Of a stretch of DNA of 64,000 bases, positions 1 through 64,000 are shown piece after piece; position 1 is the first letter of the stretch, and every line of letters starts with the position of its first letter. The stretch spans positions 124,001 to 188,000 of the forward strand of contig JAJNNC010000005.1 in assembly GCA_021730635.1 (NCBI GenBank), read 5' to 3'. Both the position numbers and the translations under genes were made by a program. This stretch comes from Catalimonadaceae bacterium JC749 (GTDB lineage Bacteria > Bacteroidota > Bacteroidia > Cytophagales > Cyclobacteriaceae). Under the pieces are notes generated by a model. It did not search any database. It had not been told where the DNA came from and saw only the letters and a list, made by a program, of their open reading frames with translations.

Positions 1-417
1 CACCCAAAAATAAGAAGCTGCCGGCAAGCCATTTTCCTGGGCTAGCTGCCAGAGTGGAGTTCCTCCATAAAACTGAGGATCTTCAACAACTTTGCGGTCA
101 CGAATAGCAAACAGTGTGTTGCTTTCCGGGTCGTAGAATTCATTGTCTACCAAACCCTGATGGCCGGGGTACAATCCCGTTACCAGCGTATAGTGGTTAG
201 GAAAAGTCTTACTGGGAAAAGAAGGGATCAGCGCTTCCGCCTGGGTACCTTTTTGGATGAAAGCCTCAAAGTGAGGCATATCGTGATTGGCGACATAATC
301 ATACCGAAAGCCATCAAAAGAAATCAGTATGACATAGGGAGGCTCTTCCTGCAACGAACAGGCCGAGAAAGAAAGCAGGAAGAGACTTAATACAATACAA
401 AAGGGGTATGCCTTCAT
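1..417 (-). CDS. ENPP-type alkaline phosphatase family lipoprotein (3' end beyond window)
   Basis: Only the N-terminal 139 residues lie in the window; the gene continues past base 1. The start at 417 gives a hydrophobic signal ending in LLSFSAC, a lipoprotein signal with Cys20. Next comes YVILISFDGFRYDYV, the metal-binding Asp strand of the nucleotide pyrophosphatase/phosphodiesterase (ENPP) branch of the alkaline phosphatase superfamily. SFPSKTFPNHYTLVTG follows, in which the Thr after SK is the expected nucleophile. Members hydrolyse phosphodiesters or nucleotides in the periplasm or at the surface; the substrate cannot be told from this fragment. The metal-ligand C-terminal half is not visible. 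Confidence 0.9.
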   Translation of the reverse strand, partial: MKAYPFCIVLSLFLLSFSACSLQEEPPYVILISFDGFRYDYVANHDMPHFEAFIQKGTQAEALIPSFPSKTFPNHYTLVTGLYPGHQGLVDNEFYDPESNTLFAIRDRKVVEDPQFYGGTPLWQLAQENGLPAASYFWV

Positions 418-461
418 GAGCACAATACTTCAGACTAATGAATTATTCTGAAAAATACGCC

Positions 462-2345
462 CTAGGAATGAATTTCAAAAATAAAGGTTTGTAAAGGACC
501 CACTTCTACTGGAATCCCAGCGTCGCCTTCGCTGATGATTACTTCACCAGGCTGAAAAGGGATGCGCTGCTGGGTCTGAAAAATATCCTGAAGGGTGTAG
601 CCTAGCTCTTCTGATAATTGCATGGCCTCTATCGCTGTTTTGGGAATTTTTAGTTTGAAAAAACAGCCGTTTTCTGCATCAAAATTAGTGACAATCAGGA
701 GTTGCTGCTGATCGGTAAACCGGAGAAAAGCATACATCTTGTCGGAATATCCCGGAGTGAAAGACCGGTTGTGTGGGTTTAAATCATAGAGGTATCCCTC
801 CTGAATGGCCGGTTCATGACAAACAGTAAGCAGTTGGCTATAAAACTGTCGCAACTCCTTTTGGGATTCGCTCAATCCGCCACCATCATATTGACCATGA
901 TTCAACCACTTCTGATGTTCGGGAACCCCCCAGTAATCAAAAATAGTGGTACGCCCATCATCGCCGCTGAACCCGGACTCACCCAAAGCAGGTTCGCCCA
1001 CCTCCTGACCAAAATATACCATGATAGGGCCGGTATGCATCAGGGCACTGACCACCATGCCCGGTTTGGCTTTGTGCGCTTCTCCGGCAAAAAACCGGGA
1101 GGCAATGCGTTGCTCGTCATGGTTTTCCAGAAAACGCAGCATGTTATGATTTTTTCCTCGAAGAAACTGCCAGATATCCGGTACATGCATCAGCGTGCCA
1201 TGTCCTTCGATGACTGCCCTCAGGGTATCGTACATTTGTACTTTGTCATACAGGAAATCAAAGCGCCCCGTATCTATATAATTTCGGTATTGCTCAGGGT
1301 TGTATATTTCTGCGATAAAAACCAGATCAGGATACTGTTCCTTCACTTTGGGGATAACCCAATGCCAGAATTCAACAGGCACCATCTCAGCCATATCGCA
1401 GCGAAACCCATCCACCTTTTTCCCTGCCCAGTAAAGCAAGATGTCATACATCTTTTGCCAGGTATCAGGAATAGGAAAAAAATGAGTTTTCCGGTCATGA
1501 AGATAGTCTATTCCGTAGTTAAGTTTGGCCGTTTCAAACCAGTCGTAAATCTGAGGACTGGCAGTAAACTGATCGTTGCCGGTAGCTTTGGCAGGAAATT
1601 CATCAAATTTACCATCTTTGCTAGGGAAGGGGTGATCACCGAGTGGTACGTATTCTGCGGGTACCTGGAAAGCTTCTCCTACGATATAATAAAAATTGTT
1701 ATGAGGATCGAAGGCTTTGTGGGTGTTATCATCACTGCCAAAATCCTTGACTCCCTTGGGTTTGGCATCAGAGTGATAATACCGGGCAACATGATTCGGC
1801 ACAAAATCAATAATCACTTTTAACCCCTGATCATGGGTCCTTTGAACCAGCGCTTCAAACTCCTGCATGCGTTGCGGCACATTGACAGCCAGATCCGGAT
1901 TGACATCATAATAATCTTTGATAGCATAAGGAGAACCCGCACGTCCTTTCACCACATCGGCATCATCCAGGGGAATGTCATAAGCCCGGTAATCATTGAG
2001 CACGGCATGTTCAATGACCCCGGTATACCAAACATGGGTAATGCCCATCTCTTTGAATTTTTGCAAGGCTTGCTCATTGATATCATTAAATTTGCCAATA
2101 CCATTTTCTTCAATAGTACCATAGACAGCATTGGTGGTATTGGTATTCCCAAAAAGCCGGGTAAATATCTGATAAATCACCAGCTTTCTATTACCCTTGG
2201 CCGCTTCCAGCAGCAAGTTAGGGTCTTGATGGGCCAGATCTTGTAAAAAATCACTCTTCACGTTATTCTCAGTTAAGGTTTGGTGTTGGATACAACTACA
2301 GTTCAAATATGTAATAAGCAAAAAGAAGAAATAATGTTGTTTCAT
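462..2345 (-). CDS. Secreted GH13 alpha-amylase family glycosidase
   Basis: A 627-residue glycoside hydrolase of family 13, expected to cleave alpha-1,4-glucans such as starch, maltodextrin or glycogen. All four GH13 regions are readable: region I DFVPNH (about 180-185), region II GFRCDMAE with nucleophile Asp317, region III FIAEIYNP with acid/base Glu346, and region IV FLENHDE with Asp410. The C-terminal part, about 530-627, reads as the usual beta-sandwich domain. The N-terminus is hydrophobic with Cys16 and Cys18 (YLNCSC). That suggests a lipoprotein, although the lipobox is imperfect. It lies 44 bp downstream of the phosphodiesterase on the other side of its promoter and probably has its own promoter in 2346-2603. 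With the debranching enzyme and phosphorylase near 55-60 kb it would supply glucan breakdown. Confidence 0.92.
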   Translation of the reverse strand: MKQHYFFFLLITYLNCSCIQHQTLTENNVKSDFLQDLAHQDPNLLLEAAKGNRKLVIYQIFTRLFGNTNTTNAVYGTIEENGIGKFNDINEQALQKFKEMGITHVWYTGVIEHAVLNDYRAYDIPLDDADVVKGRAGSPYAIKDYYDVNPDLAVNVPQRMQEFEALVQRTHDQGLKVIIDFVPNHVARYYHSDAKPKGVKDFGSDDNTHKAFDPHNNFYYIVGEAFQVPAEYVPLGDHPFPSKDGKFDEFPAKATGNDQFTASPQIYDWFETAKLNYGIDYLHDRKTHFFPIPDTWQKMYDILLYWAGKKVDGFRCDMAEMVPVEFWHWVIPKVKEQYPDLVFIAEIYNPEQYRNYIDTGRFDFLYDKVQMYDTLRAVIEGHGTLMHVPDIWQFLRGKNHNMLRFLENHDEQRIASRFFAGEAHKAKPGMVVSALMHTGPIMVYFGQEVGEPALGESGFSGDDGRTTIFDYWGVPEHQKWLNHGQYDGGGLSESQKELRQFYSQLLTVCHEPAIQEGYLYDLNPHNRSFTPGYSDKMYAFLRFTDQQQLLIVTNFDAENGCFFKLKIPKTAIEAMQLSEELGYTLQDIFQTQQRIPFQPGEVIISEGDAGIPVEVGPLQTFIFEIHS

Positions 2346-2603
2346 TCTTCAGAAATTATATACAAATCTAGTTCTTTTTAGCACTTATGAATCCCTTTCA
2401 GGGTCTGTGGTTTTGCGCGTCAGGTACCCGATTTTCTCAAAGATAGCAACAACGAGCCAGGGTTATAGTACAAAAAAATTGGCTTTCGATTCTTGTTATT
2501 GGAAACTGAGTTATTACTATAGCATGTACAATAAAACCGGCGAATAGGTGTTATGTATTAAATTATTCTTATTTTCGCCAAAAAAATATAAACCTCGCGA
2601 CGT

Positions 2604-3443
2604 ATGCTGCTGAATCGAAGTGCTTCTAACCGGTTTGTTTTTTCCAGCCTTTTTCTTCTTATCTCTGCTTTTATGTCTCATTCAGTGGTTGCCCAGGATT
2701 GGAGTTTTGCGATAGGGCCGGGCATTACCCAGTATGCAGGAGATGTGAATCAAAAACAGATTGGACAGCTACGATGGGCACTGAATGCTGAAGCCTGGTA
2801 CAGATTAACAGACAATGTCCAGATCAAATCAGGCATCAGTTTATATCAGATTGGAGCGCAGGATGCCGATACTAGCCGGTTACGCAGTTTCAAAGCCAGT
2901 AATTTTGAGCTATATACATCGGGCATGTATTCTTTCAAAAAGGGTTTCTTTACCCCTTTTGTGCACGCCGGGATCGGAGCCACGACCAACAATCCGATGG
3001 GGGATAGCCGCCTAGGGTACTGGGATTTGCGGGAAGTGCAGCCGGAAGGGGAGAACGTGCCCGGGATGGTAGGCTTTATTCCTTTTGGCATCGGACTGGA
3101 GTATGAATTTACGCCTGTTTTATCACTGGTCTTTGATCTAGCGCTGCGGTATACCCTGACCGATCAGCTGGATGCTGTCAGTAAGCAGGAGGTGGTTGTG
3201 GATGAACTGAGCCCGCTGGCGCTGGATTATTACCAGGCGCTGTCGGATGGGATGGCCCGCCGGGTTGTAGAAGACGAAACCTTGTTACGAGGCGCTGCGA
3301 ATACAAACGATATATACAGTATTTTTTCTGTTAAAATAAAATTTACACCATCCACTTCCCTTTTCGGATGTATTGATCCCTATAAATATTCCCGTCCCAA
3401 CAACAAAAGGTATAAAAAGAAGAAGACGATCAGTCCTATTTGA
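2604..3443 (+). CDS. Outer-membrane beta-barrel protein, DUF6089-like
   Basis: 279 residues with a clear signal peptide (MLLNRSASNRF... to HSVVAQ). The body has alternating hydrophobic strands: GPGITQYAGDV at the start, an internal RLRSFKASNFELY segment, FTPFVHAGIGATTNNP and FIPFGIGLEYEF. This pattern is that of the small Bacteroidota outer-membrane barrels often annotated DUF6089. Such proteins are surface or periplasm-facing and their job is unknown. The C-terminus is very basic (PNNKRYKKKKTISPI) and follows a Cys-containing segment, which is atypical for the last strand of a barrel. It is convergent with the next gene, with only 17 bp between stops. Confidence 0.7.
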   Translation: MLLNRSASNRFVFSSLFLLISAFMSHSVVAQDWSFAIGPGITQYAGDVNQKQIGQLRWALNAEAWYRLTDNVQIKSGISLYQIGAQDADTSRLRSFKASNFELYTSGMYSFKKGFFTPFVHAGIGATTNNPMGDSRLGYWDLREVQPEGENVPGMVGFIPFGIGLEYEFTPVLSLVFDLALRYTLTDQLDAVSKQEVVVDELSPLALDYYQALSDGMARRVVEDETLLRGAANTNDIYSIFSVKIKFTPSTSLFGCIDPYKYSRPNNKRYKKKKTISPI

Positions 3444-3460
3444 TGTTCATCAACACGATT

Positions 3461-3847
3461 TTAATAATTTTTAAAACTTATCTCCACAGACCGATCCACC
3501 GCTGAAAAACGAACATACATCGTAAGCGGCTCTTGTTGGGTAGTGTCCTGGCTACATTCTGCAGAAGGGTCAATAAAATAAACAAAATATTTTTGGTTAC
3601 GGCTGGCCAGTTCTTGCCGGTCCGGTTTCCCCAGGGTATGCCGCATTTCTGTTTGCGTAAGCCCTTTTAATTCAGAGGTAATAGCAAATAATTGTTCTTT
3701 CATCTTCATTCTGATACCGGCACAGCCCTGGGAATCATTCTGAAAAGCTTCCTCATCAAAATCAGGCATATCTTTTCCCTGCTGACAAGACAGTAAGAAA
3801 CATCCTGCTAGTATGAGGCATAACCAATGTTTTATACAATACATCAT
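3461..3847 (-). CDS. Small lipoprotein with BamE/SmpA-like fold
   Basis: 128 residues. The N-terminus ends in FLLSC, a good lipobox with Cys21, so the product should be a lipoprotein. The centre reads LTQTEMRHTLGKPDRQ, which resembles the start of BamE/SmpA-type small lipoproteins (helix, then a GxP turn, then strands). Those bind other envelope proteins. Two further Cys residues flank the last strands. The family call is by pattern only and the partner is unknown. It is the only gene in its transcription unit. Confidence 0.6.
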   Translation of the reverse strand: MMYCIKHWLCLILAGCFLLSCQQGKDMPDFDEEAFQNDSQGCAGIRMKMKEQLFAITSELKGLTQTEMRHTLGKPDRQELASRNQKYFVYFIDPSAECSQDTTQQEPLTMYVRFSAVDRSVEISFKNY

Positions 3848-4026
3848 CAGGGGCGAAACTATGACCTATTTCAACAAATAACTAGCAATTCATTTATTAG
3901 CACTTTTGTTTTTTGCCTGTTTTTGCAAAAGCTTTTTGATAACGAATTAATCATAGAGAATAGCTGTTGTACAGGGAGGAAAATTAGAAAACACCTATTT
4001 TTATTCAAGCTTTTTGACTTACAAGG

Positions 4027-4512
4027 ATGCGAAAGTTGTTTAATTTCACTTGGTTTCTCACTTTCATAGGATTTTTTGCAGCATTGTTACTGAGTTATGC
4101 CTACCTGCCGGAACAAGTAGGTATTCATACCAACTACCAGGGCGAGGTGGATGAGTTTATAGGAAGAGAAACCTTTTTCTATGTCGGTTTAGTAGCCTTT
4201 ATACTGAGTAACCTGGTGTATTTTTTTTCCATCAAGCTGTTAGAAGGGATTCCCGCAGCTTCCTCGCTTCACTTCAGAAATGAGCGTTTTAAAGAAAGCA
4301 TTGTTAGTTGGCTGGTGAGTTTTGCGGCAGTCATTAACTTGTTTTTTATCCTTGGCATCACCTATATTGCTCTTTTTAATACCCAGGGTGGAGACTTTCA
4401 AATGAGCCGATTTAGCTTTTTGATCTATATTGCTCCTGTACTAGGGATAGGTTGTGTGCTGTGGTTAATCTTTATCTTTCTGAACAGGCATAACCAGCCC
4501 GCTTTAGAATAA
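4027..4512 (+). CDS. DUF1648-like integral membrane protein
   Basis: 161 residues with four predicted membrane helices at about 8-27, 50-70, 93-118 and 128-153. Between helices 1 and 2 lies LPEQVGIHTNYQGEVDEFIG, the 'bare minimum' DUF1648/SdpI-type motif (LP..v..H.n..G..d.f..k). Proteins of this type sit in the inner membrane; some confer immunity to toxins such as SdpC, but most have no known function. Upstream 3848-4026 is AT-rich with no recognisable motif. Confidence 0.65.
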   Translation: MRKLFNFTWFLTFIGFFAALLLSYAYLPEQVGIHTNYQGEVDEFIGRETFFYVGLVAFILSNLVYFFSIKLLEGIPAASSLHFRNERFKESIVSWLVSFAAVINLFFILGITYIALFNTQGGDFQMSRFSFLIYIAPVLGIGCVLWLIFIFLNRHNQPALE

Positions 4513-4599
4513 AGAGTGTTGACCACCTTTCAGGCTGTGGGTATTTTGTTATGAAAGTGCTAATGAATACTATTGTATTTATAACCAATCGTACAACGC

Positions 4600-5724
4600 T
4601 TGAGAATCTTAATAGCTCCTAATGCCTTTAAAAATAGTTTGGATGCAACCCAGGCAGCCACAGCCATTCGGGAAGGGTTGATGCAGAGTGCGTTACGCCC
4701 TGAATGCGTGCTGCATCCTATCGCTGACGGGGGAGATGGCACATTGGATGTTTTGTTAAACCAGCTGCATGGGGAAAAGCGATTTGCCACAGTGGAAGAT
4801 CCATTAGGCAGACCTGTTGAGGCGGCATATGGGCTCATCCATCAACATAAGACTGCCGTGGTGGAGATGGCGGAAGCATCCGGTTTGCGCTTGCTTCACA
4901 ACAATGAGCTTAATCCTATGAAAGCGTCTACTTATGGAACAGGGCAGTTGCTGAGAAAAGCATTAGACCAGGGGGTAGAAAAAATCATAGTAGGAGTAGG
5001 GGGGAGTGCCACCGTTGATGGAGGGGCAGGAATGGCCATGGCTTTGGGTGCCAAACTGCTGGATGATGCAGGAAAGGAAATCAGTAGGGGAGGAAAAGGA
5101 ATAACTCAACTTCATTCCATTGACCTTTCTCAGGTAGACAGGCGGTTGAAAAACGTAAAAATAATAGTGACTTGCGATGTCACCACAAACCTAATGGAAG
5201 CTCCGCAAGTGTTTGGTCCGCAAAAAGGGGCTACTCCCGAAATGATCAGGGAGTTGGAAGAGGGGTTTGACCGCTACAGCGAAATTGTGCATAAAACAAC
5301 AAATAAAGAGATCAAAAACCTTGCTTCCGGTGGAGCGGCCGGTGGCATTTCAGCAGCGCTATATGCTTTATTTCAGGCAGAACTGGTAGAAGGTACGGAA
5401 TACCTGCTTTCTCAAACAGGGTTTCAGAACACCTTATTGCAGTCGGACATCCTTATCACAGCGGAAGGTGCTTTGGATACACAAACCCAAACAGGGAAAG
5501 GCCCCTTTTACGTAGCACAACAAGCCAGGGCACAGGGAAAATATGTTATTATGTTAGCTGGGAGCCTACCTCAGACCTTTGACCCTCAGGACTATGCGGT
5601 ATACCATGCCGTCTTTGCGATTGGAGCCAAGCCGGAGCCGCTGGAGCGTGCCATGCAGCATACCCGACAGAATCTTATCCGGACAGCGCAGCAGATTGGT
5701 AACCTGCTGGCCATAAAAAAATGA
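4600..5724 (+). CDS. glxK: Glycerate 2-kinase
   Basis: 374 residues, the normal length for the GlxK/GarK family, which phosphorylates D-glycerate to 2-phosphoglycerate with ATP. Hallmarks are IAPNAFKNSLDATQAA at the N-terminus, PIADGGDGTLDVL at about 41-53, the Gly-rich VGVGGSATVDGGAGMA at about 130-145, and LASGGAAGG at about 246-254. The only start that preserves the first strand is a TTG at 4600. The first in-frame ATG would remove the IAPNAFK motif. It joins sugar-acid and uronate breakdown to glycolysis, which fits the UxuA and GH88 genes elsewhere in the window. The stop codon lies inside a hairpin that serves the opposite gene. Confidence 0.93.
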   Translation: MRILIAPNAFKNSLDATQAATAIREGLMQSALRPECVLHPIADGGDGTLDVLLNQLHGEKRFATVEDPLGRPVEAAYGLIHQHKTAVVEMAEASGLRLLHNNELNPMKASTYGTGQLLRKALDQGVEKIIVGVGGSATVDGGAGMAMALGAKLLDDAGKEISRGGKGITQLHSIDLSQVDRRLKNVKIIVTCDVTTNLMEAPQVFGPQKGATPEMIRELEEGFDRYSEIVHKTTNKEIKNLASGGAAGGISAALYALFQAELVEGTEYLLSQTGFQNTLLQSDILITAEGALDTQTQTGKGPFYVAQQARAQGKYVIMLAGSLPQTFDPQDYAVYHAVFAIGAKPEPLERAMQHTRQNLIRTAQQIGNLLAIKK

Positions 5725-5747
5725 GCAGCCTTTGTCGGACTGCTCAT
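5721..5747 (-). terminator. Rho-independent terminator of the universal stress gene
   Basis: Read on the minus strand: ATGAGCAG, an 11-nt loop, CTGCTCAT, then a run of seven T (bases 5714-5720). The stem overlaps the TGA stop of the convergent glycerate kinase, so the two genes share this segment. Confidence 0.8.
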
Positions 5748-5772
5748 TCCATTTAGAAAATTGCAATTGCTT

Positions 5773-6711
5773 TTATATTTTCTGCAGCATTTCAATAATC
5801 CCTGCATTTTGATGCTTTGGCCTGACAATCAGCAGAGGAATGTTGGCATCCATGCTGATTAACCTTTCGGTATTGGTGCCTATAGGGAAGAAAGCGGTAG
5901 AAGCTGTTTTTCCTTTGCCACCAATAACAATACAATTTACCTCTTCTTTTACCGCAGTGTCATAGATGGACGCAACAATATCGTCATGCCTGTCTAAAGC
6001 AAAAACAGGTGTGATCTCTATCCCTTTGGTGTCTATCTTGTTGATAAACTTTTGATACTCCTTGCGGGCATTGTTTTCCATGATCTGTGCAAACTCTTCG
6101 TAGCTTTTTCCGGTATAATGGTATCCTGAGGGCACATTAAAAACATGCAAGGCCAATACTTCCGGTTTCATGCCTTCGCTGATGCATTTGGAAGCTATGG
6201 CTACAGCTTCTTCCATGGCTGCCTGAGAATCTTTAGAAAAGTCGGTAGCTACCATCAGCTTACAGACAGAAGAAAATTCTTTTTCAGGAACAATGAGCAG
6301 AGAACAGGTGGCTCTTCTGGCCAATCGCTGTGTTACTACACTGCTGCCTTTTAGATTTTGTTTTCTGCCTACTACAATAGCATCTATATTGTATTTCTCT
6401 GCTAACTTCAAAATCTGTTTAGAAGGCAGAGGGCCTTGTTCTACAGCAATTTTAACCCTGCTGGGTAAGGTCATATCAAAATTCTCAATAACCTTTTTCT
6501 CTAACACTTTTTTCCTGTCTTTGATAGCATCTTCCATCAAAGTAGGAAACTCTTTTTTCACTGCATTGGGCAATGAAGTGTTTTTAATGACATTGACAAA
6601 ATATACATTTTCAGCGGAATAGGTGCGCGCAAGGAAGGATGCAAATTGAATCAAGGTGTTATCCATTTCTGTGCCATCTAATCCGACCAATATTTTACGT
6701 AACGGATTCAT
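5773..6711 (-). CDS. Tandem-domain universal stress protein
   Basis: 312 residues made of two UspA folds: residues 1-145 (start ILVGLDGTEMDN, end CSLLIVPE) and 150-305 (start LMVATDFSKDSQ, end IPLLIVRP). Each has a late glycine-containing nucleotide-loop segment (VVGRKQNLKGSS, VIGGKGKTAST). The first domain keeps only part of the G-x2-G-x9-G ATP signature. Cytosolic stress response protein; the ligand is uncertain. It has its own terminator and a long leader (6712-6884) holding a strong Shine-Dalgarno and an inverted repeat. That is unusual next to its neighbours. Confidence 0.9.
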   Translation of the reverse strand: MNPLRKILVGLDGTEMDNTLIQFASFLARTYSAENVYFVNVIKNTSLPNAVKKEFPTLMEDAIKDRKKVLEKKVIENFDMTLPSRVKIAVEQGPLPSKQILKLAEKYNIDAIVVGRKQNLKGSSVVTQRLARRATCSLLIVPEKEFSSVCKLMVATDFSKDSQAAMEEAVAIASKCISEGMKPEVLALHVFNVPSGYHYTGKSYEEFAQIMENNARKEYQKFINKIDTKGIEITPVFALDRHDDIVASIYDTAVKEEVNCIVIGGKGKTASTAFFPIGTNTERLISMDANIPLLIVRPKHQNAGIIEMLQKI

Positions 6712-6716
6712 GTTTT

Positions 6717-6721
6717 CCTCC
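6717..6721 (-). promoter_or_regulatory. Strong Shine-Dalgarno of the universal stress gene
   Basis: On the minus strand GGAGG is followed by AAAAC and then the ATG at 6711, a 5-nt spacer. Nearly all other starts in this window lack such a sequence, as is usual in Bacteroidota. Confidence 0.75.
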
Positions 6722-6747
6722 AGACTTTTATTTTTTGTTATACATTC

Positions 6748-6770
6748 TTACAGTTAGCTAACAACTGTAA
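6748..6770. promoter_or_regulatory. 8-bp inverted repeat in the universal stress gene leader
   Basis: TTACAGTT, a 7-base spacer, AACTGTAA: perfect 8-bp arms 37 bp upstream of the start codon. A second, shorter repeat (CATG...CATG, 6779-6794) lies beside it. Could be an operator or a leader hairpin. Confidence 0.5.
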
Positions 6771-6884
6771 ATTAAAGCATGTTCATTTACATGTAACTCT
6801 CTTAAAAACCAATTATATTATACGTGTAAGTTTGAAATTGTTTGTAAGTGAAATCATGCTTTTGCACCCTCCTTATATCAATTT

Positions 6885-7979
6885 TCAGGCCGAAGTGTAA
6901 TTTTTTAAGTCATTTATTCTATCCACAAGCATTTCTATTTGCTCTTTAGAATGAGTGGGAAAATTGGCGATTCTGATGTGTTTTGGCTTATAATTTCCAT
7001 AACCACTACCTACTATCAACTGATTATTCTTCAGGTAGCTGATCACAGAGTAAGAATCCTGTCGCGTCTCTGCCACAATGACAGTTTTTGACTGAAATTT
7101 CTTCTCTTTGACAAAGGGTTGGAGGAATGTATGGTTTTCCAGGGTATGATATAAGAGTGCCGCTTTATATTCAGTTTCCTTTCTGATGTGGGCTATTCCT
7201 TTCTGTAACATATCGCCGCTTACCTTGGCCAACAGATAAAGTGTAAGCACATTGGGGGTTTCCGGCGTCTGATTTTTCATCGCTTTGCTTAAGAAAGAGG
7301 GAAGAGAATGATAGGAGCCTATTCCGATACCCTTTTCCTGCAACTTTTTTGACTTCTCTACAAATTTTTCATTTACTATCCAGACTCCCAGTCCCGCTGG
7401 CAGACCAAATCCTTTTTGTACGGAGAAAAATACGGAGTCTACCTGCTGAAAATCCAGATCAGGATAGGGTAAGGAAGAGACAGCATCTACCGCAATCAGT
7501 TTATCCGGATGAGCCTTTCTGACAGCATAGATATCTTCTAAAGGTTGCGCGGCACCTGTACTGGTTTCGTTGTGAGTGAAAGCGATCAGTTCTGCATCCT
7601 CCGGAATTTGCCCTGCTTCTATGGCAGCGCATGATCCTTCCTGGGCATGATAGGCAGTTGCTTTTTTGCCTAGTTCCAGTCCGATCTGATAAAAACGTTC
7701 AGAAAAGGCACCGTTCACATAATGAAAGCAGTGTTTTTCTACCCCATTCTGAATCATCCGTTCCCATATTTCTGTGGCTGAGCCCGTAAACAGAATGTGA
7801 AATTGATCGGGAATCTGGAGCAAGGTTTTCAGGTTTTGTACTGTCTCTGCAAAGATGGCTTCAAATTGTTTGCTCCGATGTGAAATAGAAGGTATCTGAT
7901 CTTTCAAAGCCTGTTTTATATGTTCTTGAGCAGTGTAGTAAAGTTCGGATGGACCAGGTGTAAAAAAAATGTTTTTCAT
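6885..7979 (-). CDS. Class V PLP-dependent aminotransferase
   Basis: 364 residues from the ATG at 7979. The N-terminus IFFTPGPSEL is the signature of the alanine-glyoxylate / serine-pyruvate / phosphoserine aminotransferase group. Asp165 in IAVDAVSSLP would contact the PLP ring nitrogen. Lys189 in FFSVQKGFGLP is the expected Schiff-base lysine. Substrate is not decidable by eye: serine-pyruvate, alanine-glyoxylate or phosphoserine are all possible. The reading frame is open for 37 more codons upstream, to 8090. That extension would cross the likely -7 promoter box at 8015-8022 and has no family similarity, so I reject it. Confidence 0.87.
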   Translation of the reverse strand: MKNIFFTPGPSELYYTAQEHIKQALKDQIPSISHRSKQFEAIFAETVQNLKTLLQIPDQFHILFTGSATEIWERMIQNGVEKHCFHYVNGAFSERFYQIGLELGKKATAYHAQEGSCAAIEAGQIPEDAELIAFTHNETSTGAAQPLEDIYAVRKAHPDKLIAVDAVSSLPYPDLDFQQVDSVFFSVQKGFGLPAGLGVWIVNEKFVEKSKKLQEKGIGIGSYHSLPSFLSKAMKNQTPETPNVLTLYLLAKVSGDMLQKGIAHIRKETEYKAALLYHTLENHTFLQPFVKEKKFQSKTVIVAETRQDSYSVISYLKNNQLIVGSGYGNYKPKHIRIANFPTHSKEQIEMLVDRINDLKNYTSA

Positions 7980-8014
7980 AGCAAGCTTAAATGTTGGTGT
8001 TATTAATGACCTAG

Positions 8015-8022
8015 CAAAGGTA
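8015..8022 (-). promoter_or_regulatory. -7 box for the aminotransferase gene
   Basis: TACCTTTG on the minus strand fits the Bacteroidota TAnnTTTG consensus and lies 36 bp upstream of the ATG. No convincing -33 TTG is present at the usual distance. Confidence 0.4.
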
Positions 8023-8125
8023 TATATTTTGTGGAATGCTAGATATCTTCTGCTGATGTTTATAGAAGTCAAGGAGGAGTAGGATAGCACAAAACAACTA
8101 ACGGGTAGCCCTTAAAAATAAAAAA

Positions 8126-8146
8126 CTGCGCAAGGTCATTGCGCAG
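8126..8146 (-). terminator. Rho-independent terminator of lipA
   Basis: Minus strand: CTGCGCAA, 5-nt loop, TTGCGCAG, then TTTTTTATTTTT (8114-8125). A strong GC stem 24 bp after the lipA stop. Confidence 0.88.
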
Positions 8147-8169
8147 TGTTACCTTAAGGCTTCTTCATT

Positions 8170-9051
8170 TTATACGTTAACGTGCCTTTCCGCATGATAA
8201 GAAGACCGAACCAGAGGCCCCGATTCTACATATTTTATGCCTCTTTTTAAGCCCTCTTCTCTATATTGAGCAAACATGTCGGGATGAATAAATTCTGCAA
8301 CAGCGATATGCATTTTTGTTGGTTGCAGGTATTGGCCTAACGTCAGAACATCCAAGCCATGCGCCACCAGATCGTCCATCGCTTTATAGACTTCTTCCGG
8401 TTTTTCCCCCAGCCCTAACATAATGCCTGATTTAGTGCGTTTACCAAATTCTTTGGTACGTTTAATTTGTTCCAGGCTTCGTTGATATTTAGCCTGCGGA
8501 CGCACTCGCCGGTATAGTGTCTCTACGGTTTCCATATTGTGGGAAACTACTTCCTGTCCGGCACTAATCATGCGATAGAGCGCTTCCCAATTTCCTTTCA
8601 CATCTGGAATTAAGGTTTCGATAGTGGTATCCGGACAAAGTTCTTTGGTTTGTGCCACTGTCTGATACCAAATCTCTGCACCCCGATCTTTCAACTCATC
8701 CCGGTTCACAGAAGTGATAACAGCGTGTTTTACTCCCATTAGTTTAATAGCTTCAGCCACTCTTTGTGGTTCCTCTGTATCATATTCTGGAGGGCGGCCT
8801 GTAGCTACAGCACAAAAAGTACAGCTTCGGGTACACACATTCCCCAGAATCATAAAAGTTGCCGTACCTCTGCCCCAGCATTCGCCCATATTAGGACAGT
8901 TACCACTTTCGCAGATGGTATGCAATTTATATTGATCTACCAGTTGTCTTACACGGGCATATTCTTTCCCTACCGGTAATTTGACACGAAGCCAATCAGG
9001 TTTTCTGGTTCGTTGGGTAGTATTTTCAGAAATTACAGGTAATTCAATCAT
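8170..9051 (-). CDS. lipA: Lipoyl synthase
   Basis: 293 residues, the usual size. Radical-SAM enzyme that inserts two sulfurs into octanoyl groups on lipoyl domains of the 2-oxoacid dehydrogenases and glycine cleavage H protein. Both iron-sulfur cluster motifs are present: the auxiliary cluster [12 protein letters not shown] (Cys47, 52, 58) and the radical-SAM CTRSCTFC (Cys73, 77, 80). The C-terminal [10 protein letters not shown] carries the conserved Ser that ligates the auxiliary cluster. Cytosolic. It has its own terminator; the 84-bp gap to the next upstream minus-strand gene could hold a promoter, or the two could be cotranscribed. Confidence 0.97.
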
Positions 9052-9135
9052 GATATATTATGTTAGCTAAAAGAATAACAATGAGACTTTCCTCAAAATT
9101 CCGGGCTAATCTAAGTAAACTTTTTGAAAGGATCG

Positions 9136-9882
9136 TTACTTGCGGTATCCGTAAAATAACATGATAAAGGCGGAAGGGTAGATGCTGCGATTGATGGCAG
9201 AGGGTACCATTTCAATTTTATTAGGGAAAGCCTCCAACTGAAATCCTGCTTCAAATCCGGTAACATCGTTTTTGAAGGTGCCAAATTCAAAAGATAGGGA
9301 AGCCTTGATGTTAGCTCCGATTTGGAGGTTTGACTGACCGATGCCTCTCAGAAAAGGGCCTGAACCAATAATGCGATTGGTTTCTGTATGAACATCGGGG
9401 TCATAAGCTACAATAGACGTACGGCTGGCACTTTCGGCGTATTGGATATAGTAGGGCATTACCACACCCAGAGTAGGACCTCCTGCCAGTATCGCATTTA
9501 CTTGGACACCTTGTTGAGGGGCTTTTTTGAATACCAGCCATTCACGCCCATATTCTGGTCTGATAGAGAACAGGTAATTGGTTTTTCCTAAGATAAAGGT
9601 ATTACCACTGATACGAGAGACCCGACGGAGCTCTTTAGGGTGTTTTACGTTGACAATTTCCAAACCGAAGGTCTGAAACTGCCGATCTCCTATTCTTTTC
9701 CCAAACTTTCCTGCCAGCCCTGCAATCAGCCCGGAGTTAGTGTTTTTGCTCACTCCCCAGGTAAATTCACGGTTATATTCATAAAGATCTTTTTCTTGCG
9801 CATAGACCTGAAGAGTCAAGATGCTACAGAGAAAGACCAATCCTATGAACCAAAATATTTTTTTGTTATTTTCCACACTCAT
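9136..9882 (-). CDS. Predicted outer-membrane beta-barrel protein, unknown function
   Basis: 248 residues from the ATG at 9882 (MSVENNKK). An ATG eight codons upstream is possible but places charged sequence in front of a signal peptide that is already complete: IFWFIGLVFLCSILTLQVYAQ. After cleavage the chain alternates amphipathic strands (REFTWGVS, GLIAGLAGKFGKRIG, FSIRPEYGREW) and ends in FIMLFYGYRK, compatible with an outer-membrane barrel. I do not recognise a named family. It is divergent from the OsmC gene and immediately upstream of lipA on the same strand. Confidence 0.65.
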   Translation of the reverse strand: MSVENNKKIFWFIGLVFLCSILTLQVYAQEKDLYEYNREFTWGVSKNTNSGLIAGLAGKFGKRIGDRQFQTFGLEIVNVKHPKELRRVSRISGNTFILGKTNYLFSIRPEYGREWLVFKKAPQQGVQVNAILAGGPTLGVVMPYYIQYAESASRTSIVAYDPDVHTETNRIIGSGPFLRGIGQSNLQIGANIKASLSFEFGTFKNDVTGFEAGFQLEAFPNKIEMVPSAINRSIYPSAFIMLFYGYRK

Positions 9883-9932
9883 TGAATTAAAATTAAGGAA
9901 TATCAAGCTATTTGCAAAGATAAAAACGAAAT

Positions 9933-10337
9933 ATGATTACAGTAAAGTCTAACTATCTTGGAGAATTAAGAACGGAGGCTACTCATTTAAGATCATCCGA
10001 AAAGATTATTACAGATGCCCCTGTTGATAATAATGGTAAAGGAGAAGCTTTTTCTCCTACCGATCTGGTAGCAGCCTCCTTATGCAGTTGTATGATGACC
10101 ATTATAGGCATCAGAGCACAAAAACATGGAATCACATTGGAAGGATTAAAGGCAGATGTCACTAAAATTATGGCAGATAACCCCAGAAGGATTGCTAAAA
10201 TAATTGTAGAGTTCCATCTACTGTCCACAAACGCTACTCCAACACAGCGCTCTATGCTAAAAGAAGCGGCTATCACTTGTCCGGTAGCCCTTAGTCTTAA
10301 CCCTGCTATTGACCAAGAAGTTTTATTTCATTTCTAA
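9933..10337 (+). CDS. OsmC family peroxiredoxin-like protein
   Basis: 134 residues, the size of the short OsmC/YhfA-type proteins. Catalytic cysteines are in SLCSCMMTIIGI (Cys51 and Cys53) and AITCPVALSLNP (Cys116). The family reduces organic hydroperoxides using paired cysteines; YhfA-like members are less well characterised. Cytosolic. Convergent with ytxJ, itself a thiol-redox protein, so the two genes may belong to one oxidative-stress neighbourhood, though they are not cotranscribed. Confidence 0.88.
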   Translation: MITVKSNYLGELRTEATHLRSSEKIITDAPVDNNGKGEAFSPTDLVAASLCSCMMTIIGIRAQKHGITLEGLKADVTKIMADNPRRIAKIIVEFHLLSTNATPTQRSMLKEAAITCPVALSLNPAIDQEVLFHF

Positions 10338-10394
10338 CATGGAGAAAAAATATTCCCAATATTCTTCAATATAGTGTGTTGATCAACATCTTGA

Positions 10395-10422
10395 CAAAAA
10401 AAGCTGTATCAGGCAGCTTTTT
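10395..10422. terminator. Bidirectional terminator between osmC-like gene and ytxJ
   Basis: A-run, AGCTG, 7-nt loop, CAGCT, T-run: symmetrical, so it can stop transcription from both sides. It overlaps the ytxJ stop codon at 10409-10411. Confidence 0.75.
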
Positions 10423-10756
10423 CCAGTTGCTGTTTCAAGGTCTGATAGGATATGCCCATGTGAGAAGTGTGGAAGACACATTCCTCGTTTCTGATGAGCA
10501 AAAGTTGAGGCGACTCATGGCGTATATTAAATGTGGAAGCCACGGCATGGGAAAGTTCCCGGTGTTGGATTAAATCTAAAAAGTAGGCTTCTACGTCCTT
10601 CATTTCTTGTTCTATCCAACTTCTTTCCAAACGGTTGAGGGCCATGCTGCTGATGCCGCAGCGGGTACTGTGTTTAAAAATAACAACGGGTTTCTGGTTA
10701 GAAGCAACTTTGGCTTTTTCCAGATCCTTTTCTGTTTCGATAATACTCCAATTCAT
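10409..10756 (-). CDS. ytxJ: Bacillithiol-system redox protein YtxJ
   Basis: 115 residues with a thioredoxin-like fold. The motif VIFKHSTRCGISSMAL has the single active-site Cys33 of the monothiol bacilliredoxin-type YtxJ family. The C-terminal half carries the SPQLLLIRNEE strand with the expected cis-Pro. It would act on bacillithiol mixed disulfides in the cytosol, implying that this organism makes bacillithiol, as many Bacteroidota do. It ends 3 bp before the start of nothing on its own strand: the repeat protein gene lies immediately upstream with a 3-bp gap (stop at 10760, ytxJ start at 10756), so the two are probably cotranscribed. Confidence 0.88.
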   Translation of the reverse strand: MNWSIIETEKDLEKAKVASNQKPVVIFKHSTRCGISSMALNRLERSWIEQEMKDVEAYFLDLIQHRELSHAVASTFNIRHESPQLLLIRNEECVFHTSHMGISYQTLKQQLEKAA

Positions 10757-10759
10757 AAC

Positions 10760-11977
10760 TCAATAATACCAGATTTCTTTCTCTTTATTATCATATCTTG
10801 GTTTCTTACTTTTTGTTTTCAAATGTTTCGGTTGATCTTTAGATTTAAACCAACCGTGCCACTTTATTTTCCATTTACGATACTTTTCTTTCTGTTCGTA
10901 GGAGTTTTTGGTTTTACTTTTCAGATAGCTAACACTTGGATGCATGTCTTTTCCTGCCTTTCTTACCCTTAAGGCTCCATTAAATTGGTGTACTTCTCTG
11001 GAGAGCTTTTGCATGATGCGTGTTTGGTGCTTCCTGGTAGGTACTTTGACATGTCCCTGGTGAAAAGAAAAACTGTGCTCCAGCTCCTCATTTTTACGAA
11101 TTTTTATTGCTCCGGCATACATACCTACTTTTCGAGATACCTGGTTCTGGTGTCTTACCTCGTTTTTTGGAGAACGCACTTTGTACGTGACCGCTCCCTT
11201 GGCATTTCCAATCTTTTTTGAGTTGGCATTTTCTTTCATCTCTTGGATCCGGGGATGCGGCACTTTGATATGTCCCTGAAACGCTCCATGATCTTTCGCT
11301 AGTTGCTGATGACGTCGGATCTGTTTTTTTTGAGAAGCTCCTTTCATTTTCCCTTCAAAAAGTGCAGCCTTATCTGCCTTTTGCCTGGACTGTCGGGTTT
11401 TCAGATGACCTTCATAGGCATGCACATCTTTGGATAAGCTTTCAAAATCAATCTTATTTTTTTGCCGATGTCCGGCGTATTGTGTGCCTATTTTTTCGGG
11501 AGCCACCTTTTGCTTTGGCTTTAACTCCCCCTGAAAGGTAGACGGTGCCTTTTTCTTGAAAACTCTTTGCCAAAAGGTTGGACTGGCTACTTCTCCTCCC
11601 TCTTCTGCAGGAGGAGAAGTATATGTTTTTGCTTTGGAATCTTTTTCATCATGAGATTTTGACAAAGGCTGTTTGTACCTATCTTTTTTTCTGGCCGATT
11701 TTGTACGGGTGGGTGGTGGTGTATATTGGTCTTTGGCATCTTCGGAAGACGATTTGGATCGTGGTTGTCTGTAATTATCTTTTACTTTTCTACCCCTCCG
11801 ATCAGGATGAATTTTTACTGGCTTTTTGGGCTTTTTATTAACTTTAACAGTAGGAATAGCATCTTTTTGCTGAGCATAGGAATGCTGAGATCCTCCAGCC
11901 AACCAACACAGGAGGATGAAAAAGAAGAGAAATGTCAGACATGGGTTTTTCTTATGATATGTTGAAAGACACGCCAC
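10760..11977 (-). CDS. Secreted, very basic repeat protein of unknown function
   Basis: 405 residues. A signal peptide (FLFFFILLCWLAGGSQHSYA) is followed by a Lys/Arg-rich low-complexity part with alternating YRQP / YTPP / YKQP units (about 69-123). Then come about ten copies of a short motif, aromatic-x-Gly-x-hydrophobic-Lys, at roughly residues 148, 167, 188, 207, 233, 260, 287, 306, 332 and 373 (FQGELK, YEGHLK, FEGKMK, FQGHIK, YAGAIK, FNGALR). The spacing of 19-27 residues holds basic helical linkers. The C-terminus is Lys-rich and ends EIWYY. I recognise no named family. Upstream, 20 bp away, is a tiny lipoprotein gene on the same strand; downstream is ytxJ. The lipoprotein, repeat protein and ytxJ may form one transcript. 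Confidence 0.75.
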   Translation of the reverse strand: MACLSTYHKKNPCLTFLFFFILLCWLAGGSQHSYAQQKDAIPTVKVNKKPKKPVKIHPDRRGRKVKDNYRQPRSKSSSEDAKDQYTPPPTRTKSARKKDRYKQPLSKSHDEKDSKAKTYTSPPAEEGGEVASPTFWQRVFKKKAPSTFQGELKPKQKVAPEKIGTQYAGHRQKNKIDFESLSKDVHAYEGHLKTRQSRQKADKAALFEGKMKGASQKKQIRRHQQLAKDHGAFQGHIKVPHPRIQEMKENANSKKIGNAKGAVTYKVRSPKNEVRHQNQVSRKVGMYAGAIKIRKNEELEHSFSFHQGHVKVPTRKHQTRIMQKLSREVHQFNGALRVRKAGKDMHPSVSYLKSKTKNSYEQKEKYRKWKIKWHGWFKSKDQPKHLKTKSKKPRYDNKEKEIWYY

Positions 11978-11997
11978 CGCAAAACTGATTGCTAAAA

Positions 11998-12171
11998 TTA
12001 TTTCCTTACCCTTCCGTTTTTGTCAAATTTGATTTTAGGTCCCTGCCCTAGTTGGTATGAATCAGCTTTTGAGTGCTCGAAAGCAGGACAAGGCATGCTT
12101 GAACTGCGGCAGGAAGAAAAAATAACTAGCAAAAATAGGAATGACAAAAATATGTTGCATCTTTTTAGCAT
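11998..12171 (-). CDS. 57-residue lipoprotein
   Basis: A short gene read directly from the minus strand. The start at 12171 gives MLKRCNIFLSFLFLLVIF followed by SSC, a lipobox with Cys21. The mature part has CPAFEHSKADSY and ends in a basic FDKNGRVRK. The stop lies 20 bp before the start of the repeat protein, so the two are likely cotranscribed. The mature chain is only about 37 residues. I know of no function. The basic Lys/Arg tail resembles the composition of its neighbour, which hints that they work at the same site in the envelope. Confidence 0.7.
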   Translation of the reverse strand: MLKRCNIFLSFLFLLVIFSSCRSSSMPCPAFEHSKADSYQLGQGPKIKFDKNGRVRK

Positions 12172-12437
12172 AATTGAATATCATAAAGGTACCCTTTCTT
12201 TGAGCCAGAAAAGGTGCCTGATTTTACTTATACTAATATTTTATTTAATTTTATAAATATAAGGGCTGGTTCTGGCAGTTCTGAACGAATTTGATGGATA
12301 TTATTACATTCATTGGGATTCATCTTCATTTCCAGATTAATCCAACATTGCCATAGACCAGCACAGCTGCAAATTCTTCCAAAAAAAATCCGAGGTTGTT
12401 GTAATGTTTTTCTAAAAGTCTCGTCTACCTAGTTGAA

Positions 12438-12947
12438 ATGGATCTAAAGGCTTTTAAAAACAGTGTTTTTCCTATACAGGGAAAGCTTTTCCGTTTTGCC
12501 AAAACTATGCTGCAAAACGAAGAAGAAGCTGAAGATGCCGTACAGGAAGCATTTCTCAAGCTTTGGCAAAACCGGCAGAGTTTAAATACCTACCGCAGCG
12601 TAGAAGCTTTGGCTGTCATCATCACTAAAAATTTATGTCTGGACAGGTTGAAGTCAAGTCGATATAAACGTACCGTTTCGGCAGACCAAATAGACACGGA
12701 CAAGGCACAGGCTTCGCCCTATGAGAATATGGAGATGAGCGATCACGCAACGATTGTCAGACATATTATGAGCCGGCTTCCTGAACAGCAAAGGATGATC
12801 ATCCACCTCCGAGATGTTGAAGAATATTCTTTTGAAGAAATAGAAAAAATTACGGGGATGTGTCTAAACAATATACGGGTAACCTTATCCAGAGCCCGCA
12901 AAAGTGTTAGGGAAGCTTTTATGAAAATCGACGCTTATGGAAACTGA
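12438..12947 (+). CDS. ECF-type RNA polymerase sigma factor
   Basis: 169 residues. Region 2 is at about 8-75 (FRFAKTMLQNEEEAEDAVQE, then FLKLWQNR). Region 4 is at about 110-160 with LPEQQRMIIHLRDVEEYSFE followed by the helix-turn-helix MCLNNIRVTLSRARK. No ECF-type extra domains. It directs RNA polymerase to a small regulon, probably including its own operon. The next gene starts 11 bp before this stop, a translational overlap typical of sigma/anti-sigma pairs. Confidence 0.93.
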   Translation: MDLKAFKNSVFPIQGKLFRFAKTMLQNEEEAEDAVQEAFLKLWQNRQSLNTYRSVEALAVIITKNLCLDRLKSSRYKRTVSADQIDTDKAQASPYENMEMSDHATIVRHIMSRLPEQQRMIIHLRDVEEYSFEEIEKITGMCLNNIRVTLSRARKSVREAFMKIDAYGN

Positions 12948-13716
12948 TGACATCAATCGTCTGATAGAGAAGTATTTTGAAGGTGAATCCACTCTTCAGG
13001 AAGAAACTACCCTGCAATCCTATTTTCTTGAAGAAGAGGTGCCCACTACCCGGATGGCAGAAAAAGCACAATTTCAGCTTTTTTCAACAATGCGCCATGA
13101 GGTCACGCCAGATATGCTTAAACAAGAAAGCTTCTTTTCAAAAATTACGCGCCAGGAAGATGAGACACAACACAAAACTATCCGCTTCTTTCGGTGGAGT
13201 GTGGGTATTGCTGCCAGCTTCATTATTATGCTATTAGGCTTTGTGGTAGGCATGTTGTATGAAAAGAATTCTTCACCTACCTCAGAGGTTTTGGCCCTGA
13301 AGGATGAGTTTTCTCAAATGAAAAAGATGCTCATGTTTAATCAGATGAATAATCCTTCGGCCAGTGAAAGAATTATGGCTGTGAACACAGCACAAGCACT
13401 TCCTGAGGCAGATGACCAGGTTCTAGAGGCCCTCATTTTTACGATGAACTCCGATGTGAATCCTAACGTCAGGCTGTCTGCTGTGGAAGCCCTGCATCGG
13501 TTTGCCGATCAGAAGATGGTAATGACCGCCCTGGTAAAATCACTGAATACCCAGGAAAATCCTATCGTACAAATTGCCATCATCGATGTATTGGTAGATT
13601 TTAAGGAGCAGTCTGCATTAGACGAGTTGCGGAAACTGCTGCAAAAAGAAAACCTTACACAGGCAGTCAGAGAACAGGCGGAGTATGGGGTGAGCCAACT
13701 GGCTTATGAGAATTGA
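12937..13716 (+). CDS. Membrane protein with HEAT repeats, putative anti-sigma factor
   Basis: 259 residues. The N-terminal 75 residues (INRLIEKYFEGESTLQEE...) resemble the start of Bacteroidota anti-sigma proteins. A single membrane helix lies at about 87-107. The C-terminal 120 residues contain HEAT repeats, for example NPNVRLSAVEALHRFADQ and ENPIVQIAIIDVLVDF. The repeats lie on the far side of the membrane if the N-terminus is cytosolic. By position it should bind the ECF sigma factor encoded just upstream, with the HEAT part acting as the sensor or partner-binding module. That is inference: no anti-sigma motif with certainty is seen. Confidence 0.72.
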   Translation: METDDINRLIEKYFEGESTLQEETTLQSYFLEEEVPTTRMAEKAQFQLFSTMRHEVTPDMLKQESFFSKITRQEDETQHKTIRFFRWSVGIAASFIIMLLGFVVGMLYEKNSSPTSEVLALKDEFSQMKKMLMFNQMNNPSASERIMAVNTAQALPEADDQVLEALIFTMNSDVNPNVRLSAVEALHRFADQKMVMTALVKSLNTQENPIVQIAIIDVLVDFKEQSALDELRKLLQKENLTQAVREQAEYGVSQLAYEN

Positions 13717-13748
13717 CATAACATGAACCTGAAAATATGTAAACAACT

Positions 13749-14534
13749 ATGAAAGTGATTTATATCATCTTTATTTCATTAATGCTAACCAGCCTGGCCG
13801 TACAGGGACAAGTACAGGAGTTTAAAACTTCTTTCCTGGAAAAAGATGCGGAAAACAACCGCTTGGTTGTACTGATTAACTCCGGTAAACTGACGATAGA
13901 AGGTTATGATGGAGATGAAGTCATTATCCGGGCAGAAGGATATGAACCCCCTCCTGATCGTGCCAACGGACTGAAACCTATTCATGCCAAAGGTAGAGAC
14001 AACTCAGGGCTTGGATTAGTGGTGGATCAGCATGGTAATACTATACAGATTACCAAAGTAAATCATTTAGAAGCAGATTACTTCATTAAAATTCCGCAGA
14101 CCACTTCTGTAACCACTACCATTGAGCCACGTATGGACGATCTGCTGATAGAAAAAATTCAGGGAGAGGTAGAAGTAAATGCCAAAGCGAATGATGTGGT
14201 CTTGAAAGATATTAGTGGACCGGTTGTGATCAACAATGTCAGTGGAAACATTGATGTGGAATTTACCAGGGTTTCGCCCGATAAGCCTTCTTCTATCAGT
14301 GTGGTGAGTGGAGATGTAGACATTACCATGCCTTCGCAAAGTAAGGCTAGTTTCAATATGTGTACGGTCAGCGGAGAAATTTACACAGATTTTGATATTC
14401 AGCTAAACCAAAAGAGTGAAGGCAGTTTGAAGAGCATTTATCGTCGTAATCCGGTTCAGTGTACCATCAACAACGGGGGTTCTAACTTTCTGATCAACAC
14501 AGTCAGCGGCAATATCTATCTACGAAAGAAGTGA
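13749..14534 (+). CDS. DUF4097-family beta-repeat secreted protein
   Basis: 261 residues with a signal peptide (IIFISLMLTSLAVQGQ). The rest is a repetitive beta-strand protein with units such as INNVSGNIDVEF, ISVVSGDVDITMP, MCTVSGEIYTDF and INTVSGNIYLR. This is the recurrent 'VSGdi' pattern of DUF4097, a right-handed beta-helix-like domain. Function unknown; in many genomes such genes follow ECF sigma/anti-sigma pairs. It begins 32 bp after the HEAT gene and is very probably the third gene of that operon. Confidence 0.87.
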   Translation: MKVIYIIFISLMLTSLAVQGQVQEFKTSFLEKDAENNRLVVLINSGKLTIEGYDGDEVIIRAEGYEPPPDRANGLKPIHAKGRDNSGLGLVVDQHGNTIQITKVNHLEADYFIKIPQTTSVTTTIEPRMDDLLIEKIQGEVEVNAKANDVVLKDISGPVVINNVSGNIDVEFTRVSPDKPSSISVVSGDVDITMPSQSKASFNMCTVSGEIYTDFDIQLNQKSEGSLKSIYRRNPVQCTINNGGSNFLINTVSGNIYLRKK

Positions 14535-14557
14535 TGGGAAACGCAACAGTCTTAGGC

Positions 14558-15211
14558 TCATTCCAACCCTAACACCATATTATCCAGATTTTTGGCCCGG
14601 TTGTTAAAGTATTCAGAAAGGATGATCTGATCTCCTATGTTAAAGAGTTGTAGTCTTTCCTTTTTAATGTATTCACTGATTTTTTGATCTCTTTCTATCA
14701 TTTCAGGTAATACTTTTTTTGAAAAATGACGTGCCTTGATAATTTTTCCCTGCCAGCTCACAAAATAGTCATAACAAACCACATGAGGGCTTACATTGGC
14801 ACTTTTCTGTAATGCAAAATGTCGGGTCGACGCTGGATTGACCTCCGGGTAACGATTGTGCTTTCTGAGATACACCACATCGCCTTGCAGCAGAACTTCA
14901 AATACTACCTTACGCTGAAAATATTGATCAGGAGCGTAATCCAATACTTTATACTGGTGCATTATATCTTCTTTGTCATCCCAGTAGCTAAAAGAATGAA
15001 CCTGATGGGCAGGAAAGGTCTGTATCTGCTGTTCTGATTTATACATAACCAGATCATGGACATAATTGTAACTGATTTCTCCTTTGAGAATAGAGGCATC
15101 ATTTAAAATGACCATGCCAGGATACCATTGAATATCAGCAGGTAAGGCATGACTATACCCAATAATAAATAAGCACCAGGAAAGTCCCAGTGTAAAAAAC
15201 ATTTTCTTCAT
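14558..15211 (-). CDS. Secreted protein of unknown function
   Basis: 217 residues from the ATG at 15211 (MKKMFFTLGLSWCLF, signal ending near SHALPA). An upstream in-frame ATG at 15268 would put 19 polar residues ahead of the signal peptide and is rejected. The mature protein opens with WYPGMVILNDASILKGEISYNY, a pattern seen in several Bacteroidota periplasmic proteins that begin with a small beta domain. It has no family motif I can name. Convergent with the DUF4097 gene. Confidence 0.68.
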   Translation of the reverse strand: MKKMFFTLGLSWCLFIIGYSHALPADIQWYPGMVILNDASILKGEISYNYVHDLVMYKSEQQIQTFPAHQVHSFSYWDDKEDIMHQYKVLDYAPDQYFQRKVVFEVLLQGDVVYLRKHNRYPEVNPASTRHFALQKSANVSPHVVCYDYFVSWQGKIIKARHFSKKVLPEMIERDQKISEYIKKERLQLFNIGDQIILSEYFNNRAKNLDNMVLGLE

Positions 15212-15373
15212 ATCTCTAACCCCGATGAGATGTATTGATTCTGTTGGAAGCTTCTTGGAACTTCTCAAACAACCTTACGGCAAAATTGTGAAAATGTTAA
15301 ATTATAATCAAAAAATATTGTTGTTATTATTGTATCAATAATACAAATAGGGTTATAACAGAAAATTAGGCAT

Positions 15374-15400
15374 AAAAAAAGCCGGAAATACATCCGGCTT
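15374..15400 (-). terminator. Rho-independent terminator of the Hsp20 gene
   Basis: Minus strand: AAGCCGGA, 6-nt loop, TCCGGCTT, then seven T (15374-15380). It begins 22 bp after the hsp20 stop. Confidence 0.88.
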
Positions 15401-15421
15401 GTAAGTGAAACAAGTCTTATT

Positions 15422-15832
15422 TTAATATTCTTTAATATCAATCCTCTTTACAGGGATGGTGTCAGGTTGTTGAAAAGGCAAACTTACCAGTAAGTTACCG
15501 TTCTCAAAAACTGCATCTATTTCATCTTTATTAACAAAAGGTGGAATATCAAATATTCTACTGAACATAGGCGCCATATGACGAGAAGCCATCTTTTCTT
15601 CAACTTCTGTTGTAAAATACTCACTGTCTACATCTTTTATGATAGTGTAAATGACAAGCTGATCGCCTTTAATAAAAATATTAAAAGAATCACTGCTGAC
15701 AGAAGGTGCATGGATATTGATAACTATTTCGCTTTCTTTCTTGTCTATATTAACAGAAGTAGTGCTAGTTCCACCGTTTAAGGTATTCATAACATCAAGC
15801 TGATGAATGAAGTCTTTTAAAACATTTTTCAT
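15422..15832 (-). CDS. Hsp20 / alpha-crystallin family small heat shock protein
   Basis: 136 residues from the ATG at 15832. The alpha-crystallin domain spans about 24-130: VNIDKKESEIVINIHAP, then the late strands MFSRIFDIPPFVNKDE and FENGNLLVSLPF. These are the F-x-L-P-x-V-x-x-x-x-I-x-A-x-x-x-N-G-x-L segment of the family, here with an Ile in place of the usual Leu. ATP-independent holdase chaperone. The longer frame to 15952 reads through the ribosome-binding site and is not used. An unusually good Shine-Dalgarno precedes the ATG. Confidence 0.88.
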   Translation of the reverse strand: MKNVLKDFIHQLDVMNTLNGGTSTTSVNIDKKESEIVINIHAPSVSSDSFNIFIKGDQLVIYTIIKDVDSEYFTTEVEEKMASRHMAPMFSRIFDIPPFVNKDEIDAVFENGNLLVSLPFQQPDTIPVKRIDIKEY

Positions 15833-15838
15833 TGTAAA

Positions 15839-15846
15839 CCTCCTCT
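15839..15846 (-). promoter_or_regulatory. Strong Shine-Dalgarno of the Hsp20 gene
   Basis: Minus strand AGAGGAGG, then TTTACA and the ATG. It fixes the start at 15832 and matches the similar element in front of the universal stress gene. Confidence 0.75.
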
Positions 15847-16131
15847 GTTTAATTATTCTCTCTAAAAAAACAACAAAGAACATACCATAATAAATTAGTT
15901 TATATTTGCAAGCTTTTTTTCGGCCAATTTGGCGTATTTTCAAAATTTCCAAGACAATTAGGCATTTTCCAAGATTAGGCAGAATGTATAGATATCACCT
16001 CGGATGGGGAAATGTTATCCCACTTTTAGCCATCTCAGTGAGTAAGAAAATATGCACATTGCCCTGTCAAAAAGTCACAGAATCCGCTGCCAGAGAGGTA
16101 TCAGCAGAGGAGGCTGCTGTAAATTCTGTGT

Positions 16132-17418
16132 TTAATCTTCTTCCAGATAATTGAGGTCTTTGTGAAAAGTCTCATTGAGCGTCCATAAGGCAGCAATGGC
16201 TACTACGGTTGTCAACACACCCACCACCAGCGCACTGTTAATTATGCCCAGAGATGGTCTTAGAAACAAAAACAGAGTGGTGATGGGAATAATAGCGCCT
16301 CTTACGAAATTAGGAACCGTGGTAGCTACCGTAGCCCTGAGATTGGTGCCAAACAACTCTGCGGCCACTGTGACGAACAAGGTCCAGTACCCGTTGCTAA
16401 AACCCAGCAGAATACACAACAAGTAGAATATCTGTAGATTCTCTATGGGCAAAAGCAGATACAAAAGCGTGAAGAAGAAGGATAGCATAATAAACAATCC
16501 CATAATCTTTTTCCGACTTTGGGTATACTGGCTCAACAAACCGCTGGCTACGTTCCCAAAGACCTGACTGGCAAAAGAAAGTGTAACTGCAATACCTGCC
16601 TCTACAGGTGTTTCCAGGCCAAGCGCCTGCCCGAATTCCGGCGAAAAGGTGATCAGAACACCTACTACAAACCAGATAGGTAAACCAATAATAATACATT
16701 TCAGGTATCTGAAAAAACGCTGACGGTTGTTGAATAGCATCCATATGTTACCCCGCTGGATCTTTTCTGCTTTGGTTTTAAGGAAAATACCAGACTCAAA
16801 TACTCTGATCCGCATGATCAGCAATAGCAATCCCAGACCACCGCCGATAAAATAGGAGGCCCGCCAGTCAAAGACATCCGCGATAAAATAAGCCAGGATA
16901 GCGCCAAATACCCCTAAGGTAGCTACCAGGGTTGTGCCGTACCCTCTGATCTTCTGAGGAAGGATTTCGCTGACCAGCGTAATACCTGCTCCCAGTTCGC
17001 CGGCCAGTCCAATGCCAGCAATAAAACGCAGGACGGCATACTGAGGCACGGTCTGTACGAAACCATTGGCAATATTGGCCAGGGAATAGATTAATATAGA
17101 CCCGAATAATACGGATAACCTTCCTTTTTTATCTCCCAGAATCCCCCAGAATATACCTCCAATCAGCAGACCTGCCATCTGCATGTTCAACAGCAACACA
17201 CCATCTTCCAGCAGTTGATTTCCTGTTAAGCCCAGATCGGACAGACTGGGCACTCTTACAATGCTAAATAGGAAAAGATCATACATGTCTACCAGATAGC
17301 CCAGCGCTGCTACAATGACAGGCAATTTTACTAAGGCACGGATGACAGAAGTATCTTGTGGAATAGGGGAAGTAGCTTCTTGCTTTACAGAAGTGGCTTC
17401 AGAAGGTTGTTGTTTCAT
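16132..17418 (-). CDS. MFS transporter of the sugar-type branch
   Basis: 428 residues with about 12 membrane helices. The loop between helices 2 and 3 reads GGIFWGILGDKKGRLSVLFG, the MFS signature. IAGIGLAGELGAGITLVSE in helix 4 resembles the sugar/organic-acid proton symporter subgroup. It should import the substrate handled by the three enzymes transcribed just before it (isomerase, dehydrogenase, SDR). Inner membrane. Substrate unknown. Last gene of a four-gene minus-strand operon. Confidence 0.88.
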   Translation of the reverse strand: MKQQPSEATSVKQEATSPIPQDTSVIRALVKLPVIVAALGYLVDMYDLFLFSIVRVPSLSDLGLTGNQLLEDGVLLLNMQMAGLLIGGIFWGILGDKKGRLSVLFGSILIYSLANIANGFVQTVPQYAVLRFIAGIGLAGELGAGITLVSEILPQKIRGYGTTLVATLGVFGAILAYFIADVFDWRASYFIGGGLGLLLLIMRIRVFESGIFLKTKAEKIQRGNIWMLFNNRQRFFRYLKCIIIGLPIWFVVGVLITFSPEFGQALGLETPVEAGIAVTLSFASQVFGNVASGLLSQYTQSRKKIMGLFIMLSFFFTLLYLLLPIENLQIFYLLCILLGFSNGYWTLFVTVAAELFGTNLRATVATTVPNFVRGAIIPITTLFLFLRPSLGIINSALVVGVLTTVVAIAALWTLNETFHKDLNYLEED

Positions 17419-17487
17419 TAAATAGCTTGCGTTTACAGGTAATGATATATATTGACAGGAGATCCTGCCCTTGGCAAATATGTTGAT

Positions 17488-18258
17488 TCAGAGCCGAGGT
17501 ATGGTCATGCCGCCCTCAACCATAATGGTCTGCCCGGTAGAGTAGGGGAAATACCCTTTGGCAAGAGCCACCACCGCTTTTCCTACATCCTCAGGAAAAC
17601 CCCAACGAGGCTGCACAAATAAACCTTCGCTAATAAGTCGATCGTACTTTTCAGTGACACCTGACGTCATGTCCGTTTTGATCACGCCAGGTCTTACTTC
17701 GTAAACAGGAATGCCAAAAGCTCCCAGACGGGTGGCAAACAGTAAGGTCATCATACTCAGGCCTGCTTTGGAAATACAATATTCTCCTCGGTTGATGGAA
17801 GCGACTGTTGAGGAAATAGAAGAAACAGTCACAATACTGCCTGCAAATGTGTCATCAGTCTTTTTCTGGTCGATCATCCAATTAGCCACCTGTTGCGTCA
17901 GAAAGTAAGGGCCCTGCAAGTTTGTTTTCAGCACGTGTTCGAAGCTTTCTTCCGTCGCTTCCAGGATATCTTTTCTTTCTTTCGGAGCCACGCCCGCATT
18001 ATTCACCAGCACGTTGAGTTTGCCAAACTGGGATTTTATCTTCTCCAGCATGTCTGTTCTTGCCGTGGCAGAGGCAATATCTCCCTGGCAATACAGCACC
18101 TCTACGCCGTAAGATTTCAGCTGGTTGACAACGTCGGAAACCTCTTTTTCCGGTCGCATACCGTTAATAGCCACATGGAAGCCTTCCTGTGCCAGTGCGG
18201 ATGCGATGCCATAACCAATGCCCCGGCTTCCGCCGGTAATCAATGCTACCTGATCCAT
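17488..18258 (-). CDS. Short-chain dehydrogenase/reductase (FabG-like)
   Basis: 256 residues. The Rossmann nucleotide motif is TGGSRGIGYGIA at 8-19, and the NNAG motif is LVNNAGV. The catalytic Ser is in VTVSSISS and the YxxxK is GEYCISKAG. Annotations of such proteins as 3-ketoacyl-ACP reductase are usual, but in this operon it probably oxidises or reduces a sugar-derived ketone. NAD(H) or NADP(H) preference is not decided. The gap to the MFS gene is 69 bp. Confidence 0.9.
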   Translation of the reverse strand: MDQVALITGGSRGIGYGIASALAQEGFHVAINGMRPEKEVSDVVNQLKSYGVEVLYCQGDIASATARTDMLEKIKSQFGKLNVLVNNAGVAPKERKDILEATEESFEHVLKTNLQGPYFLTQQVANWMIDQKKTDDTFAGSIVTVSSISSTVASINRGEYCISKAGLSMMTLLFATRLGAFGIPVYEVRPGVIKTDMTSGVTEKYDRLISEGLFVQPRWGFPEDVGKAVVALAKGYFPYSTGQTIMVEGGMTIPRL

Positions 18259-18336
18259 ATTATTTTTTGATGCCGGATCGCTTGATGTTTACACAGTATG
18301 TCCACTTTGTGCAAACATTAAGTCTCCGAAGTGTTA

Positions 18337-19500
18337 CTAAGATTGTAAATCGCTGATATTGACCCAGCAGCGCTTTTCCCAGCTTTCCAATCCTTTTTCT
18401 GCGAGCTGAACTCCCTTGGCACCTTCCAGCAGAGAATAGGGAAAAGGTTCATCTTTGACTACATGCCGGAGAAACATTTCCCACTGTATCTTAAAAGCGT
18501 TGTCATAAACTTCCTGTTCGGGCACTTTAGACCAACCTTCGTAGAAATTGATAGGCTGTGCAATATCAGGATTCCAGACGGGTTTGGGCGTATTGCCATA
18601 ATGTTGTATCCAGCAATCACGCAGTCCTGCTACCGCTGAACCTTTCGTGCCATCTACCTGCAAGGTCAGCAGGTCGTCGCGACGAACCCGTACACACCAG
18701 GAAGAGTTAAAGTGGGCAATAATGTTACCTTCCAGCTCAAAAGTAGCGTAAGCGGCATCATCGGCCGTAGCCCAATAGGCTTTGCCCTGTTCATCTATTC
18801 TTTCCGGAATATGGGTAGCCCCCAGACAGGATACCGCTTTTACTTTTCCAAAGATATGGTCCAGCACATAGCGCCAGTGGCATAGCATGTCTACGATGAT
18901 GCCGCCGTCTTCTTCTTTTTTATAATTCCAGGAAGGACGCTGTGCCGGAATGGAATGTCCTTCAAACACCCAATACCCAAACTCACCTCTCACAGATAAA
19001 ATTTCTCCGAAGAAACCATTCTGTATCAGTCGTTTTAACTTGACCATGCCCGGAAGAAAAAGCTTGTCTTGTACTACTCCGTTTTTAACGCCATGTTCCT
19101 GGCATACCCGGTAAATCTCCAAAGCGGTTTGGGTATCCGTAGCGGTAGGTTTTTCACAATATACATGTTTGCCTGCGGCAGCAGCCTGTTTGACAGCTTC
19201 TGCTCGTCGGCCTGTCGTTTGTGCGTCAAAATAGACACTATATTGGTCATCCTGCATGACCTCTTCCAGGCGGGTCGTATATTTTTCAACACCCGATTGC
19301 CGGCAGAGTTTTTCCAGTTTGGCCGCATTCCGGCCTACCAGCACAGGGTCAGGCATGATGGTTTCGGTAGGACTGATTCGTACACCCCCTTGCCGGATAA
19401 TCTCTACGATCGATCGCATCAGGTGTTGGTTGGTACCCATACGGCCGGTTACCCCATTCATAATAATGCCGACGCGGTGGGTCTTGGAAGTTTCACTCAT
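18337..19500 (-). CDS. Gfo/Idh/MocA family oxidoreductase
   Basis: 387 residues. The N-terminal Rossmann fold starts with VGIIMNGVTGRMGTNQHL. The conserved EKP motif is HVYCEKPTATD at about 133-143, and the C-terminal alpha/beta domain follows, with GGIIVDMLCHWRYVLDHIFG. Dehydrogenases of this family act on sugars, inositols and related polyols with NAD(P). It begins only 11 bp after the isomerase stop, in the same operon. The actual substrate is not predictable from sequence alone. Confidence 0.9.
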   Translation of the reverse strand: MSETSKTHRVGIIMNGVTGRMGTNQHLMRSIVEIIRQGGVRISPTETIMPDPVLVGRNAAKLEKLCRQSGVEKYTTRLEEVMQDDQYSVYFDAQTTGRRAEAVKQAAAAGKHVYCEKPTATDTQTALEIYRVCQEHGVKNGVVQDKLFLPGMVKLKRLIQNGFFGEILSVRGEFGYWVFEGHSIPAQRPSWNYKKEEDGGIIVDMLCHWRYVLDHIFGKVKAVSCLGATHIPERIDEQGKAYWATADDAAYATFELEGNIIAHFNSSWCVRVRRDDLLTLQVDGTKGSAVAGLRDCWIQHYGNTPKPVWNPDIAQPINFYEGWSKVPEQEVYDNAFKIQWEMFLRHVVKDEPFPYSLLEGAKGVQLAEKGLESWEKRCWVNISDLQS

Positions 19501-19511
19501 TGTTTCTCATT

Positions 19512-20357
19512 TTAGGAGTATTGTATGTAGGCTTCTTTGATTTTCGTTAGAAACACTTGCTGATCCATTTGCCAGTACCGCTTAGAGAATATTTCCACTT
19601 CGTGGTATCCTTCAAACCCGGCCTCTTCCACCCAACCACGAATCTCCGGTATATTGATGCATCCTTCTCCCATCAGCCCCCTGTCCAACAGCATGTCTTC
19701 CGTAGGTACTTTCCAGTCGCAGATATGAAAAGCAAAAAGATGATTGTTTCTCCCACATCGCATAATTTCAGAATGCAGGGTATCGTCCCACCAGAGATGG
19801 TAAACATCTACAGCGATACCTACCCAGGGGGAGTCAATCATTTCGGCCATATCATTGGCTTGCGAGAGGGAATTCACTGCCGAACGGTCGCCTGCATACA
19901 TAGGATGCAGCGGCTCTATGGCTAATTTCACCTGATGGGATTCAGCATAGGGGATCAGCGCTTCAATGCCTTCCCGGATTTGCTTTCTGGAAGTGGCAAG
20001 CGATTGGGCTGGCTCTGCTCCACAAACCAAGACGATCAAAGGGGCACCCAGCGCTGCGGCTTCCTCAATGGCTTTCTTGTTGTCTTCTATAGCCGCCTGT
20101 CTTTTCTGTGCGGAGACAGCAGGAAAAAAGCCACCACGGCAGAGTGAAACAATATCCAGTTGATGCTTGCGGAGCATGTCTCCAACCTGAGATATTTTTC
20201 TTCCTTCCAGCGCATCCCGCCAGACGGTAATACCGCCTACACCCATGGTGGCATAGTGTTCAGCAGCTTCTTCAATGCTCCAGGGTTTGGTGGTGATAGT
20301 ATGGATACAAAGTTTGCGTAGATCTTTCAAGCTTGTATTAGCAGCATTTACTTTCAA
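19512..20357 (-). CDS. Sugar phosphate isomerase/epimerase-type TIM barrel
   Basis: 281 residues of the AP-endonuclease-2 / xylose isomerase-like fold. Seen: LAIEPLHPMYAGDRSAVN with the metal-binding Glu, VGIAVDVYHLWWDD with Asp, LFAFHICDWKVP with His, and YHEVEIFS with the late Glu. The four metal ligands are therefore all present. Family members are isomerases, epimerases or dehydratases of sugars and inositols. First gene of the operon TIM barrel - Gfo/Idh/MocA - SDR - MFS, read on the minus strand. Confidence 0.9.
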   Translation of the reverse strand: MKVNAANTSLKDLRKLCIHTITTKPWSIEEAAEHYATMGVGGITVWRDALEGRKISQVGDMLRKHQLDIVSLCRGGFFPAVSAQKRQAAIEDNKKAIEEAAALGAPLIVLVCGAEPAQSLATSRKQIREGIEALIPYAESHQVKLAIEPLHPMYAGDRSAVNSLSQANDMAEMIDSPWVGIAVDVYHLWWDDTLHSEIMRCGRNNHLFAFHICDWKVPTEDMLLDRGLMGEGCINIPEIRGWVEEAGFEGYHEVEIFSKRYWQMDQQVFLTKIKEAYIQYS

Positions 20358-20479
20358 CTCGAAGAATATAAAAAAAATGGAAAGCAGAAAAGAATTTAAG
20401 CAACAGTTTCAAAATACATGGAAACATGCAAATTCTTCTGCTTTATCTTTTATTCAATACAGACCAGATATTGGAAGAT

Positions 20480-21181
20480 TTATTGAAAGGAGCCTAATAC
20501 TTCATCTACCTCCTGCCGGTTCATACCGGGTTGTATCTCTTCACGGTACAGGAGTTTGATAACTTCCCGATCTATGGGCGCAAACTCGGTCGTAGAAGTC
20601 CAACCCTGGTAGAAGATACTTTCGGGGTATTGCTCGGAATCATTGAGCAGCCCCAGCGACTGGGTCAGTTCTTCTCTTAGCAAGTGTTTTTTTTCATCCA
20701 GGGTCTCCGTTCGATATATATCCACATACATAGAACCTCTGGTCATTTCAAAGGCACTATTCCAGTAAATCCAGGTAAAACCATAATTCTCATCGATATA
20801 AGGAGAGGCATTATCTTCTATCTCTTCTGCGTATTCAGCACCGCTGCCAAAAAAGATACGGAAGTTCGCTTCCTGTTCGTTATCAGTTTCAATGAGTTGG
20901 GGAGTCTGGATTAATGAGTTGATTTCCTTGACCACTCTATCCAGTTCATCCAGCAAGGGTTCATCAGGATCGCCCATCACTACAAAGCGGAGGTCTTTCG
21001 TCCATTTTTTTATATGCTCCGATTGATTATCGCCAAACTCACCCCTGAAGGCTATTTCTTTAAAATAATCATGGGCTTCCGGAGATTGTGGAATAATATC
21101 CGGCTCATCTGTTTCCTGACACGCCAGGAATAAGAGAATAATAAACAGATAAAAAATTTTTGAGAGCGCGCGCTTACCCAT
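20480..21181 (-). CDS. DUF2927 lipoprotein
   Basis: 233 residues. The N-terminus has LFLACQETDEPD, a lipobox with Cys20. The domain at about 60-215 matches the DUF2927 pattern: WTKDLRFVVMGDP, ANFRIFFGSGAEYA, then LLREELTQSLGLLND where a metal-peptidase-like E-x-x-Q stretch occurs. The His-Glu motif of a true metalloprotease is not complete. The C-terminus IDREVIKLLYREEIQPGMN is also conserved in the family. Probably exported and membrane-anchored; function unknown. Confidence 0.8.
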   Translation of the reverse strand: MGKRALSKIFYLFIILLFLACQETDEPDIIPQSPEAHDYFKEIAFRGEFGDNQSEHIKKWTKDLRFVVMGDPDEPLLDELDRVVKEINSLIQTPQLIETDNEQEANFRIFFGSGAEYAEEIEDNASPYIDENYGFTWIYWNSAFEMTRGSMYVDIYRTETLDEKKHLLREELTQSLGLLNDSEQYPESIFYQGWTSTTEFAPIDREVIKLLYREEIQPGMNRQEVDEVLGSFQ

Positions 21182-21222
21182 AGGTCATTTGTTAGTTAGC
21201 TTAAAAAATATGAAAGTTCTGT

Positions 21223-21582
21223 TTAGTCAATATACTCTTTCTTCCTGACCAGGGTAAAATGATTGGTGTCGGCCTCTATATAACCCTGGTCATAACAGAA
21301 AAAATAAGTATTACCGCTTTTTGTTTGATAAATGTTGGTGAAATAACTGAAGTTGAAACCTTTTCGGGCCAATGTTTCCTTGTGCACACGCGCTTTGCCT
21401 GTAGGGTTAAGATCCGACAGAATTCTCCGGTTTTTTCTAAGCGTATTATTGACATTACGCATCAGGTTGGTTGCATCACTGTTCAGCCGGTTATTATAAC
21501 TGTTGCGGCAGGCATCTGAGCAGAATTTTTTATCGGCTCTTCCCCGTAAAGGAGCTTGACATTCCAGACACTGTTTTTCCAT
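21223..21582 (-). CDS. Zinc-ribbon protein, DUF2116-like
   Basis: 119 residues. The N-terminus carries C-x2-C (CLEC) and C-x3-C (FCSDAC) pairs, a treble-clef zinc site, followed by RNSYNNRLN. The C-terminal half is a small beta domain (NTYFFCYDQGYIEADTNHFTLVRK). Common in Bacteroidota genomes, probably cytosolic; a nucleic-acid contact is possible but unproven. Gap to the DUF2927 gene 41 bp; they may share a transcript. Confidence 0.82.
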   Translation of the reverse strand: MEKQCLECQAPLRGRADKKFCSDACRNSYNNRLNSDATNLMRNVNNTLRKNRRILSDLNPTGKARVHKETLARKGFNFSYFTNIYQTKSGNTYFFCYDQGYIEADTNHFTLVRKKEYID

Positions 21583-21798
21583 AGGTTATTAGTCAAATTA
21601 TACAGATTCTATCCAGGATCAATCCAGGGAGCAGCTTGCTAGTAATAGTTTTTCTTATATGCGATAGAACTTGCCAAAACAGCGCTGACCCCGGTATTGC
21701 AGGCAAGATAGTAAAAAATACATCCAATTACAAACGGTTACAAGCAGTTATAGCCGAAAGTAAATAGCTGAAAACCGACTAGTGCTTGCCGGCTGCTG

Positions 21799-21806
21799 TA
21801 GCTTTG
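21799..21806 (+). promoter_or_regulatory. -7 box of ssb
   Basis: TAGCTTTG, 39 bp upstream of the ssb ATG, fits TAnnTTTG. No clear -33 TTG at the standard distance, so moderate confidence only. It supports the downstream ATG as start. Confidence 0.4.
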
Positions 21807-21845
21807 CTGAGGTTGTTTATGTTTCACAAGAAAAATAAGTGCGTT

Positions 21846-22241
21846 ATGAATCAGTTAAAGAATCGTGTGCAGTTGATCGGTCACTTAGGCAAAGATCCGC
21901 AGGTAAGACAATTAGAACAGGATAAGAAAGTGGCCCAGTTCTCCCTGGCTACTTCAGAAAGCTATAAAAATGCCCAGGGAGAGCAGGTCACCGATACGCA
22001 GTGGCATCAGGTGGTCTGCTGGGGCAGGCTGGCAGAGCTGGCTGAGCAGTACCTGCAGAAGGGCAAGCAGATAGCCCTGGAAGGCAAGCTCAGCTACCGA
22101 AGTTATGAAGACAAGCAGGGGGTGAAGCGTTTTGTCACCGAAGTGGTGGCCTCAGAGCTGTTGATGCTGGGCAAGAAAGAAGATTCAGACCAGCAGCCAA
22201 AGGACAGCAGCAAGCCTCTGGAGGACGATCTGCCTTTCTGA
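21846..22241 (+). CDS. ssb: Single-stranded DNA-binding protein
   Basis: 131 residues with an OB fold: LKNRVQLIGHLGKDPQVRQL at the N-terminus, WHQVVCWGRLAELAEQYL and IALEGKLSYRSYEDKQGVKR. The acidic tail ends DDLPF, the partner-binding tip. It is a shorter SSB than the usual 150-180, with a short linker, and might be a paralog of the main replication SSB. The start at 21846 matches the family; an ATG at 21786 is 20 codons upstream with no family similarity. Lone gene with its own terminator. Confidence 0.93.
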   Translation: MNQLKNRVQLIGHLGKDPQVRQLEQDKKVAQFSLATSESYKNAQGEQVTDTQWHQVVCWGRLAELAEQYLQKGKQIALEGKLSYRSYEDKQGVKRFVTEVVASELLMLGKKEDSDQQPKDSSKPLEDDLPF

Positions 22242-22264
22242 CTTTTCTGCTAGGGAATGGATGG

Positions 22265-22292
22265 AGCCCCGTCATTCGACGGGGCTTTTTTT
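22265..22292 (+). terminator. Rho-independent terminator of ssb
   Basis: AGCCCCGTC, loop ATTC, GACGGGGCT, then TTTTTT to 22292. It touches the 3' end of the convergent GH88 gene by two bases. Confidence 0.9.
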
Positions 22293-23673
22293 ATTGCACA
22301 CATCCAAAAAAAGTATAGTAGGGCTTGCCTTCGGCTAATCGCTGCACATACAGGGCTACTTCGCGGGCATGATAATCGCCCCACATGCTGGATTCACCCT
22401 GGGGAATCTTGCTACCTTCCGGTATGTAATCCCAGCCATTTGGCCTGTGGTAAATAGAATGCAGGAGCAATCCCTGGTGTTTGGGATCTACACTGAGATA
22501 AGGCTCTTCGAACAGATGGTCCAGTACGGTGAGACCTGCCTGGAAATATTTCTTTCCCAATTCATCTTTCCCTCTGTTTTGTAAAAACTGCCCAAAACGT
22601 AGCAGTCCCTGCGCGGCAATGGCAGCGGCAGAACTGTCGATGGGTTCATAATCGTTGAATGGATCGGAAGGATTTTCCAGGTAATTCTCCAACTGATAAA
22701 GAAGTGGGGCCCCTGTATCCCAATAAGGAATTCCGTCGGTAGGGGTATGCTCCAGATAGAAATCGCAGGTGGCCTGGGCCGCTCTCAACATAAACTCTAC
22801 TATATCTTCCCGGGTACCATAGGTTTCTAACGCCTCATCATGCAGTGTTTCTATAAATTCCAGTTCTTCGGCAAAGCCGCACATTGCCCAGGCCAGCCCC
22901 CGTGTCCATGTGGTGAACCCGCTATAACCTTGCTGGGCATTTGGACAGCGGTAGTTACCATCTTTGGTATTAAAGATACATTCATGTGCGGTACGCCCCC
23001 ATTCGTCATAACTATCTCTTCCTTCCCCATAAAAAACGGAATAGTCAGCGGTGGCTTTCATATGCAAAAGCGCCCTTTTCAAAAGATTGATCCTGACATC
23101 ATTTTCAACCTGTAAGAGATGGCCTAACTGGTGAGAAACCATCAGGGATCGGCAGGAACGAATTGTATCAACAAAAAGCGAGTGAGGGCCGTTGAAAGAA
23201 TGGATGAATCCACCGTCTTTGATAAGGGTCCAGCGGCTAGCCTGTACAGCGCCTGACACCTTCAGAGCCACTTCATAAAAATGTTGTTCCCAGTCATTCT
23301 GAGGAATCTTACCTTCCCGCATCAGCCGGAGCAGGTTACCGTAAGTGCTGACATTGTTAAAGCCATGGTCATGAACGCCCGTATGGCTCAGGTGGGGCGC
23401 CATGCTGGCAAGCGTTTGCTCTTTGCCAATGTGGAGAAACTGTTCATCTCCGGTAGCATCAAATTGAAGAATAGCAGAGCCAAAGGCAAACCCCTGTGTC
23501 CATTCTGTCCAGCCACGGGTAGTGTACCTTCCCTTGATGGTGAAAACCGGAGACCCTTTGCTTTTGTCATAGATTTTCTCAATGGTCAGAATTTTTTGGG
23601 CAGACAAGTCCCACAGACGAAGGATTTTTTCTCTTAAATCTTCTGGTGTCAGCTGAAAGTTAATTTTTAACAT
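22291..23673 (-). CDS. GH88 family unsaturated glucuronyl hydrolase-like protein
   Basis: 460 residues of the alpha6/alpha6-barrel GH88/105 type, which removes the unsaturated uronic acid left by polysaccharide lyases. The nucleophile-region Asp is in GVHDHGFNN (Asp102), and the general acid/base candidate is Asp169 in FVDTIRSCRSLM. GRYTTRGWTEWTQGFAFG near the N-terminus is the family's first helix region. No signal peptide is visible, so it may act in the cytosol or periplasm. It adds to the uronate theme with UxuA and the sugar operon. Confidence 0.88.
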   Translation of the reverse strand: MLKINFQLTPEDLREKILRLWDLSAQKILTIEKIYDKSKGSPVFTIKGRYTTRGWTEWTQGFAFGSAILQFDATGDEQFLHIGKEQTLASMAPHLSHTGVHDHGFNNVSTYGNLLRLMREGKIPQNDWEQHFYEVALKVSGAVQASRWTLIKDGGFIHSFNGPHSLFVDTIRSCRSLMVSHQLGHLLQVENDVRINLLKRALLHMKATADYSVFYGEGRDSYDEWGRTAHECIFNTKDGNYRCPNAQQGYSGFTTWTRGLAWAMCGFAEELEFIETLHDEALETYGTREDIVEFMLRAAQATCDFYLEHTPTDGIPYWDTGAPLLYQLENYLENPSDPFNDYEPIDSSAAAIAAQGLLRFGQFLQNRGKDELGKKYFQAGLTVLDHLFEEPYLSVDPKHQGLLLHSIYHRPNGWDYIPEGSKIPQGESSMWGDYHAREVALYVQRLAEGKPYYTFFGCVQ

Positions 23674-23814
23674 GGATGCAGGTTGAAATGTATAGTGAAA
23701 ATAATCCCAAAAATATAAAATTACACGGACTGAAAAACTGTTAGTAAAAGGATCACCCTCAAAGGCTCTCTACAGTCACTAAAAAGTAATAGTTTTTCTG
23801 TATCCTTTCTCTCT

Positions 23815-25536
23815 TTACCATTCCTGATGAAGCCAGCGTGAAAAGTTTTCCTTTTCCTGAGCCGTAGCTTCTTCTATCTGTTCAATAACATACTGTTTGA
23901 AATAAGTGCGCCCATCGTGCTCGAGCGTTACCTGACGTAAATAATGGCTTCTGAAAATTGTGAGGGTAACAGTAGTCTGATCGGCTAACAGCTCTTCCAC
24001 GCTATCGGTGACTCTGCGCTGGTTGATGGCAATGATCTCATCTTCCAACCGGAGTTGATGGTCTGCAATGGATCCCGGTTCAAGGGCACTGACGACCCAC
24101 TTGTTTTCTTTTAGTATGGTTCTGAAGCCAAACAGATTTTCAGCAAAGAAAGCGGAAGGTATCTCTTTCAGCGAACAGCCTACCGTTTGAAATAAGACAT
24201 CGAGGCGATGCTCCACAGGAACCTTTCCCCAGACAAAGTGATCAAAGAAATCCGGTAGACTATGCCCCGACAATTCATCTACTATCTTTTGCAAATCCTG
24301 TAGGGTATAGCCTTTCGCCTGTTTTCCAAATTGGTTCCAAAGTATACGCATGAAGTCATCTAAGGAATATTTATTTCCGGTATTTTTTCTCAGCGCAAGA
24401 TCCAAAATCATGCTGATGATGGCCCCTTTTACATAGATAGAAACTTTCCGATGGGGGATCCCTGGCGCATATCCATCCAGCCAGAGGTCATGGGAAGACT
24501 CGACCAAAGAATGATTAAAACGTCCAAAATTCTCAAAGTGGCGTTTAAACAATTTATTTAATTCCAGAAAATAATCTTCTTTCGTGATGACCCCACTTCT
24601 TGCCAAAAATAAATCCCCATAGTAGGTCGTAATTCCTTCGGCCACAAAACCGGTTGGAAAGTAATTTTCCCGTGTATAGTCGTAGGGCATCATCTCGGCT
24701 GGCCGGATCCGGATAATGTTCCAGGTGTGAAAGAGTTCATGAGAACTGACACCCAGAAAATCTTCATAAATTTTAGTGTTTTCCAGTATTTGTTCTGCGG
24801 GGCCCAGGGCGATCACCGTAGAATTGAAATGCTCAACGCCATGATAAGCCCGGTAGGGCAGAAACTGATAAAGAAAATGGTACTCCTGGCAAGGAAATTC
24901 TCCCAAAGTCTGTATCTGCGCTTGGGTGAAAGCAGCAAAACGGGCGGTTGTTTCTGCTTCATCAAGCCGGCAAACACCCTGAAACCAGAGATGAAAAAGG
25001 TGTCCGTCCACTTCATACTGCCAGTGGGTGAGGGAAGGGCTGGCGATCATGGGACTTTCTGCCAGATGATAAAAACTAGGCGCTTCCAGTATGTGTTCAT
25101 TTACTTTTTTTAGCCCACAGGCTATCTGGTACTGTGGTGGCAGACTGAAAGCCACGGTGTAGGCTTCATCCATGCGGCCTTCGACATACATAATGCAGTT
25201 GACAAAGTTGATATACAGTTGATGTTCGTCCAGCCAGGTGCTGCCTGCATCCAGGGTAGCCGCATAATAGTTGTAATAGACATGAATTTCAGTCTGTCCT
25301 TGTGTCTCTATTTCCCAACGATCTTTCGTGATTTTGCGGAAGGGTATGGACTGGCCTACTGCATCCTCTACCCTGAATTTTTGAATGTTTTTGGCAAAGT
25401 TTCCGATCTCATACCGTCCCGGTCGCCAGGCAGGAAGCTGGAGAAAAATTTTGTCTTGCTGAATATCGGTAAGCGATAAATGAAAATCAATAAACTGCTG
25501 ATGTGGTTTCTGGTAAGAAATGTGGTAATGGATCAT
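23815..25536 (-). CDS. M61 family metallopeptidase with PDZ domain
   Basis: 573 residues. The zinc motif HELFHTWN is at 266-273, with the third ligand Glu300 in VAEGITTYYGD. The N-terminal 170 residues form the beta domain typical of M61 glycyl aminopeptidases. The C-terminal part, about 460-545, reads as PDZ (ENKWVVSALEPGSIADHQLR, then LEDEIIAINQRRV). There is no signal peptide, so cytosolic. It cleaves peptides with N-terminal Gly or Ala in characterised relatives. Convergent partner of nothing; separated by 141 bp from GH88. Confidence 0.92.
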   Translation of the reverse strand: MIHYHISYQKPHQQFIDFHLSLTDIQQDKIFLQLPAWRPGRYEIGNFAKNIQKFRVEDAVGQSIPFRKITKDRWEIETQGQTEIHVYYNYYAATLDAGSTWLDEHQLYINFVNCIMYVEGRMDEAYTVAFSLPPQYQIACGLKKVNEHILEAPSFYHLAESPMIASPSLTHWQYEVDGHLFHLWFQGVCRLDEAETTARFAAFTQAQIQTLGEFPCQEYHFLYQFLPYRAYHGVEHFNSTVIALGPAEQILENTKIYEDFLGVSSHELFHTWNIIRIRPAEMMPYDYTRENYFPTGFVAEGITTYYGDLFLARSGVITKEDYFLELNKLFKRHFENFGRFNHSLVESSHDLWLDGYAPGIPHRKVSIYVKGAIISMILDLALRKNTGNKYSLDDFMRILWNQFGKQAKGYTLQDLQKIVDELSGHSLPDFFDHFVWGKVPVEHRLDVLFQTVGCSLKEIPSAFFAENLFGFRTILKENKWVVSALEPGSIADHQLRLEDEIIAINQRRVTDSVEELLADQTTVTLTIFRSHYLRQVTLEHDGRTYFKQYVIEQIEEATAQEKENFSRWLHQEW

Positions 25537-25617
25537 GAGAATCGAAACGGTTAATTTTATTATATTTGTTCTATCGCAAATCTATTTCATTATTTTCTTC
25601 CTGCGTTATCTTTATCA

Positions 25618-25965
25618 ATGCTTTCTATGCATCGATTGTTTGTTGTGATAATAGGGTACCTGTTCCTATGGGTGGAACCTGGTTTCAGCATGGAAACCGC
25701 TGCTTCCTCCGGTTCTTACCACCCCTACTTTTCTCAAAAAGGCCTCAATACAATTGATCAGGGGGTTTTCATTCAGCATAACTATTTAGCTTTGTATCCT
25801 ATATTGATAAGGCATGACTTAATTCCTGTTAATTTGCGGCATACCCAAGGATGGCAGGAAGTTAAAATTTTTCATAAAAATAGTAGCGTTTTTTGGGTAA
25901 CCTACACTGCCACCTTATTTACCATATTGTTTCTGGTTCTCAAACAATACCTTGACCTCCATTGA
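25618..25965 (+). CDS. Small membrane/secreted protein, unknown
   Basis: 115 residues. An N-terminal signal (LFVVIIGYLFLWVEPGFS) and a C-terminal membrane helix (VFWVTYTATLFTILFLVL) bracket a Tyr/His-containing loop. I recognise no family. Coding is uncertain because the codon composition is not decisive and the start at 25618 has no supporting motif. The frame is open in a region where the next two genes on this strand are also small membrane proteins. Confidence 0.45.
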   Translation: MLSMHRLFVVIIGYLFLWVEPGFSMETAASSGSYHPYFSQKGLNTIDQGVFIQHNYLALYPILIRHDLIPVNLRHTQGWQEVKIFHKNSSVFWVTYTATLFTILFLVLKQYLDLH

Positions 25966-26007
25966 TGTAGGCAGGGCCTTTAACCACATAAGCTGATCCA
26001 TGCTTTC

Positions 26008-26454
26008 ATGATTGTATCTAAACCAAAAATCTCTACACTTTTTTCATTAGTCTTTTTTATCATTCTAGCCTATGGGCTGGCTATTTTTATGCTGGTCCGT
26101 ATTTTTCAAAATCCGGGAGGACCCTGGTGGCAGGCTGTTGTCCTGGGTATTTCAGGGGGCGTTGCGCTGGCTGTGAGCTACAAAACCTTAAGCGGTTATA
26201 AAAAAGTACTGGTTAGCAAAAACAGGATGGATATCCAATTTGCCTTCAATTGGTTTCACCGAAGATATTATTTCAAAGAACTTCAATATTGGCAGGAAGA
26301 AAGCATCAAGACGGCGACAGGCACTTTTAAAGAATTATCTCTTTCTTTCGGTCCCAGAAAAAAAGTAAGGCTGTCGTGGCAGGAGCAGGATAACTATGGG
26401 AAAATAAAGATGTTTCTGATAAGAAATTTTAAGGCTAAGCAGCGGAAGACCTAA
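26008..26454 (+). CDS. Small membrane protein with PH-like cytosolic part
   Basis: 148 residues. Two membrane helices lie at about 12-32 and 41-60, followed by a beta-rich 80-residue part (NRMDIQFAFNWFHRRYYF, KELSLSFGPRKKVRLSWQE) resembling bacterial PH-like domains. Function unknown. Just 43 bp ahead of the fluoride channel gene, so probably cotranscribed. Confidence 0.6.
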   Translation: MIVSKPKISTLFSLVFFIILAYGLAIFMLVRIFQNPGGPWWQAVVLGISGGVALAVSYKTLSGYKKVLVSKNRMDIQFAFNWFHRRYYFKELQYWQEESIKTATGTFKELSLSFGPRKKVRLSWQEQDNYGKIKMFLIRNFKAKQRKT

Positions 26455-26497
26455 GAAAAGCTCATATTAGCAATTGATACCTGGCTTCACTGATTCT

Positions 26498-26878
26498 ATG
26501 GATCTGTTTAAAACAATGTTGTTAGTAGGAACCGGAGGCTTCTTGGGGAGTGTACTTCGTTTTTTGGTGTATTACTTTGTTGAAAGAACCTGGGAGGGTG
26601 CTTTTCCCTGGGGTACTTTTGTCGTCAATATAGTGGGGTCTTTTCTGATTGGAATTTTATTCGGGTTCTGGAGTAAAGAAATGCTCAGTGAGTCGGGCAA
26701 CCGCTTATGGATCACTGGCTTTTGTGGTGGCTTTACCACGTTTTCCACTTTCTCGCAAGATGGCCTGCGGTTACTACAGCAGGGACATGGGCTTGCTTTA
26801 GGAATATATATAGTAGGTAGTATTTTACTGGGCTTGGCGGCGGCCTATGCGGGCGCTGTACTGGTCAAAACGGTATAA
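26498..26878 (+). CDS. crcB: Fluoride channel CrcB/Fluc
   Basis: 126 residues from the ATG at 26498. Four membrane helices. Hallmarks are GGFLGSVLRFLVYYF, the WGTFVVNIVGSFLIG helix with its conserved Asn, and GFCGGFTTFSTFSQD carrying the Phe-box and Thr of the ion path. Works as a homodimer that lets fluoride out of the cell. A TTG start at 26474 is possible but adds eight residues without family similarity. No fluoride riboswitch is apparent in the 43-bp gap. Confidence 0.93.
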   Translation: MDLFKTMLLVGTGGFLGSVLRFLVYYFVERTWEGAFPWGTFVVNIVGSFLIGILFGFWSKEMLSESGNRLWITGFCGGFTTFSTFSQDGLRLLQQGHGLALGIYIVGSILLGLAAAYAGAVLVKTV

Positions 26879-26884
26879 AAAAAA

Positions 26885-26913
26885 TCAGCCCCGAAATATT
26901 ATTCCGAGGCTGA
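26885..26913 (-). terminator. Rho-independent terminator of the PepSY-like gene
   Basis: Minus strand: TCAGCCTCG, an 11-nt loop, CGGGGCTGA with one G-U pair, then eight T (26877-26884). It lies 37 bp after the stop of the 105-residue protein. Confidence 0.82.
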
Positions 26914-26949
26914 AGTATAAACAAAGAAGTATCCCCTTACTTTATAAAA

Positions 26950-27267
26950 TTATTCTTCGTTTTCTTTTAATGTACCGCTTTCGTCAAACATTAAAGTTTT
27001 TTCTTCTGATCCATCGGATACAGTGATTTCGTAAGCAGTACCTTCTTCAGTAGTTACTTCATATACAGTAGAAGTTTCCCATTGGCCATATTCTGAATCC
27101 TGGAAACCAGTCTGAACTGCTTCAGGTAACTCGCTGAACTGAATTTCTGTTTTGTTCTCCTGAGTCATGGTAGTGTCTGCCTCAGTCTGAGTAGGTTCTG
27201 TTTGAGCGTTCGCAGTAGCGAAAGTGAAAAGTCCAAAAGCTGCTAGGATAATGAAAACTCTTTTCAT
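26950..27267 (-). CDS. Secreted PepSY-like protein (paralog A)
   Basis: 105 residues. Signal peptide MKRVFIILAAFGLFTFATANAQ. The mature part reads EIQFSELPEAVQTGFQDSEY, WETSTVYEVTTEEGTAYEI and a final Asp/Glu-rich FDESGTLKENEE. That is the PepSY_like (PF11396-type) pattern: an LP-x-x-V-x-x-x-F helix then two strands. A paralog of the gene at 31892-32224. Its promoter region is shared head-to-head with the hybrid histidine kinase gene at 27575, suggesting a functional tie. Function unknown; related domains bind peptides or act as protease inhibitors. Confidence 0.78.
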   Translation of the reverse strand: MKRVFIILAAFGLFTFATANAQTEPTQTEADTTMTQENKTEIQFSELPEAVQTGFQDSEYGQWETSTVYEVTTEEGTAYEITVSDGSEEKTLMFDESGTLKENEE

Positions 27268-27335
27268 AGTTACAAATGTGTTAGATTGTAAAAATTATTG
27301 AATTAATTTGTTAAAAAGTTCTTGACCTTACATAT

Positions 27336-27373
27336 AGAAAAAGCATGCCAAAAGTAAAAAGAGGTGCCAAAAG
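27336..27373. promoter_or_regulatory. Tandem repeat upstream of PepSY-like paralog A
   Basis: Two near-identical units on the plus strand, AAAAAGCATGCCAAAAG (27338-27354) and AAAAAGAGGTGCCAAAAG (27356-27373), with a weaker third piece AAAATGCCCC at 27377-27386. On the minus strand the first unit reads TGGCATGCTTTTTCT, nearly the same as the element upstream of paralog B. The region lies between the divergent kinase gene and paralog A, 69 bp ahead of the ATG of paralog A. Confidence 0.55.
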
Positions 27374-27574
27374 CCTAAAATGCCCCTTATAAATGGGGAA
27401 ATACGGTGTGCAGAAACTAATTGGGGTGATTTTCCTGTTGATTTTTTACTCAATTTGTAGAAAAAAACTACGAAATTATTGTTGAGGAATATGCGTTTAG
27501 ACACTGTCAGAGGTTTTTGAGCGTTTGGAACAATATTTTGAAGTTCAATCTTGAAAAATTTAAATTTTTGAACC

Positions 27575-30136
27575 TTGAGTAAGATAAGTCAGACCTCGGC
27601 CATCAAAACAAAAGTCATTTTTGGTTTTGGCCTCGTATTTCTTGCCTTTATCGCGGCATCTTACTTTGCTTATATCAGTTTTGATAAGCTGTTAAACTCT
27701 GTGGAAGTGATTGCGCAGCCCGACAAGAAACTTGTACAGATAGATAGCATCTTAGTCACAGTTACAAAAACGGAGAATACACTTCAGGAATATACAGTTA
27801 CTAAATCCAACGACAAATTATCCAGTGATAAACTAAAAAGGTTTTATGATCAAAAAGCGCAGATTGATCAGCAGATCCAGCAACTTAAGCGGGATGTAGA
27901 CTACAACAAAGAAGAAAAACTGGATTCAGTACTTGCTTTACTGAATGTGAAGCTGGTCAGCTTTGAGGATTTTAAAAAAATAAAAGAACAAAGAGACAAC
28001 TTTGATTTTTATAACAAGGCACTGAGAGAGTTGGAAGTGCAGATACAGTCTAAAAAGAAAATTCAGGAAGATTCTGCACAAGCCCAGGAAACGCCGGAGG
28101 AAATAGAAGAACGCAGAGGCATTATAGGGCGCATCTTTCAACCGAAAAATAATGTTTCTGAAGCGCTAAAAAAATCACTTCCTATTCAGCCGGATTCTAT
28201 TTTCAGGCTGAACGCCGATTCTGTGAAAATGATTTTAGGAGGTGTCAGGCGGGAGCAGGCTGTTATTCAACGGCGTCTGGATCAGCAGGAGCTAGAATAC
28301 CTGACCAATAATGCGCAGGTGATGGATAACATATACCAACTGGTTGGGCAAATCAAAGAGCAACAACAAGCAAATTCGGAAGAACGGACTGACGCTGCCA
28401 AATATACGTTGGAACAGTCCCTTTCCCGTATCGGAATGATTCTGGCCGCCGTCCTTCTCATTACCGCTATCATTATTTACCTTATTTTCGCAGACATTAC
28501 CAAAAGCGATTATTATAAACGAAAACTACAGGCCGCTAAACTGGATGCAGAACGGCTGGCCCGGGTAAAAGAGGATTTTCTGGCAAATATGAGTCATGAA
28601 ATTCGTACACCACTGACCGCCATTTTAGGATTCACCAAACAGCTGAAAGCCACTTCTCTGAATCATACACAATCTGAATACTTGCAGGCTATTGACAATT
28701 CTTCAGAACATCTTCTTTCTCTGGTCAATGATATCCTGGACTTTTCTAAAATTGAGGCCGGAGAATTAAAATTCGAAAAATCTGCCTTTGACATCTTTCA
28801 AGTTGTACAGCAAGTTCATACCGATCTACTTCCCCAGGCACAGAAAAAAGGCTTGGACTTTCATTATCATACCCGGGGTGATGAGTGCAGATTCTTGCGT
28901 GGCGATGCCTTCCGTTTAAAACAAGTGTTATACAACCTAATATATAACGCTATCAAGTTTACCGAAACAGGCCACGTAAGTGTAAAATGTCTGCTGGCAG
29001 CGGCCAATCAGAAGCAGATAAAAGTTCAGATCAGCGTTGAAGATACTGGCGTGGGAATTCCGTTGGGAAAAATGAAAGAAATCTTTGGAGCTTTTAGCCA
29101 GACAGATGCCTCTAATACCCGGAAATATGGTGGAACAGGGCTGGGGCTCACCATCAGCAAGAAACTTATTGAAGCACAGGGGGGTAGAATAGAGGTGAAT
29201 AGCGAAGAAGGCAAAGGATCCGTATTCACCGTCTTGTTGGTATTTGAAAAATCTTCAGAAGAGGCTGTTCATGCACAGATACAGTCACAGCCTCAAATGA
29301 CAGACAGCTTTGATGGCTATAAGGTGCTCGTCATAGACGACGATGAGCTGAACACCCGATTGGTAAAAATTATTCTGGACAAATGGGGTGTAGATGCAAC
29401 GATGGTGCATACAGGAAAGGAGGGAATCGAGTTATTTCAGCAAGCATCTTATGATCTTATCCTATGTGATCTTCAGATGCCTGAAATGGATGGAGAGACC
29501 GTAGCACGTCGGGTAAAAGCACTGGCGTCTGCTTCAGCCCGTAGGATACCCTTTGTCGCATTTACGGCCCGCATCCTGAAAGAAGATTGGAAACACTATC
29601 AGTCGGCCGGTATGGATGATTATCTCCTGAAGCCCTTTAACGAAGAAGAGATGTACCAACTTCTGCATAAATACCTGAAACCGTCGGGACAGCAATACCA
29701 CCATGATACAGCCAGTGAGGCATTCATAGAAGAAATCAGAGAGGAATTGCAGGAGGAGTTATTCATCTCTCTGCCAGTATCCATCTCTTTAAAAAATTTA
29801 CGAAAGTTTACAGGCGACGATGATGAGATGTTGGCTCAGTATCTGGAAAGTTTTCTCACGACCAATGCCAACAATCTGGAGCAATTAGTGGAATCTTTAG
29901 AAACCCAGGATCTTCAGAAAGCCTCTTTTCATGCACACAAAATGGTATCAGGCGTACAACAGTTGGAATCGCATGAGCTTGCAGCCGATTTAAGAAAGTT
30001 AGAACTGCTTTCCACTGTTCAATCAGCCTGGGATACCCACACAGCACAACTTATCAAACAGGTTATAGAGCAAACCAGAGGCCTGCTCAAACGGGTGGAA
30101 GAAGAGGTCAGCCGGTTAATCCAGAAAGCTTCTTAA
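27575..30136 (+). CDS. Hybrid sensor histidine kinase with receiver and Hpt domains
   Basis: 853 residues. TM1 at about 13-33, a long periplasmic coiled-coil-rich sensor at 34-283, TM2 at about 284-306. The H-box MSHEIRTPLTAILGF has phospho-acceptor His341; the ATPase domain has the N-box QVLYNLIYNAIKF and the GTGLGLTISKKL lid. The receiver at about 580-700 has phospho-acceptor Asp632 in LILCDLQMPEMDG. The Hpt domain at the C-terminus has His788 in FHAHKMVSG. The relay His341-Asp632-His788 should feed another receiver, most simply Asp52 of the NtrC-type regulator whose gene ends 7 bp away. The start is a TTG at 27575; its next in-frame ATG would delete TM1. Confidence 0.93.
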   Translation: MSKISQTSAIKTKVIFGFGLVFLAFIAASYFAYISFDKLLNSVEVIAQPDKKLVQIDSILVTVTKTENTLQEYTVTKSNDKLSSDKLKRFYDQKAQIDQQIQQLKRDVDYNKEEKLDSVLALLNVKLVSFEDFKKIKEQRDNFDFYNKALRELEVQIQSKKKIQEDSAQAQETPEEIEERRGIIGRIFQPKNNVSEALKKSLPIQPDSIFRLNADSVKMILGGVRREQAVIQRRLDQQELEYLTNNAQVMDNIYQLVGQIKEQQQANSEERTDAAKYTLEQSLSRIGMILAAVLLITAIIIYLIFADITKSDYYKRKLQAAKLDAERLARVKEDFLANMSHEIRTPLTAILGFTKQLKATSLNHTQSEYLQAIDNSSEHLLSLVNDILDFSKIEAGELKFEKSAFDIFQVVQQVHTDLLPQAQKKGLDFHYHTRGDECRFLRGDAFRLKQVLYNLIYNAIKFTETGHVSVKCLLAAANQKQIKVQISVEDTGVGIPLGKMKEIFGAFSQTDASNTRKYGGTGLGLTISKKLIEAQGGRIEVNSEEGKGSVFTVLLVFEKSSEEAVHAQIQSQPQMTDSFDGYKVLVIDDDELNTRLVKIILDKWGVDATMVHTGKEGIELFQQASYDLILCDLQMPEMDGETVARRVKALASASARRIPFVAFTARILKEDWKHYQSAGMDDYLLKPFNEEEMYQLLHKYLKPSGQQYHHDTASEAFIEEIREELQEELFISLPVSISLKNLRKFTGDDDEMLAQYLESFLTTNANNLEQLVESLETQDLQKASFHAHKMVSGVQQLESHELAADLRKLELLSTVQSAWDTHTAQLIKQVIEQTRGLLKRVEEEVSRLIQKAS

Positions 30137-30143
30137 GTTAGTT

Positions 30144-31520
30144 TTAACTATCCAGGTTATAGCGTTTGATTTTATTATAGAGTGTTTTACGATCAATATT
30201 CAGTACTTTGGCGGCTAATGTTTTGTTGTATTTTACTTTGATCAGCGTTTCTTCTATAATAGCTTTTTCCGTTTTGTGCTTTACTACTTTCAGATCAGCC
30301 TCATCTCTGACCGTGGAAACGGTTTCTTTCATAAAATGCTGGGTCACAGGCGCTACGATTTCCGGGGGAAGTGTTTCCAGCGTTACCAGTTCATCAGAAG
30401 ATAATAACACGGCTCTTCGTACTACATTCTTGAGCTCCCTGATATTGCCAGGCCAGTTATAGGCCTGAAGTTTCTCCATCACTTCCGATTCAAACCCCTG
30501 TATTTCTTTGTTAAGTTCCTGGTTGGCCAGGTTAAGAAAATGCTCAGCAAAGAGAGGAATGTCTTCGGCTCTTTCTCTCAGGGCAGGTACTTTAATCTTG
30601 AATTCATTCACACGATGGAATAAATCTTCTCTGAAGTCACCCCGCTTGACAGCTTCATCCAAGTCTTCATTAGTAGCCACGATGAGTCTTACATCCACAG
30701 GAATATCTTTGTTACTTCCAATCTGCCGAATGACTCTTTCCTGTATGGCCCGGAGTAGTTTGATTTGAATTTCATAAGAAAGGTTGCCGATCTCATCCAG
30801 AAAAAGGGTACCACCGTTGGCGGCCTGAAATTCACCAATTTTGTCGTGTAAGGCTCCGGTAAAAGCCCCTTTGATGTGCCCGAAAAGTTCACTGCCTGCC
30901 AGCTCCTCAGAAAGGGCGCCGCAGTCGAGGGCTACAAAAGGTTTGTCTCTTCTGGAACTTTTCTGGTGAATCATGCGGGAAACATATTCCTTTCCTGTGC
31001 CACTTTCCCCCTGTACGATAACCGATAAATTGGTGGGAGCAACCAAATCAATATGTTTCTGGACCTGCTTGGCGCTGCTGGTAGTTCCCTGCACAAAGGC
31101 CAGCGTCCTACCATGTAGTTTTTTGGGGGTAACACTTGCTTTGTCCTCTTGCTTTTCTTTGGTGGCTTCCAAAGCGCTTTTGATGGAGAGCAAAATTTCG
31201 TCAGGGTTGATGGGTTTGGTCACATATTCGAAAGCACCTAACTGCATAGCCTTTACGGCTGTTTTGATATTGGCATAGTTGGTCATTATAATGACCGGCA
31301 GATGAAAGTATTTCTTTTTTATATTTTTTAAAAGGTCTAAACCATCCAGGTCAGGCAGCCTGAAATCTATCAGCACAATGTCAAAATCTTTTTCATATAC
31401 TGCTTTTATACCTTCTTTTCCTGTATAATACTCTTCCGTGTCATAATGATTCTTACGAAGAAATGTTCTTAAAAGCGTGCAAAAAGAGGCGTCATCATCT
31501 ACTATTAAAACTTTCGGCAT
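30144..31520 (-). CDS. NtrC-type sigma-54 response regulator
   Basis: 458 residues: receiver at 1-120 with Asp52 (VLIDFRLPDLDG), AAA+ at about 140-370 with Walker A GESGTGKE (171-178) and GAFTGA (218-223), and a Fis-type HTH at the C-terminus (NKTLAAKVLNIDRKTLYNKI). It activates promoters of sigma-54 polymerase after phosphorylation. The gene faces the hybrid kinase tail to tail with only 7 bp between stops, a strong sign that the two form a pair. Which promoters it acts on is not known, but the two PepSY-like genes that bracket the pair are natural candidates. Confidence 0.95.
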   Translation of the reverse strand: MPKVLIVDDDASFCTLLRTFLRKNHYDTEEYYTGKEGIKAVYEKDFDIVLIDFRLPDLDGLDLLKNIKKKYFHLPVIIMTNYANIKTAVKAMQLGAFEYVTKPINPDEILLSIKSALEATKEKQEDKASVTPKKLHGRTLAFVQGTTSSAKQVQKHIDLVAPTNLSVIVQGESGTGKEYVSRMIHQKSSRRDKPFVALDCGALSEELAGSELFGHIKGAFTGALHDKIGEFQAANGGTLFLDEIGNLSYEIQIKLLRAIQERVIRQIGSNKDIPVDVRLIVATNEDLDEAVKRGDFREDLFHRVNEFKIKVPALRERAEDIPLFAEHFLNLANQELNKEIQGFESEVMEKLQAYNWPGNIRELKNVVRRAVLLSSDELVTLETLPPEIVAPVTQHFMKETVSTVRDEADLKVVKHKTEKAIIEETLIKVKYNKTLAAKVLNIDRKTLYNKIKRYNLDS

Positions 31521-31891
31521 GAGCGGGGTATTCTGTTGTTAATTTTACTTCTTTGTTGTGATGTACATAATGTAAATAGATCCCATCAGTGGTTTGTTCC
31601 TTTGTCAGTCTTTTTTAACGAGCGTACAGCTTTCTTATTTTATAGGCTGTATACTGAACAATCTCCTAGAAATTACAACTCTGTTTGGGAGCAAAGTTTA
31701 TGAGTTAAAAGAAAAAATGGAGTTTGGATTTAAAATTAAGCAAAAATCGCCATTCAGTCTTTGCTCAATAAGTAAATTTAGATGGAAATCAATAGAAATA
31801 AAATTATGCAACAAAAAAGCTTTCTGCTACTCCCAGATAGGGGTGCCGAAAGCTTTTTATTTTGAGTATATATATATGTATGAGTGAGCGT
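31521..31891. other. Gap between sigma-54 regulator and paralog B terminator
   Basis: 371 bases, AT-rich, upstream of the regulator. The last quarter holds the terminator of the PepSY-like gene. I see no gene; the 97-codon open frame on the plus strand at 31594 has no signal or family pattern. Confidence 0.6.
31814..31858 (-). terminator. Terminator of PepSY-like paralog B, symmetric
   Basis: AAAAAGCTTTC ... GAAAGCTTTTT, an 11-bp stem with a 23-nt loop that can partly pair (ACTCCC / GGGGT). T-run on either strand, so it could also act on plus-strand transcription. Confidence 0.7.
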
Positions 31892-32224
31892 TTATTCAAT
31901 CGGGTATCCACCCTGATCATAGGAAATCACAAGCCTATCAGCCTCATTGCTAACTGTTAGATAATAGGTGGTACCACTTTCTGTTTCTACAGTGGTTTCT
32001 AACTGGACAACCTTATCTACTTTCCACATAGAATAGGGAGATTCTTCAAAAGCAAACTGAACATGCTCCGGAAGTTCTTCATAAGAAATTTCTCTCTCCA
32101 ACTCCTGGCTGGGCTCCGACTCTGAGAGCATTAAATAATCCTGAAAAGTTTCTGTTTCCTGAGCGTAAGCGACACTTACACTTCCAACCAACAATACAAA
32201 TAGCGTAATCAAAATATTTCTCAT
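31892..32224 (-). CDS. Secreted PepSY-like protein (paralog B)
   Basis: 110 residues with a signal peptide (ITLFVLLVGSVSVAYAQ). The mature part has ISYEELPEHVQFAFEESPYS, MWKVDKVVQLETTVETESG and TTYYLTVSNEADRLVISYDQGGYPIE. It aligns with the 105-residue protein at 26950-27267: LPE-x-VQ-x-x-F-x-(E/D)S-x-Y, then W, then V...TE-G-T-x-Y. So the two are paralogs, about 4.6 kb apart, on the same strand, with the kinase/regulator pair between them. Function unknown. Confidence 0.75.
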   Translation of the reverse strand: MRNILITLFVLLVGSVSVAYAQETETFQDYLMLSESEPSQELEREISYEELPEHVQFAFEESPYSMWKVDKVVQLETTVETESGTTYYLTVSNEADRLVISYDQGGYPIE

Positions 32225-32275
32225 ATCCGGGGAATAGACCGAAAGATAGGTAATTATGTTATGCTATCTTTCTTA

Positions 32276-32290
32276 AGAAACACCATGCCA
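32276..32290 (-). promoter_or_regulatory. Shared 15-bp element upstream of PepSY-like paralog B
   Basis: Minus strand TGGCATGGTGTTTCT, 51 bp ahead of the ATG. It matches TGGCATGCTTTTTCT ahead of paralog A at 13 of 15 bases. TGGCA followed by T-rich DNA recalls a sigma-54 -24 box, but the -12 GC is not at the required spacing, so assignment as sigma-54 promoter is not made. Confidence 0.5.
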
Positions 32291-32462
32291 TCTTTTGTAT
32301 TAATTTGATTTACAGGTAGTTAAAGAAAGAGGGTTTTTAGTGTATTGGTTAATCAACAGAAAAAAAGAAGCATTATTCCCCAAAGTGTAGAAAAAAGCAA
32401 CAGTTAGGGTAGTACACTCTTCTTGTTCCTATTATTAAATGTTAGAGAACAGTTATGCCCTG

Positions 32463-33299
32463 TCAATAACTTTCCGTAGAATTTGGAAACTCTTTTTGTT
32501 TCACATCCTGTACATAATGCTTGACAGCCTGATCAATAACATTTTTCAGATCTGCATAACGGCGCAAGAAGCGGGGGTTGAAATCTTGTGTGATACCCAG
32601 CATGTCGTGCATCACTAATACCTGACCATCGGTTCCACCACCGGCCCCGATACCAATGGTAGGAATGCTCAAGGCTTCAGACACTTTAGTGGCCAAAGCA
32701 GCAGGGACTTTTTCAAGTACTATTCCAAAGCAGCCACATTCTTCCAGCAACAAGGCATCTTCCAACAACTTATCTGCTTCATCTTTTTCTTTGGCTCTTA
32801 CTGAATAGGTGCCAAACTTATAGATAGATTGCGGTGTGAGTCCTAAGTGGCCCATCACCGGAACGCCCGCACTGATAATCCGGACTACTGATTCTTTGAT
32901 CTCCTGACCGCCCTCAACTTTTACCCCATGAGCGCCTGATTCTTTCATGATGCGGACCGCAGACCTCAATGCTTCTGAAGAATTTCCTTGATAAGATCCA
33001 AAAGGTATATCTACCAATACAAAGGCTCGCTTAATGGCTCTGACTACGGAGGTAGCATGATAGATCATCTGGTCAAGCGTAATAGGTAAGGTGGTTTCAT
33101 TGCCGGCCATGACGTTGGAGGCAGAATCACCTACTAGAATAATGTCAATGCCCGCTTCATCAATAATTTTGGCCATAGAAAAGTCATAAGCGGTAAGCAT
33201 GGCTATCTTTTCCCCCCGTTTTTTCATGGCAAGCATTTGATGGGTGGTAATTCGTTTTACGGCGTTGGGTTGCATATCAGGATGCCTGGACATGGGCAA
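32463..33299 (-). CDS. panB: 3-methyl-2-oxobutanoate hydroxymethyltransferase
   Basis: 278 residues, normal length. First committed step of pantothenate synthesis: transfers a hydroxymethyl group from 5,10-methylene-THF to 2-oxoisovalerate. Hallmarks are [48 protein letters not shown], and [12 protein letters not shown]. The metal-binding Asp residues sit in VGDS and in the VEGG segment. Cytosolic; a stand-alone gene without panC nearby. Confidence 0.96.
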
Positions 33300-33741
33300 A
33301 AAAGCGTTTAACGTTTAATACTACTATGATGAAGTCTCCTGAAATTAAGGAGCTTGTTGATGAATCGTAATAGCCTCAGCTATCAGAGTTGGTTGGAAAA
33401 AAGTTAATTATTCTAAATATTTTCAAGTTTTATTTTTACATATTGCAGGTAATAAGGACTTAATAACTGAAAATCTTTTGAGGAAGCATTATCGTTATGT
33501 ACTTCAAAAGGTTTAAACCCTTTGTTATTTAGGCCTTATTTTTATAGGGCGATTACGTATCATCTTGAAATCAAAGTTAACCTATCTGAGTAATTTTTTA
33601 TTTAATAAATGCCTTTTTCTTTTTTTTTCACGTTAATGCATCGAAAGCAAAGCATGTTGTCTTTGATATCCAACTATCTTTTATATTGAATTAAAATAAT
33701 ATAAAATTGTATTATAAAAAGTTAATTTAAGATTTCTTGTG
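33300..33741. other. AT-rich gap upstream of panB and the 128-residue gene
   Basis: 442 bases between divergent genes. It is AT-rich with several short runs of T and A and should hold both promoters. No gene or strong motif seen; no GTG or ATG frame of note except the annotated start at its end. Confidence 0.6.
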
Positions 33742-34128
33742 ATGCAAAAATATCCGGAACTCCTAAAACTCCCTGAATCTGCTGAAAGATTCTATAATGA
33801 ATTTAAAGAGGTTTTGCCTAAAGATAAATTCTTTACAGATTTTACTTTTGTCAACTACTGTGATGATTTCCAGTGGACCTTTAATAAGTATTTAATGACT
33901 GAGCAGAGCAGTCTTTATAAATTGAACACCCAGGTTCGTACTTATTTTCTAGATAACAAAGGGTATATCAAAAGACTGGCCTTATATGCTATCTTTATTA
34001 AAGAGTTTTTTGATGAAACAGAAGAAATGTTATTGGAAAAGGAGTATTACGAACTGATGAACCGGTTCATAGAAGCCCGGGAAAAAGTACTGAATCTGGT
34101 CAACGTGCTCATGAGTGATGCCTTATAA
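33742..34128 (+). CDS. Conserved small cytosolic helical protein
   Basis: 128 residues from the ATG at 33742; the preceding GTG would add one Met. No signal peptide or membrane helix. Strongly helical, acidic and aromatic (FYNEFKEVLPKDKFFTDF, YCDDFQWTFNKYL, YAIFIKEFFDETEEMLLEKE). I recognise no named family. Stand-alone gene with its own terminator, which argues that it is expressed and real. Confidence 0.68.
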   Translation: MQKYPELLKLPESAERFYNEFKEVLPKDKFFTDFTFVNYCDDFQWTFNKYLMTEQSSLYKLNTQVRTYFLDNKGYIKRLALYAIFIKEFFDETEEMLLEKEYYELMNRFIEAREKVLNLVNVLMSDAL

Positions 34129-34174
34129 ACAGGCAGTCTTTTGCGCTAAGTATTGTTCCGATAAAAAAATTTAG

Positions 34175-34215
34175 GAGAAGCCTTTGTTCAACAGAAAAGT
34201 GCTTCTCTTTTTTTT
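34175..34215 (+). terminator. Rho-independent terminator of the 128-residue gene
   Basis: GAGAAGC, 19-nt loop, GCTTCTC, then eight T. It lies 46 bp after the stop. Confidence 0.75.
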
Positions 34216-34255
34216 GACTTAGAGATTTTTTGGCTTACAAAGCAATCTATTGTAT

Positions 34256-36715
34256 TTATATGATTTCTGTAGGATGACCTCGGAATTTCTTCATCAACAT
34301 ACCGTAATCAATATAGTATAATAGCCTGACCGAGACCGTATTGTTTTGAGGTAAACTTTTCAGCTCCTGAACATTAGAAAAATAATTGTGAACGACGGCA
34401 TCTTCATCTTCTGATATGCTGTTTTTCCATACTACACTGATCTCACTGGCAGGAGCGAAAGTATAAGAGTAGACCATGTCTATATTAAACGCATTGTAAT
34501 TTCGGTCTTCGCTCTCCTGATAATTACTACCAAGCAGATCTCCCTGATCTCCTAAAGTATAAAACTCTTTATACTGAGCCGAGGACCAGTAGTGCCGCAT
34601 CCGAAATGAAAGACCCATTTTGTTATTAAAAGTAAACTTGGTATTAAAGATATTGCTGATTGTATTGATATCTCGTCGGCCAAAGGTTACCAAATCTTCT
34701 TGTTGCTCAGCAAAACCAATACTGTTCAACTGATTATTATAACTGATACTGCCTGAAAAAGACAACATATTGTTGACCCGGAAGCGAGGGTTGATGCCAA
34801 AGCGAATGTTCCTTTTATTATCAAAATCAAAATCTGTATAGCCAAAAGAGCTACCCAGGGCCAGGCGATTACGCCCATCAGTGCTCATATAAAAGCCGAG
34901 GTAATTATAGGCCGGTTCTACGAAATACCTTCCGGCTACCCTTGGCTCAAAATAGTCATATGACTTGAAGGGAGAGGTGTTATAGTTTACGCTTACATAA
35001 AAATAGTTTCTGAAAGTACCACGGACAGCCGCAGAAAGATCAAAGCCAGTATAGGTGAAAGGATGATAAAGGCGACGATAGCTTACATCCAAGTCTGTAG
35101 ACAAATTAAGTAATTGCCAGAAAGGTTTGTAAATATTGTAACCCAGGTTGGCAGAAGTGCGGAATTCATTGTTGGCCCCCAGAAAACCCAGATCATTAGG
35201 ATCATAAGTATCACTTTCAATGTAATTGGTGATAGAAGCCAGGAAATTTCCGCCAATCTTTGCCAGCGTAAGAGAAGATGTAAACCCATAGACGTCCTCA
35301 TTTTCTAAACCATATTGCTGACTAATGGCACCCCGCCCGGAGACAGCAAAAGTATTACGGCCATTGGCAAAGCGAAAAGTAGTCCCTGTCAGGTTGGCAT
35401 CATAAAAATTACCTTGGCGAAGCACATGGGTATTGATCAGGCTTACATATGAATTGTTCTTTAAATTTTGGTCAATTGCTAAAATATTATAATTGGTGAG
35501 GGGAGCAGTAAGTACTTGCCTTTGGGTACCACTTTCTGAATTTTTTATGGTGGCATACATTGATTGAGTCAGTCCATTGAATATGCCAATCCCTAAACCA
35601 CTATTGGTTCGGCCTGATACTTTGCTAGCATTGATCAGGCTGCTCTCCTGAGGATTAATAAGAATTTCTTCCTGCTCCAGTAATTGATTTTCCACTTCAT
35701 CATAAAGCAGGGGTTTACCGCCGACACGGCGGGAATAAAAAAAACCACCTTTTTCAAATAAATCAGTACCTTCTTTAAAGAACTGGCGATTTTCACCGTA
35801 CTGTACTTCAAATGGTGAAAGGTTGAGCACTCGGTTATCAGAAACCACCTGACCGAAATCAGGTACCAGAATCATATCCAGGGTAAAAGCATCATTAATG
35901 CCATAACGAAGATCCATCCCTCCGTTTATCTTATTGGAAGCGCCGGCAGGGTTTTCGCTGTCACCGGAGTAGTGGTTGACATAAGAAGAGATATAAGGAG
36001 AAATGGATAAGCGAATAGGAGATTTGATATTCATGATACCGCTCATATTGCCAAACTGATTGACAAAACCGTTGGTTTCCGGATTAATTTCATTCCAGTA
36101 GTTGGTTTCATGGTTTCTCTGTATAGTGCGGCGAAAATTAATCCCCCATTGTTGAATGGGCTTTTTAGGAAAACGGAGTGCCGATAATGGAATCTCCATT
36201 TCTACATACCAGTTTGTACCCTCTATCTTTGTTTCACTCAGCCAGGCAGCATTCCAGCTTTCATCTCTACCCATAGCTGTCCACTTTCTGTCAATCTGTA
36301 CACCGGCTGCAGTTACTAAAAATTCAAAGGCATTGATATCGTCATCGTAAGTATCAAAATATACCCCAAATACATCGGAAAAACCAATATCATCTCGTAA
36401 GGTGAATTCCCGCATGATACTGTCCGCTGCTACATCATACAAGATGGCTCCTATGTAAATAGCATTGTTATCATACAGTACCTTAACCTCAGTAGGTGCT
36501 GTGGGTAAGCCTCCCGGATGAGGATTTCTTTGTACAAACTGGGTGGCGCTACAGCCAACCTGAGTCCATACCTCTTCCTTTAAATCTCCATCGATCTTAG
36601 GAGGAGAGACAATGCGGTGGGCATATAGTTCTTTAATTTTTTTTTCGCCATCGGCGAAGCAATAGGAAATGAAAAAAATAAGAAAAATACTCAGCCGGAA
36701 ATTTTTTTTAAGCAT
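34256..36715 (-). CDS. DUF5916 outer-membrane protein with CBM9-like N-terminal domain
   Basis: 819 residues from the ATG at 36715 (MLKKNFRLSIFLIFFISYCFA signal). An in-frame ATG at 36760 would add 15 residues ahead of the signal and is rejected. Residues 30-230 form a carbohydrate-binding family-9-like beta-sandwich (HRIVSPPKIDGDLKEEVW, VKVLYDNNAIYIGAILYD, WYVEMEIPLSALRFP). Residues 240-819 are the DUF5916 part with many outer-membrane strands. Such proteins are common beside TonB systems in Bacteroidota and may help bind or take up glycans or peptides; the role is unproven. Divergent from the TonB receptor at 37018. Confidence 0.88.
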   Translation of the reverse strand: MLKKNFRLSIFLIFFISYCFADGEKKIKELYAHRIVSPPKIDGDLKEEVWTQVGCSATQFVQRNPHPGGLPTAPTEVKVLYDNNAIYIGAILYDVAADSIMREFTLRDDIGFSDVFGVYFDTYDDDINAFEFLVTAAGVQIDRKWTAMGRDESWNAAWLSETKIEGTNWYVEMEIPLSALRFPKKPIQQWGINFRRTIQRNHETNYWNEINPETNGFVNQFGNMSGIMNIKSPIRLSISPYISSYVNHYSGDSENPAGASNKINGGMDLRYGINDAFTLDMILVPDFGQVVSDNRVLNLSPFEVQYGENRQFFKEGTDLFEKGGFFYSRRVGGKPLLYDEVENQLLEQEEILINPQESSLINASKVSGRTNSGLGIGIFNGLTQSMYATIKNSESGTQRQVLTAPLTNYNILAIDQNLKNNSYVSLINTHVLRQGNFYDANLTGTTFRFANGRNTFAVSGRGAISQQYGLENEDVYGFTSSLTLAKIGGNFLASITNYIESDTYDPNDLGFLGANNEFRTSANLGYNIYKPFWQLLNLSTDLDVSYRRLYHPFTYTGFDLSAAVRGTFRNYFYVSVNYNTSPFKSYDYFEPRVAGRYFVEPAYNYLGFYMSTDGRNRLALGSSFGYTDFDFDNKRNIRFGINPRFRVNNMLSFSGSISYNNQLNSIGFAEQQEDLVTFGRRDINTISNIFNTKFTFNNKMGLSFRMRHYWSSAQYKEFYTLGDQGDLLGSNYQESEDRNYNAFNIDMVYSYTFAPASEISVVWKNSISEDEDAVVHNYFSNVQELKSLPQNNTVSVRLLYYIDYGMLMKKFRGHPTEII

Positions 36716-37017
36716 GAAAATAATTGTCAGTTTTATAGTATTGCAGTGAACAGATATCAAGAGCTAAATGAACAAAAAATGAAAGAACACAGACTTAAAT
36801 AGAATGCTTCCTAAAAACTAGGAATCATGATCATCCACCAAAAAGTACTAAGTGACCATAGCTCATTTGAATGCAAAAAAAATAAAATATTAAAATATTC
36901 CTATTTAAACCTTCTTATAATATTACACTTAGTATTTTAAGAATTATTTTAAAATTAGGATTATTTTTTGAGTCGTGTTCAATAAAGCTGGACGAATATA
37001 ATTAATATTGCAATACT
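36716..37017. other. Divergent promoter region between DUF5916 gene and TonB receptor
   Basis: 302 AT-rich bases that must hold promoters for both genes. I saw no clear TAnnTTTG box and no inverted repeat worth naming. Confidence 0.55.
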
Positions 37018-39426
37018 ATGAAAAAATTATTTATCATTTTGATTGCAACTTTTAACATAGCTGCCACTCTCTATGCACAAACCCTGCAGGTGGTAGACGC
37101 CGGCAATCGAAAGGGTATTTTCAATGTTTCGGTTTATTCCAAGGATAAAAACATTTTCCGGCAAACAGATAGCCATGGGCAGGTTGATTTTGCTCCCTTC
37201 AGTCAGGAAGATACCTTGTACTTCCAACACCCCGGCTATCAACAACAATGGATGACAGATGAACAGTTGAGGCAGCGGAATTATACCATAGCCCTGGAGG
37301 AAAAGGTAATTCAAATGGAAGAAGCACTCATATTAGTAAATCGCTGGGAGCAGAGCAAAAACAAAATCCCTCATCATATAGTATCCGTGATGCCATCAGC
37401 TATCGCTTTCCGAAATCCTCAAACCGCAGCCGATGCGCTGGAAAATACAGGGCAGGTGTTCGTACAGAAAAGCCAGTTGGGCGGGGGGAGTCCTATGATC
37501 CGTGGATTTGCGGCCAATTCGGTTCTTATTGTGGTAGATGGCATTCGAATGAACAATGCCATTTTTCGTAGTGGTAATCTGCAAAATGTAATCAGCATTG
37601 ATCCGGCCTTAATCGGAGAAGCAGAAGTAATTTTTGGTCCGGGTTCTGTTATTTATGGAAGTGATGCCCTGGGTGGGGTCATGGATTTTCATACCAGGCA
37701 GCCTGTGTTTTCTTCTAATGATAAAGTACGCTGGTCTTCGGATATGTTTGTAAGACACTCTTCTGCTAACCAGGAAAAAACCGGACATGCAGAAGTGTCA
37801 TGGGGGACCCATCGATGGGCTTCTCTTAGCAGTTTTACCTATAGCGACTTTGGCGATCTGAGAGCCGGAGGCAGACGACCTGAAAAATATCCGAATTTTG
37901 GTAAAAGACTTAATTACGTAGTACATCGGGAAGGAGAAGACTCCTTGGTAGAAAATAATAATGTAAACAGGCAGGTTCCCTCAGGCTATCGTCAGTGGAA
38001 CCTGATGCAAAAAATTCGTTTTCGTCCAGTCGATGCTGTTTCGTTTACTTATGGTTTTATCTATAGTAATACCTCTGATATTCCCCGTTATGACCGGTTA
38101 ATTGTTTACGATGAAACCGACTTACCGGAAAATGCCGCCTGGTATTATGGTCCGCAAAAGTGGATGATGCACTATGGAAAGATCAACCTCATCAATAAAA
38201 ATAACTGGTATGATGAAATGAAGATAACAGTGGCTTACCAGGCGATGGAGGAAAGCCGCCATGACCGGAGTTTCGGAAGCCAGCAGTTGAGAAGTCGTAC
38301 AGAGAAGGTCGGAGCCTATACCTTGAATGCTGATGCTGACAAAGTGCTCGGAGATGATAGACATTTGTTTTACGGCATAGAAGGTGTGTTCAACGACATA
38401 AGTTCACAGGCACATCGTACTGACATCGGAACCAGCGAGCGCACCCCAGCCAGTACCCGTTATCCGGATGGTGGCAGTACCTATGGTAGCGCAGCCGTTT
38501 ATCTGAACCATCAGTGGGATGTCAATGAGACGTCTACTTTTCATATGGGTGTCAGATACAGTCGTATTTGGCTTCGTTCGCTTTTTGAGGATAAAACATT
38601 TTACAATTTTCCGTTCGATGAAATCCAGGTACATACGGGAGCCCTCAGCGGTAGCACTGGCCTGGTTTATAGACCCAACGACACCTGGAAAATATCCGGA
38701 ATGCTTTCCTCCGGATTCAGAGCCCCCAATGTGGATGATGTAGGAAAAGTATTCGACTCTGAACCCGGAAGTGTGGTGGTTCCTAACCCTGGTCTTGGTC
38801 CTGAATATTCCTACAACGCAGAATTAGGGATTACCAAAATCTTACTGGATAAAATCGAGATCTATGGAGTGGCATATTACTCCCTGCTCCGAGACGCGAT
38901 GGTGCGCCGAGATTTCACCTTTAACGGACAGGATAGCCTGGTGTATGATGGTGAACTCAGCCGTGTACAGGCATTGGTCAATGTGGGACGGGCTTACATA
39001 TGGGGTTTGAGCTTTAATGCGGCTGCTTCATTAAGTGATTCATGGACTGTACGTTCTTCTGTTTCTTATAATACCGGCAGAGATAATGAAGAAAATATAC
39101 CATTGCGTCATACGACACCCTTATTCGGAAGAACTTCAGTGGCTTATCAGCATGAAAAATGGAGAGGAGAATTTTATGTCAGCTATCATGGTTCCCGGTC
39201 TTATGAAGATCTACCGCCTTCCGAAAGAAGTGAGATTTACCTGTACACACCCGAAGGAGCATTGGCCTGGTATACCCTCAACCTGATGGGCTCTTTCCAA
39301 ATTAATGAAAATTTACAGGCGCAGGTGGGTATGGAAAACATATTGGATAAACATTACCGTCCTTATTCATCGGGTATTAGCGCACCCGGGAGAAATCTGA
39401 TCCTTACCTTGCGAGCGACTCTCTGA
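37018..39426 (+). CDS. TonB-dependent receptor with regulatory-like N-terminal domain
   Basis: 802 residues. Signal peptide to about 21 (IAATLYAQ), a beta-sandwich resembling the carboxypeptidase-regulatory/TonB-associated domain at 22-95, plug at about 115-235, barrel to the end. The plug motif is LGGGSPMIRGFAANSVLIVV and DGIRMNNAIFRSGNLQNV, then GPGSVIYGSDALGGV. This sequence is close to heme/hemoglobin-type receptors (HmuR-like), so heme or iron-complex uptake is the best guess. No SusD partner follows, so it is not a SusC-type glycan importer. Outer membrane; energised by TonB-ExbBD encoded elsewhere. Confidence 0.9.
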   Translation: MKKLFIILIATFNIAATLYAQTLQVVDAGNRKGIFNVSVYSKDKNIFRQTDSHGQVDFAPFSQEDTLYFQHPGYQQQWMTDEQLRQRNYTIALEEKVIQMEEALILVNRWEQSKNKIPHHIVSVMPSAIAFRNPQTAADALENTGQVFVQKSQLGGGSPMIRGFAANSVLIVVDGIRMNNAIFRSGNLQNVISIDPALIGEAEVIFGPGSVIYGSDALGGVMDFHTRQPVFSSNDKVRWSSDMFVRHSSANQEKTGHAEVSWGTHRWASLSSFTYSDFGDLRAGGRRPEKYPNFGKRLNYVVHREGEDSLVENNNVNRQVPSGYRQWNLMQKIRFRPVDAVSFTYGFIYSNTSDIPRYDRLIVYDETDLPENAAWYYGPQKWMMHYGKINLINKNNWYDEMKITVAYQAMEESRHDRSFGSQQLRSRTEKVGAYTLNADADKVLGDDRHLFYGIEGVFNDISSQAHRTDIGTSERTPASTRYPDGGSTYGSAAVYLNHQWDVNETSTFHMGVRYSRIWLRSLFEDKTFYNFPFDEIQVHTGALSGSTGLVYRPNDTWKISGMLSSGFRAPNVDDVGKVFDSEPGSVVVPNPGLGPEYSYNAELGITKILLDKIEIYGVAYYSLLRDAMVRRDFTFNGQDSLVYDGELSRVQALVNVGRAYIWGLSFNAAASLSDSWTVRSSVSYNTGRDNEENIPLRHTTPLFGRTSVAYQHEKWRGEFYVSYHGSRSYEDLPPSERSEIYLYTPEGALAWYTLNLMGSFQINENLQAQVGMENILDKHYRPYSSGISAPGRNLILTLRATL

Positions 39427-39550
39427 GGAAAATGACAAGGGTTGAAAAGGGAGTCAATTGCCCCGATACCCTACCTTAAGAATTTTACTACATGCAGTGC
39501 TTGCTGATTAAAACTTACAATCTGGTTATTTCAACAGGTTGAAGAGCCAA

Positions 39551-41638
39551 CTAGCTTCCGAACAATAATTTTACACCACCATAGTAATTGCGCCCGGGAG
39601 CCGGTTGAAAATAACGGTTACCGATGGCATTCAGATCATTTCCCAAACTATACTTTTCATCAAACAAGTTATCCACACCGGCAAAGATCTCCATGCCAAG
39701 TTGTTCATTAAATGATTTTTGATAACCGGCTTTGGCCATCACCAGGTGATAGGCGTCGGCATAAACCGAGTTGGCGTCATTGAGCGGAATTTCGTCAGTG
39801 AAGTTGTAGGTGAGGTTCAGATAAATACCCGGCTGGGTGTGCAATAGGGCAGAAGTAACCCATATATGCGGGGCTACGCCCGTTAAAGCATTTCCGGAAA
39901 AGTCTTCTTCCTCTTTTTCATAATTTTTAAAGATAAAATCGTGTAAAGTGTAGGAAGAACGAAATTCCAGATCAGTAATAAAGTTGGGGGAAGCCGTGAT
40001 GGCAAACCAGGTTAGGGCTGTTTCAAAACCTCTCTGGTCCGTATTTCCCGTATTGACAAACAGAACAGTGCCTCTGTCAGACTGCCGTTGTACGATAGTT
40101 TCGTCGAGTTTGAAGTAGAAGGCGGTAAGGTCAAAGTTGAGCCTATTCCGAAAGGTATTGCCCCGGAATCCTAATTCGTAATTAATGCCCTTTTCCGGTT
40201 TCAGGTCAAGGTTAATACTGCCTTCATTGGTTCTGACATCTTCTATAGCGGGGGGTGAAAATCCATAGCTGATGCTGGCATGGAGTGCCATATGATCAAA
40301 CTGTTTGACCAATCCGAGCCGGGGAGTCCAGACAGGGTCAAAATTTTTCTCTACCCGGTAAGCACTATCAAGCGCCACGTCTACCAGGCGGTAAATATCA
40401 TAGTTCAGTTGATTGTGACTTAACCCAAGGGTCAGAAAAAACTGATCGGGCAGGTCCAGGTTGGCTTTGACAAAAAACAAGGCCTGCCAGCTTCTGAGTT
40501 CATCGTCAAAATTCAAGGTGTCGGGTTGTCCTCCCTGATTGCCAAAGTTTCGGGAGACATTCAAAGCGGTCTGATATTCGGCACCTGCCACCAGTGAGGC
40601 TGCTACACTCCCGATAGGTATATCGTACTGAAAACGGGTACGCCCACCGCCCCCTGTCTGGCTATCTCTTTTATAATCAAAAAGAAAAGGATTTTCAAAA
40701 AAACTAAGATCGCCGTAGAGTACGGTTTGATTAGAGAAATTGTCATGCCACCGGTAATCCTGAGACAGACCGAAAAGCAGGTATTTTTGACGGATACTGG
40801 CGTTAGATTCCACACTACCTTGCGCAAAGGCATTACCAGGTCTGGCTTGCCTGGGGTCAGCCTCATATTGCTCTTCGTTCAGCCCTCCCGGTATCTCATA
40901 AAACAAATCCGAGTACAGCAGATGCGCTTTCACAGTTGATTTGCTGGAAAAGGAGAACCCACCACTCAGCTGTAATACATCCCGGTCCAGGGCAGAATGC
41001 TCCCGGTAACCTTCCGCTTCCTGATGGGCATATTTGAAAGATAAGGTATGTTGTTCATGGGTGGTATGCAGGCTGGTTTCCAGGCGTCTCATCCCGTAAG
41101 AACCCAAAGATACGCCCACCCGGTTTAAGGATTCCTGTTCCGGTTCGCTATAGATGTTTACCACACCACCGGTACCTGCTCCGTAGATACTGCCGGCCGG
41201 ACCTTTAATGACCTCTATCTGACCCATGTTAATCACATCCAGCAAATTGAAATCAGTACTGCCGGATGGTTCGGTAAAAGGGATATCGTTCCAATAAACT
41301 TTAACATTACGAACGCCAAAGGGAGCCCGTAAGGTGCTGCCCCGTATGGCAATCCGATAGCTACCGGGAGAGCGTTGTTCCATCCTGACCCCCGGAATGG
41401 TGTTCATGGCCGGTACTACTGAAGTCTCATCATATGCTTTGATCATTTCACGGTCTACCAGTCCGACAGCCCCAGGTGTTTTTAATAATTCCTGGTTGTC
41501 ATCGAAACCTACAATTGTGATTTCATCCAGAAGCTTGGTGTCTGAAGGGAGAGAGTCTGTTTCAAACTGAGCTTTCACCGGATGGAAATATCCGCAAGCG
41601 GTGAACAGCACCAGCAAAAAAATGTAAGTAACTTTCAT
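39551..41638 (-). CDS. TonB-dependent siderophore/metal-type receptor
   Basis: 695 residues. Signal peptide to about 23 (LFTACGYFHPVKAQ), then the TonB-box-like region, plug at about 45-170 (LLKTPGAVGLVDREMIKAYD, RIAIRGSTLRAPFGVRNVKV, GPAGSIYGAGTGGVVNIYS), barrel to GGVKLLFGS. There is no N-terminal regulatory domain and no SusD neighbour, so uptake of an iron complex or other small ligand is likelier than glycan import. Convergent with the previous receptor, 124 bp between stops. The next gene upstream on this strand is the 3D-domain lipoprotein. Confidence 0.9.
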   Translation of the reverse strand: MKVTYIFLLVLFTACGYFHPVKAQFETDSLPSDTKLLDEITIVGFDDNQELLKTPGAVGLVDREMIKAYDETSVVPAMNTIPGVRMEQRSPGSYRIAIRGSTLRAPFGVRNVKVYWNDIPFTEPSGSTDFNLLDVINMGQIEVIKGPAGSIYGAGTGGVVNIYSEPEQESLNRVGVSLGSYGMRRLETSLHTTHEQHTLSFKYAHQEAEGYREHSALDRDVLQLSGGFSFSSKSTVKAHLLYSDLFYEIPGGLNEEQYEADPRQARPGNAFAQGSVESNASIRQKYLLFGLSQDYRWHDNFSNQTVLYGDLSFFENPFLFDYKRDSQTGGGGRTRFQYDIPIGSVAASLVAGAEYQTALNVSRNFGNQGGQPDTLNFDDELRSWQALFFVKANLDLPDQFFLTLGLSHNQLNYDIYRLVDVALDSAYRVEKNFDPVWTPRLGLVKQFDHMALHASISYGFSPPAIEDVRTNEGSINLDLKPEKGINYELGFRGNTFRNRLNFDLTAFYFKLDETIVQRQSDRGTVLFVNTGNTDQRGFETALTWFAITASPNFITDLEFRSSYTLHDFIFKNYEKEEEDFSGNALTGVAPHIWVTSALLHTQPGIYLNLTYNFTDEIPLNDANSVYADAYHLVMAKAGYQKSFNEQLGMEIFAGVDNLFDEKYSLGNDLNAIGNRYFQPAPGRNYYGGVKLLFGS

Positions 41639-41719
41639 GGCATACTTTCAATAAAAATTGGGGAGGAAGAAAGGAACAAAGCTAAAGATTAGATCTGATT
41701 GTGGGTATTTTTTTTATAA

Positions 41720-42121
41720 TTAATCTATCGCCCAGGTAATATTGACTTTTTGTTTTCCCCATTCTCTGGCATCAGCTACTTCATTTCCCATGTAAATATC
41801 GATGCGATTGGTCCAACGCTTGTTCATTTTATCAACTACCCGGTAAGTCCCCGGCAACCCTTCAATTTTAACTTTGGTGTTATAATCGAGGCCTTCCTGT
41901 ATCAAATCTCTGGAAACAGCAATGGCTTTCATCCCTGGCTGCAACTGCTCTCCCCAGGCAGTGGTGAGAGAATCTCCTTTTTTGGTCTGGGCTTCAACAG
42001 AATTATAGGCAGTAGCGGTCACTTCCAGTGTGCGGGTGTCCTCACAGGAAGAAAGGAGAAATAGAAATAAAACTCCTATGGCAAGCAAAAAATGATAGTA
42101 GGTTCGTGTGTCGGACATCAA
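41720..42121 (-). CDS. 3D-domain lipoprotein
   Basis: 133 residues. Lipobox LLSSC with Cys26. The mature part is a small double-psi beta-barrel of the 3D (Asp-Asp-Asp) family: LEVTATAYNS, then KAIAVSRDLI, then YRVVDKMNKRWTNRIDIYMG, with the three Asp of the name in the last strands. This domain is seen in lytic transglycosylases (MltA) and resuscitation-type proteins, so it may act on peptidoglycan. No catalytic call is certain in so short a protein. Likely anchored facing the cell wall. Confidence 0.83.
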   Translation of the reverse strand: MMSDTRTYYHFLLAIGVLFLFLLSSCEDTRTLEVTATAYNSVEAQTKKGDSLTTAWGEQLQPGMKAIAVSRDLIQEGLDYNTKVKIEGLPGTYRVVDKMNKRWTNRIDIYMGNEVADAREWGKQKVNITWAID

Positions 42122-42228
42122 GGATTATGCGTTGAGTGTTAACATTGGAATAATTTCCTGAAGTTCTTCTTACTTTCTCAACAAGGATTGAGCAGTGATG
42201 GTTTAAAATACGATGATTTCCGGATTTC

Positions 42229-43140
42229 TCAAAATAGACTTTGCTGCTCTCCCAATGATAAAGTTCGCGGAGGTGCTATGGTTAATTGGCATACTGCATT
42301 GATTTGTTCGACCAGGTAGATGGCCAGATCCACACAAAGGTGTTCTTCAGGCTGATGAACAATAAAATAGATTTCGGCTAACCCTTCTTCTTTCCAGTGT
42401 TTTATCCGCTGTACCCAGTTGTCTATCCGCTGATAATCTGAGGGATGAAGTCGATTTCCCACAAACCGGATGAGCGTTTTGGGAGTGGTTAGTCTTTGGT
42501 GAACGACATCTCTTCTTCCGGCCGTATCTGTAATGACAGCAATGATACCCTGTTCTTCCAATAACGTAAAAGCCCGGTTCTTAAGGCGCTCCTGTGCAAA
42601 CCAGTCAGGATGCCGGAATTCTACGGCCAGCGGTATCTCCCTGGGCCAGTCTTTTAGGTAATCAAACAGCTCTCGTCCTTGCTGAGGGGAAAATTCAGGC
42701 GGGAGCTGCATGAAAGGCATGCCCAACTGATCTTCAAAGGCTCCGACTGCTTCCACAAACTGCTCGGTAGCTTTTGTCCACTTACCAAAATCTTTACTGT
42801 GACTGATGGATTGAGGCAGTTTTGGACAAAATTTAAAATGGGCTGCAGTTTTTTTCCGCCAGTCAATGACCATATCCTTTGTGGGAATGCGATAATGGGT
42901 GGTATTCATTTCTATGCAGGAAAAATGCCGGGAATAATAATGAAGGTAATCCCGGGTTGCTGTTTTGGGCGGATAAATTTTGCCAATTAGATCTTTTTCA
43001 CCCCATCGGGCCGAGCCAAAAAAAAATTGAAAAGAATCATGCGTTATTTTGTTCTTCCGGAGTACAGTGAGGTTTTCCGGTGGATCGGGTGGGAGCGAAA
43101 AATCTACCTGATTAATATTGGTAAGATGACCGAATTTCAT
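42229..43140 (-). CDS. DUF72 family protein (YecE-like)
   Basis: 303 residues, TIM-barrel-like. FFFGSARWGEKD near the start, FSCIEMNTTHYRIPT, PLAVEFRHPDWF, and the late IYFIVHQPEEH, all in the DUF72 order. The function of DUF72 is unknown. Stand-alone; 107 bp upstream of the 3D lipoprotein start on the same strand, so possibly cotranscribed. Confidence 0.9.
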   Translation of the reverse strand: MKFGHLTNINQVDFSLPPDPPENLTVLRKNKITHDSFQFFFGSARWGEKDLIGKIYPPKTATRDYLHYYSRHFSCIEMNTTHYRIPTKDMVIDWRKKTAAHFKFCPKLPQSISHSKDFGKWTKATEQFVEAVGAFEDQLGMPFMQLPPEFSPQQGRELFDYLKDWPREIPLAVEFRHPDWFAQERLKNRAFTLLEEQGIIAVITDTAGRRDVVHQRLTTPKTLIRFVGNRLHPSDYQRIDNWVQRIKHWKEEGLAEIYFIVHQPEEHLCVDLAIYLVEQINAVCQLTIAPPRTLSLGEQQSLF

Positions 43141-43355
43141 AGGTTAATAGTTCTGAGTTCTAAGTTTTGTGTTTTTGGTTGAGAGTTTTGGGTGTTGTTT
43201 GTATGCTTGCGGATATTGTCACGCCATCATGCGCTCTTAATTCATTGAATGTCTGGAAGTCTAAGTTATGAACTTTAGTTTCCTGCGTCAAAGTTTTTCA
43301 ATTTTGCTTTGGTATAACTTCAAATATCATCTTATTTTGCTGCTTTCAGTGGCGT

Positions 43356-44375
43356 ATGAAAGCAAAAGTTTTGAGTGTTCTATTTTTTGTCGTGATCATC
43401 CGTCCATTTGCTTACGCACAAATTGGTAGCAATGCTTCTTTTGAGTTTCTAAATCTTAACATTTCTGCGCGGAATACGGCATTAGGAGGATTACAGACCA
43501 CCATGTCATTGGATTCCGGTAGTGTAAAAGAGTCCAACCAATGGCTGGTCAATCCTGCTTATAGTGATTCCACTTTATCTCAATTTGTGTCTTTGAGCTA
43601 CCTGTCTTTCTATGCGAATGTAAAATATGGAACATTTACCTACATTCATGACTTTCATAAATATGGAGTGTGGGCATTGGGCGTGCAATACCTTGATTAT
43701 GGTAAGCTGGAAAGTTTTGATATCAGTGGTTTGCCACTGGGAGAGTTTAGTGCTCAGGATTATGCGCTGGTCCTCAACCACAGTCATCAGATTGGGTTTT
43801 ACCGTTTGGGCGCCAATATCAAAGTAGCCACTTCCCATATCGCCGGTTATCGAGCCACCGCTTTGCTGGCAGACATAGGAGGGGCTTTTGTACACCCTAC
43901 ACAGGACTTTACAGCCAGCCTGTTGTTTAGCAACCTGGGCTTCCTGTTGAGCGATTATACCGTTACCAGCCATTCCCGTTTACCTACGGATGTGCGGTTA
44001 GGGTTAACGTTCAAACCACAGTATATGCCTTTCCGGTTTCATATGTCTGTTTATAAAATTTTGCAGGATACACATGCTTATTATAGATTTAATGAAGAAG
44101 AACCTGGGCTGGCAAACAAGGTTTTCAGACACCTGACTTTCGGGGGAGAAATCCTGTTAAGCCCTCATTTCAATGTCAGAGTTGGTTATAACCATTTGAT
44201 AAAAAGTACGTTACAACTACAACAAGTTACCGGAGGGGCAGGTTTGTCCTTTGGGTTTATGCTTCGGTTGAAGGCCCTTCAGTTGGATTTCGCCAGAGGA
44301 TATTATCACGTAAGTGGGGGCTTTAGTCATCTGACAATGGCGGTAAACCTTAACCAATTGATTTTCAGTAAATAA
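43356..44375 (+). CDS. porQ: Type IX secretion system protein PorQ
   Basis: 339 residues with signal peptide (VIIRPFAYAQ). The pattern IGSNASFEFLNLNISARNTALGG is the PorQ N-terminus, and the chain is a FadL-like 14-strand outer-membrane barrel. PorQ works with PorU, PorV and PorZ in the attachment complex that cleaves the C-terminal sorting signal of T9SS cargo and moves cargo to the surface. Its presence implies that the organism runs a type IX system. hslU starts 12 bp downstream, so both are in one transcript. Confidence 0.88.
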   Translation: MKAKVLSVLFFVVIIRPFAYAQIGSNASFEFLNLNISARNTALGGLQTTMSLDSGSVKESNQWLVNPAYSDSTLSQFVSLSYLSFYANVKYGTFTYIHDFHKYGVWALGVQYLDYGKLESFDISGLPLGEFSAQDYALVLNHSHQIGFYRLGANIKVATSHIAGYRATALLADIGGAFVHPTQDFTASLLFSNLGFLLSDYTVTSHSRLPTDVRLGLTFKPQYMPFRFHMSVYKILQDTHAYYRFNEEEPGLANKVFRHLTFGGEILLSPHFNVRVGYNHLIKSTLQLQQVTGGAGLSFGFMLRLKALQLDFARGYYHVSGGFSHLTMAVNLNQLIFSK

Positions 44376-44387
44376 CAATCTAATTCC

Positions 44388-45809
44388 ATGTTAGAAGAAA
44401 ATAAATATTTAACACCTAGACAAATTGTTGAAGAGCTAGATAAATACATCATTGGTCAGCAGGATGCTAAAAAGAATGTGGCGATTGCCCTGCGAAATCG
44501 ATGGCGGCGGATGAGTGTCAAATCTGAAATGCAGAAAGAAATTATTCCGAATAACATTCTGATGATTGGTGCTACAGGCGTAGGAAAAACAGAGATTGCC
44601 CGGCGACTGGCTAAAATCGCTGACGCCCCATTCACCAAGGTGGAAGCCTCTAAATTCACAGAAGTAGGCTATGTAGGCCGTGATGTAGAAAGTATGGTGA
44701 GGGATTTGGTAGAGCAGGCTGTCAACCTGGTAAAATCCAGAAAGAAGGAAGAAGTCAAGGAAAAAGCATCAGAAGCGGTAGAAGAAATTATCCTGGATGC
44801 GTTGATTCCCCCTGTGAAAGGAACGGGAACTACCAGTAAGGCACCTCAGGCCTCTCTGGGCTTTGGCAAAGAGGAGGAAAGTAGCTTGACCATGAGCGAT
44901 GCTGAGCTCAACATGCGAACCCGTGAACGGTTCCGGGAGAAAATCCGGAAAGGAGAACTGGATGACAGAAAAATAGAAATCAGTATCAAGCAAAGTAGCG
45001 GTCCGGGCATCGGCATGGTAGGGGGCGGTATGATGGATGAGGTTTCTATGATGAACCTTCAGGAGATGATCAACGGCATGCTACCCAAGAAGAGTAAAAA
45101 AAGAAAAGTAACCATAGCAGAGGCCAGAAAAATTCTGATTGAAGAAGAAGCTTCCAAACTGATCGATATGGACGAGGTGAAGGAAGAAGCTATTCAGAAA
45201 GCAGAAAATACAGGGATCATATTTGTGGATGAAATTGATAAAATAGCTTCTGGAGGAGGCCGTCAGGGTGGGAATGGCGCTGATGTGAGCCGGGAAGGGG
45301 TGCAGCGGGATCTGCTGCCGATCGTAGAAGGAAGCGCTGTCAATACCAAATATGGAATTGTCCATACTGACCACATACTGTTTATTGCGGCAGGAGCCTT
45401 TCATGTAGCCAAACCTTCAGATCTGATTCCGGAACTGCAAGGTCGTTTTCCCATACGGGTAGAATTGAACGATCTGACCAAAGAAGATTTTGCTCAGATT
45501 CTGCGTGAGCCGAAAAATGCTTTGACCAAACAGTATGAAGCTTTATTTACAGCGGAAGGGGTAGAACTTACTTTTCAGGATGAAGCCCTGGATGAAATCG
45601 CCGATATTGCTTTTCAAATCAATTCAGAAATAGAAAACATAGGAGCCCGCCGTTTGCATACGGTCGTCAGCCATTTGCTGAATGAATATTTGTTTGATGT
45701 GCCCGACAAAATTGCACCCAATGCAAAAATCTCTATTACCAAAGATATGGTAAAAGAACGATTGGCCGGTCTGGTGAAAAACAAAGATTTAAGCCAGTAT
45801 ATTTTGTAA
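44388..45809 (+). CDS. hslU: ATP-dependent protease ATPase subunit HslU
   Basis: 473 residues. N-terminal [23 protein letters not shown], Walker A GATGVGKT (61-68), the inserted I-domain at about 110-245 rich in charged residues, Walker [10 protein letters not shown] at about 278-286, and the C-terminal [16 protein letters not shown] region. It unfolds substrates for the HslV protease. hslV is not in the window. The pairing with porQ rather than hslV is the odd point. Cytosolic hexamer. Confidence 0.96.
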
Positions 45810-45904
45810 CGATATCTACCGGGGAGAATCAATAAAGCTGGCTTTTAAGCACTGGTATATTATCATGGTTTTATTGGTTCCCTCTTTTTTTTAACCTCGT
45901 CCCT

Positions 45905-46645
45905 ATGCAATATTTTTTTATCACTGGAACCAGTCGTGGTATTGGCAAAGCATTAGCCGAAAGAGCTTTGCGCGAAGAAAATACGACAGTGGTGGGTTTT
46001 TCCCGCCAGGCCACGCTTCAACATGAGCGTTACCGGCACATCAAGATAGACTTTTCTGATATCGAGCAACTGAAAGAGAATGTCACTCATTTTTTCCCAG
46101 CCCTTTCACAGGCAGATCGCATTGTGCTGATTAACAATGCAGGTACTTTGGGTGAAGTCAATTATATAGGCAGGTTGGAGGCCACGCAGCTTCAGGCACT
46201 TTTCCATATCAATGTGATAGCTCCGGCCATTTTGATGAATAGCTTTATGAAGGCTTACCAAAATATAGAAGCTGAAAAAATTATCATCAATGTGAGCTCA
46301 GGAGCGGGCAAATATCCTGTAGACGGCTGGTCGGGATATTGTGCATCCAAAGCTGCTTTAGATATGTGGTCCGAAGTTGCAGCTTTAGAACAGAATAAGC
46401 TGAAAGAAGAGGGAGCGGCAACTTCTTTTAAAATATTTGCTTTAGCCCCCGGTGTGGTAGATACAGCCATGCAGGAAACAATCAGGCAGGTAGACCAGCG
46501 AAACTTTAGTACCCTGAATAAATTTCTGGCACTGAAACGAAATCACCAACTAGACGATGCCGCCCAAACAGCCGAAAAGTTTTTTTATCTGATTCATCAT
46601 GCAGAAAAATGGAAAGAGGTATTGCAGGATGTGCGCCGTTTTTAA
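45905..46645 (+). CDS. SDR family oxidoreductase
   Basis: 246 residues. TGTSRGIGKALAERAL is the NAD(P) motif, VLINNAGTLGE the NNAG motif, NVSSGAGK carries the Ser, and GYCASKAALD the YxxxK pair. The substrate is unknown; the shape with a slightly long insertion after YxxxK resembles sepiapterin/benzil reductase-type SDRs. Separated by 95 bp from hslU with no strong terminator between, so could be cotranscribed. Confidence 0.9.
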   Translation: MQYFFITGTSRGIGKALAERALREENTTVVGFSRQATLQHERYRHIKIDFSDIEQLKENVTHFFPALSQADRIVLINNAGTLGEVNYIGRLEATQLQALFHINVIAPAILMNSFMKAYQNIEAEKIIINVSSGAGKYPVDGWSGYCASKAALDMWSEVAALEQNKLKEEGAATSFKIFALAPGVVDTAMQETIRQVDQRNFSTLNKFLALKRNHQLDDAAQTAEKFFYLIHHAEKWKEVLQDVRRF

Positions 46646-47732
46646 TAACCTGAAGGCACCCTACATCTTGTAATGTGGATGGAAAGATAATTTTCCTATA
46701 ATTATTTTAATTAAATCTGGTTTTTCAGTCAATTTTGTAAGTTTTATCTTACAAATGTCATTTTATATATTCAATAGAAGTAAAAGTAACCATGATTTTT
46801 TCTCCTGGATTGTAAAGTCACATTCGTAAGTAAATTAATAATAATTATTTTTTAAATTCAACAATTTTCTTACGGCGTAGCATTCGAATAGACAGATTTT
46901 CATCTGAAAATCAGGGTATGGAATAACCCTAGTACTGAATTCATCAAAAGACTTAGTCATTTTTGACAGGTTAATTACTGTTGAAAAGTATTTATTACGC
47001 TGGTAAGTTTCTACTTTCTCCTGTTATACATCCCATCAGTATTAACCTTATGTTTGATCAATTATTCAATCAACTAGACAAATTGACCGTCAAGCTTCAC
47101 AGCAAACCAACAAATAAAAACCTGACTTTTGTAACACAAAATAAGGGTGGTAAAAACTGTGTTTTGCTGCAGAAGATTCTTTGAAGGCTTGTAAAATGTC
47201 TGATTGTAATATCCGGATATAACCGCAAGTGAATAAAGTAAAAGTAGGACTGAAGCAACTGTTGCGTCTGATTTTCAGGAGTAATAGTGTTCTGCTTTCT
47301 GAAGAGCGCAACAAAACTTCCAATGAAATAAAAGTTTTTGTCTGCTTTAGTTAATAGTTGAATGAGAAATGGCATATCCCTTTTGGTATGCCTTTTTTTT
47401 ATCCAACCGTTGAGGTATAAGCTGGTGAGCAAATATCAAAATTTAATTATGTAATGAAAATTCTATAAATATTGTAGTAAAGCTGTCTGTATCAATTGTT
47501 TATCTGAAGGCGCTTACCTCCATAACGAGTAGCTCAGACCATATTAAATCAGATAATTCTTTTACGCCTTATTTTGAGTGCAGCGAAGATAAATATTACA
47601 GCCCGTTTCATTTATTCATTTAAAACATAAACTTACACTCATGAGGTTTTCAAGGTTTCAGGCATCTGGAAAATAGAAATTTCTCCCATTTTCGTGCGAA
47701 GTTAGTTGTTTCCAAATATTTATTTCTACTTC
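46646..47732. other. 1.1-kb AT-rich gap with an orphan terminator
   Basis: The largest gene-free stretch. It holds short open frames only (for instance 67 codons at 46981-47184 plus, and 111 codons at 47097-47432 minus) without a signal, domain or repeat. At 47371-47400 there is a plus-strand rho-independent terminator that no protein gene explains. A weak -7-like TATGTTTG lies at 47049-47056 with no -33. Region 46700-46900 is strongly AT-rich. Confidence 0.6.
47371..47400 (+). terminator. Orphan rho-independent terminator
   Basis: GGCATATC, loop CCTTTT, GGTATGCC (one T-G pair), then eight T. No coding sequence ends near it on the plus strand; the closest upstream stop is 46645. It might end a small RNA. 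Confidence 0.65.
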
Positions 47733-49142
47733 ATGAGAACAGGTATCATCGCATCTATTTTAAACGCAGGGGCCAATGAGGAGGAGTTGCCTGCCTATTT
47801 GTTGAGGCGTATCAGGCCTACCAATATCACGGCTTTATCGTTAGTTTTTGCTATCGCTATCCCTTTTGTGATTTTTTCTATCATCTATGTGCCCTCTTTG
47901 GTCTATATTCCTCTGGCAGGTATGGTTACATGCTTGGGAGTGATTGTGGCCAATTCCTTTGGCTATGTAAAATATGCTCGTTTGTTTGTTGCTGTATTGC
48001 CAGTTTGGGAGGCGACGGCATACAATGCATTTTTGTGTGGTCCGGCAGATGAACCTATAGGTAGTCTTCTTTTAGTAGCTGTTAGTTTTATTTTAGTTCC
48101 CTTTGTCGTATTTGATGTAAAAGAAAGGTTTCTTCTTATTGGAGCTGCTATACTATGTATTTTGGCTATAGTCTGTTTTCCGGTATTGAAAAGCTGGTTA
48201 GTGATGGATTTGGAAAAAAACAATGTAAAGGAATATGTGATGCTCCTGAAAAATGGATGGCTAAGTCATATGACAACATATTTAGCTATCATAGTATCTA
48301 TTGCTGCTGTTTTGGGGTTATCCTTTATCAATAAAAAAGCCGAAGAGGAAAGTGATATAATGCGTCAGGAAGCTATTCAGCAGAAAGAACACTTACAAAG
48401 AGAAAAAATACAGCGAGATGAAGATCTCATCAAGTTGAAAGAAGCAAAGAGTGTAGAACAGAGAAGACAATGGACTGCGGAGGGTATTGCACATTTATCG
48501 GATATTTTAAGAGGCACTATTGAAGAAAAAGAAATGTTTGATCAAATATTGGCGATGGTCGTGAAATATCTTCAAGCCAATCAAGGAGGGCTTTATGTGG
48601 TAAACAGAGATCGGGAGGAACATGAAGGAGAAGCAATTGAATTGGCAGCCTGCTACGCTTACAGCCGCAAAAAGTATTTAGAACAATCCTTTTTACCGGG
48701 TCAGGGCATTGTAGGACAAACTTACCTGGAAGGTGTTCCATTTTACATGACCGATGTTCCCGCCGATTATGTCAAGATAACCTCAGGTCTGGGTGAGGCT
48801 ACGCCTACTTCACTACTGGTGATGCCCCTGAAAATAAATGAGATAGTGGAAGGTATTCTTGAGATCGCTTCCTTCAAAAAGTTTGAACAGTATGAGATAG
48901 AATTTATTCAAAAACTAGGGGAAAATATTGCTTCTTATATTCAAAGCAACCGGGTTAATGTAAGAACCAGGCATTTGTTAGAACAGGCGCAACAACAGGC
49001 AGAAGAGCTAAAAGCACAGGAAGAGGAGATGCGGCAAAACATGGAAGAATTGGCTGCTACACAAGAAGAAATGCAAAGGAAGGAACAGGAATACCAGCGA
49101 AAGATTCATGAGCTTGAGCTCCGCTGGGTGGATAAAGAATAA
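47733..49142 (+). CDS. Membrane GAF-domain protein with coiled coils and no output domain
   Basis: 469 residues from the ATG at 47733. About six membrane helices lie at 32-205, then a coiled coil 210-250, a GAF domain at about 255-395 (LAMVVKYLQANQGGLYVV, FLPGQGIVGQTYLEGVPFYM, PLKINEIVEGILEIASF), and a Gln/Glu-rich coiled coil to the end (QAEELKAQEEEMRQNMEELA). No kinase, cyclase, phosphatase or methyl-accepting signature follows, so the output is not visible; it could dimerise with a partner kinase through the coiled coil. The frame is open to a TTG at 47706, not used here. Confidence 0.8.
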   Translation: MRTGIIASILNAGANEEELPAYLLRRIRPTNITALSLVFAIAIPFVIFSIIYVPSLVYIPLAGMVTCLGVIVANSFGYVKYARLFVAVLPVWEATAYNAFLCGPADEPIGSLLLVAVSFILVPFVVFDVKERFLLIGAAILCILAIVCFPVLKSWLVMDLEKNNVKEYVMLLKNGWLSHMTTYLAIIVSIAAVLGLSFINKKAEEESDIMRQEAIQQKEHLQREKIQRDEDLIKLKEAKSVEQRRQWTAEGIAHLSDILRGTIEEKEMFDQILAMVVKYLQANQGGLYVVNRDREEHEGEAIELAACYAYSRKKYLEQSFLPGQGIVGQTYLEGVPFYMTDVPADYVKITSGLGEATPTSLLVMPLKINEIVEGILEIASFKKFEQYEIEFIQKLGENIASYIQSNRVNVRTRHLLEQAQQQAEELKAQEEEMRQNMEELAATQEEMQRKEQEYQRKIHELELRWVDKE

Positions 49143-49175
49143 TTGAGTACACGCTTAATTTTAAAACGGAAGCGA

Positions 49176-50405
49176 TCAGGAAGAGGGCGTTTCCATCGAT
49201 TTTTCAATGCCCAACATGAGTCCTCTTAATTCTGCCAGACCGCGTAAACGCCCTATAGCCGAATAACCAGGATTTGTTTTTTTATGTAAATCATCAAGCA
49301 TCTTATGCCCATGATCCGGGCGCATAGGAATTTCCACATCAGTGCGACCCGCCAGTTTTCGTCGTTGTTTTTCCTTGATGACCGCTTTGATCACACTATA
49401 CATATCTACATTACCCTCCAGGTGATTGGCCTCATAAAAACTATCCTGATTGTCTGCTTCTCGCTGTGTGCTGCGTAAATGCAGAAAATGAATATGAGTG
49501 CCCAGCCTTTGCACCATCCCAGGCAGGTCATTGTCAGCTCTTACCCCATAAGAACCTGTACAGAAAGTGAGCCCGTTGGCTGGTGAATCTACCATCTGAA
49601 GAAGGCGGACCGCATCAGCTTCTGTGCTGACAACACGGGGAAGCCCCAGTAAGGGCCGGGGTGGATCATCAGGATGGATGGCCATTCGCACTCCTGCAGC
49701 TTCTGCCACCGGAATAACTTCTTCCAGAAATCGCATTAAATTGCGTCTCAGCCCATCTTCATCTATGCCCTGATAGGTATTCAGCACTGTCTGGAATTCT
49801 GCCAGGCTATAATCCTTATCAGAGCCGGGCAGGCCCGCTATGACATTTCTCTGTAGCTGAAATTTCTCTTCATCCTTTAAATGGGCCACATACGCACTGG
49901 CTCTTTCAACCTGTTCTTCAGAATAGCTTTCTTTGGCACCGGGCCTTTTCAGCAAAAAGATATCAAAAGCAGCAAAGGCGGTAGCATCGAACCGCAGGGC
50001 CGTAGAGCCGTCAGGCATGGGATAATCCAGGTCGGTACGAGTCCAATCCAACACAGGCATAAAATTGTAGCACACCGTATCAATACCGCAAGCTCCCAGA
50101 TTTCTGATACACTGTTTGAAAACCTCAAGATGTTCCTTGACAGCCCCTGTGCCTGTTTTGATGCTTTCTGTGACTGGCACACTTTCTACGACTGACCAAC
50201 GTAGCCCGGTAGGCTTGCCGGAAGGGTAAAACGCTATGAGTTGCTTTCTGGCTTCTATGGCTTCTATGGTCCATACTTCTCCCATCGGGATGTCATGCAA
50301 AGCGGTAACAATACCAGTAGCCCCTGCTTGCATAATATCAGGCAACGACACAGGGTCTTGGGGGCCATACCATCTCCAGGTTTGTTCCATAGCCATTCGA
50401 GTCAT
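49176..50405 (-). CDS. uxuA: Mannonate dehydratase
   Basis: 409 residues of the UxuA TIM-barrel family, converting D-mannonate to 2-keto-3-deoxygluconate in glucuronate breakdown. Motifs seen: [20 protein letters not shown] at the N-terminus, [38 protein letters not shown] with metal-ligand His and Asp, LTFCTGSYG with a metal Cys, [10 protein letters not shown] and RPDHGHKM. Length and all metal-binding motifs are standard. It follows GH88 and the sugar operon as the third uronate-related locus, yet it stands alone here. Confidence 0.95.
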
Positions 50406-50701
50406 TTAAATATGGTGAAAATATATGGTTTAACTTACATAGCCTATCAAGAATGGTTTTCAAAAAACAACTCCTGATTTTTCTAACTAAAAGCCAATTG
50501 TGTGTGCAAAATATATAAAAAATTGTGGATTTAAGACCTTATGATACTTTTTTCTTTTGGAAAGATTTTCTTCGTTTTGTGAAGAATTCAGGGATAAAAA
50601 TCTCTTCTAAACCAAGGGGTTACTTTTTGTTTAGCTTGGTTCATCATGCTCATTCTCAGGAATTAAACGAAAATTTTTAATTTTCCTTTTATAATACCAA
50701 G

Positions 50702-50727
50702 TTGTTGGAAAATTCCAGCTACCTTTG
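50702..50727 (+). promoter_or_regulatory. Bacteroidota-type promoter ahead of the lipoprotein gene
   Basis: TTG at 50702-50704 and TACCTTTG at 50720-50727, which match the -33 TTG and -7 TAnnTTTG of the major Bacteroidota sigma factor. The transcript would begin near 50733. Confidence 0.5.
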
Positions 50728-50741
50728 ATAAATAATTATAA

Positions 50742-50762
50742 ATTGTAACTTTAGGTTACAAT
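50742..50762. promoter_or_regulatory. Palindrome ATTGTAAC-N5-GTTACAAT
   Basis: Perfect 8-bp arms with a 5-base centre, directly after the predicted transcription start. A half-copy ATTGTGAC is at 50772-50779. Looks like an operator for a dimeric repressor or a leader hairpin. Confidence 0.55.
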
Positions 50763-50867
50763 GCAAACGGAATTGTGACGTTTTGGTATAGAGTAGTTGT
50801 TTTAGTAATTTTTACAACCTTCACTGATCATATGTGTCTTTCAAATATAAGCTATTATCCTTTTCAC

Positions 50868-51662
50868 ATGAAACCTACACATCTTCTCCTCTTTTTCTCA
50901 ATTTTACTTATTTCCTGTGAAGGTGAATCAGAAGAGCAAGTTAATACCTTGGGAAGTGATGTTAGTATTAGTTTGGCGGAATACCTGGAGCCACAGGAAA
51001 GGACACTGACGTTCAAATTTTTAACGGAAAAAGATTTTCCCTGTATCAACTACCAGATTTCACATGCCGTGCAGCGAATGGGGAATACCATCAGTATTGA
51101 GCTGACAGGCGTGGAAAAAGCAGACGTTTGCCTGGATGCTATTGGCCCTGCTTCTGCTTTTATAGATGTGGGAAACTTGTCGGAAGGAGATTATGAGCTT
51201 ATCATTAAAGTGGGGCATGAGCTGGTCAACCAGGGAACGCTCAAAGTGACTTCCCAGGCATATCATCTGACTATGGAGCAGCCAGAAGGCTTATTACTGG
51301 AAAATACTGACCTGCTTCGTATTCCTGATAACACAATTTGGGGGACCCTTAAATATGAGCCGGAGCAGAAAAATAAAGGAGTTTACCAGACCCTGCTGAG
51401 TAACTTAGAAGCCGTTGGCGCTACTGAAAAAAGACTGGATGAAGGAGACTATTACTATTTTGATGTAGATGCCGCGGGCAGGATCCAACAAAGAAACAAC
51501 ACAGCTGATCTTTGGGAAGAGGCGCTTCTTTTGGAATTCAATGGCAGTAATGACCAGATTACCCAGGTGCTCCAGCAAATGAAACAGACCTTTAACGACC
51601 AGATTTCTATCCGCTTATACAACGCGAAAGGAGAAGAGTTCAAATCCTGGAGCCAACATTAG
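50868..51662 (+). CDS. Lipoprotein of unknown function
   Basis: 264 residues from the ATG at 50868, giving a signal LLLFFSILLISC and Cys17. The frame opens upstream to 50775, but that would put the true signal 31 residues inside. The mature part has an acidic start (EGESEEQVNT), beta-rich middle (DVSISLAEYLEPQERTLTF, YELIIKVGHELVNQG) and a helical end (LLLEFNGSNDQITQVLQQM). No family recognised. Overlaps the convergent nuclease gene by 4 bp at the stops. Confidence 0.7.
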   Translation: MKPTHLLLFFSILLISCEGESEEQVNTLGSDVSISLAEYLEPQERTLTFKFLTEKDFPCINYQISHAVQRMGNTISIELTGVEKADVCLDAIGPASAFIDVGNLSEGDYELIIKVGHELVNQGTLKVTSQAYHLTMEQPEGLLLENTDLLRIPDNTIWGTLKYEPEQKNKGVYQTLLSNLEAVGATEKRLDEGDYYYFDVDAAGRIQQRNNTADLWEEALLLEFNGSNDQITQVLQQMKQTFNDQISIRLYNAKGEEFKSWSQH

Positions 51663-53329
51663 GATTGCCACTGTACCCGAACAACCTTAGCAGCTATTTT
51701 CTGTTTCTCAAAGAAATGCAGCCAGTATAATTGTTGTGCGGAGAGATGATCGTTCGGTGATTTTACCTCGATAAAACTGTAGGAATCTTCGTTCCAGATA
51801 AACAGGTCTGGGAATCCTCGGGTATTTTCTTTTAAGTTCTTGGCCATTTCCAGCAAAATGCTTTTGATCTGCGGCGGTTTCAATCGCCTGTAACATTCTT
51901 CGACCAGAGGCAACAGGGTCTCATGCCAACCCACCAATGGATTGCTCATTCCCATTTTTGTTTCGAAATGATGTCTTATGATGTTGTAAAACCTCTCCGG
52001 GTAAGACAATACCAGCAGTCGCTGCTCTATCAGCTGGCGTCTTTTTTTCAGGAACTGAGGGGTATGAAAATCAGAAGGAGCCGTTTGTAAAGGATTATGC
52101 ATTGCTTCGCTATCCTGGTCAAAAATGATATCCCAGAAGATTAACCCAAAAAAACCTCGCCACAAATAATTTTCTGAAAAAACCCCTTCATGACCCTGCT
52201 GCCGGAAATAATCTAAGACCCCTAATTCTACTGATGCCCGAACCTCTTCCGGCAATGCGATGCTTGTGCTGTTTTTAAGATAGTGCGTGGTGCTTTTCAG
52301 TTTTCTTTTTTTTCTGATGATATCGCAAAAGTCATGAGCAAAATACTGTTCCTCTGCATTGAGGGGAGCATTCTGAATTTGCTGGCAAAGTTCAAGGGCT
52401 TCCTGTGTCAGCCCCAATTTATGCAGAATACGAACTTGCCTTTCCCTGGAAGGAGCTGCTTCCGTTTGCTGATATACATCCAGGGCAAATTTGGGAAAAT
52501 TACTTTGTTCCAGAAGTTTTCCCAATCTCAGGCAGAGTTTTTCAAACTGAGGTTGTGCCAGGGCACACAGAGAAGCATGGGTGATCTTTTGTGCCTGAAA
52601 CCAGTCATAGATTTCGTCTGCTGGCTGCTGTAACTGATCACGGCGATCTTTAAATTCCTGATAAATTTTAGACATTAAAAATTTATCTTCCGCTTCTTTC
52701 CGGGTTCTGAACAAAGCCTGTAGCTTTTTGGGGTCCAGAGACTCCGTTTTGATATACCCGATATCTCTGATCACAAATTGCGTCATATCGCCATGAATAT
52801 TGCCGAAATACAAAAACTTCAGCATCTCCACTTCCGCTTCATAATTGACCTTAATGACGGGATCGGTCTGTTGGAGATGATCCAACAAGGCTATCAGATT
52901 CACCTGCGTCAGCATCAGTTGTACTGCTTCCTCTTTTTTCAACCGGCTGGCCTGTGGCTTCAAATCAGGTTGATGCAGTTTGATAAAACCTAAAAGTTCA
53001 GCTTTGGTAAATATGTTAAGCCATTGGGCAGCATGGGGTATAAGTTTTGAGGAAAGGGAAGTGAAAAATTTCTTTTTGAGTAAAAGCGCCAAAGTTTGCC
53101 TTACGTCCTGAATTTCTCCATAGGCTAGTTTGCCTATTCTGAAATAACAACCCCTGCGATTCGTCAGCCGGACAAACAGGCAGCGGGCATCTTCTGGCAG
53201 CAGGGAGAATTTTTTTATGAATTGTTTTTCTTGTTGGCTAACTATGGGGGCGTATTTATCCTGTACATAATCCAGCAAGTGCTCGAAGTATTCTAAATAA
53301 TATTTTTCTGGTAACTCAATAGGAATCAA
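51659..53329 (-). CDS. FAN1-type VRR-NUC nuclease
   Basis: 556 residues, the size of bacterial FAN1 proteins. N-terminal part contains the family's F-x-R-L-x-R-x-G-x-x-F-R-x-x-L-x-Y element (VRLTNRRGCYFRIGKLAYGEI), and about 170-190 has FLYFGNIHGDMTQFVIRDIG. The middle is helical-repeat (TPR-like). The VRR-NUC domain at 505-553 has catalytic Asp508 (FPDLFIW) and Glu521-x-Lys523 (FIEVKS), followed by PNDHLSAQQLYWL. It is expected to nick 5' flaps and help repair interstrand crosslinks. Cytosolic; single gene. The overlap of its stop with a convergent gene is notable. Confidence 0.87.
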   Translation of the reverse strand: MIPIELPEKYYLEYFEHLLDYVQDKYAPIVSQQEKQFIKKFSLLPEDARCLFVRLTNRRGCYFRIGKLAYGEIQDVRQTLALLLKKKFFTSLSSKLIPHAAQWLNIFTKAELLGFIKLHQPDLKPQASRLKKEEAVQLMLTQVNLIALLDHLQQTDPVIKVNYEAEVEMLKFLYFGNIHGDMTQFVIRDIGYIKTESLDPKKLQALFRTRKEAEDKFLMSKIYQEFKDRRDQLQQPADEIYDWFQAQKITHASLCALAQPQFEKLCLRLGKLLEQSNFPKFALDVYQQTEAAPSRERQVRILHKLGLTQEALELCQQIQNAPLNAEEQYFAHDFCDIIRKKRKLKSTTHYLKNSTSIALPEEVRASVELGVLDYFRQQGHEGVFSENYLWRGFFGLIFWDIIFDQDSEAMHNPLQTAPSDFHTPQFLKKRRQLIEQRLLVLSYPERFYNIIRHHFETKMGMSNPLVGWHETLLPLVEECYRRLKPPQIKSILLEMAKNLKENTRGFPDLFIWNEDSYSFIEVKSPNDHLSAQQLYWLHFFEKQKIAAKVVRVQWQS

Positions 53330-53437
53330 AAGGCCTCCTTGTTTATGATCTTATGCTGGATCAGTAAAAACTGTACCGGCTTACACATCAAAGCAAATAC
53401 AGAACATAAAGATAGTGGGTGGAAATTCCAATAAAAA

Positions 53438-53462
53438 AGCTTTGCTTGTAGAAAGCAAAGCT
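53438..53462 (-). terminator. Rho-independent terminator of the cold-shock gene
   Basis: Minus strand: AGCTTTGCT, 7-nt loop, AGCAAAGCT, then TTTTTATT. It lies 46 bp past the stop. Confidence 0.82.
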
Positions 53463-53508
53463 CAGTAAACGTAATCGAAAATATAACTCTATATTACCAT
53501 TACGAAAA

Positions 53509-53700
53509 TCAGATTTTCTTCACATTAATGGCATTCAATCCTTTCTTTCCTTCCACCGTATCGTAAGCCACCTTATCATCCTTGCGGACAGATTCAGTGA
53601 GACCTGTGACATGCACAAAAATCTCATTGTTTGTTAAATCTTCTTTAATAAAGCCGTAACCTTTGCTCTCATTAAAGAACTTAATAATACCAGTTTGCAT
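53509..53700 (-). CDS. Cold-shock protein (CspA family)
   Basis: 63 residues, the normal Csp size. RNP1 is KGYGFIKE and RNP2 is IFVHVT; the chain is the five-strand OB fold that binds single-stranded RNA and DNA. The N-terminus MQTGIIKFFNESKGYGF matches the family. It is preceded by an unusually long AT-rich leader region (53701-53857), which may matter for cold regulation. Confidence 0.95.
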   Translation of the reverse strand: MQTGIIKFFNESKGYGFIKEDLTNNEIFVHVTGLTESVRKDDKVAYDTVEGKKGLNAINVKKI

Positions 53701-53729
53701 AATAAAATAAAATTTGATGTAATAGGAGG

Positions 53730-53754
53730 CAATATAGGTATTTTATTCGCCAAA
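53730..53754 (-). promoter_or_regulatory. Possible promoter of the cold-shock gene
   Basis: Minus strand TTTG at 53754-53751 and TATATTG at 53736-53730, 14 bases apart; close to -33 TTTG / -7 TAnnTTTG but with a shortened -7. The leader would be roughly 25-30 bases. Confidence 0.35.
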
Positions 53755-53857
53755 TCAGATTATTGTATAATTTTATTTAAGTTATTGATCAGGTAGTCAG
53801 GCAATTAAGAACTTAATTGGCTTATTTTGTGGAATTCCATTAATCTAATTTTAAAGA

Positions 53858-54361
53858 ATGAAAATATTATATCTCGTGCGCCACGCCAAATCCAGCTGGG
53901 ATGATCCTTCGCTGGATGATTTTGATCGTCCCCTCAATAAGAGAGGGAAGGAGGATGCTCCCACTATGGGTAAAAGACTAAAAGGGTTAGAAATTCTACC
54001 GGATTTGATCATTAGTAGTCCGGCAGCAAGGGCTGCCAAAACAGCCAACAAAATTGCTAAACAACTGGGTTACTCTAAAAAGAAAATATCCTGGCTTGAC
54101 AGTTTGTACCATGCTTCTTCTCAGGAACTGTTGCGGATTGTGCAATCAACCTCTCCTGCAGTTGAAATGTTGATGCTTTTTGGACATAATCCCGGACTGA
54201 CAGATTTCGCGAACGGTTTGGGTGATGAAAAAGTAGAAAATATTGCCACCACAGGTGTATATGCGCTGCAACTGGAGGTCAATGATTGGCAACAGGTAAA
54301 AGCTAACCATCAGGCCAAAGTGCTCTTTTACGAATACCCTAAGAAAAAAACTTCACTGTAA
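53858..54361 (+). CDS. SixA-like histidine phosphatase
   Basis: 167 residues of the histidine phosphatase (phosphoglycerate mutase-like) fold. LYLVRHAKSSWDDP has the catalytic RHG-type core with RHA, and MLFGHNPGLTDF holds the second His. SixA-type proteins dephosphorylate phospho-His on Hpt domains. The window encodes an Hpt-bearing hybrid kinase at 27575, but a link is pure speculation. Cytosolic. Confidence 0.9.
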   Translation: MKILYLVRHAKSSWDDPSLDDFDRPLNKRGKEDAPTMGKRLKGLEILPDLIISSPAARAAKTANKIAKQLGYSKKKISWLDSLYHASSQELLRIVQSTSPAVEMLMLFGHNPGLTDFANGLGDEKVENIATTGVYALQLEVNDWQQVKANHQAKVLFYEYPKKKTSL

Positions 54362-54374
54362 GCCTTTCGGCTTA
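54359..54374. terminator. Hairpin at the convergent ends of sixA-like gene and upp
   Basis: TAAGCC, loop TTTC, GGCTTA: a tight 6-bp stem that begins in the stop codon of the phosphatase gene. T-runs are imperfect on both sides, so I call it a probable weak bidirectional terminator. Confidence 0.5.
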
Positions 54375-54384
54375 TATACAGGTT

Positions 54385-55044
54385 TTACTGTTTGGGACCG
54401 AAAGAAAGGTCACCGGCATCACCCAGACCAGGAACGATATAGGCATTGCTATTTAGTTTTTCGTCCAGTGCACCGATCCACAAAGAGAACGGAAAGGGGC
54501 AATGTTGGCGAAGATAGTCAAGGCCTTCCGGGGCTGCGATGGCTGCCGCCATATGAATCTCGGCTGGCTGTCCTTGCTGTAAAATGCTTTGTACTGCTTT
54601 TACCAGTGTTTTTCCGGTAGCGAGCATGGGATCAATCAGTATAACTGCCCGTTGCGTTATGTCGGGGTATGCGAAATAATTGAGAGCGATCGTAAATGAT
54701 TCCTCTTCTTCATAATGGCGGAAAGCACCGATAAAGCCGCTGTCGGCCTGATCAAAGAAATTAAGAAACCCCGTATGCAAAGGCAAACCAGCTCTTAATA
54801 CTGAAATCAGGACAGGAGGGGAGGAAAGTAATGGAACCTGTATCGTATCCAGCGGGGTGGTGATATGTTCAGCTTGATAAGCCATTGATTTTGAGAGCTC
54901 ATAAGCCAGCAATTCTCCAATCCTCTCCATATTTTTTCTAAAGCGCATCCGGTCGTCCTGGAATCCCCTTTTTCTTATTTCAGCCAGAAAATGGTTTGCA
55001 ATAGAATTTTCTTTGTTTAAAATATAGAGAGAAGTTTCTTGCAT
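54385..55044 (-). CDS. upp: Uracil phosphoribosyltransferase
   Basis: 219 residues from the ATG at 55044; the frame opens to 55089 but the first 15 residues have no family match. Motifs: RFRKNMERIGELLAYELSK, SVLRAGLPLHTG, and the PRPP-binding VILIDPMLATGKTLVKAV. The C-terminal GDAGDLSFG is the uracil-binding loop. Salvages uracil to UMP using PRPP. Convergent with the sixA-like gene. Confidence 0.95.
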   Translation of the reverse strand: MQETSLYILNKENSIANHFLAEIRKRGFQDDRMRFRKNMERIGELLAYELSKSMAYQAEHITTPLDTIQVPLLSSPPVLISVLRAGLPLHTGFLNFFDQADSGFIGAFRHYEEEESFTIALNYFAYPDITQRAVILIDPMLATGKTLVKAVQSILQQGQPAEIHMAAAIAAPEGLDYLRQHCPFPFSLWIGALDEKLNSNAYIVPGLGDAGDLSFGPKQ

Positions 55045-55317
55045 TATGTACGATTTTGTTTCCCTTTCAGCATCACAAATATAAATCAATTTTAATAATT
55101 TGCTCCGTTTGTTGAAACCGATACACCATAGGGTCAGAGAACAAACTAAGGGAAAATTAGCAGATAACTTATTTTATTATATATTTTTGCCAAAGTATCA
55201 ACAAAAAAGATTCATGAACATTTGGCAGCTATATCAGTTGATTTTAACAAGGAGTGCTTTTTATTGCGAAATTTTCAGATGTTCCAAAACAAAATTGCAA
55301 AATATATTACAAAGCTT

Positions 55318-55366
55318 CTGTAATTGATTCCTCTAAATATTCATAAATTACAGTCAAAATGACTGT
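55318..55366 (+). promoter_or_regulatory. Two overlapping inverted repeats in the debranching enzyme leader
   Basis: CTGTAATT (55318-55325) can pair with AATTACAG (55346-55353); alternatively ACAGTCA (55350-55356) pairs with TGACTGT (55360-55366) across AAA. Both use ACAG, so they exclude each other. A TATTTTTG -7-like box at 55182-55189 would put the start about 200 bases upstream of the gene. No T-run follows, so a classical attenuator is not shown. Confidence 0.4.
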
Positions 55367-55399
55367 CTCCAGGTCTCACTAACCACAAAACCTTCTTGA

Positions 55400-57394
55400 A
55401 TGAGCTACATACAGTTTGATAAAACACAACTTGTCAATTTAGGATATTCTCTGAGTAAAGAAATAATACGATCCAATAAGTCGGGAGCCTATGCTTCTTC
55501 TACCATTATTGGCTGCAACACCAAACGATTTCATGGTTTATTAGTAGTACCTCAGCCCGATATTGGAGGGGTGCATGTCATTATCTCCTCCCTGGACGAA
55601 ACCGTTTTTGTCAATCATGCCTCCTATGATCTGGGTGTTCATAAATATCCGGGCAATTTTAATCCCAAAGGATATATTTATTTGCGCGACTATGTGGCTG
55701 ATCCAGTGCCTAAGCTTACCTATCGGTTGGGCGATGTAGTGCTAACCAAAGAAAAACTGTTGGTAGAACATGAAAACAGAACCCTGGTCCGCTATGTAGT
55801 TGAAGAGGCAAAATCATCCCTCACCCTCAGGTTGAGCCCCTTTCTGTCTTTCAGGAACGTGACAGCGTTGAAAAGAGCCAATGGCGATATCAACCAGCAT
55901 TATGAGAATATCAATCAGGGTATCAAAACCAATTTATATCCTGGCTATGATGATCTTTATATGCAATTATCACCCAACCCCAGGTTTATCTATGAACCTA
56001 ACTGGTATTATAACCTGGAATATCCGGAAGATATGGAATTGGGCATGGACTATCAGGAAGATCTCTATGTGCCCGGGCATTTTGAAGTAACGCTTCACAA
56101 AGGCGATACTGTGATTTTTACAGGGGGACCGGATGAGGTGAAGCCTGGCAATTTGCTCAGAATGTTTAATACCCAAACCCGAAACAGAACGCCCCGGAAC
56201 TCTTTTGAAAACTGTTTGAAAGTAACTGCCGAGCAGTTTGTATTAAAAACGAAAAGCAGCGGCAAATCACGAAGAGGCGATCGGACAGATGTCATTGCCA
56301 GTTATCAGTTGTATCGAAAGGGTGGGAGAGACGCTTTTATTGCTATTCCGGGTCTATCTCTTATTACGGGCGACTTAAAAAATTTTAAAGGCCTACTGGA
56401 TACTATGCTAAGCGACCGGAAGGGACCTTTTTTTCCCTTTTGGGAAAGTAGTGATGCGGAAGCCTCCTACGAAGCCATGGATGCACCCCTGTGGTTTTTC
56501 TGGGCCTTACAGCAGTATACAAAGCAGTTAGGAGATAAATCAGCTGTCTGGAAATACTATGGCGCGGTGGTGCGAGAGATTCTAGAAGCCTACAGGGAAG
56601 GCACAGACTATCAGATTAAGATGCAGAAGGATGGGTTGTTATATGGCGGTGTGCCCGGCAAGGCGCTCACCTGGATGAACGCTTATGTGGACGGAAAGCC
56701 AGTCACACCAAGAATAGGAATGCCGGTAGAAATTAACGCGCTTTGGTACAATGCCATTCAATTTGCTTTAGAAATTGCAGGACCACGTTCTACAGAAGGT
56801 AAGAAGGTGATTGCCGAATGGAAACATGTGCCCGCTCTGATTGAAAAATCATTCGAAGCTACCTACTGGGATGCACAGAAAGGTTATCTGGCAGATAATG
56901 TGAACAAGGATGGAAAAGATTGGTCTGTCCGGCCAAACCAGGTGATCGCAGCAGCCTTACCTTATTCGCCGTTGCGTGAGGAAATACGAAAATCTGTGCT
57001 GAAAGTGGTGAAAGAAGAATTATTAACACCAAGAGGCCTTCGCAGTTTGTCACCCAAACATCCGGACTACAGAGGCCGTTTCGGGGGCACGCTGGACCAA
57101 AGAAATAAAGTGTATCATCAGGGGTGTGTTTGGCCGTGGTTGTTGGGGTATTTTGTTGAGGCATATATCAACATTTATGAAAGAGAAGTCTTGCCTGAAA
57201 TGACCGCTCTGTATGAAGGTTTTGAAGAAGTGATGCCCGAACATGGCATCAGTTCTATCTCAGAAATTTATGAAGGAGATCCTCCGCACCAGCCTAAAGG
57301 GGTTATATCACAGGCCTGGAATGTTGCAGAGGTCATCCGGATGGGTAAGTTTATCAAGGATTTTGACCGTTCCACACAGCCTGTAACCCTTTAA
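55400..57394 (+). CDS. Glycogen debranching enzyme (amylo-alpha-1,6-glucosidase)
   Basis: 664 residues. N-terminal domain, about 1-280 (LVNLGYSLSKEIIRSNKSGA, IIGCNTKRFHGLLVV), then the GDE C-terminal alpha/alpha barrel, about 290-655 (SLITGDLKNFKGLLDTMLSD, PLWFFWALQQYTKQLG, PVEINALWYNAIQFALEIAG, FGGTLDQRNKVYHQGCVWPW). Removes 1,6-branches of glycogen or starch dextrins. Cytosolic. The glucan phosphorylase follows 288 bp downstream on the same strand, so the two work together even if they have separate promoters. Confidence 0.93.
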   Translation: MSYIQFDKTQLVNLGYSLSKEIIRSNKSGAYASSTIIGCNTKRFHGLLVVPQPDIGGVHVIISSLDETVFVNHASYDLGVHKYPGNFNPKGYIYLRDYVADPVPKLTYRLGDVVLTKEKLLVEHENRTLVRYVVEEAKSSLTLRLSPFLSFRNVTALKRANGDINQHYENINQGIKTNLYPGYDDLYMQLSPNPRFIYEPNWYYNLEYPEDMELGMDYQEDLYVPGHFEVTLHKGDTVIFTGGPDEVKPGNLLRMFNTQTRNRTPRNSFENCLKVTAEQFVLKTKSSGKSRRGDRTDVIASYQLYRKGGRDAFIAIPGLSLITGDLKNFKGLLDTMLSDRKGPFFPFWESSDAEASYEAMDAPLWFFWALQQYTKQLGDKSAVWKYYGAVVREILEAYREGTDYQIKMQKDGLLYGGVPGKALTWMNAYVDGKPVTPRIGMPVEINALWYNAIQFALEIAGPRSTEGKKVIAEWKHVPALIEKSFEATYWDAQKGYLADNVNKDGKDWSVRPNQVIAAALPYSPLREEIRKSVLKVVKEELLTPRGLRSLSPKHPDYRGRFGGTLDQRNKVYHQGCVWPWLLGYFVEAYINIYEREVLPEMTALYEGFEEVMPEHGISSISEIYEGDPPHQPKGVISQAWNVAEVIRMGKFIKDFDRSTQPVTL

Positions 57395-57682
57395 GTGGAA
57401 CCTGGCTGACCTGTGGTAGGTTTTGATTGACTGAGCTTTTGTTGAAAAAAGCTTAAACAGTAAAAAACAAATCAAAGAGTACTCAACACTATGCAAGCAG
57501 ACAGATCAGGCTTGATTGTTGCAGGCATTGTGTCGTCTACAAAATACAAGGAATGAAGCACTTAAGTGTGAAGATTTGTCCATGTATTATATAAATGTAA
57601 ATTGCGCTAACGTTTTAGCTTGAAAACACAGGAGTGTTTCAAGATAGAAAGTATATTTGCTAAAGTTTCAAACAACAATATC

Positions 57683-60271
57683 ATGATAGAAAATAATGCC
57701 CCGCAGTGGAAAAGGTTATTTATCCAGTCTAAAGTGCCGCATAGTTTGGAGTCGTTGGAAAAACTGGCTAGAAATCTTTGGTGGTGCTGGCAGTATGATG
57801 CGATAGAATTGTTCAAAAGCATCAACCCAAAACAATGGGACGAGTATGGACGCAATCCTATTGCGTTATTGGATCACTTAAATATTGAGGATTTTCAACG
57901 TCTGGAAAAAAACGTTGAATTCTTGTCACGGCTAAAAGAAGTATATGGCCGTTTCGAGCAGTATATGTCTAAGAGTAAGAAGAAGAAGCGAACCAAGATA
58001 GCCTACTTTTGTATGGAGTATGGCTTACATGCCTCTTTTAAACTTTACTCTGGCGGATTGGGTGTTTTGGCTGGTGATTTTCTGAAAGAAGCCAGTGATG
58101 AAAATATAGATATGGTTGGTATAGGTTTGTTGTATCGTTATGGCTATTTCCGCCAGGGGCTTTCTATGCATGGTGAACAAATAGCGCATTATGATCCGCA
58201 AAGATTTACTCACTTACCGGTAGAGCCTGTCAGAGATGAAGAAGGAAACTGGATTAAAATTCAGATCGATTTACCGGATAGAGTGCTGACTGCCAAAATC
58301 TGGAAAGCAGGTGTCGGCCGTATTCCTTTATACCTTTTGGATACTGATATAGAAGAAAACCGGGAAGATGACAAGTTCATTACCCATCAGTTGTATGGGG
58401 GAGATCGTGAAAACCGTTTAAAACAGGAAATACTTTTAGGGGTAGGCGGTATCCGGGCATTGGATGCCATCGGCATTCAACCTGATGTTTTTCATCTGAA
58501 TGAAGGGCACGCTGCCTTTATCGGGCTGGAACGTTTGCGAAAATATGTTCAGAAGGGACTGCATTTTGCAGAAGCCGCAGAAGTGATCCGGTCTTCCTCT
58601 TTGTTCACGACTCATACCCCTGTGCCCGCTGGCCATGACAGTTTTACAGAAGGTATGCTCTGGCCCTATTTCTCTAACTATGCTAATTCTTTGAGTCTTC
58701 CCTGGGAAAAATTTATGGGGTTAGGCAGGGTGATTCCCGAAGATAAAAGTGAAGAGTTTTCTATGAGCCACCTGGCTTCCAAGCTTTCTCAGAATATCAA
58801 TGGCGTCAGCCGGATTCACGGTGGTGTTTCGCGAGATATGCTACAGGGTTTGTACAAAGGCTATGAATCAGATGAACTACACATCGACTATGTGACCAAC
58901 AGTGTTCATTATCCGACCTGGACAGCCGAAGAGTGGCAGAGACTACATGTCAAGACATTTGGCAAAGATTTCCTGGAATTTCAATCGGACGCTAAATACT
59001 GGGAAAAAATAAAAAAAGTTCCGGATGCTGAGATTGTAAAAATCAAGAAGAAGCTGAAGAAGGATATGATAGAGATGGTGAAAGCCCGTCTGGAAAATAA
59101 TATGAAAGCCCGGTATGACAGTCCGAAGAAGATAGTAGATACGCTCAATTCATTCAGCGAAGAAAAGCTGATTTTTGGCTTTGCCAGAAGGTTTGCTACT
59201 TATAAAAGGGCACAACTGCTGTTCCGCAATCCGGAGAGGCTTGCAAAAATTGTCAACAACCCAAAGTGCCCCGTTCAGTTTATTTTTGCCGGTAAAGCTC
59301 ATCCAGCCGACAAAGCGGGCCAAGGGCTGATCAAACATATCTTCGAACTGGCCGGTCAGCGTGAGTTTTTGGGAAAAATTATTTTCCTGGAAGATTACGA
59401 CATGGATTTGGCCAGTATGATGGTCAAAGGGGTAGACGTTTGGCTCAATACTCCGACTCGTCCCCTGGAAGCATCGGGTACCAGCGGCATGAAAGCTACC
59501 ATGAACGGCGTCATGAACTTCAGTGTACTGGACGGATGGTGGGCAGAAGGATATCAGGCCGATGCAGGTTGGGCCTTGCCGGAAGAGAGAACGTATGACA
59601 ACCAGGAGACACAAGACGAGTTGGATGCGGAAACAATCTATACTAAACTTGAACTCGAGATAATTCCTGAGTATTACGAAAGAAATCATGAAGGCATCGC
59701 TGAAAAGTGGGTTGCCAGGATGAAGAACGCTATGGCACACATTGCCCCTCAGTTTACCATGAAACGGATGATGGACGATTATCATCAAAAATTCTATAGT
59801 AAATTAAAAGAGAGGCATCAGCTTATCGCTGCAGATAATTTCCTTAAGGCCAGAGAACTCGCTGCTTGGAAAGCCAAAGTTATCAGTGTGTGGGATCAGC
59901 TTGAAGTAGTAGATAAAGATGTATATAATACGGATAATCATCCGCTACCGCTGGGTGGGGAGTTTACAGCGAGCATCACATTGGATCTAAAGGGCCTCGA
60001 CCCTGAAGACATAGGCGTAGAACTGCTTATTGCTGAAAAGAAACAAGGGGTGCACCGCATAGTGATGACTGAAGAATTAAAACAACAAAAGGTGCGATCG
60101 CAAGTAGCGGCCGGAGATGATAATGGAGAGGAGGAAGCAAAGTCATTGGTAAAATATATATGCAAAAAACAGATGGAGTTTGCCGGTGTCTATGAGTATG
60201 GCTTCAGGATATTTCCTGTACATAGCTTGTTACCCCACCGTCAGGATTTTAACCTCATCAGATGGATATAA
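57683..60271 (+). CDS. glgP: Alpha-glucan phosphorylase (GT35)
   Basis: 862 residues from the ATG at 57683 (MIENNAPQWKRLFIQSKVPH). The frame is open to a TTG at 57620, but the added 21 residues lack family similarity. The N-terminal DUF3417-type domain (LARNLWWCWQYDAIELFKSI) marks the short-type bacterial alpha-glucan phosphorylases. YFCMEYGLHASFKLYSGGLG, LFTTHTPVPAGHDSF, ATYKRAQLLFRNPERL and EASGTSGMKATMNG follow. The PLP lysine is in the last motif, Lys604. It releases glucose-1-phosphate from glycogen/maltodextrin. A terminator follows at once. Confidence 0.94.
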   Translation: MIENNAPQWKRLFIQSKVPHSLESLEKLARNLWWCWQYDAIELFKSINPKQWDEYGRNPIALLDHLNIEDFQRLEKNVEFLSRLKEVYGRFEQYMSKSKKKKRTKIAYFCMEYGLHASFKLYSGGLGVLAGDFLKEASDENIDMVGIGLLYRYGYFRQGLSMHGEQIAHYDPQRFTHLPVEPVRDEEGNWIKIQIDLPDRVLTAKIWKAGVGRIPLYLLDTDIEENREDDKFITHQLYGGDRENRLKQEILLGVGGIRALDAIGIQPDVFHLNEGHAAFIGLERLRKYVQKGLHFAEAAEVIRSSSLFTTHTPVPAGHDSFTEGMLWPYFSNYANSLSLPWEKFMGLGRVIPEDKSEEFSMSHLASKLSQNINGVSRIHGGVSRDMLQGLYKGYESDELHIDYVTNSVHYPTWTAEEWQRLHVKTFGKDFLEFQSDAKYWEKIKKVPDAEIVKIKKKLKKDMIEMVKARLENNMKARYDSPKKIVDTLNSFSEEKLIFGFARRFATYKRAQLLFRNPERLAKIVNNPKCPVQFIFAGKAHPADKAGQGLIKHIFELAGQREFLGKIIFLEDYDMDLASMMVKGVDVWLNTPTRPLEASGTSGMKATMNGVMNFSVLDGWWAEGYQADAGWALPEERTYDNQETQDELDAETIYTKLELEIIPEYYERNHEGIAEKWVARMKNAMAHIAPQFTMKRMMDDYHQKFYSKLKERHQLIAADNFLKARELAAWKAKVISVWDQLEVVDKDVYNTDNHPLPLGGEFTASITLDLKGLDPEDIGVELLIAEKKQGVHRIVMTEELKQQKVRSQVAAGDDNGEEEAKSLVKYICKKQMEFAGVYEYGFRIFPVHSLLPHRQDFNLIRWI

Positions 60272-60299
60272 ATACTAATAAGTAAATTTTGATAAGTGA

Positions 60300-60330
60300 G
60301 CGATGTAGTACAGTTACATCGCTTTTTTTT
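60300..60330 (+). terminator. Rho-independent terminator of glgP
   Basis: GCGATGTA, 7-nt loop, TACATCGC, eight T. It lies 28 bp after the stop. Confidence 0.9.
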
Positions 60331-60405
60331 GCTTTAAAGGAGAGAAACAGCCTTACTGTCATGCATCCTCGTTTGTCACCTTTCCGGAAATACTATCCTC
60401 GAAGA

Positions 60406-61377
60406 TTACAGGGATTCATTCTCAATAGAAGCAAGCTTGAGTAGCGTTTCATACTCATCGTTAGAGATATCCTGATAGAAATAATGGATAGGGTTAACTT
60501 TTTTTCTGTTTTTGATCACCTCATAATGTAAATGGGGGGCGGTGGAAGTGCCGGAGTTGCCAGTATACCCGATACATTCGCCTCGCTTTACTTTCTGTCC
60601 TAGTTTCACTTTGAATTCAGACATGTGAGCATACTTTGTGATAAACCCAAATCCATGATCAATTTCAACCTGCTTCCCATAACCATGAAAACTGTTTGAA
60701 ATTTTAGTAATCACTCCCCCTCCTGTTGCATATATAGGGGTACCGATTCTGGCACCAAAATCTATTCCGGTATGTAGCTTTCTGACTTTATAGATAGGAT
60801 GTAAGCGCATACCAAATCCTGAAGAAAGACGGGATTGTGATGTTGGCACCGGAGTGATAGCAGGAATAGAAGACAACATCAGATGTTGATTATCTGCCAG
60901 GCTGAGAATTTCATCGTAAGACTTTGTTTGAATATACATTTGTCTTTTCAGCTGGTCAATTTTGTTCAAGGTATTCAGAATCATGGCCTCCTGCTCTAAT
61001 TTTGCTTCTATTATTTCATTGTACCTTTCTACACCTCCGATCCCTGCACTACGAATTGATTCTGGAATGGGGTCTTGTTCAAAAATAGTTCTGTAGATAT
61101 GATCGTCTCTTTCCTGCAGGAGCGCTAAGGTCTCTGAAATTCGAAGCATATCTTTTTTGAGCATCACATAGTAAAAATTGAGCTTTTCATTTTCAGTTCT
61201 TAAGCTCATTTCTCTGGGTGAGTCAAAGTAACTCATGTAAACAATAACAACACAAAAAGCTGCTATCAAAATTAATGAGACCATCATGACCCCATCGATG
61301 ATAATGTCTTTTGTGGTAACCTTGATTTGTTCATATCTACAGGTTTCAGAATCGTAATAGTATTTGATTTTGGGCAT
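60406..61377 (-). CDS. M23 metallopeptidase with N-terminal membrane anchor
   Basis: 323 residues. One membrane helix at about 29-50, a long coiled-coil-like linker at 60-170, then the M23 LytM domain: GFGMRLHPIYK, H202-x-x-x-D206 in LHTGIDFGARIG, His251 in YAHMSEF, and H282-x-H284 in APHLHYEV. All zinc ligands are present. Endopeptidase of peptidoglycan cross-bridges, or a pseudo-enzyme activator, acting outside the inner membrane. It is the usual Bacteroidota layout for M23 with N-terminal anchor. Confidence 0.93.
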   Translation of the reverse strand: MPKIKYYYDSETCRYEQIKVTTKDIIIDGVMMVSLILIAAFCVVIVYMSYFDSPREMSLRTENEKLNFYYVMLKKDMLRISETLALLQERDDHIYRTIFEQDPIPESIRSAGIGGVERYNEIIEAKLEQEAMILNTLNKIDQLKRQMYIQTKSYDEILSLADNQHLMLSSIPAITPVPTSQSRLSSGFGMRLHPIYKVRKLHTGIDFGARIGTPIYATGGGVITKISNSFHGYGKQVEIDHGFGFITKYAHMSEFKVKLGQKVKRGECIGYTGNSGTSTAPHLHYEVIKNRKKVNPIHYFYQDISNDEYETLLKLASIENESL

Positions 61378-61562
61378 TAATTATTTTGCTTTGTTGGTTT
61401 GTTATATTACACAGAAAAATATCATATTAATTCAAGGTATATCACTATCCCTAAATTAATAGTATCACTCATCTGGTGTCATGTATTGTAGTGATAAAAG
61501 GTACATCAGCAAAATTTGCCCTTTATTCTTTAATTTTAAGGTGTGTCTGGATTGAGAGAAAA

Positions 61563-61585
61563 GAAAAAGGCTCTTAAGAGAGCCT
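61563..61585 (-). terminator. Rho-independent terminator after trhO
   Basis: Minus strand: AGGCTCT, loop CTTA, AGAGCCT, then TTTTTC (bases 61563-61568 are A-rich). Ten bases past the trhO stop. Confidence 0.82.
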
Positions 61586-61594
61586 ATCCATGAT

Positions 61595-62620
61595 CTATTT
61601 GAGCTTTAAATGTTCTGCTCTTCCTTTACGAAAAACATTTCTTACTACCTTAAACTTCTTTTTCTGCGTTTTTTGTTCTTCTTCCGGTAGTTTCAGAAAA
61701 TCATAACAGTCTTGAGAACAACAACCCTCAAATTTTTTTGCACAGGTATCGCACTGAATGAAAAGGATATGACATGCTTCATTCTTACAATTGGTATGGG
61801 TATCGGCAGACTTTCCGCACTGGTGACAATGGCTGATAATTTCATTCGTGATTCTTTCTCCAAGTCTTTCATCAAAGACAAAATTCTTCCCCTTGAATTT
61901 GTTGGGTAAATTCTTGGCCTGTATTTCTCGGGAATACTGAATAATGCCTCCTTCCAGTTGATATACTTTCGGAAAACCTTTGTGTTTGAAATAAGCACTG
62001 GCTTTTTCACAACGGATACCACCCGTGCAGTACATCACAATATTCTTATCCTTGTGTGATTTCAATAGCTCCTCTACCATCGGAAGGGCCTCCCGGAAAG
62101 TGTCAGCATCGGGGAGGATGGCATTTTCAAAATGACCTACCTCGCTTTCATAATGGTTTCTCATGTCCACAATCACCGTATCGGGATCAGAAGCCAACTG
62201 ATTAAATGCTTCAGCGTCTACATGAACTCCTTTGTTGGTTACGTCAAACACATGATCCTCCAAACCATCAGCCACAATTTTGGGCCGCACTTTCACTTTG
62301 AGCTTATAAAAAGATTTACCATTATCATCTACGGCCAGATTGAGCCGGATGCCGGATAAATAGAGACTGGCATTGACATAAGACTGTAGTATTTCAAATT
62401 GAGCTTGCGGAACACTGATTTGCGCATTGATGCCTTCGTGAGCAACATAGATTCTACCAAGTACCTGTAGTGCAGATAAATCCAGATATAACTTATCTCT
62501 GAATGCCTGTGGGTCTGTGATATAAATATATTTATAAAATGACAGGGTAAGGCGGGGCTCTGAACTTTGCGCTATCTGTTGTTTTAATATTCTACGATCA
62601 GTGCGGTTGTGAAGTAACAT
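61595..62620 (-). CDS. trhO: tRNA uridine 5-oxyacetic acid pathway hydroxylase TrhO (rhodanese family)
   Basis: 341 residues. N-terminal acylphosphatase-like part (LGRIYVAHEGINAQISVP), a rhodanese domain with catalytic Cys198 in MYCTGGIRCEKA, then a C-terminal zinc-like Cys cluster (SHCHQCGKSADTHTNCKNEAC, written in two parts: HCHQCG and NCKNEAC). The family hydroxylates uridine-34 of tRNA in an O2-dependent way. The gene starts 6 bp after the RibD-type deaminase stop, so the two share a transcript. Confidence 0.9.
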   Translation of the reverse strand: MLLHNRTDRRILKQQIAQSSEPRLTLSFYKYIYITDPQAFRDKLYLDLSALQVLGRIYVAHEGINAQISVPQAQFEILQSYVNASLYLSGIRLNLAVDDNGKSFYKLKVKVRPKIVADGLEDHVFDVTNKGVHVDAEAFNQLASDPDTVIVDMRNHYESEVGHFENAILPDADTFREALPMVEELLKSHKDKNIVMYCTGGIRCEKASAYFKHKGFPKVYQLEGGIIQYSREIQAKNLPNKFKGKNFVFDERLGERITNEIISHCHQCGKSADTHTNCKNEACHILFIQCDTCAKKFEGCCSQDCYDFLKLPEEEQKTQKKKFKVVRNVFRKGRAEHLKLK

Positions 62621-62626
62621 AATAAA

Positions 62627-63085
62627 TCAAACTTCTATTCTTTTTTTATTCATTTGATAAAAAAAATCCTTGTTGAGTAGTTCACCTTCTTCTTGTAAGA
62701 CACCTACTATCACTTCTATGCCTGCCTCTCTGAGTTTTTTGATGCCACCGCCATCTACCAGAGGATTAGGGTCTTTATTACTCACGACCACACAACCTAC
62801 CTGATGCGTGATCAGCAAATCGGAGCAAGGCGGTGTTTTCCCATAATGAGAGCAGGGCTCCAAATTTACATAAACTATACTGCCTTTTAACAGATTCTTA
62901 TCAGAAATGCTGTCGATAGCGTTTTTTTCAGCATGTGCCTCACCATATTTTTGATGCCAACCCTCTCCGATAATAACACCGTCTTTTACAATGACACAAC
63001 CTACCATAGGGTTTGGGCTTACTTTGCCTTGTCCTAAACGGGCAAGTTGTAAGGCACGATGCATGTATTGTTTGTCTGGATGCAT
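62627..63085 (-). CDS. ribD: RibD-type pyrimidine deaminase, reductase domain absent
   Basis: 152 residues from the ATG at 63085. It is the deaminase half of RibD: YMHRALQLARLGQGKVSPNP, HAEKNAI with zinc His and catalytic Glu, and LEPCSHYGKTPPC with the two zinc Cys. It catalyses deamination of the pyrimidine intermediate of riboflavin synthesis. Normal RibD has about 350 residues with a C-terminal reductase. Here the chain ends at FFYQMNKKRIEV, exactly where the linker to the reductase would begin, and trhO starts 6 bp later. I saw no reductase remnant, so this is a clean single-domain gene; the reductase must be elsewhere or replaced. Confidence 0.88.
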   Translation of the reverse strand: MHPDKQYMHRALQLARLGQGKVSPNPMVGCVIVKDGVIIGEGWHQKYGEAHAEKNAIDSISDKNLLKGSIVYVNLEPCSHYGKTPPCSDLLITHQVGCVVVSNKDPNPLVDGGGIKKLREAGIEVIVGVLQEEGELLNKDFFYQMNKKRIEV

Positions 63086-63262
63086 TTTTATCAGTTTACA
63101 ATAATAGTAAGGAGCATTATTGAGCAAATAGGCGCATCATTCCATTAACTTAAATATTATTGCTAAAAGTTTCTTTTATAATCAGTTGTGAAAGGCATAA
63201 AAATTAATACGGATATCAATGGCTATGGGATCATGATCCATATTTTCAGGTAACCCCAAAAA

Positions 63263-63514
63263 TTAATGGGAATGATCGGTATGCTGGCGCTTAAGCGGTA
63301 CCGGGTCATACCCTGAAGTCCCCCAGGGATGGCATCGGGCTAATCTTTTCAGACCTATGCCAACTCCTCGCAGCAATCCCCATTCTCTGATCGCTTCTAT
63401 CATATACTGGGAGCAGGAAGGCGTATGCCGACAATGCGCCCCCAGCAGAGGGGATATTGCTACCTGATACCCTCTGATCAGAAAAATCATGATCCTTTGC
63501 AAAACGATTCTCAT
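63263..63514 (-). CDS. yidD: Membrane protein insertion efficiency factor YidD
   Basis: 83 residues: MIFLIRGYQVAISPLLGAHC, then HTPSCSQYMIEAI, then RLARCHPWGTSGYDPVP. This is the standard YidD pattern with its Cys residues. A small membrane-associated protein that helps YidC-dependent insertion. It overlaps the dcd-like stop by 4 bp (ATGA), so the two genes are translationally coupled. Confidence 0.93.
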   Translation of the reverse strand: MRIVLQRIMIFLIRGYQVAISPLLGAHCRHTPSCSQYMIEAIREWGLLRGVGIGLKRLARCHPWGTSGYDPVPLKRQHTDHSH

Positions 63515-64000
63515 GCTTTCATCAACTCCTGAAATATTTGACTTGGCTGAATATCTTCATGATGGTATTTATCACTTATATAGCTCACATAATCACCCTT
63601 GATTTCGTGAAAATAAATCTGACAAATAGCCACATTCGGATATATTCTAACGGGTTGAACGCAGGTAATCTCCAATGTCCAGTGCCCGGTAGAGCCTATA
63701 TTTCCTAAACCTGCAGTCAGATGTACCACAATACCCAGCCGACCGATAGAAGATCTCCCTTCCAACTTTGGGACATAAAATTCAGACTTAATAGTTTCTA
63801 CGGTTCTGCCCAGGTATAGTTTATGCGGTTCTAAAACAAGACCCTCTTCCGGAATGGTAAGCTTCCGGACCGGATTATTTTTTTTCATGTCCAAAACGGC
63901 ATCTTCATAAACCAGCAGTTCATGATGAAGCTTCAGATTATAACTGTTAGGATTCAGTTGATCTGGGGAAAAAGGATTGATGAAGATTTCTTTCCCTATT
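63511..64000 (-). CDS. dcd: dCTP deaminase (5' end beyond window)
   Basis: The open frame runs off the right end of the window without a stop; 162 residues are visible. The visible N-terminal part INPFSPDQLNPNSYNLKLHH matches the family's NPNSYDLRLG segment, LVLEPHKLYLGRTVETI and VPKLEGRSSIGRLGIVVHLT give the nucleotide and active-site Glu region, and QIYFHEIKG is the late strand. Deaminates dCTP to dUTP for thymidylate synthesis. A Met at 63894 also exists but cuts the NPNSY segment. The gene is overlapped by yidD at its stop. Confidence 0.93.
   Translation of the reverse strand, partial: IGKEIFINPFSPDQLNPNSYNLKLHHELLVYEDAVLDMKKNNPVRKLTIPEEGLVLEPHKLYLGRTVETIKSEFYVPKLEGRSSIGRLGIVVHLTAGLGNIGSTGHWTLEITCVQPVRIYPNVAICQIYFHEIKGDYVSYISDKYHHEDIQPSQIFQELMKA

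Follow-up and report, generated by a model that had tools for sequence, protein, structure and literature searches.

A candidate periplasmic module of a basic repeat protein and a small two-cysteine lipoprotein in one order of the Bacteroidota

What might a strongly basic, exported repeat protein do together with a very small lipoprotein, and where in the cell envelope would the two proteins act? The genes that raise this question lie on the reverse strand of a 64,000-nucleotide stretch of the genome of Catalimonadaceae bacterium JC749 (the window). The lipoprotein gene (positions 11998 to 12171, ATG start) encodes a precursor of 57 aa and the repeat-protein gene (10760 to 11977, GTG start) a protein of 405 aa. 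The lipoprotein gene is upstream on the same strand and 20 nt separate the two ORFs, as described in the initial annotation of this DNA. The repeat protein begins with a Sec-type signal sequence that ends in SYAQQ, has a mature part without cysteine and finishes in ...KKPRYDNKEKEIWYY. Comparison with a homologue from the same genus over 298 codons gave a dN of 0.44 against a dS of 3.8 (saturated), which supports the reading of this ORF as a real coding sequence under purifying selection.

The mature protein carries short motifs of the form [FYW]xGx(hydrophobic)[KR]. The strict version, [FYW].G.[ILVMAFYHR][KR], occurs seven times (residues 148, 188, 207, 233, 287, 332 and 373), while shuffling the mature part 20,000 times yielded a mean of 0.15 and a maximum of 3 copies. 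Imperfect copies recognized by eye in the translation (YAGHRQK at residue 167, FHQGHVK and NAKGAVTYK) bring the total to about ten, the number that the initial annotation had given for an irregularly spaced motif in a basic background. The spacing is indeed irregular, with recurring distances of 26, 19 and 43 residues, and the net charge of +0.15 per residue is the highest among the 57 gene-like ORFs of the window. AlphaFold2 returned no usable fold (mean pLDDT 56, pTM 0.20); values near 70-85 were confined to the signal peptide and to stretches of the C-terminus, suggesting that most of the protein is a disordered chain.

Neither protein of the pair matched any library family that was searched, and the two families have no model there; the earlier statement that the repeat protein belongs to no known family therefore stands. 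The window protein had no Pfam match at E 1, and 21 members of its family gave only two single-member matches (best 0.0056), which we judged to be chance. NCBIfam gave no match, sorting domains included, at 0.01 in any of these 21 members or at 1 for the window protein. PHROGs and PADLOC contained no match for the pair, so neither a phage nor a defence assignment was made, and PDB chain sequences gave chance matches only (E 0.15 or worse). The full 405-aa protein had a single match in an Oscillospiraceae record, which was rejected as chance because the ORF there, presumably a response regulator judging from its sequence, scored nothing with the family profile. The terms used to search the literature retrieved no description of such a pair, which may be reported under other wording or in non-open papers.

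Homologues of the repeat protein were found by tblastn in 13 of 59 near genomes, the window genome included. Alignment of their C-termini covered about 112 aa, in which G, H-P, P, Y, E and W do not vary among the 13 sequences, and their middle parts consist of lineage-specific repeats. In the window this conserved region (10760 to 11098, reverse strand; family profile A3) contains a YxG pair, MHPS and the terminal PRYDxxExEIW. The C-terminal profile matched 76 of the 292 genomes of the window's order, presumably the Cytophagales (E up to 0.01), and 4 of 392 genomes in a sample of the phylum (E up to 0.001), all four from the window's own family. The proteins of families f15 and f76, barely seen by the first profile, proved homologous to the repeat protein (98.1% by hhalign).

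We read 51 repeat-protein loci. They include 40 chosen for spread from the 76 positive genomes and exclude L088 and L089, where profile matches of E 0.002-0.005 had no ORF at the cut. The proteins range from 179 to 1016 aa, and all 51 have a positive net mature charge (+14 to +163) and no mature cysteine. The YxG core was enriched over shuffled sequences in 30 members; the excess was not significant in the other 21.

The lipobox of the window's lipoprotein, FSSC at residues 18-21, is of a relaxed form, and the lipid-bearing Cys21 is followed by a second conserved cysteine (Cys28, in a CP motif) and a basic tail, FDKNGRVRK. Among the 29 lipoproteins encoded next to a repeat protein, the lipid cysteine is invariant, a second cysteine follows 5-8 residues later (mostly in CP) and the tail is basic, often of the type D-K-x-G-(L/R)-V-K-K. 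Net charge is +5 to +20 throughout this set, 27 members have exactly two cysteines and 13 end in lysine. GldB of the same genome (L199, 198-1184) also has a second cysteine five residues past its lipid cysteine.

A lipoprotein gene lies directly upstream of the repeat gene, on the same strand, in 29 of the 51 loci (4 of them recognized by profile), a proportion affected by the selection of loci, which was not random. Fifteen of the 22 loci that lack it come from the window's own family, of which 18 loci were read. A lipoprotein profile search of the 292 genomes of the order gave 84 carriers at E up to 1e-6, a cut applied to 208 genomes matching at E up to 0.05 in which the weaker matches were mostly short and N-terminal. 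Of the 76 genomes with a repeat protein, 52 also carry the lipoprotein and 24 have no strong match to it; 32 have the lipoprotein without the repeat protein. Both genes occur within 3.5 kb in 45 of the 292 genomes. The co-occurrence corresponds to a Fisher odds ratio of 12.5 when the relatedness of the genomes is ignored. The proposal that the two genes belong together is borne out by these counts. Of the two outcomes that would have spoken against the annotation, a profile match to a known family and genes never paired elsewhere, neither was obtained. Co-occurrence across the Bacteroidota, which the annotation had suggested looking for, was not supported, since the pair turned up in a single order. 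The lipoprotein had 7 matches in 247 genomes of the phylum (E up to 0.001), 5 from the order and 2 weak ones from outside it, at 6e-5 and 7e-4.

The pairing is thus common but not absolute. We examined 20 lipoprotein loci picked from genomes that had no repeat-protein match or had the two genes unlinked. In six (L142-L146 and L149) the next gene downstream encodes a diverged secreted protein that is basic, and three (L151, L153 and L155) have a short basic protein with undetectable homology. One (L150) has the lipoprotein alone within the same gene order, and the remaining ten showed none of these basic proteins next to the lipoprotein. Short basic secreted proteins of 110-157 aa in family f13 (L128, L151, L153 and L155) lie between the lipoprotein and a YtxJ gene; with an hhalign probability of 0.2% their homology is not supported, and we regard them as positional and compositional analogues only. 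In families f2, f4 and f9, two-cysteine mini-lipoproteins were also seen away from basic repeat genes (L147, L148, L152, L154, L156-L159 and L161). A poorly resolved tree of neighbouring 2-oxoacid dehydrogenase E1 proteins (38 rows) fits, but does not prove, an old pair whose adjacent lipoprotein was lost in f1.

Around the pair the recurrent gene order runs from a 2-oxoacid dehydrogenase E1 through the lipoprotein, the repeat protein and YtxJ (plus OsmC on the opposite strand) to an 8-strand barrel and LipA, where the names E1, OsmC and LipA are those we presume from sequence. E1 and YtxJ genes were each present in 30 of the 51 loci, the barrel in 25 (by sequence cluster) and LipA in 22, with some loci cut by contig ends. 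The window has no E1 gene upstream of the pair. The YtxJ/BrxC bacilliredoxin-like gene (10409 to 10756, reverse strand) lies 3 bp 3' of the repeat gene and is probably on the same transcript. Among the 30 loci that have both genes, YtxJ starts within -50 to +30 nt of the repeat gene in 25. The gene from 9136 to 9906 (reverse strand) encodes a predicted 8-strand outer-membrane barrel (mean pLDDT 88.8) that resembles OmpA, NspA and OmpX and has no Pfam model. It matched 56 of 296 genomes, and its place next to lipA is conserved across several orders of the phylum; since other orders have barrel and lipA side by side and no pair with them, we rejected it as a third obligate part. The putative lipA gene (8170 to 9051, reverse strand) marks the end of the conserved neighbourhood. 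On the other side, the 266 bp between the pair and a divergent ECF sigma factor gene (12172 to 12437, reverse strand) are the expected place of the pair's own promoter. TAnnTTTG is the Bacteroidota-type promoter motif, and a promoter of this type had no match in that region. The divergent genes (12438-14534, forward strand) encode the ECF sigma factor, a HEAT-repeat protein and a DUF4097 protein.

The stretch from 8170 to 12171 (reverse strand) has a thiol- and lipoyl-related flavour (E1, YtxJ, OsmC and LipA) that surrounds the pair in many genomes. It may be that the second lipoprotein cysteine serves in periplasmic redox chemistry or a disulfide-linked dimer, which would fit YtxJ, OsmC and the lipoyl-metabolism genes as neighbours. 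The presence of that cysteine in every adjacent lipoprotein and the close placement of YtxJ favour such a role. However, YtxJ and OsmC, whose translations were read by eye, show no obvious signal peptide and would be cytoplasmic, the cysteine-free repeat proteins could not form a disulfide with the lipoprotein, and the neighbours have housekeeping grounds for clustering. We consider a thiol role improbable. An accessory part in gliding or type 9 secretion is scarcely more credible. Carriers of the pair are Bacteroidota with gliding-type lipoproteins, and GldB matched 279 of the 292 genomes of the order, but a marker so nearly universal made the test by GldB presence uninformative. The pair is not universal and does not track GldB, and no gliding or type 9 gene was recognized among the recurrent neighbours.

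Where, then, are the two proteins located? Surface lipoproteins of the Bacteroidota bear acidic residues immediately behind the lipid cysteine (PMC5080379). As the criterion for this export signal we required two or more acidic residues in positions +2 to +6, counted from the lipid cysteine. Not one of the 29 family lipoproteins reaches two acidic residues there, whereas all 26 SusD lipoproteins of the window's own genome have two or three (30 loci were read and 4 dropped for having no lipobox by the pattern used). The species in which this signal was established are other members of the phylum, and applying it to this order relies on the SusD control. The lipoproteins GldB, BamD, GldJ-like and GldK-like, which we take to face the periplasm, have 0 or 1 acidic residues in these positions.

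The signal peptide of the repeat protein is of the ordinary kind, and no type 9 sorting domain was recognized on the protein. Its C-terminus is evidently not a general sorting signal either, because both profile matches in its own genome lie within the one 405-aa ORF. Since the lipoproteins lack the acidic signal and the repeat protein lacks a sorting domain, both proteins more likely act in the periplasm than on the surface, with these sequence features as a proxy for location. The initial annotation had instead pictured a surface-bound scaffold. A pair displayed outside the cell that binds anionic polysaccharide or DNA would account for a polycation with aromatic residues, as in adhesive and matrix proteins, and for a variable repeat number, which is frequent in surface proteins. 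The missing export signal and the lack of any type 9 sorting-domain match argue against this reading, and we regard it as unlikely.

We tentatively propose that the pair is a periplasmic module, a wall-binding polycation and an inner-leaflet lipoprotein, which holds the outer membrane to peptidoglycan. The repeat protein would be exported by Sec and remain in the periplasm as a largely disordered, multivalent polycation, in which aromatic-Gly-hydrophobic-basic 'stickers' alternate with Lys/Arg-rich linkers and the conserved C-terminal region closes the chain. This chain would lie along and bind anionic peptidoglycan, and perhaps anionic lipid too. The conserved C-terminus, the lipoprotein or both would dock it at the outer membrane, and docked chain and lipoprotein together would hold the membrane to the wall. 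The signal peptide and lipobox patterns, the charge, the motif excess, the conserved C-terminus, the pairing and the purifying selection are read from sequence; localization, wall binding, docking and tethering are what we infer from them.

Charge along the whole length, short aromatic motifs and a varying repeat number suggest multivalent binding of polyanions, a property that the pair may have as originally supposed. Peptidoglycan is the main polymer of the periplasm, and we propose it as a possible target, with lipid, LPS or a protein as alternatives; no known peptidoglycan-binding domain was found. Outer-membrane anchoring is suggested by the fixed C-terminus and the co-encoded lipoprotein. 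A chain of the lengths observed would exceed the span of the periplasm and would suit lying along a surface. Other observations fit this proposal less well. The partners can occur apart, both in genomes and in loci, the YxG excess falls short of significance in 21 of the 51 members, and the second lipoprotein cysteine is not explained by an adhesive role.

In addition, the strictly conserved PRYDxxExEIW end suggests a specific protein partner, beyond a model of pure charge. It may be that the YxGxhK motifs serve as a series of docking peptides to which a folded partner in the periplasm or outer membrane binds, for example by beta-strand addition, with the C-terminus binding the lipoprotein or another fixed partner and charge being secondary. 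The aromatic-x-Gly core is kept while the linkers vary, certain spacings recur and C-terminal residues are invariant, all of which would be expected of such a specific scaffold. However, no partner came to light, the neighbouring barrel accompanies lipA in other orders with no pair nearby, and YxG enrichment reaches significance in no more than 30 of the 51 members. We hold the specific scaffold to be a somewhat doubtful explanation.

The proposed tether between membrane and wall could also be taken further. The repeat protein could be a disordered sticker-and-spacer polycation, free to vary in repeat number from species to species, that forms a multivalent, gel- or condensate-like layer with peptidoglycan and is pinned beneath the outer membrane by the two-cysteine mini-lipoprotein, an uncatalogued glue used across the order in place of Lpp-type tethers. 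This extended version is rather unlikely. Gliding and type 9 secretion load the outer membrane with large forces, and to our knowledge the fixation of this membrane to the wall is poorly described in this phylum. A conserved, unannotated two-gene module that is probably part of the envelope, in an operon-like position, could provide a handle on how the membrane is held.

Several known systems resemble the pair in part. SusD-type surface lipoproteins (PMC5080379) are outer-membrane lipoproteins of the Bacteroidota, as the family lipoproteins are presumed to be, but they bear the acidic signal that is absent from the family (0/29 versus 26/26). Type 9 substrates share a signal peptide, variable repeats and a conserved C-terminus with the repeat protein, whose C-terminus differs in matching no sorting-domain model and in occurring in a single ORF of its own genome. 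Braun lipoprotein (Lpp) and other tethers between outer membrane and peptidoglycan share the proposed role, and Lpp is an outer-membrane lipoprotein of very small size whose end is basic, as the family lipoprotein is presumed to be. We found no sequence relation of the pair to Lpp-type tethers, and the family lipoprotein is paired with a separate secreted polycation. Because a C-terminal lysine is not general (13/29), we did not file the lipoprotein as a covalent tether of the Lpp type. Coacervating sticker-and-spacer polycations share short aromatic motifs, basic linkers and low predicted order with the repeat protein, a likeness drawn from sequence and prediction, and the repeat protein differs from them in being bacterial, exported and closed by a conserved C-terminus.
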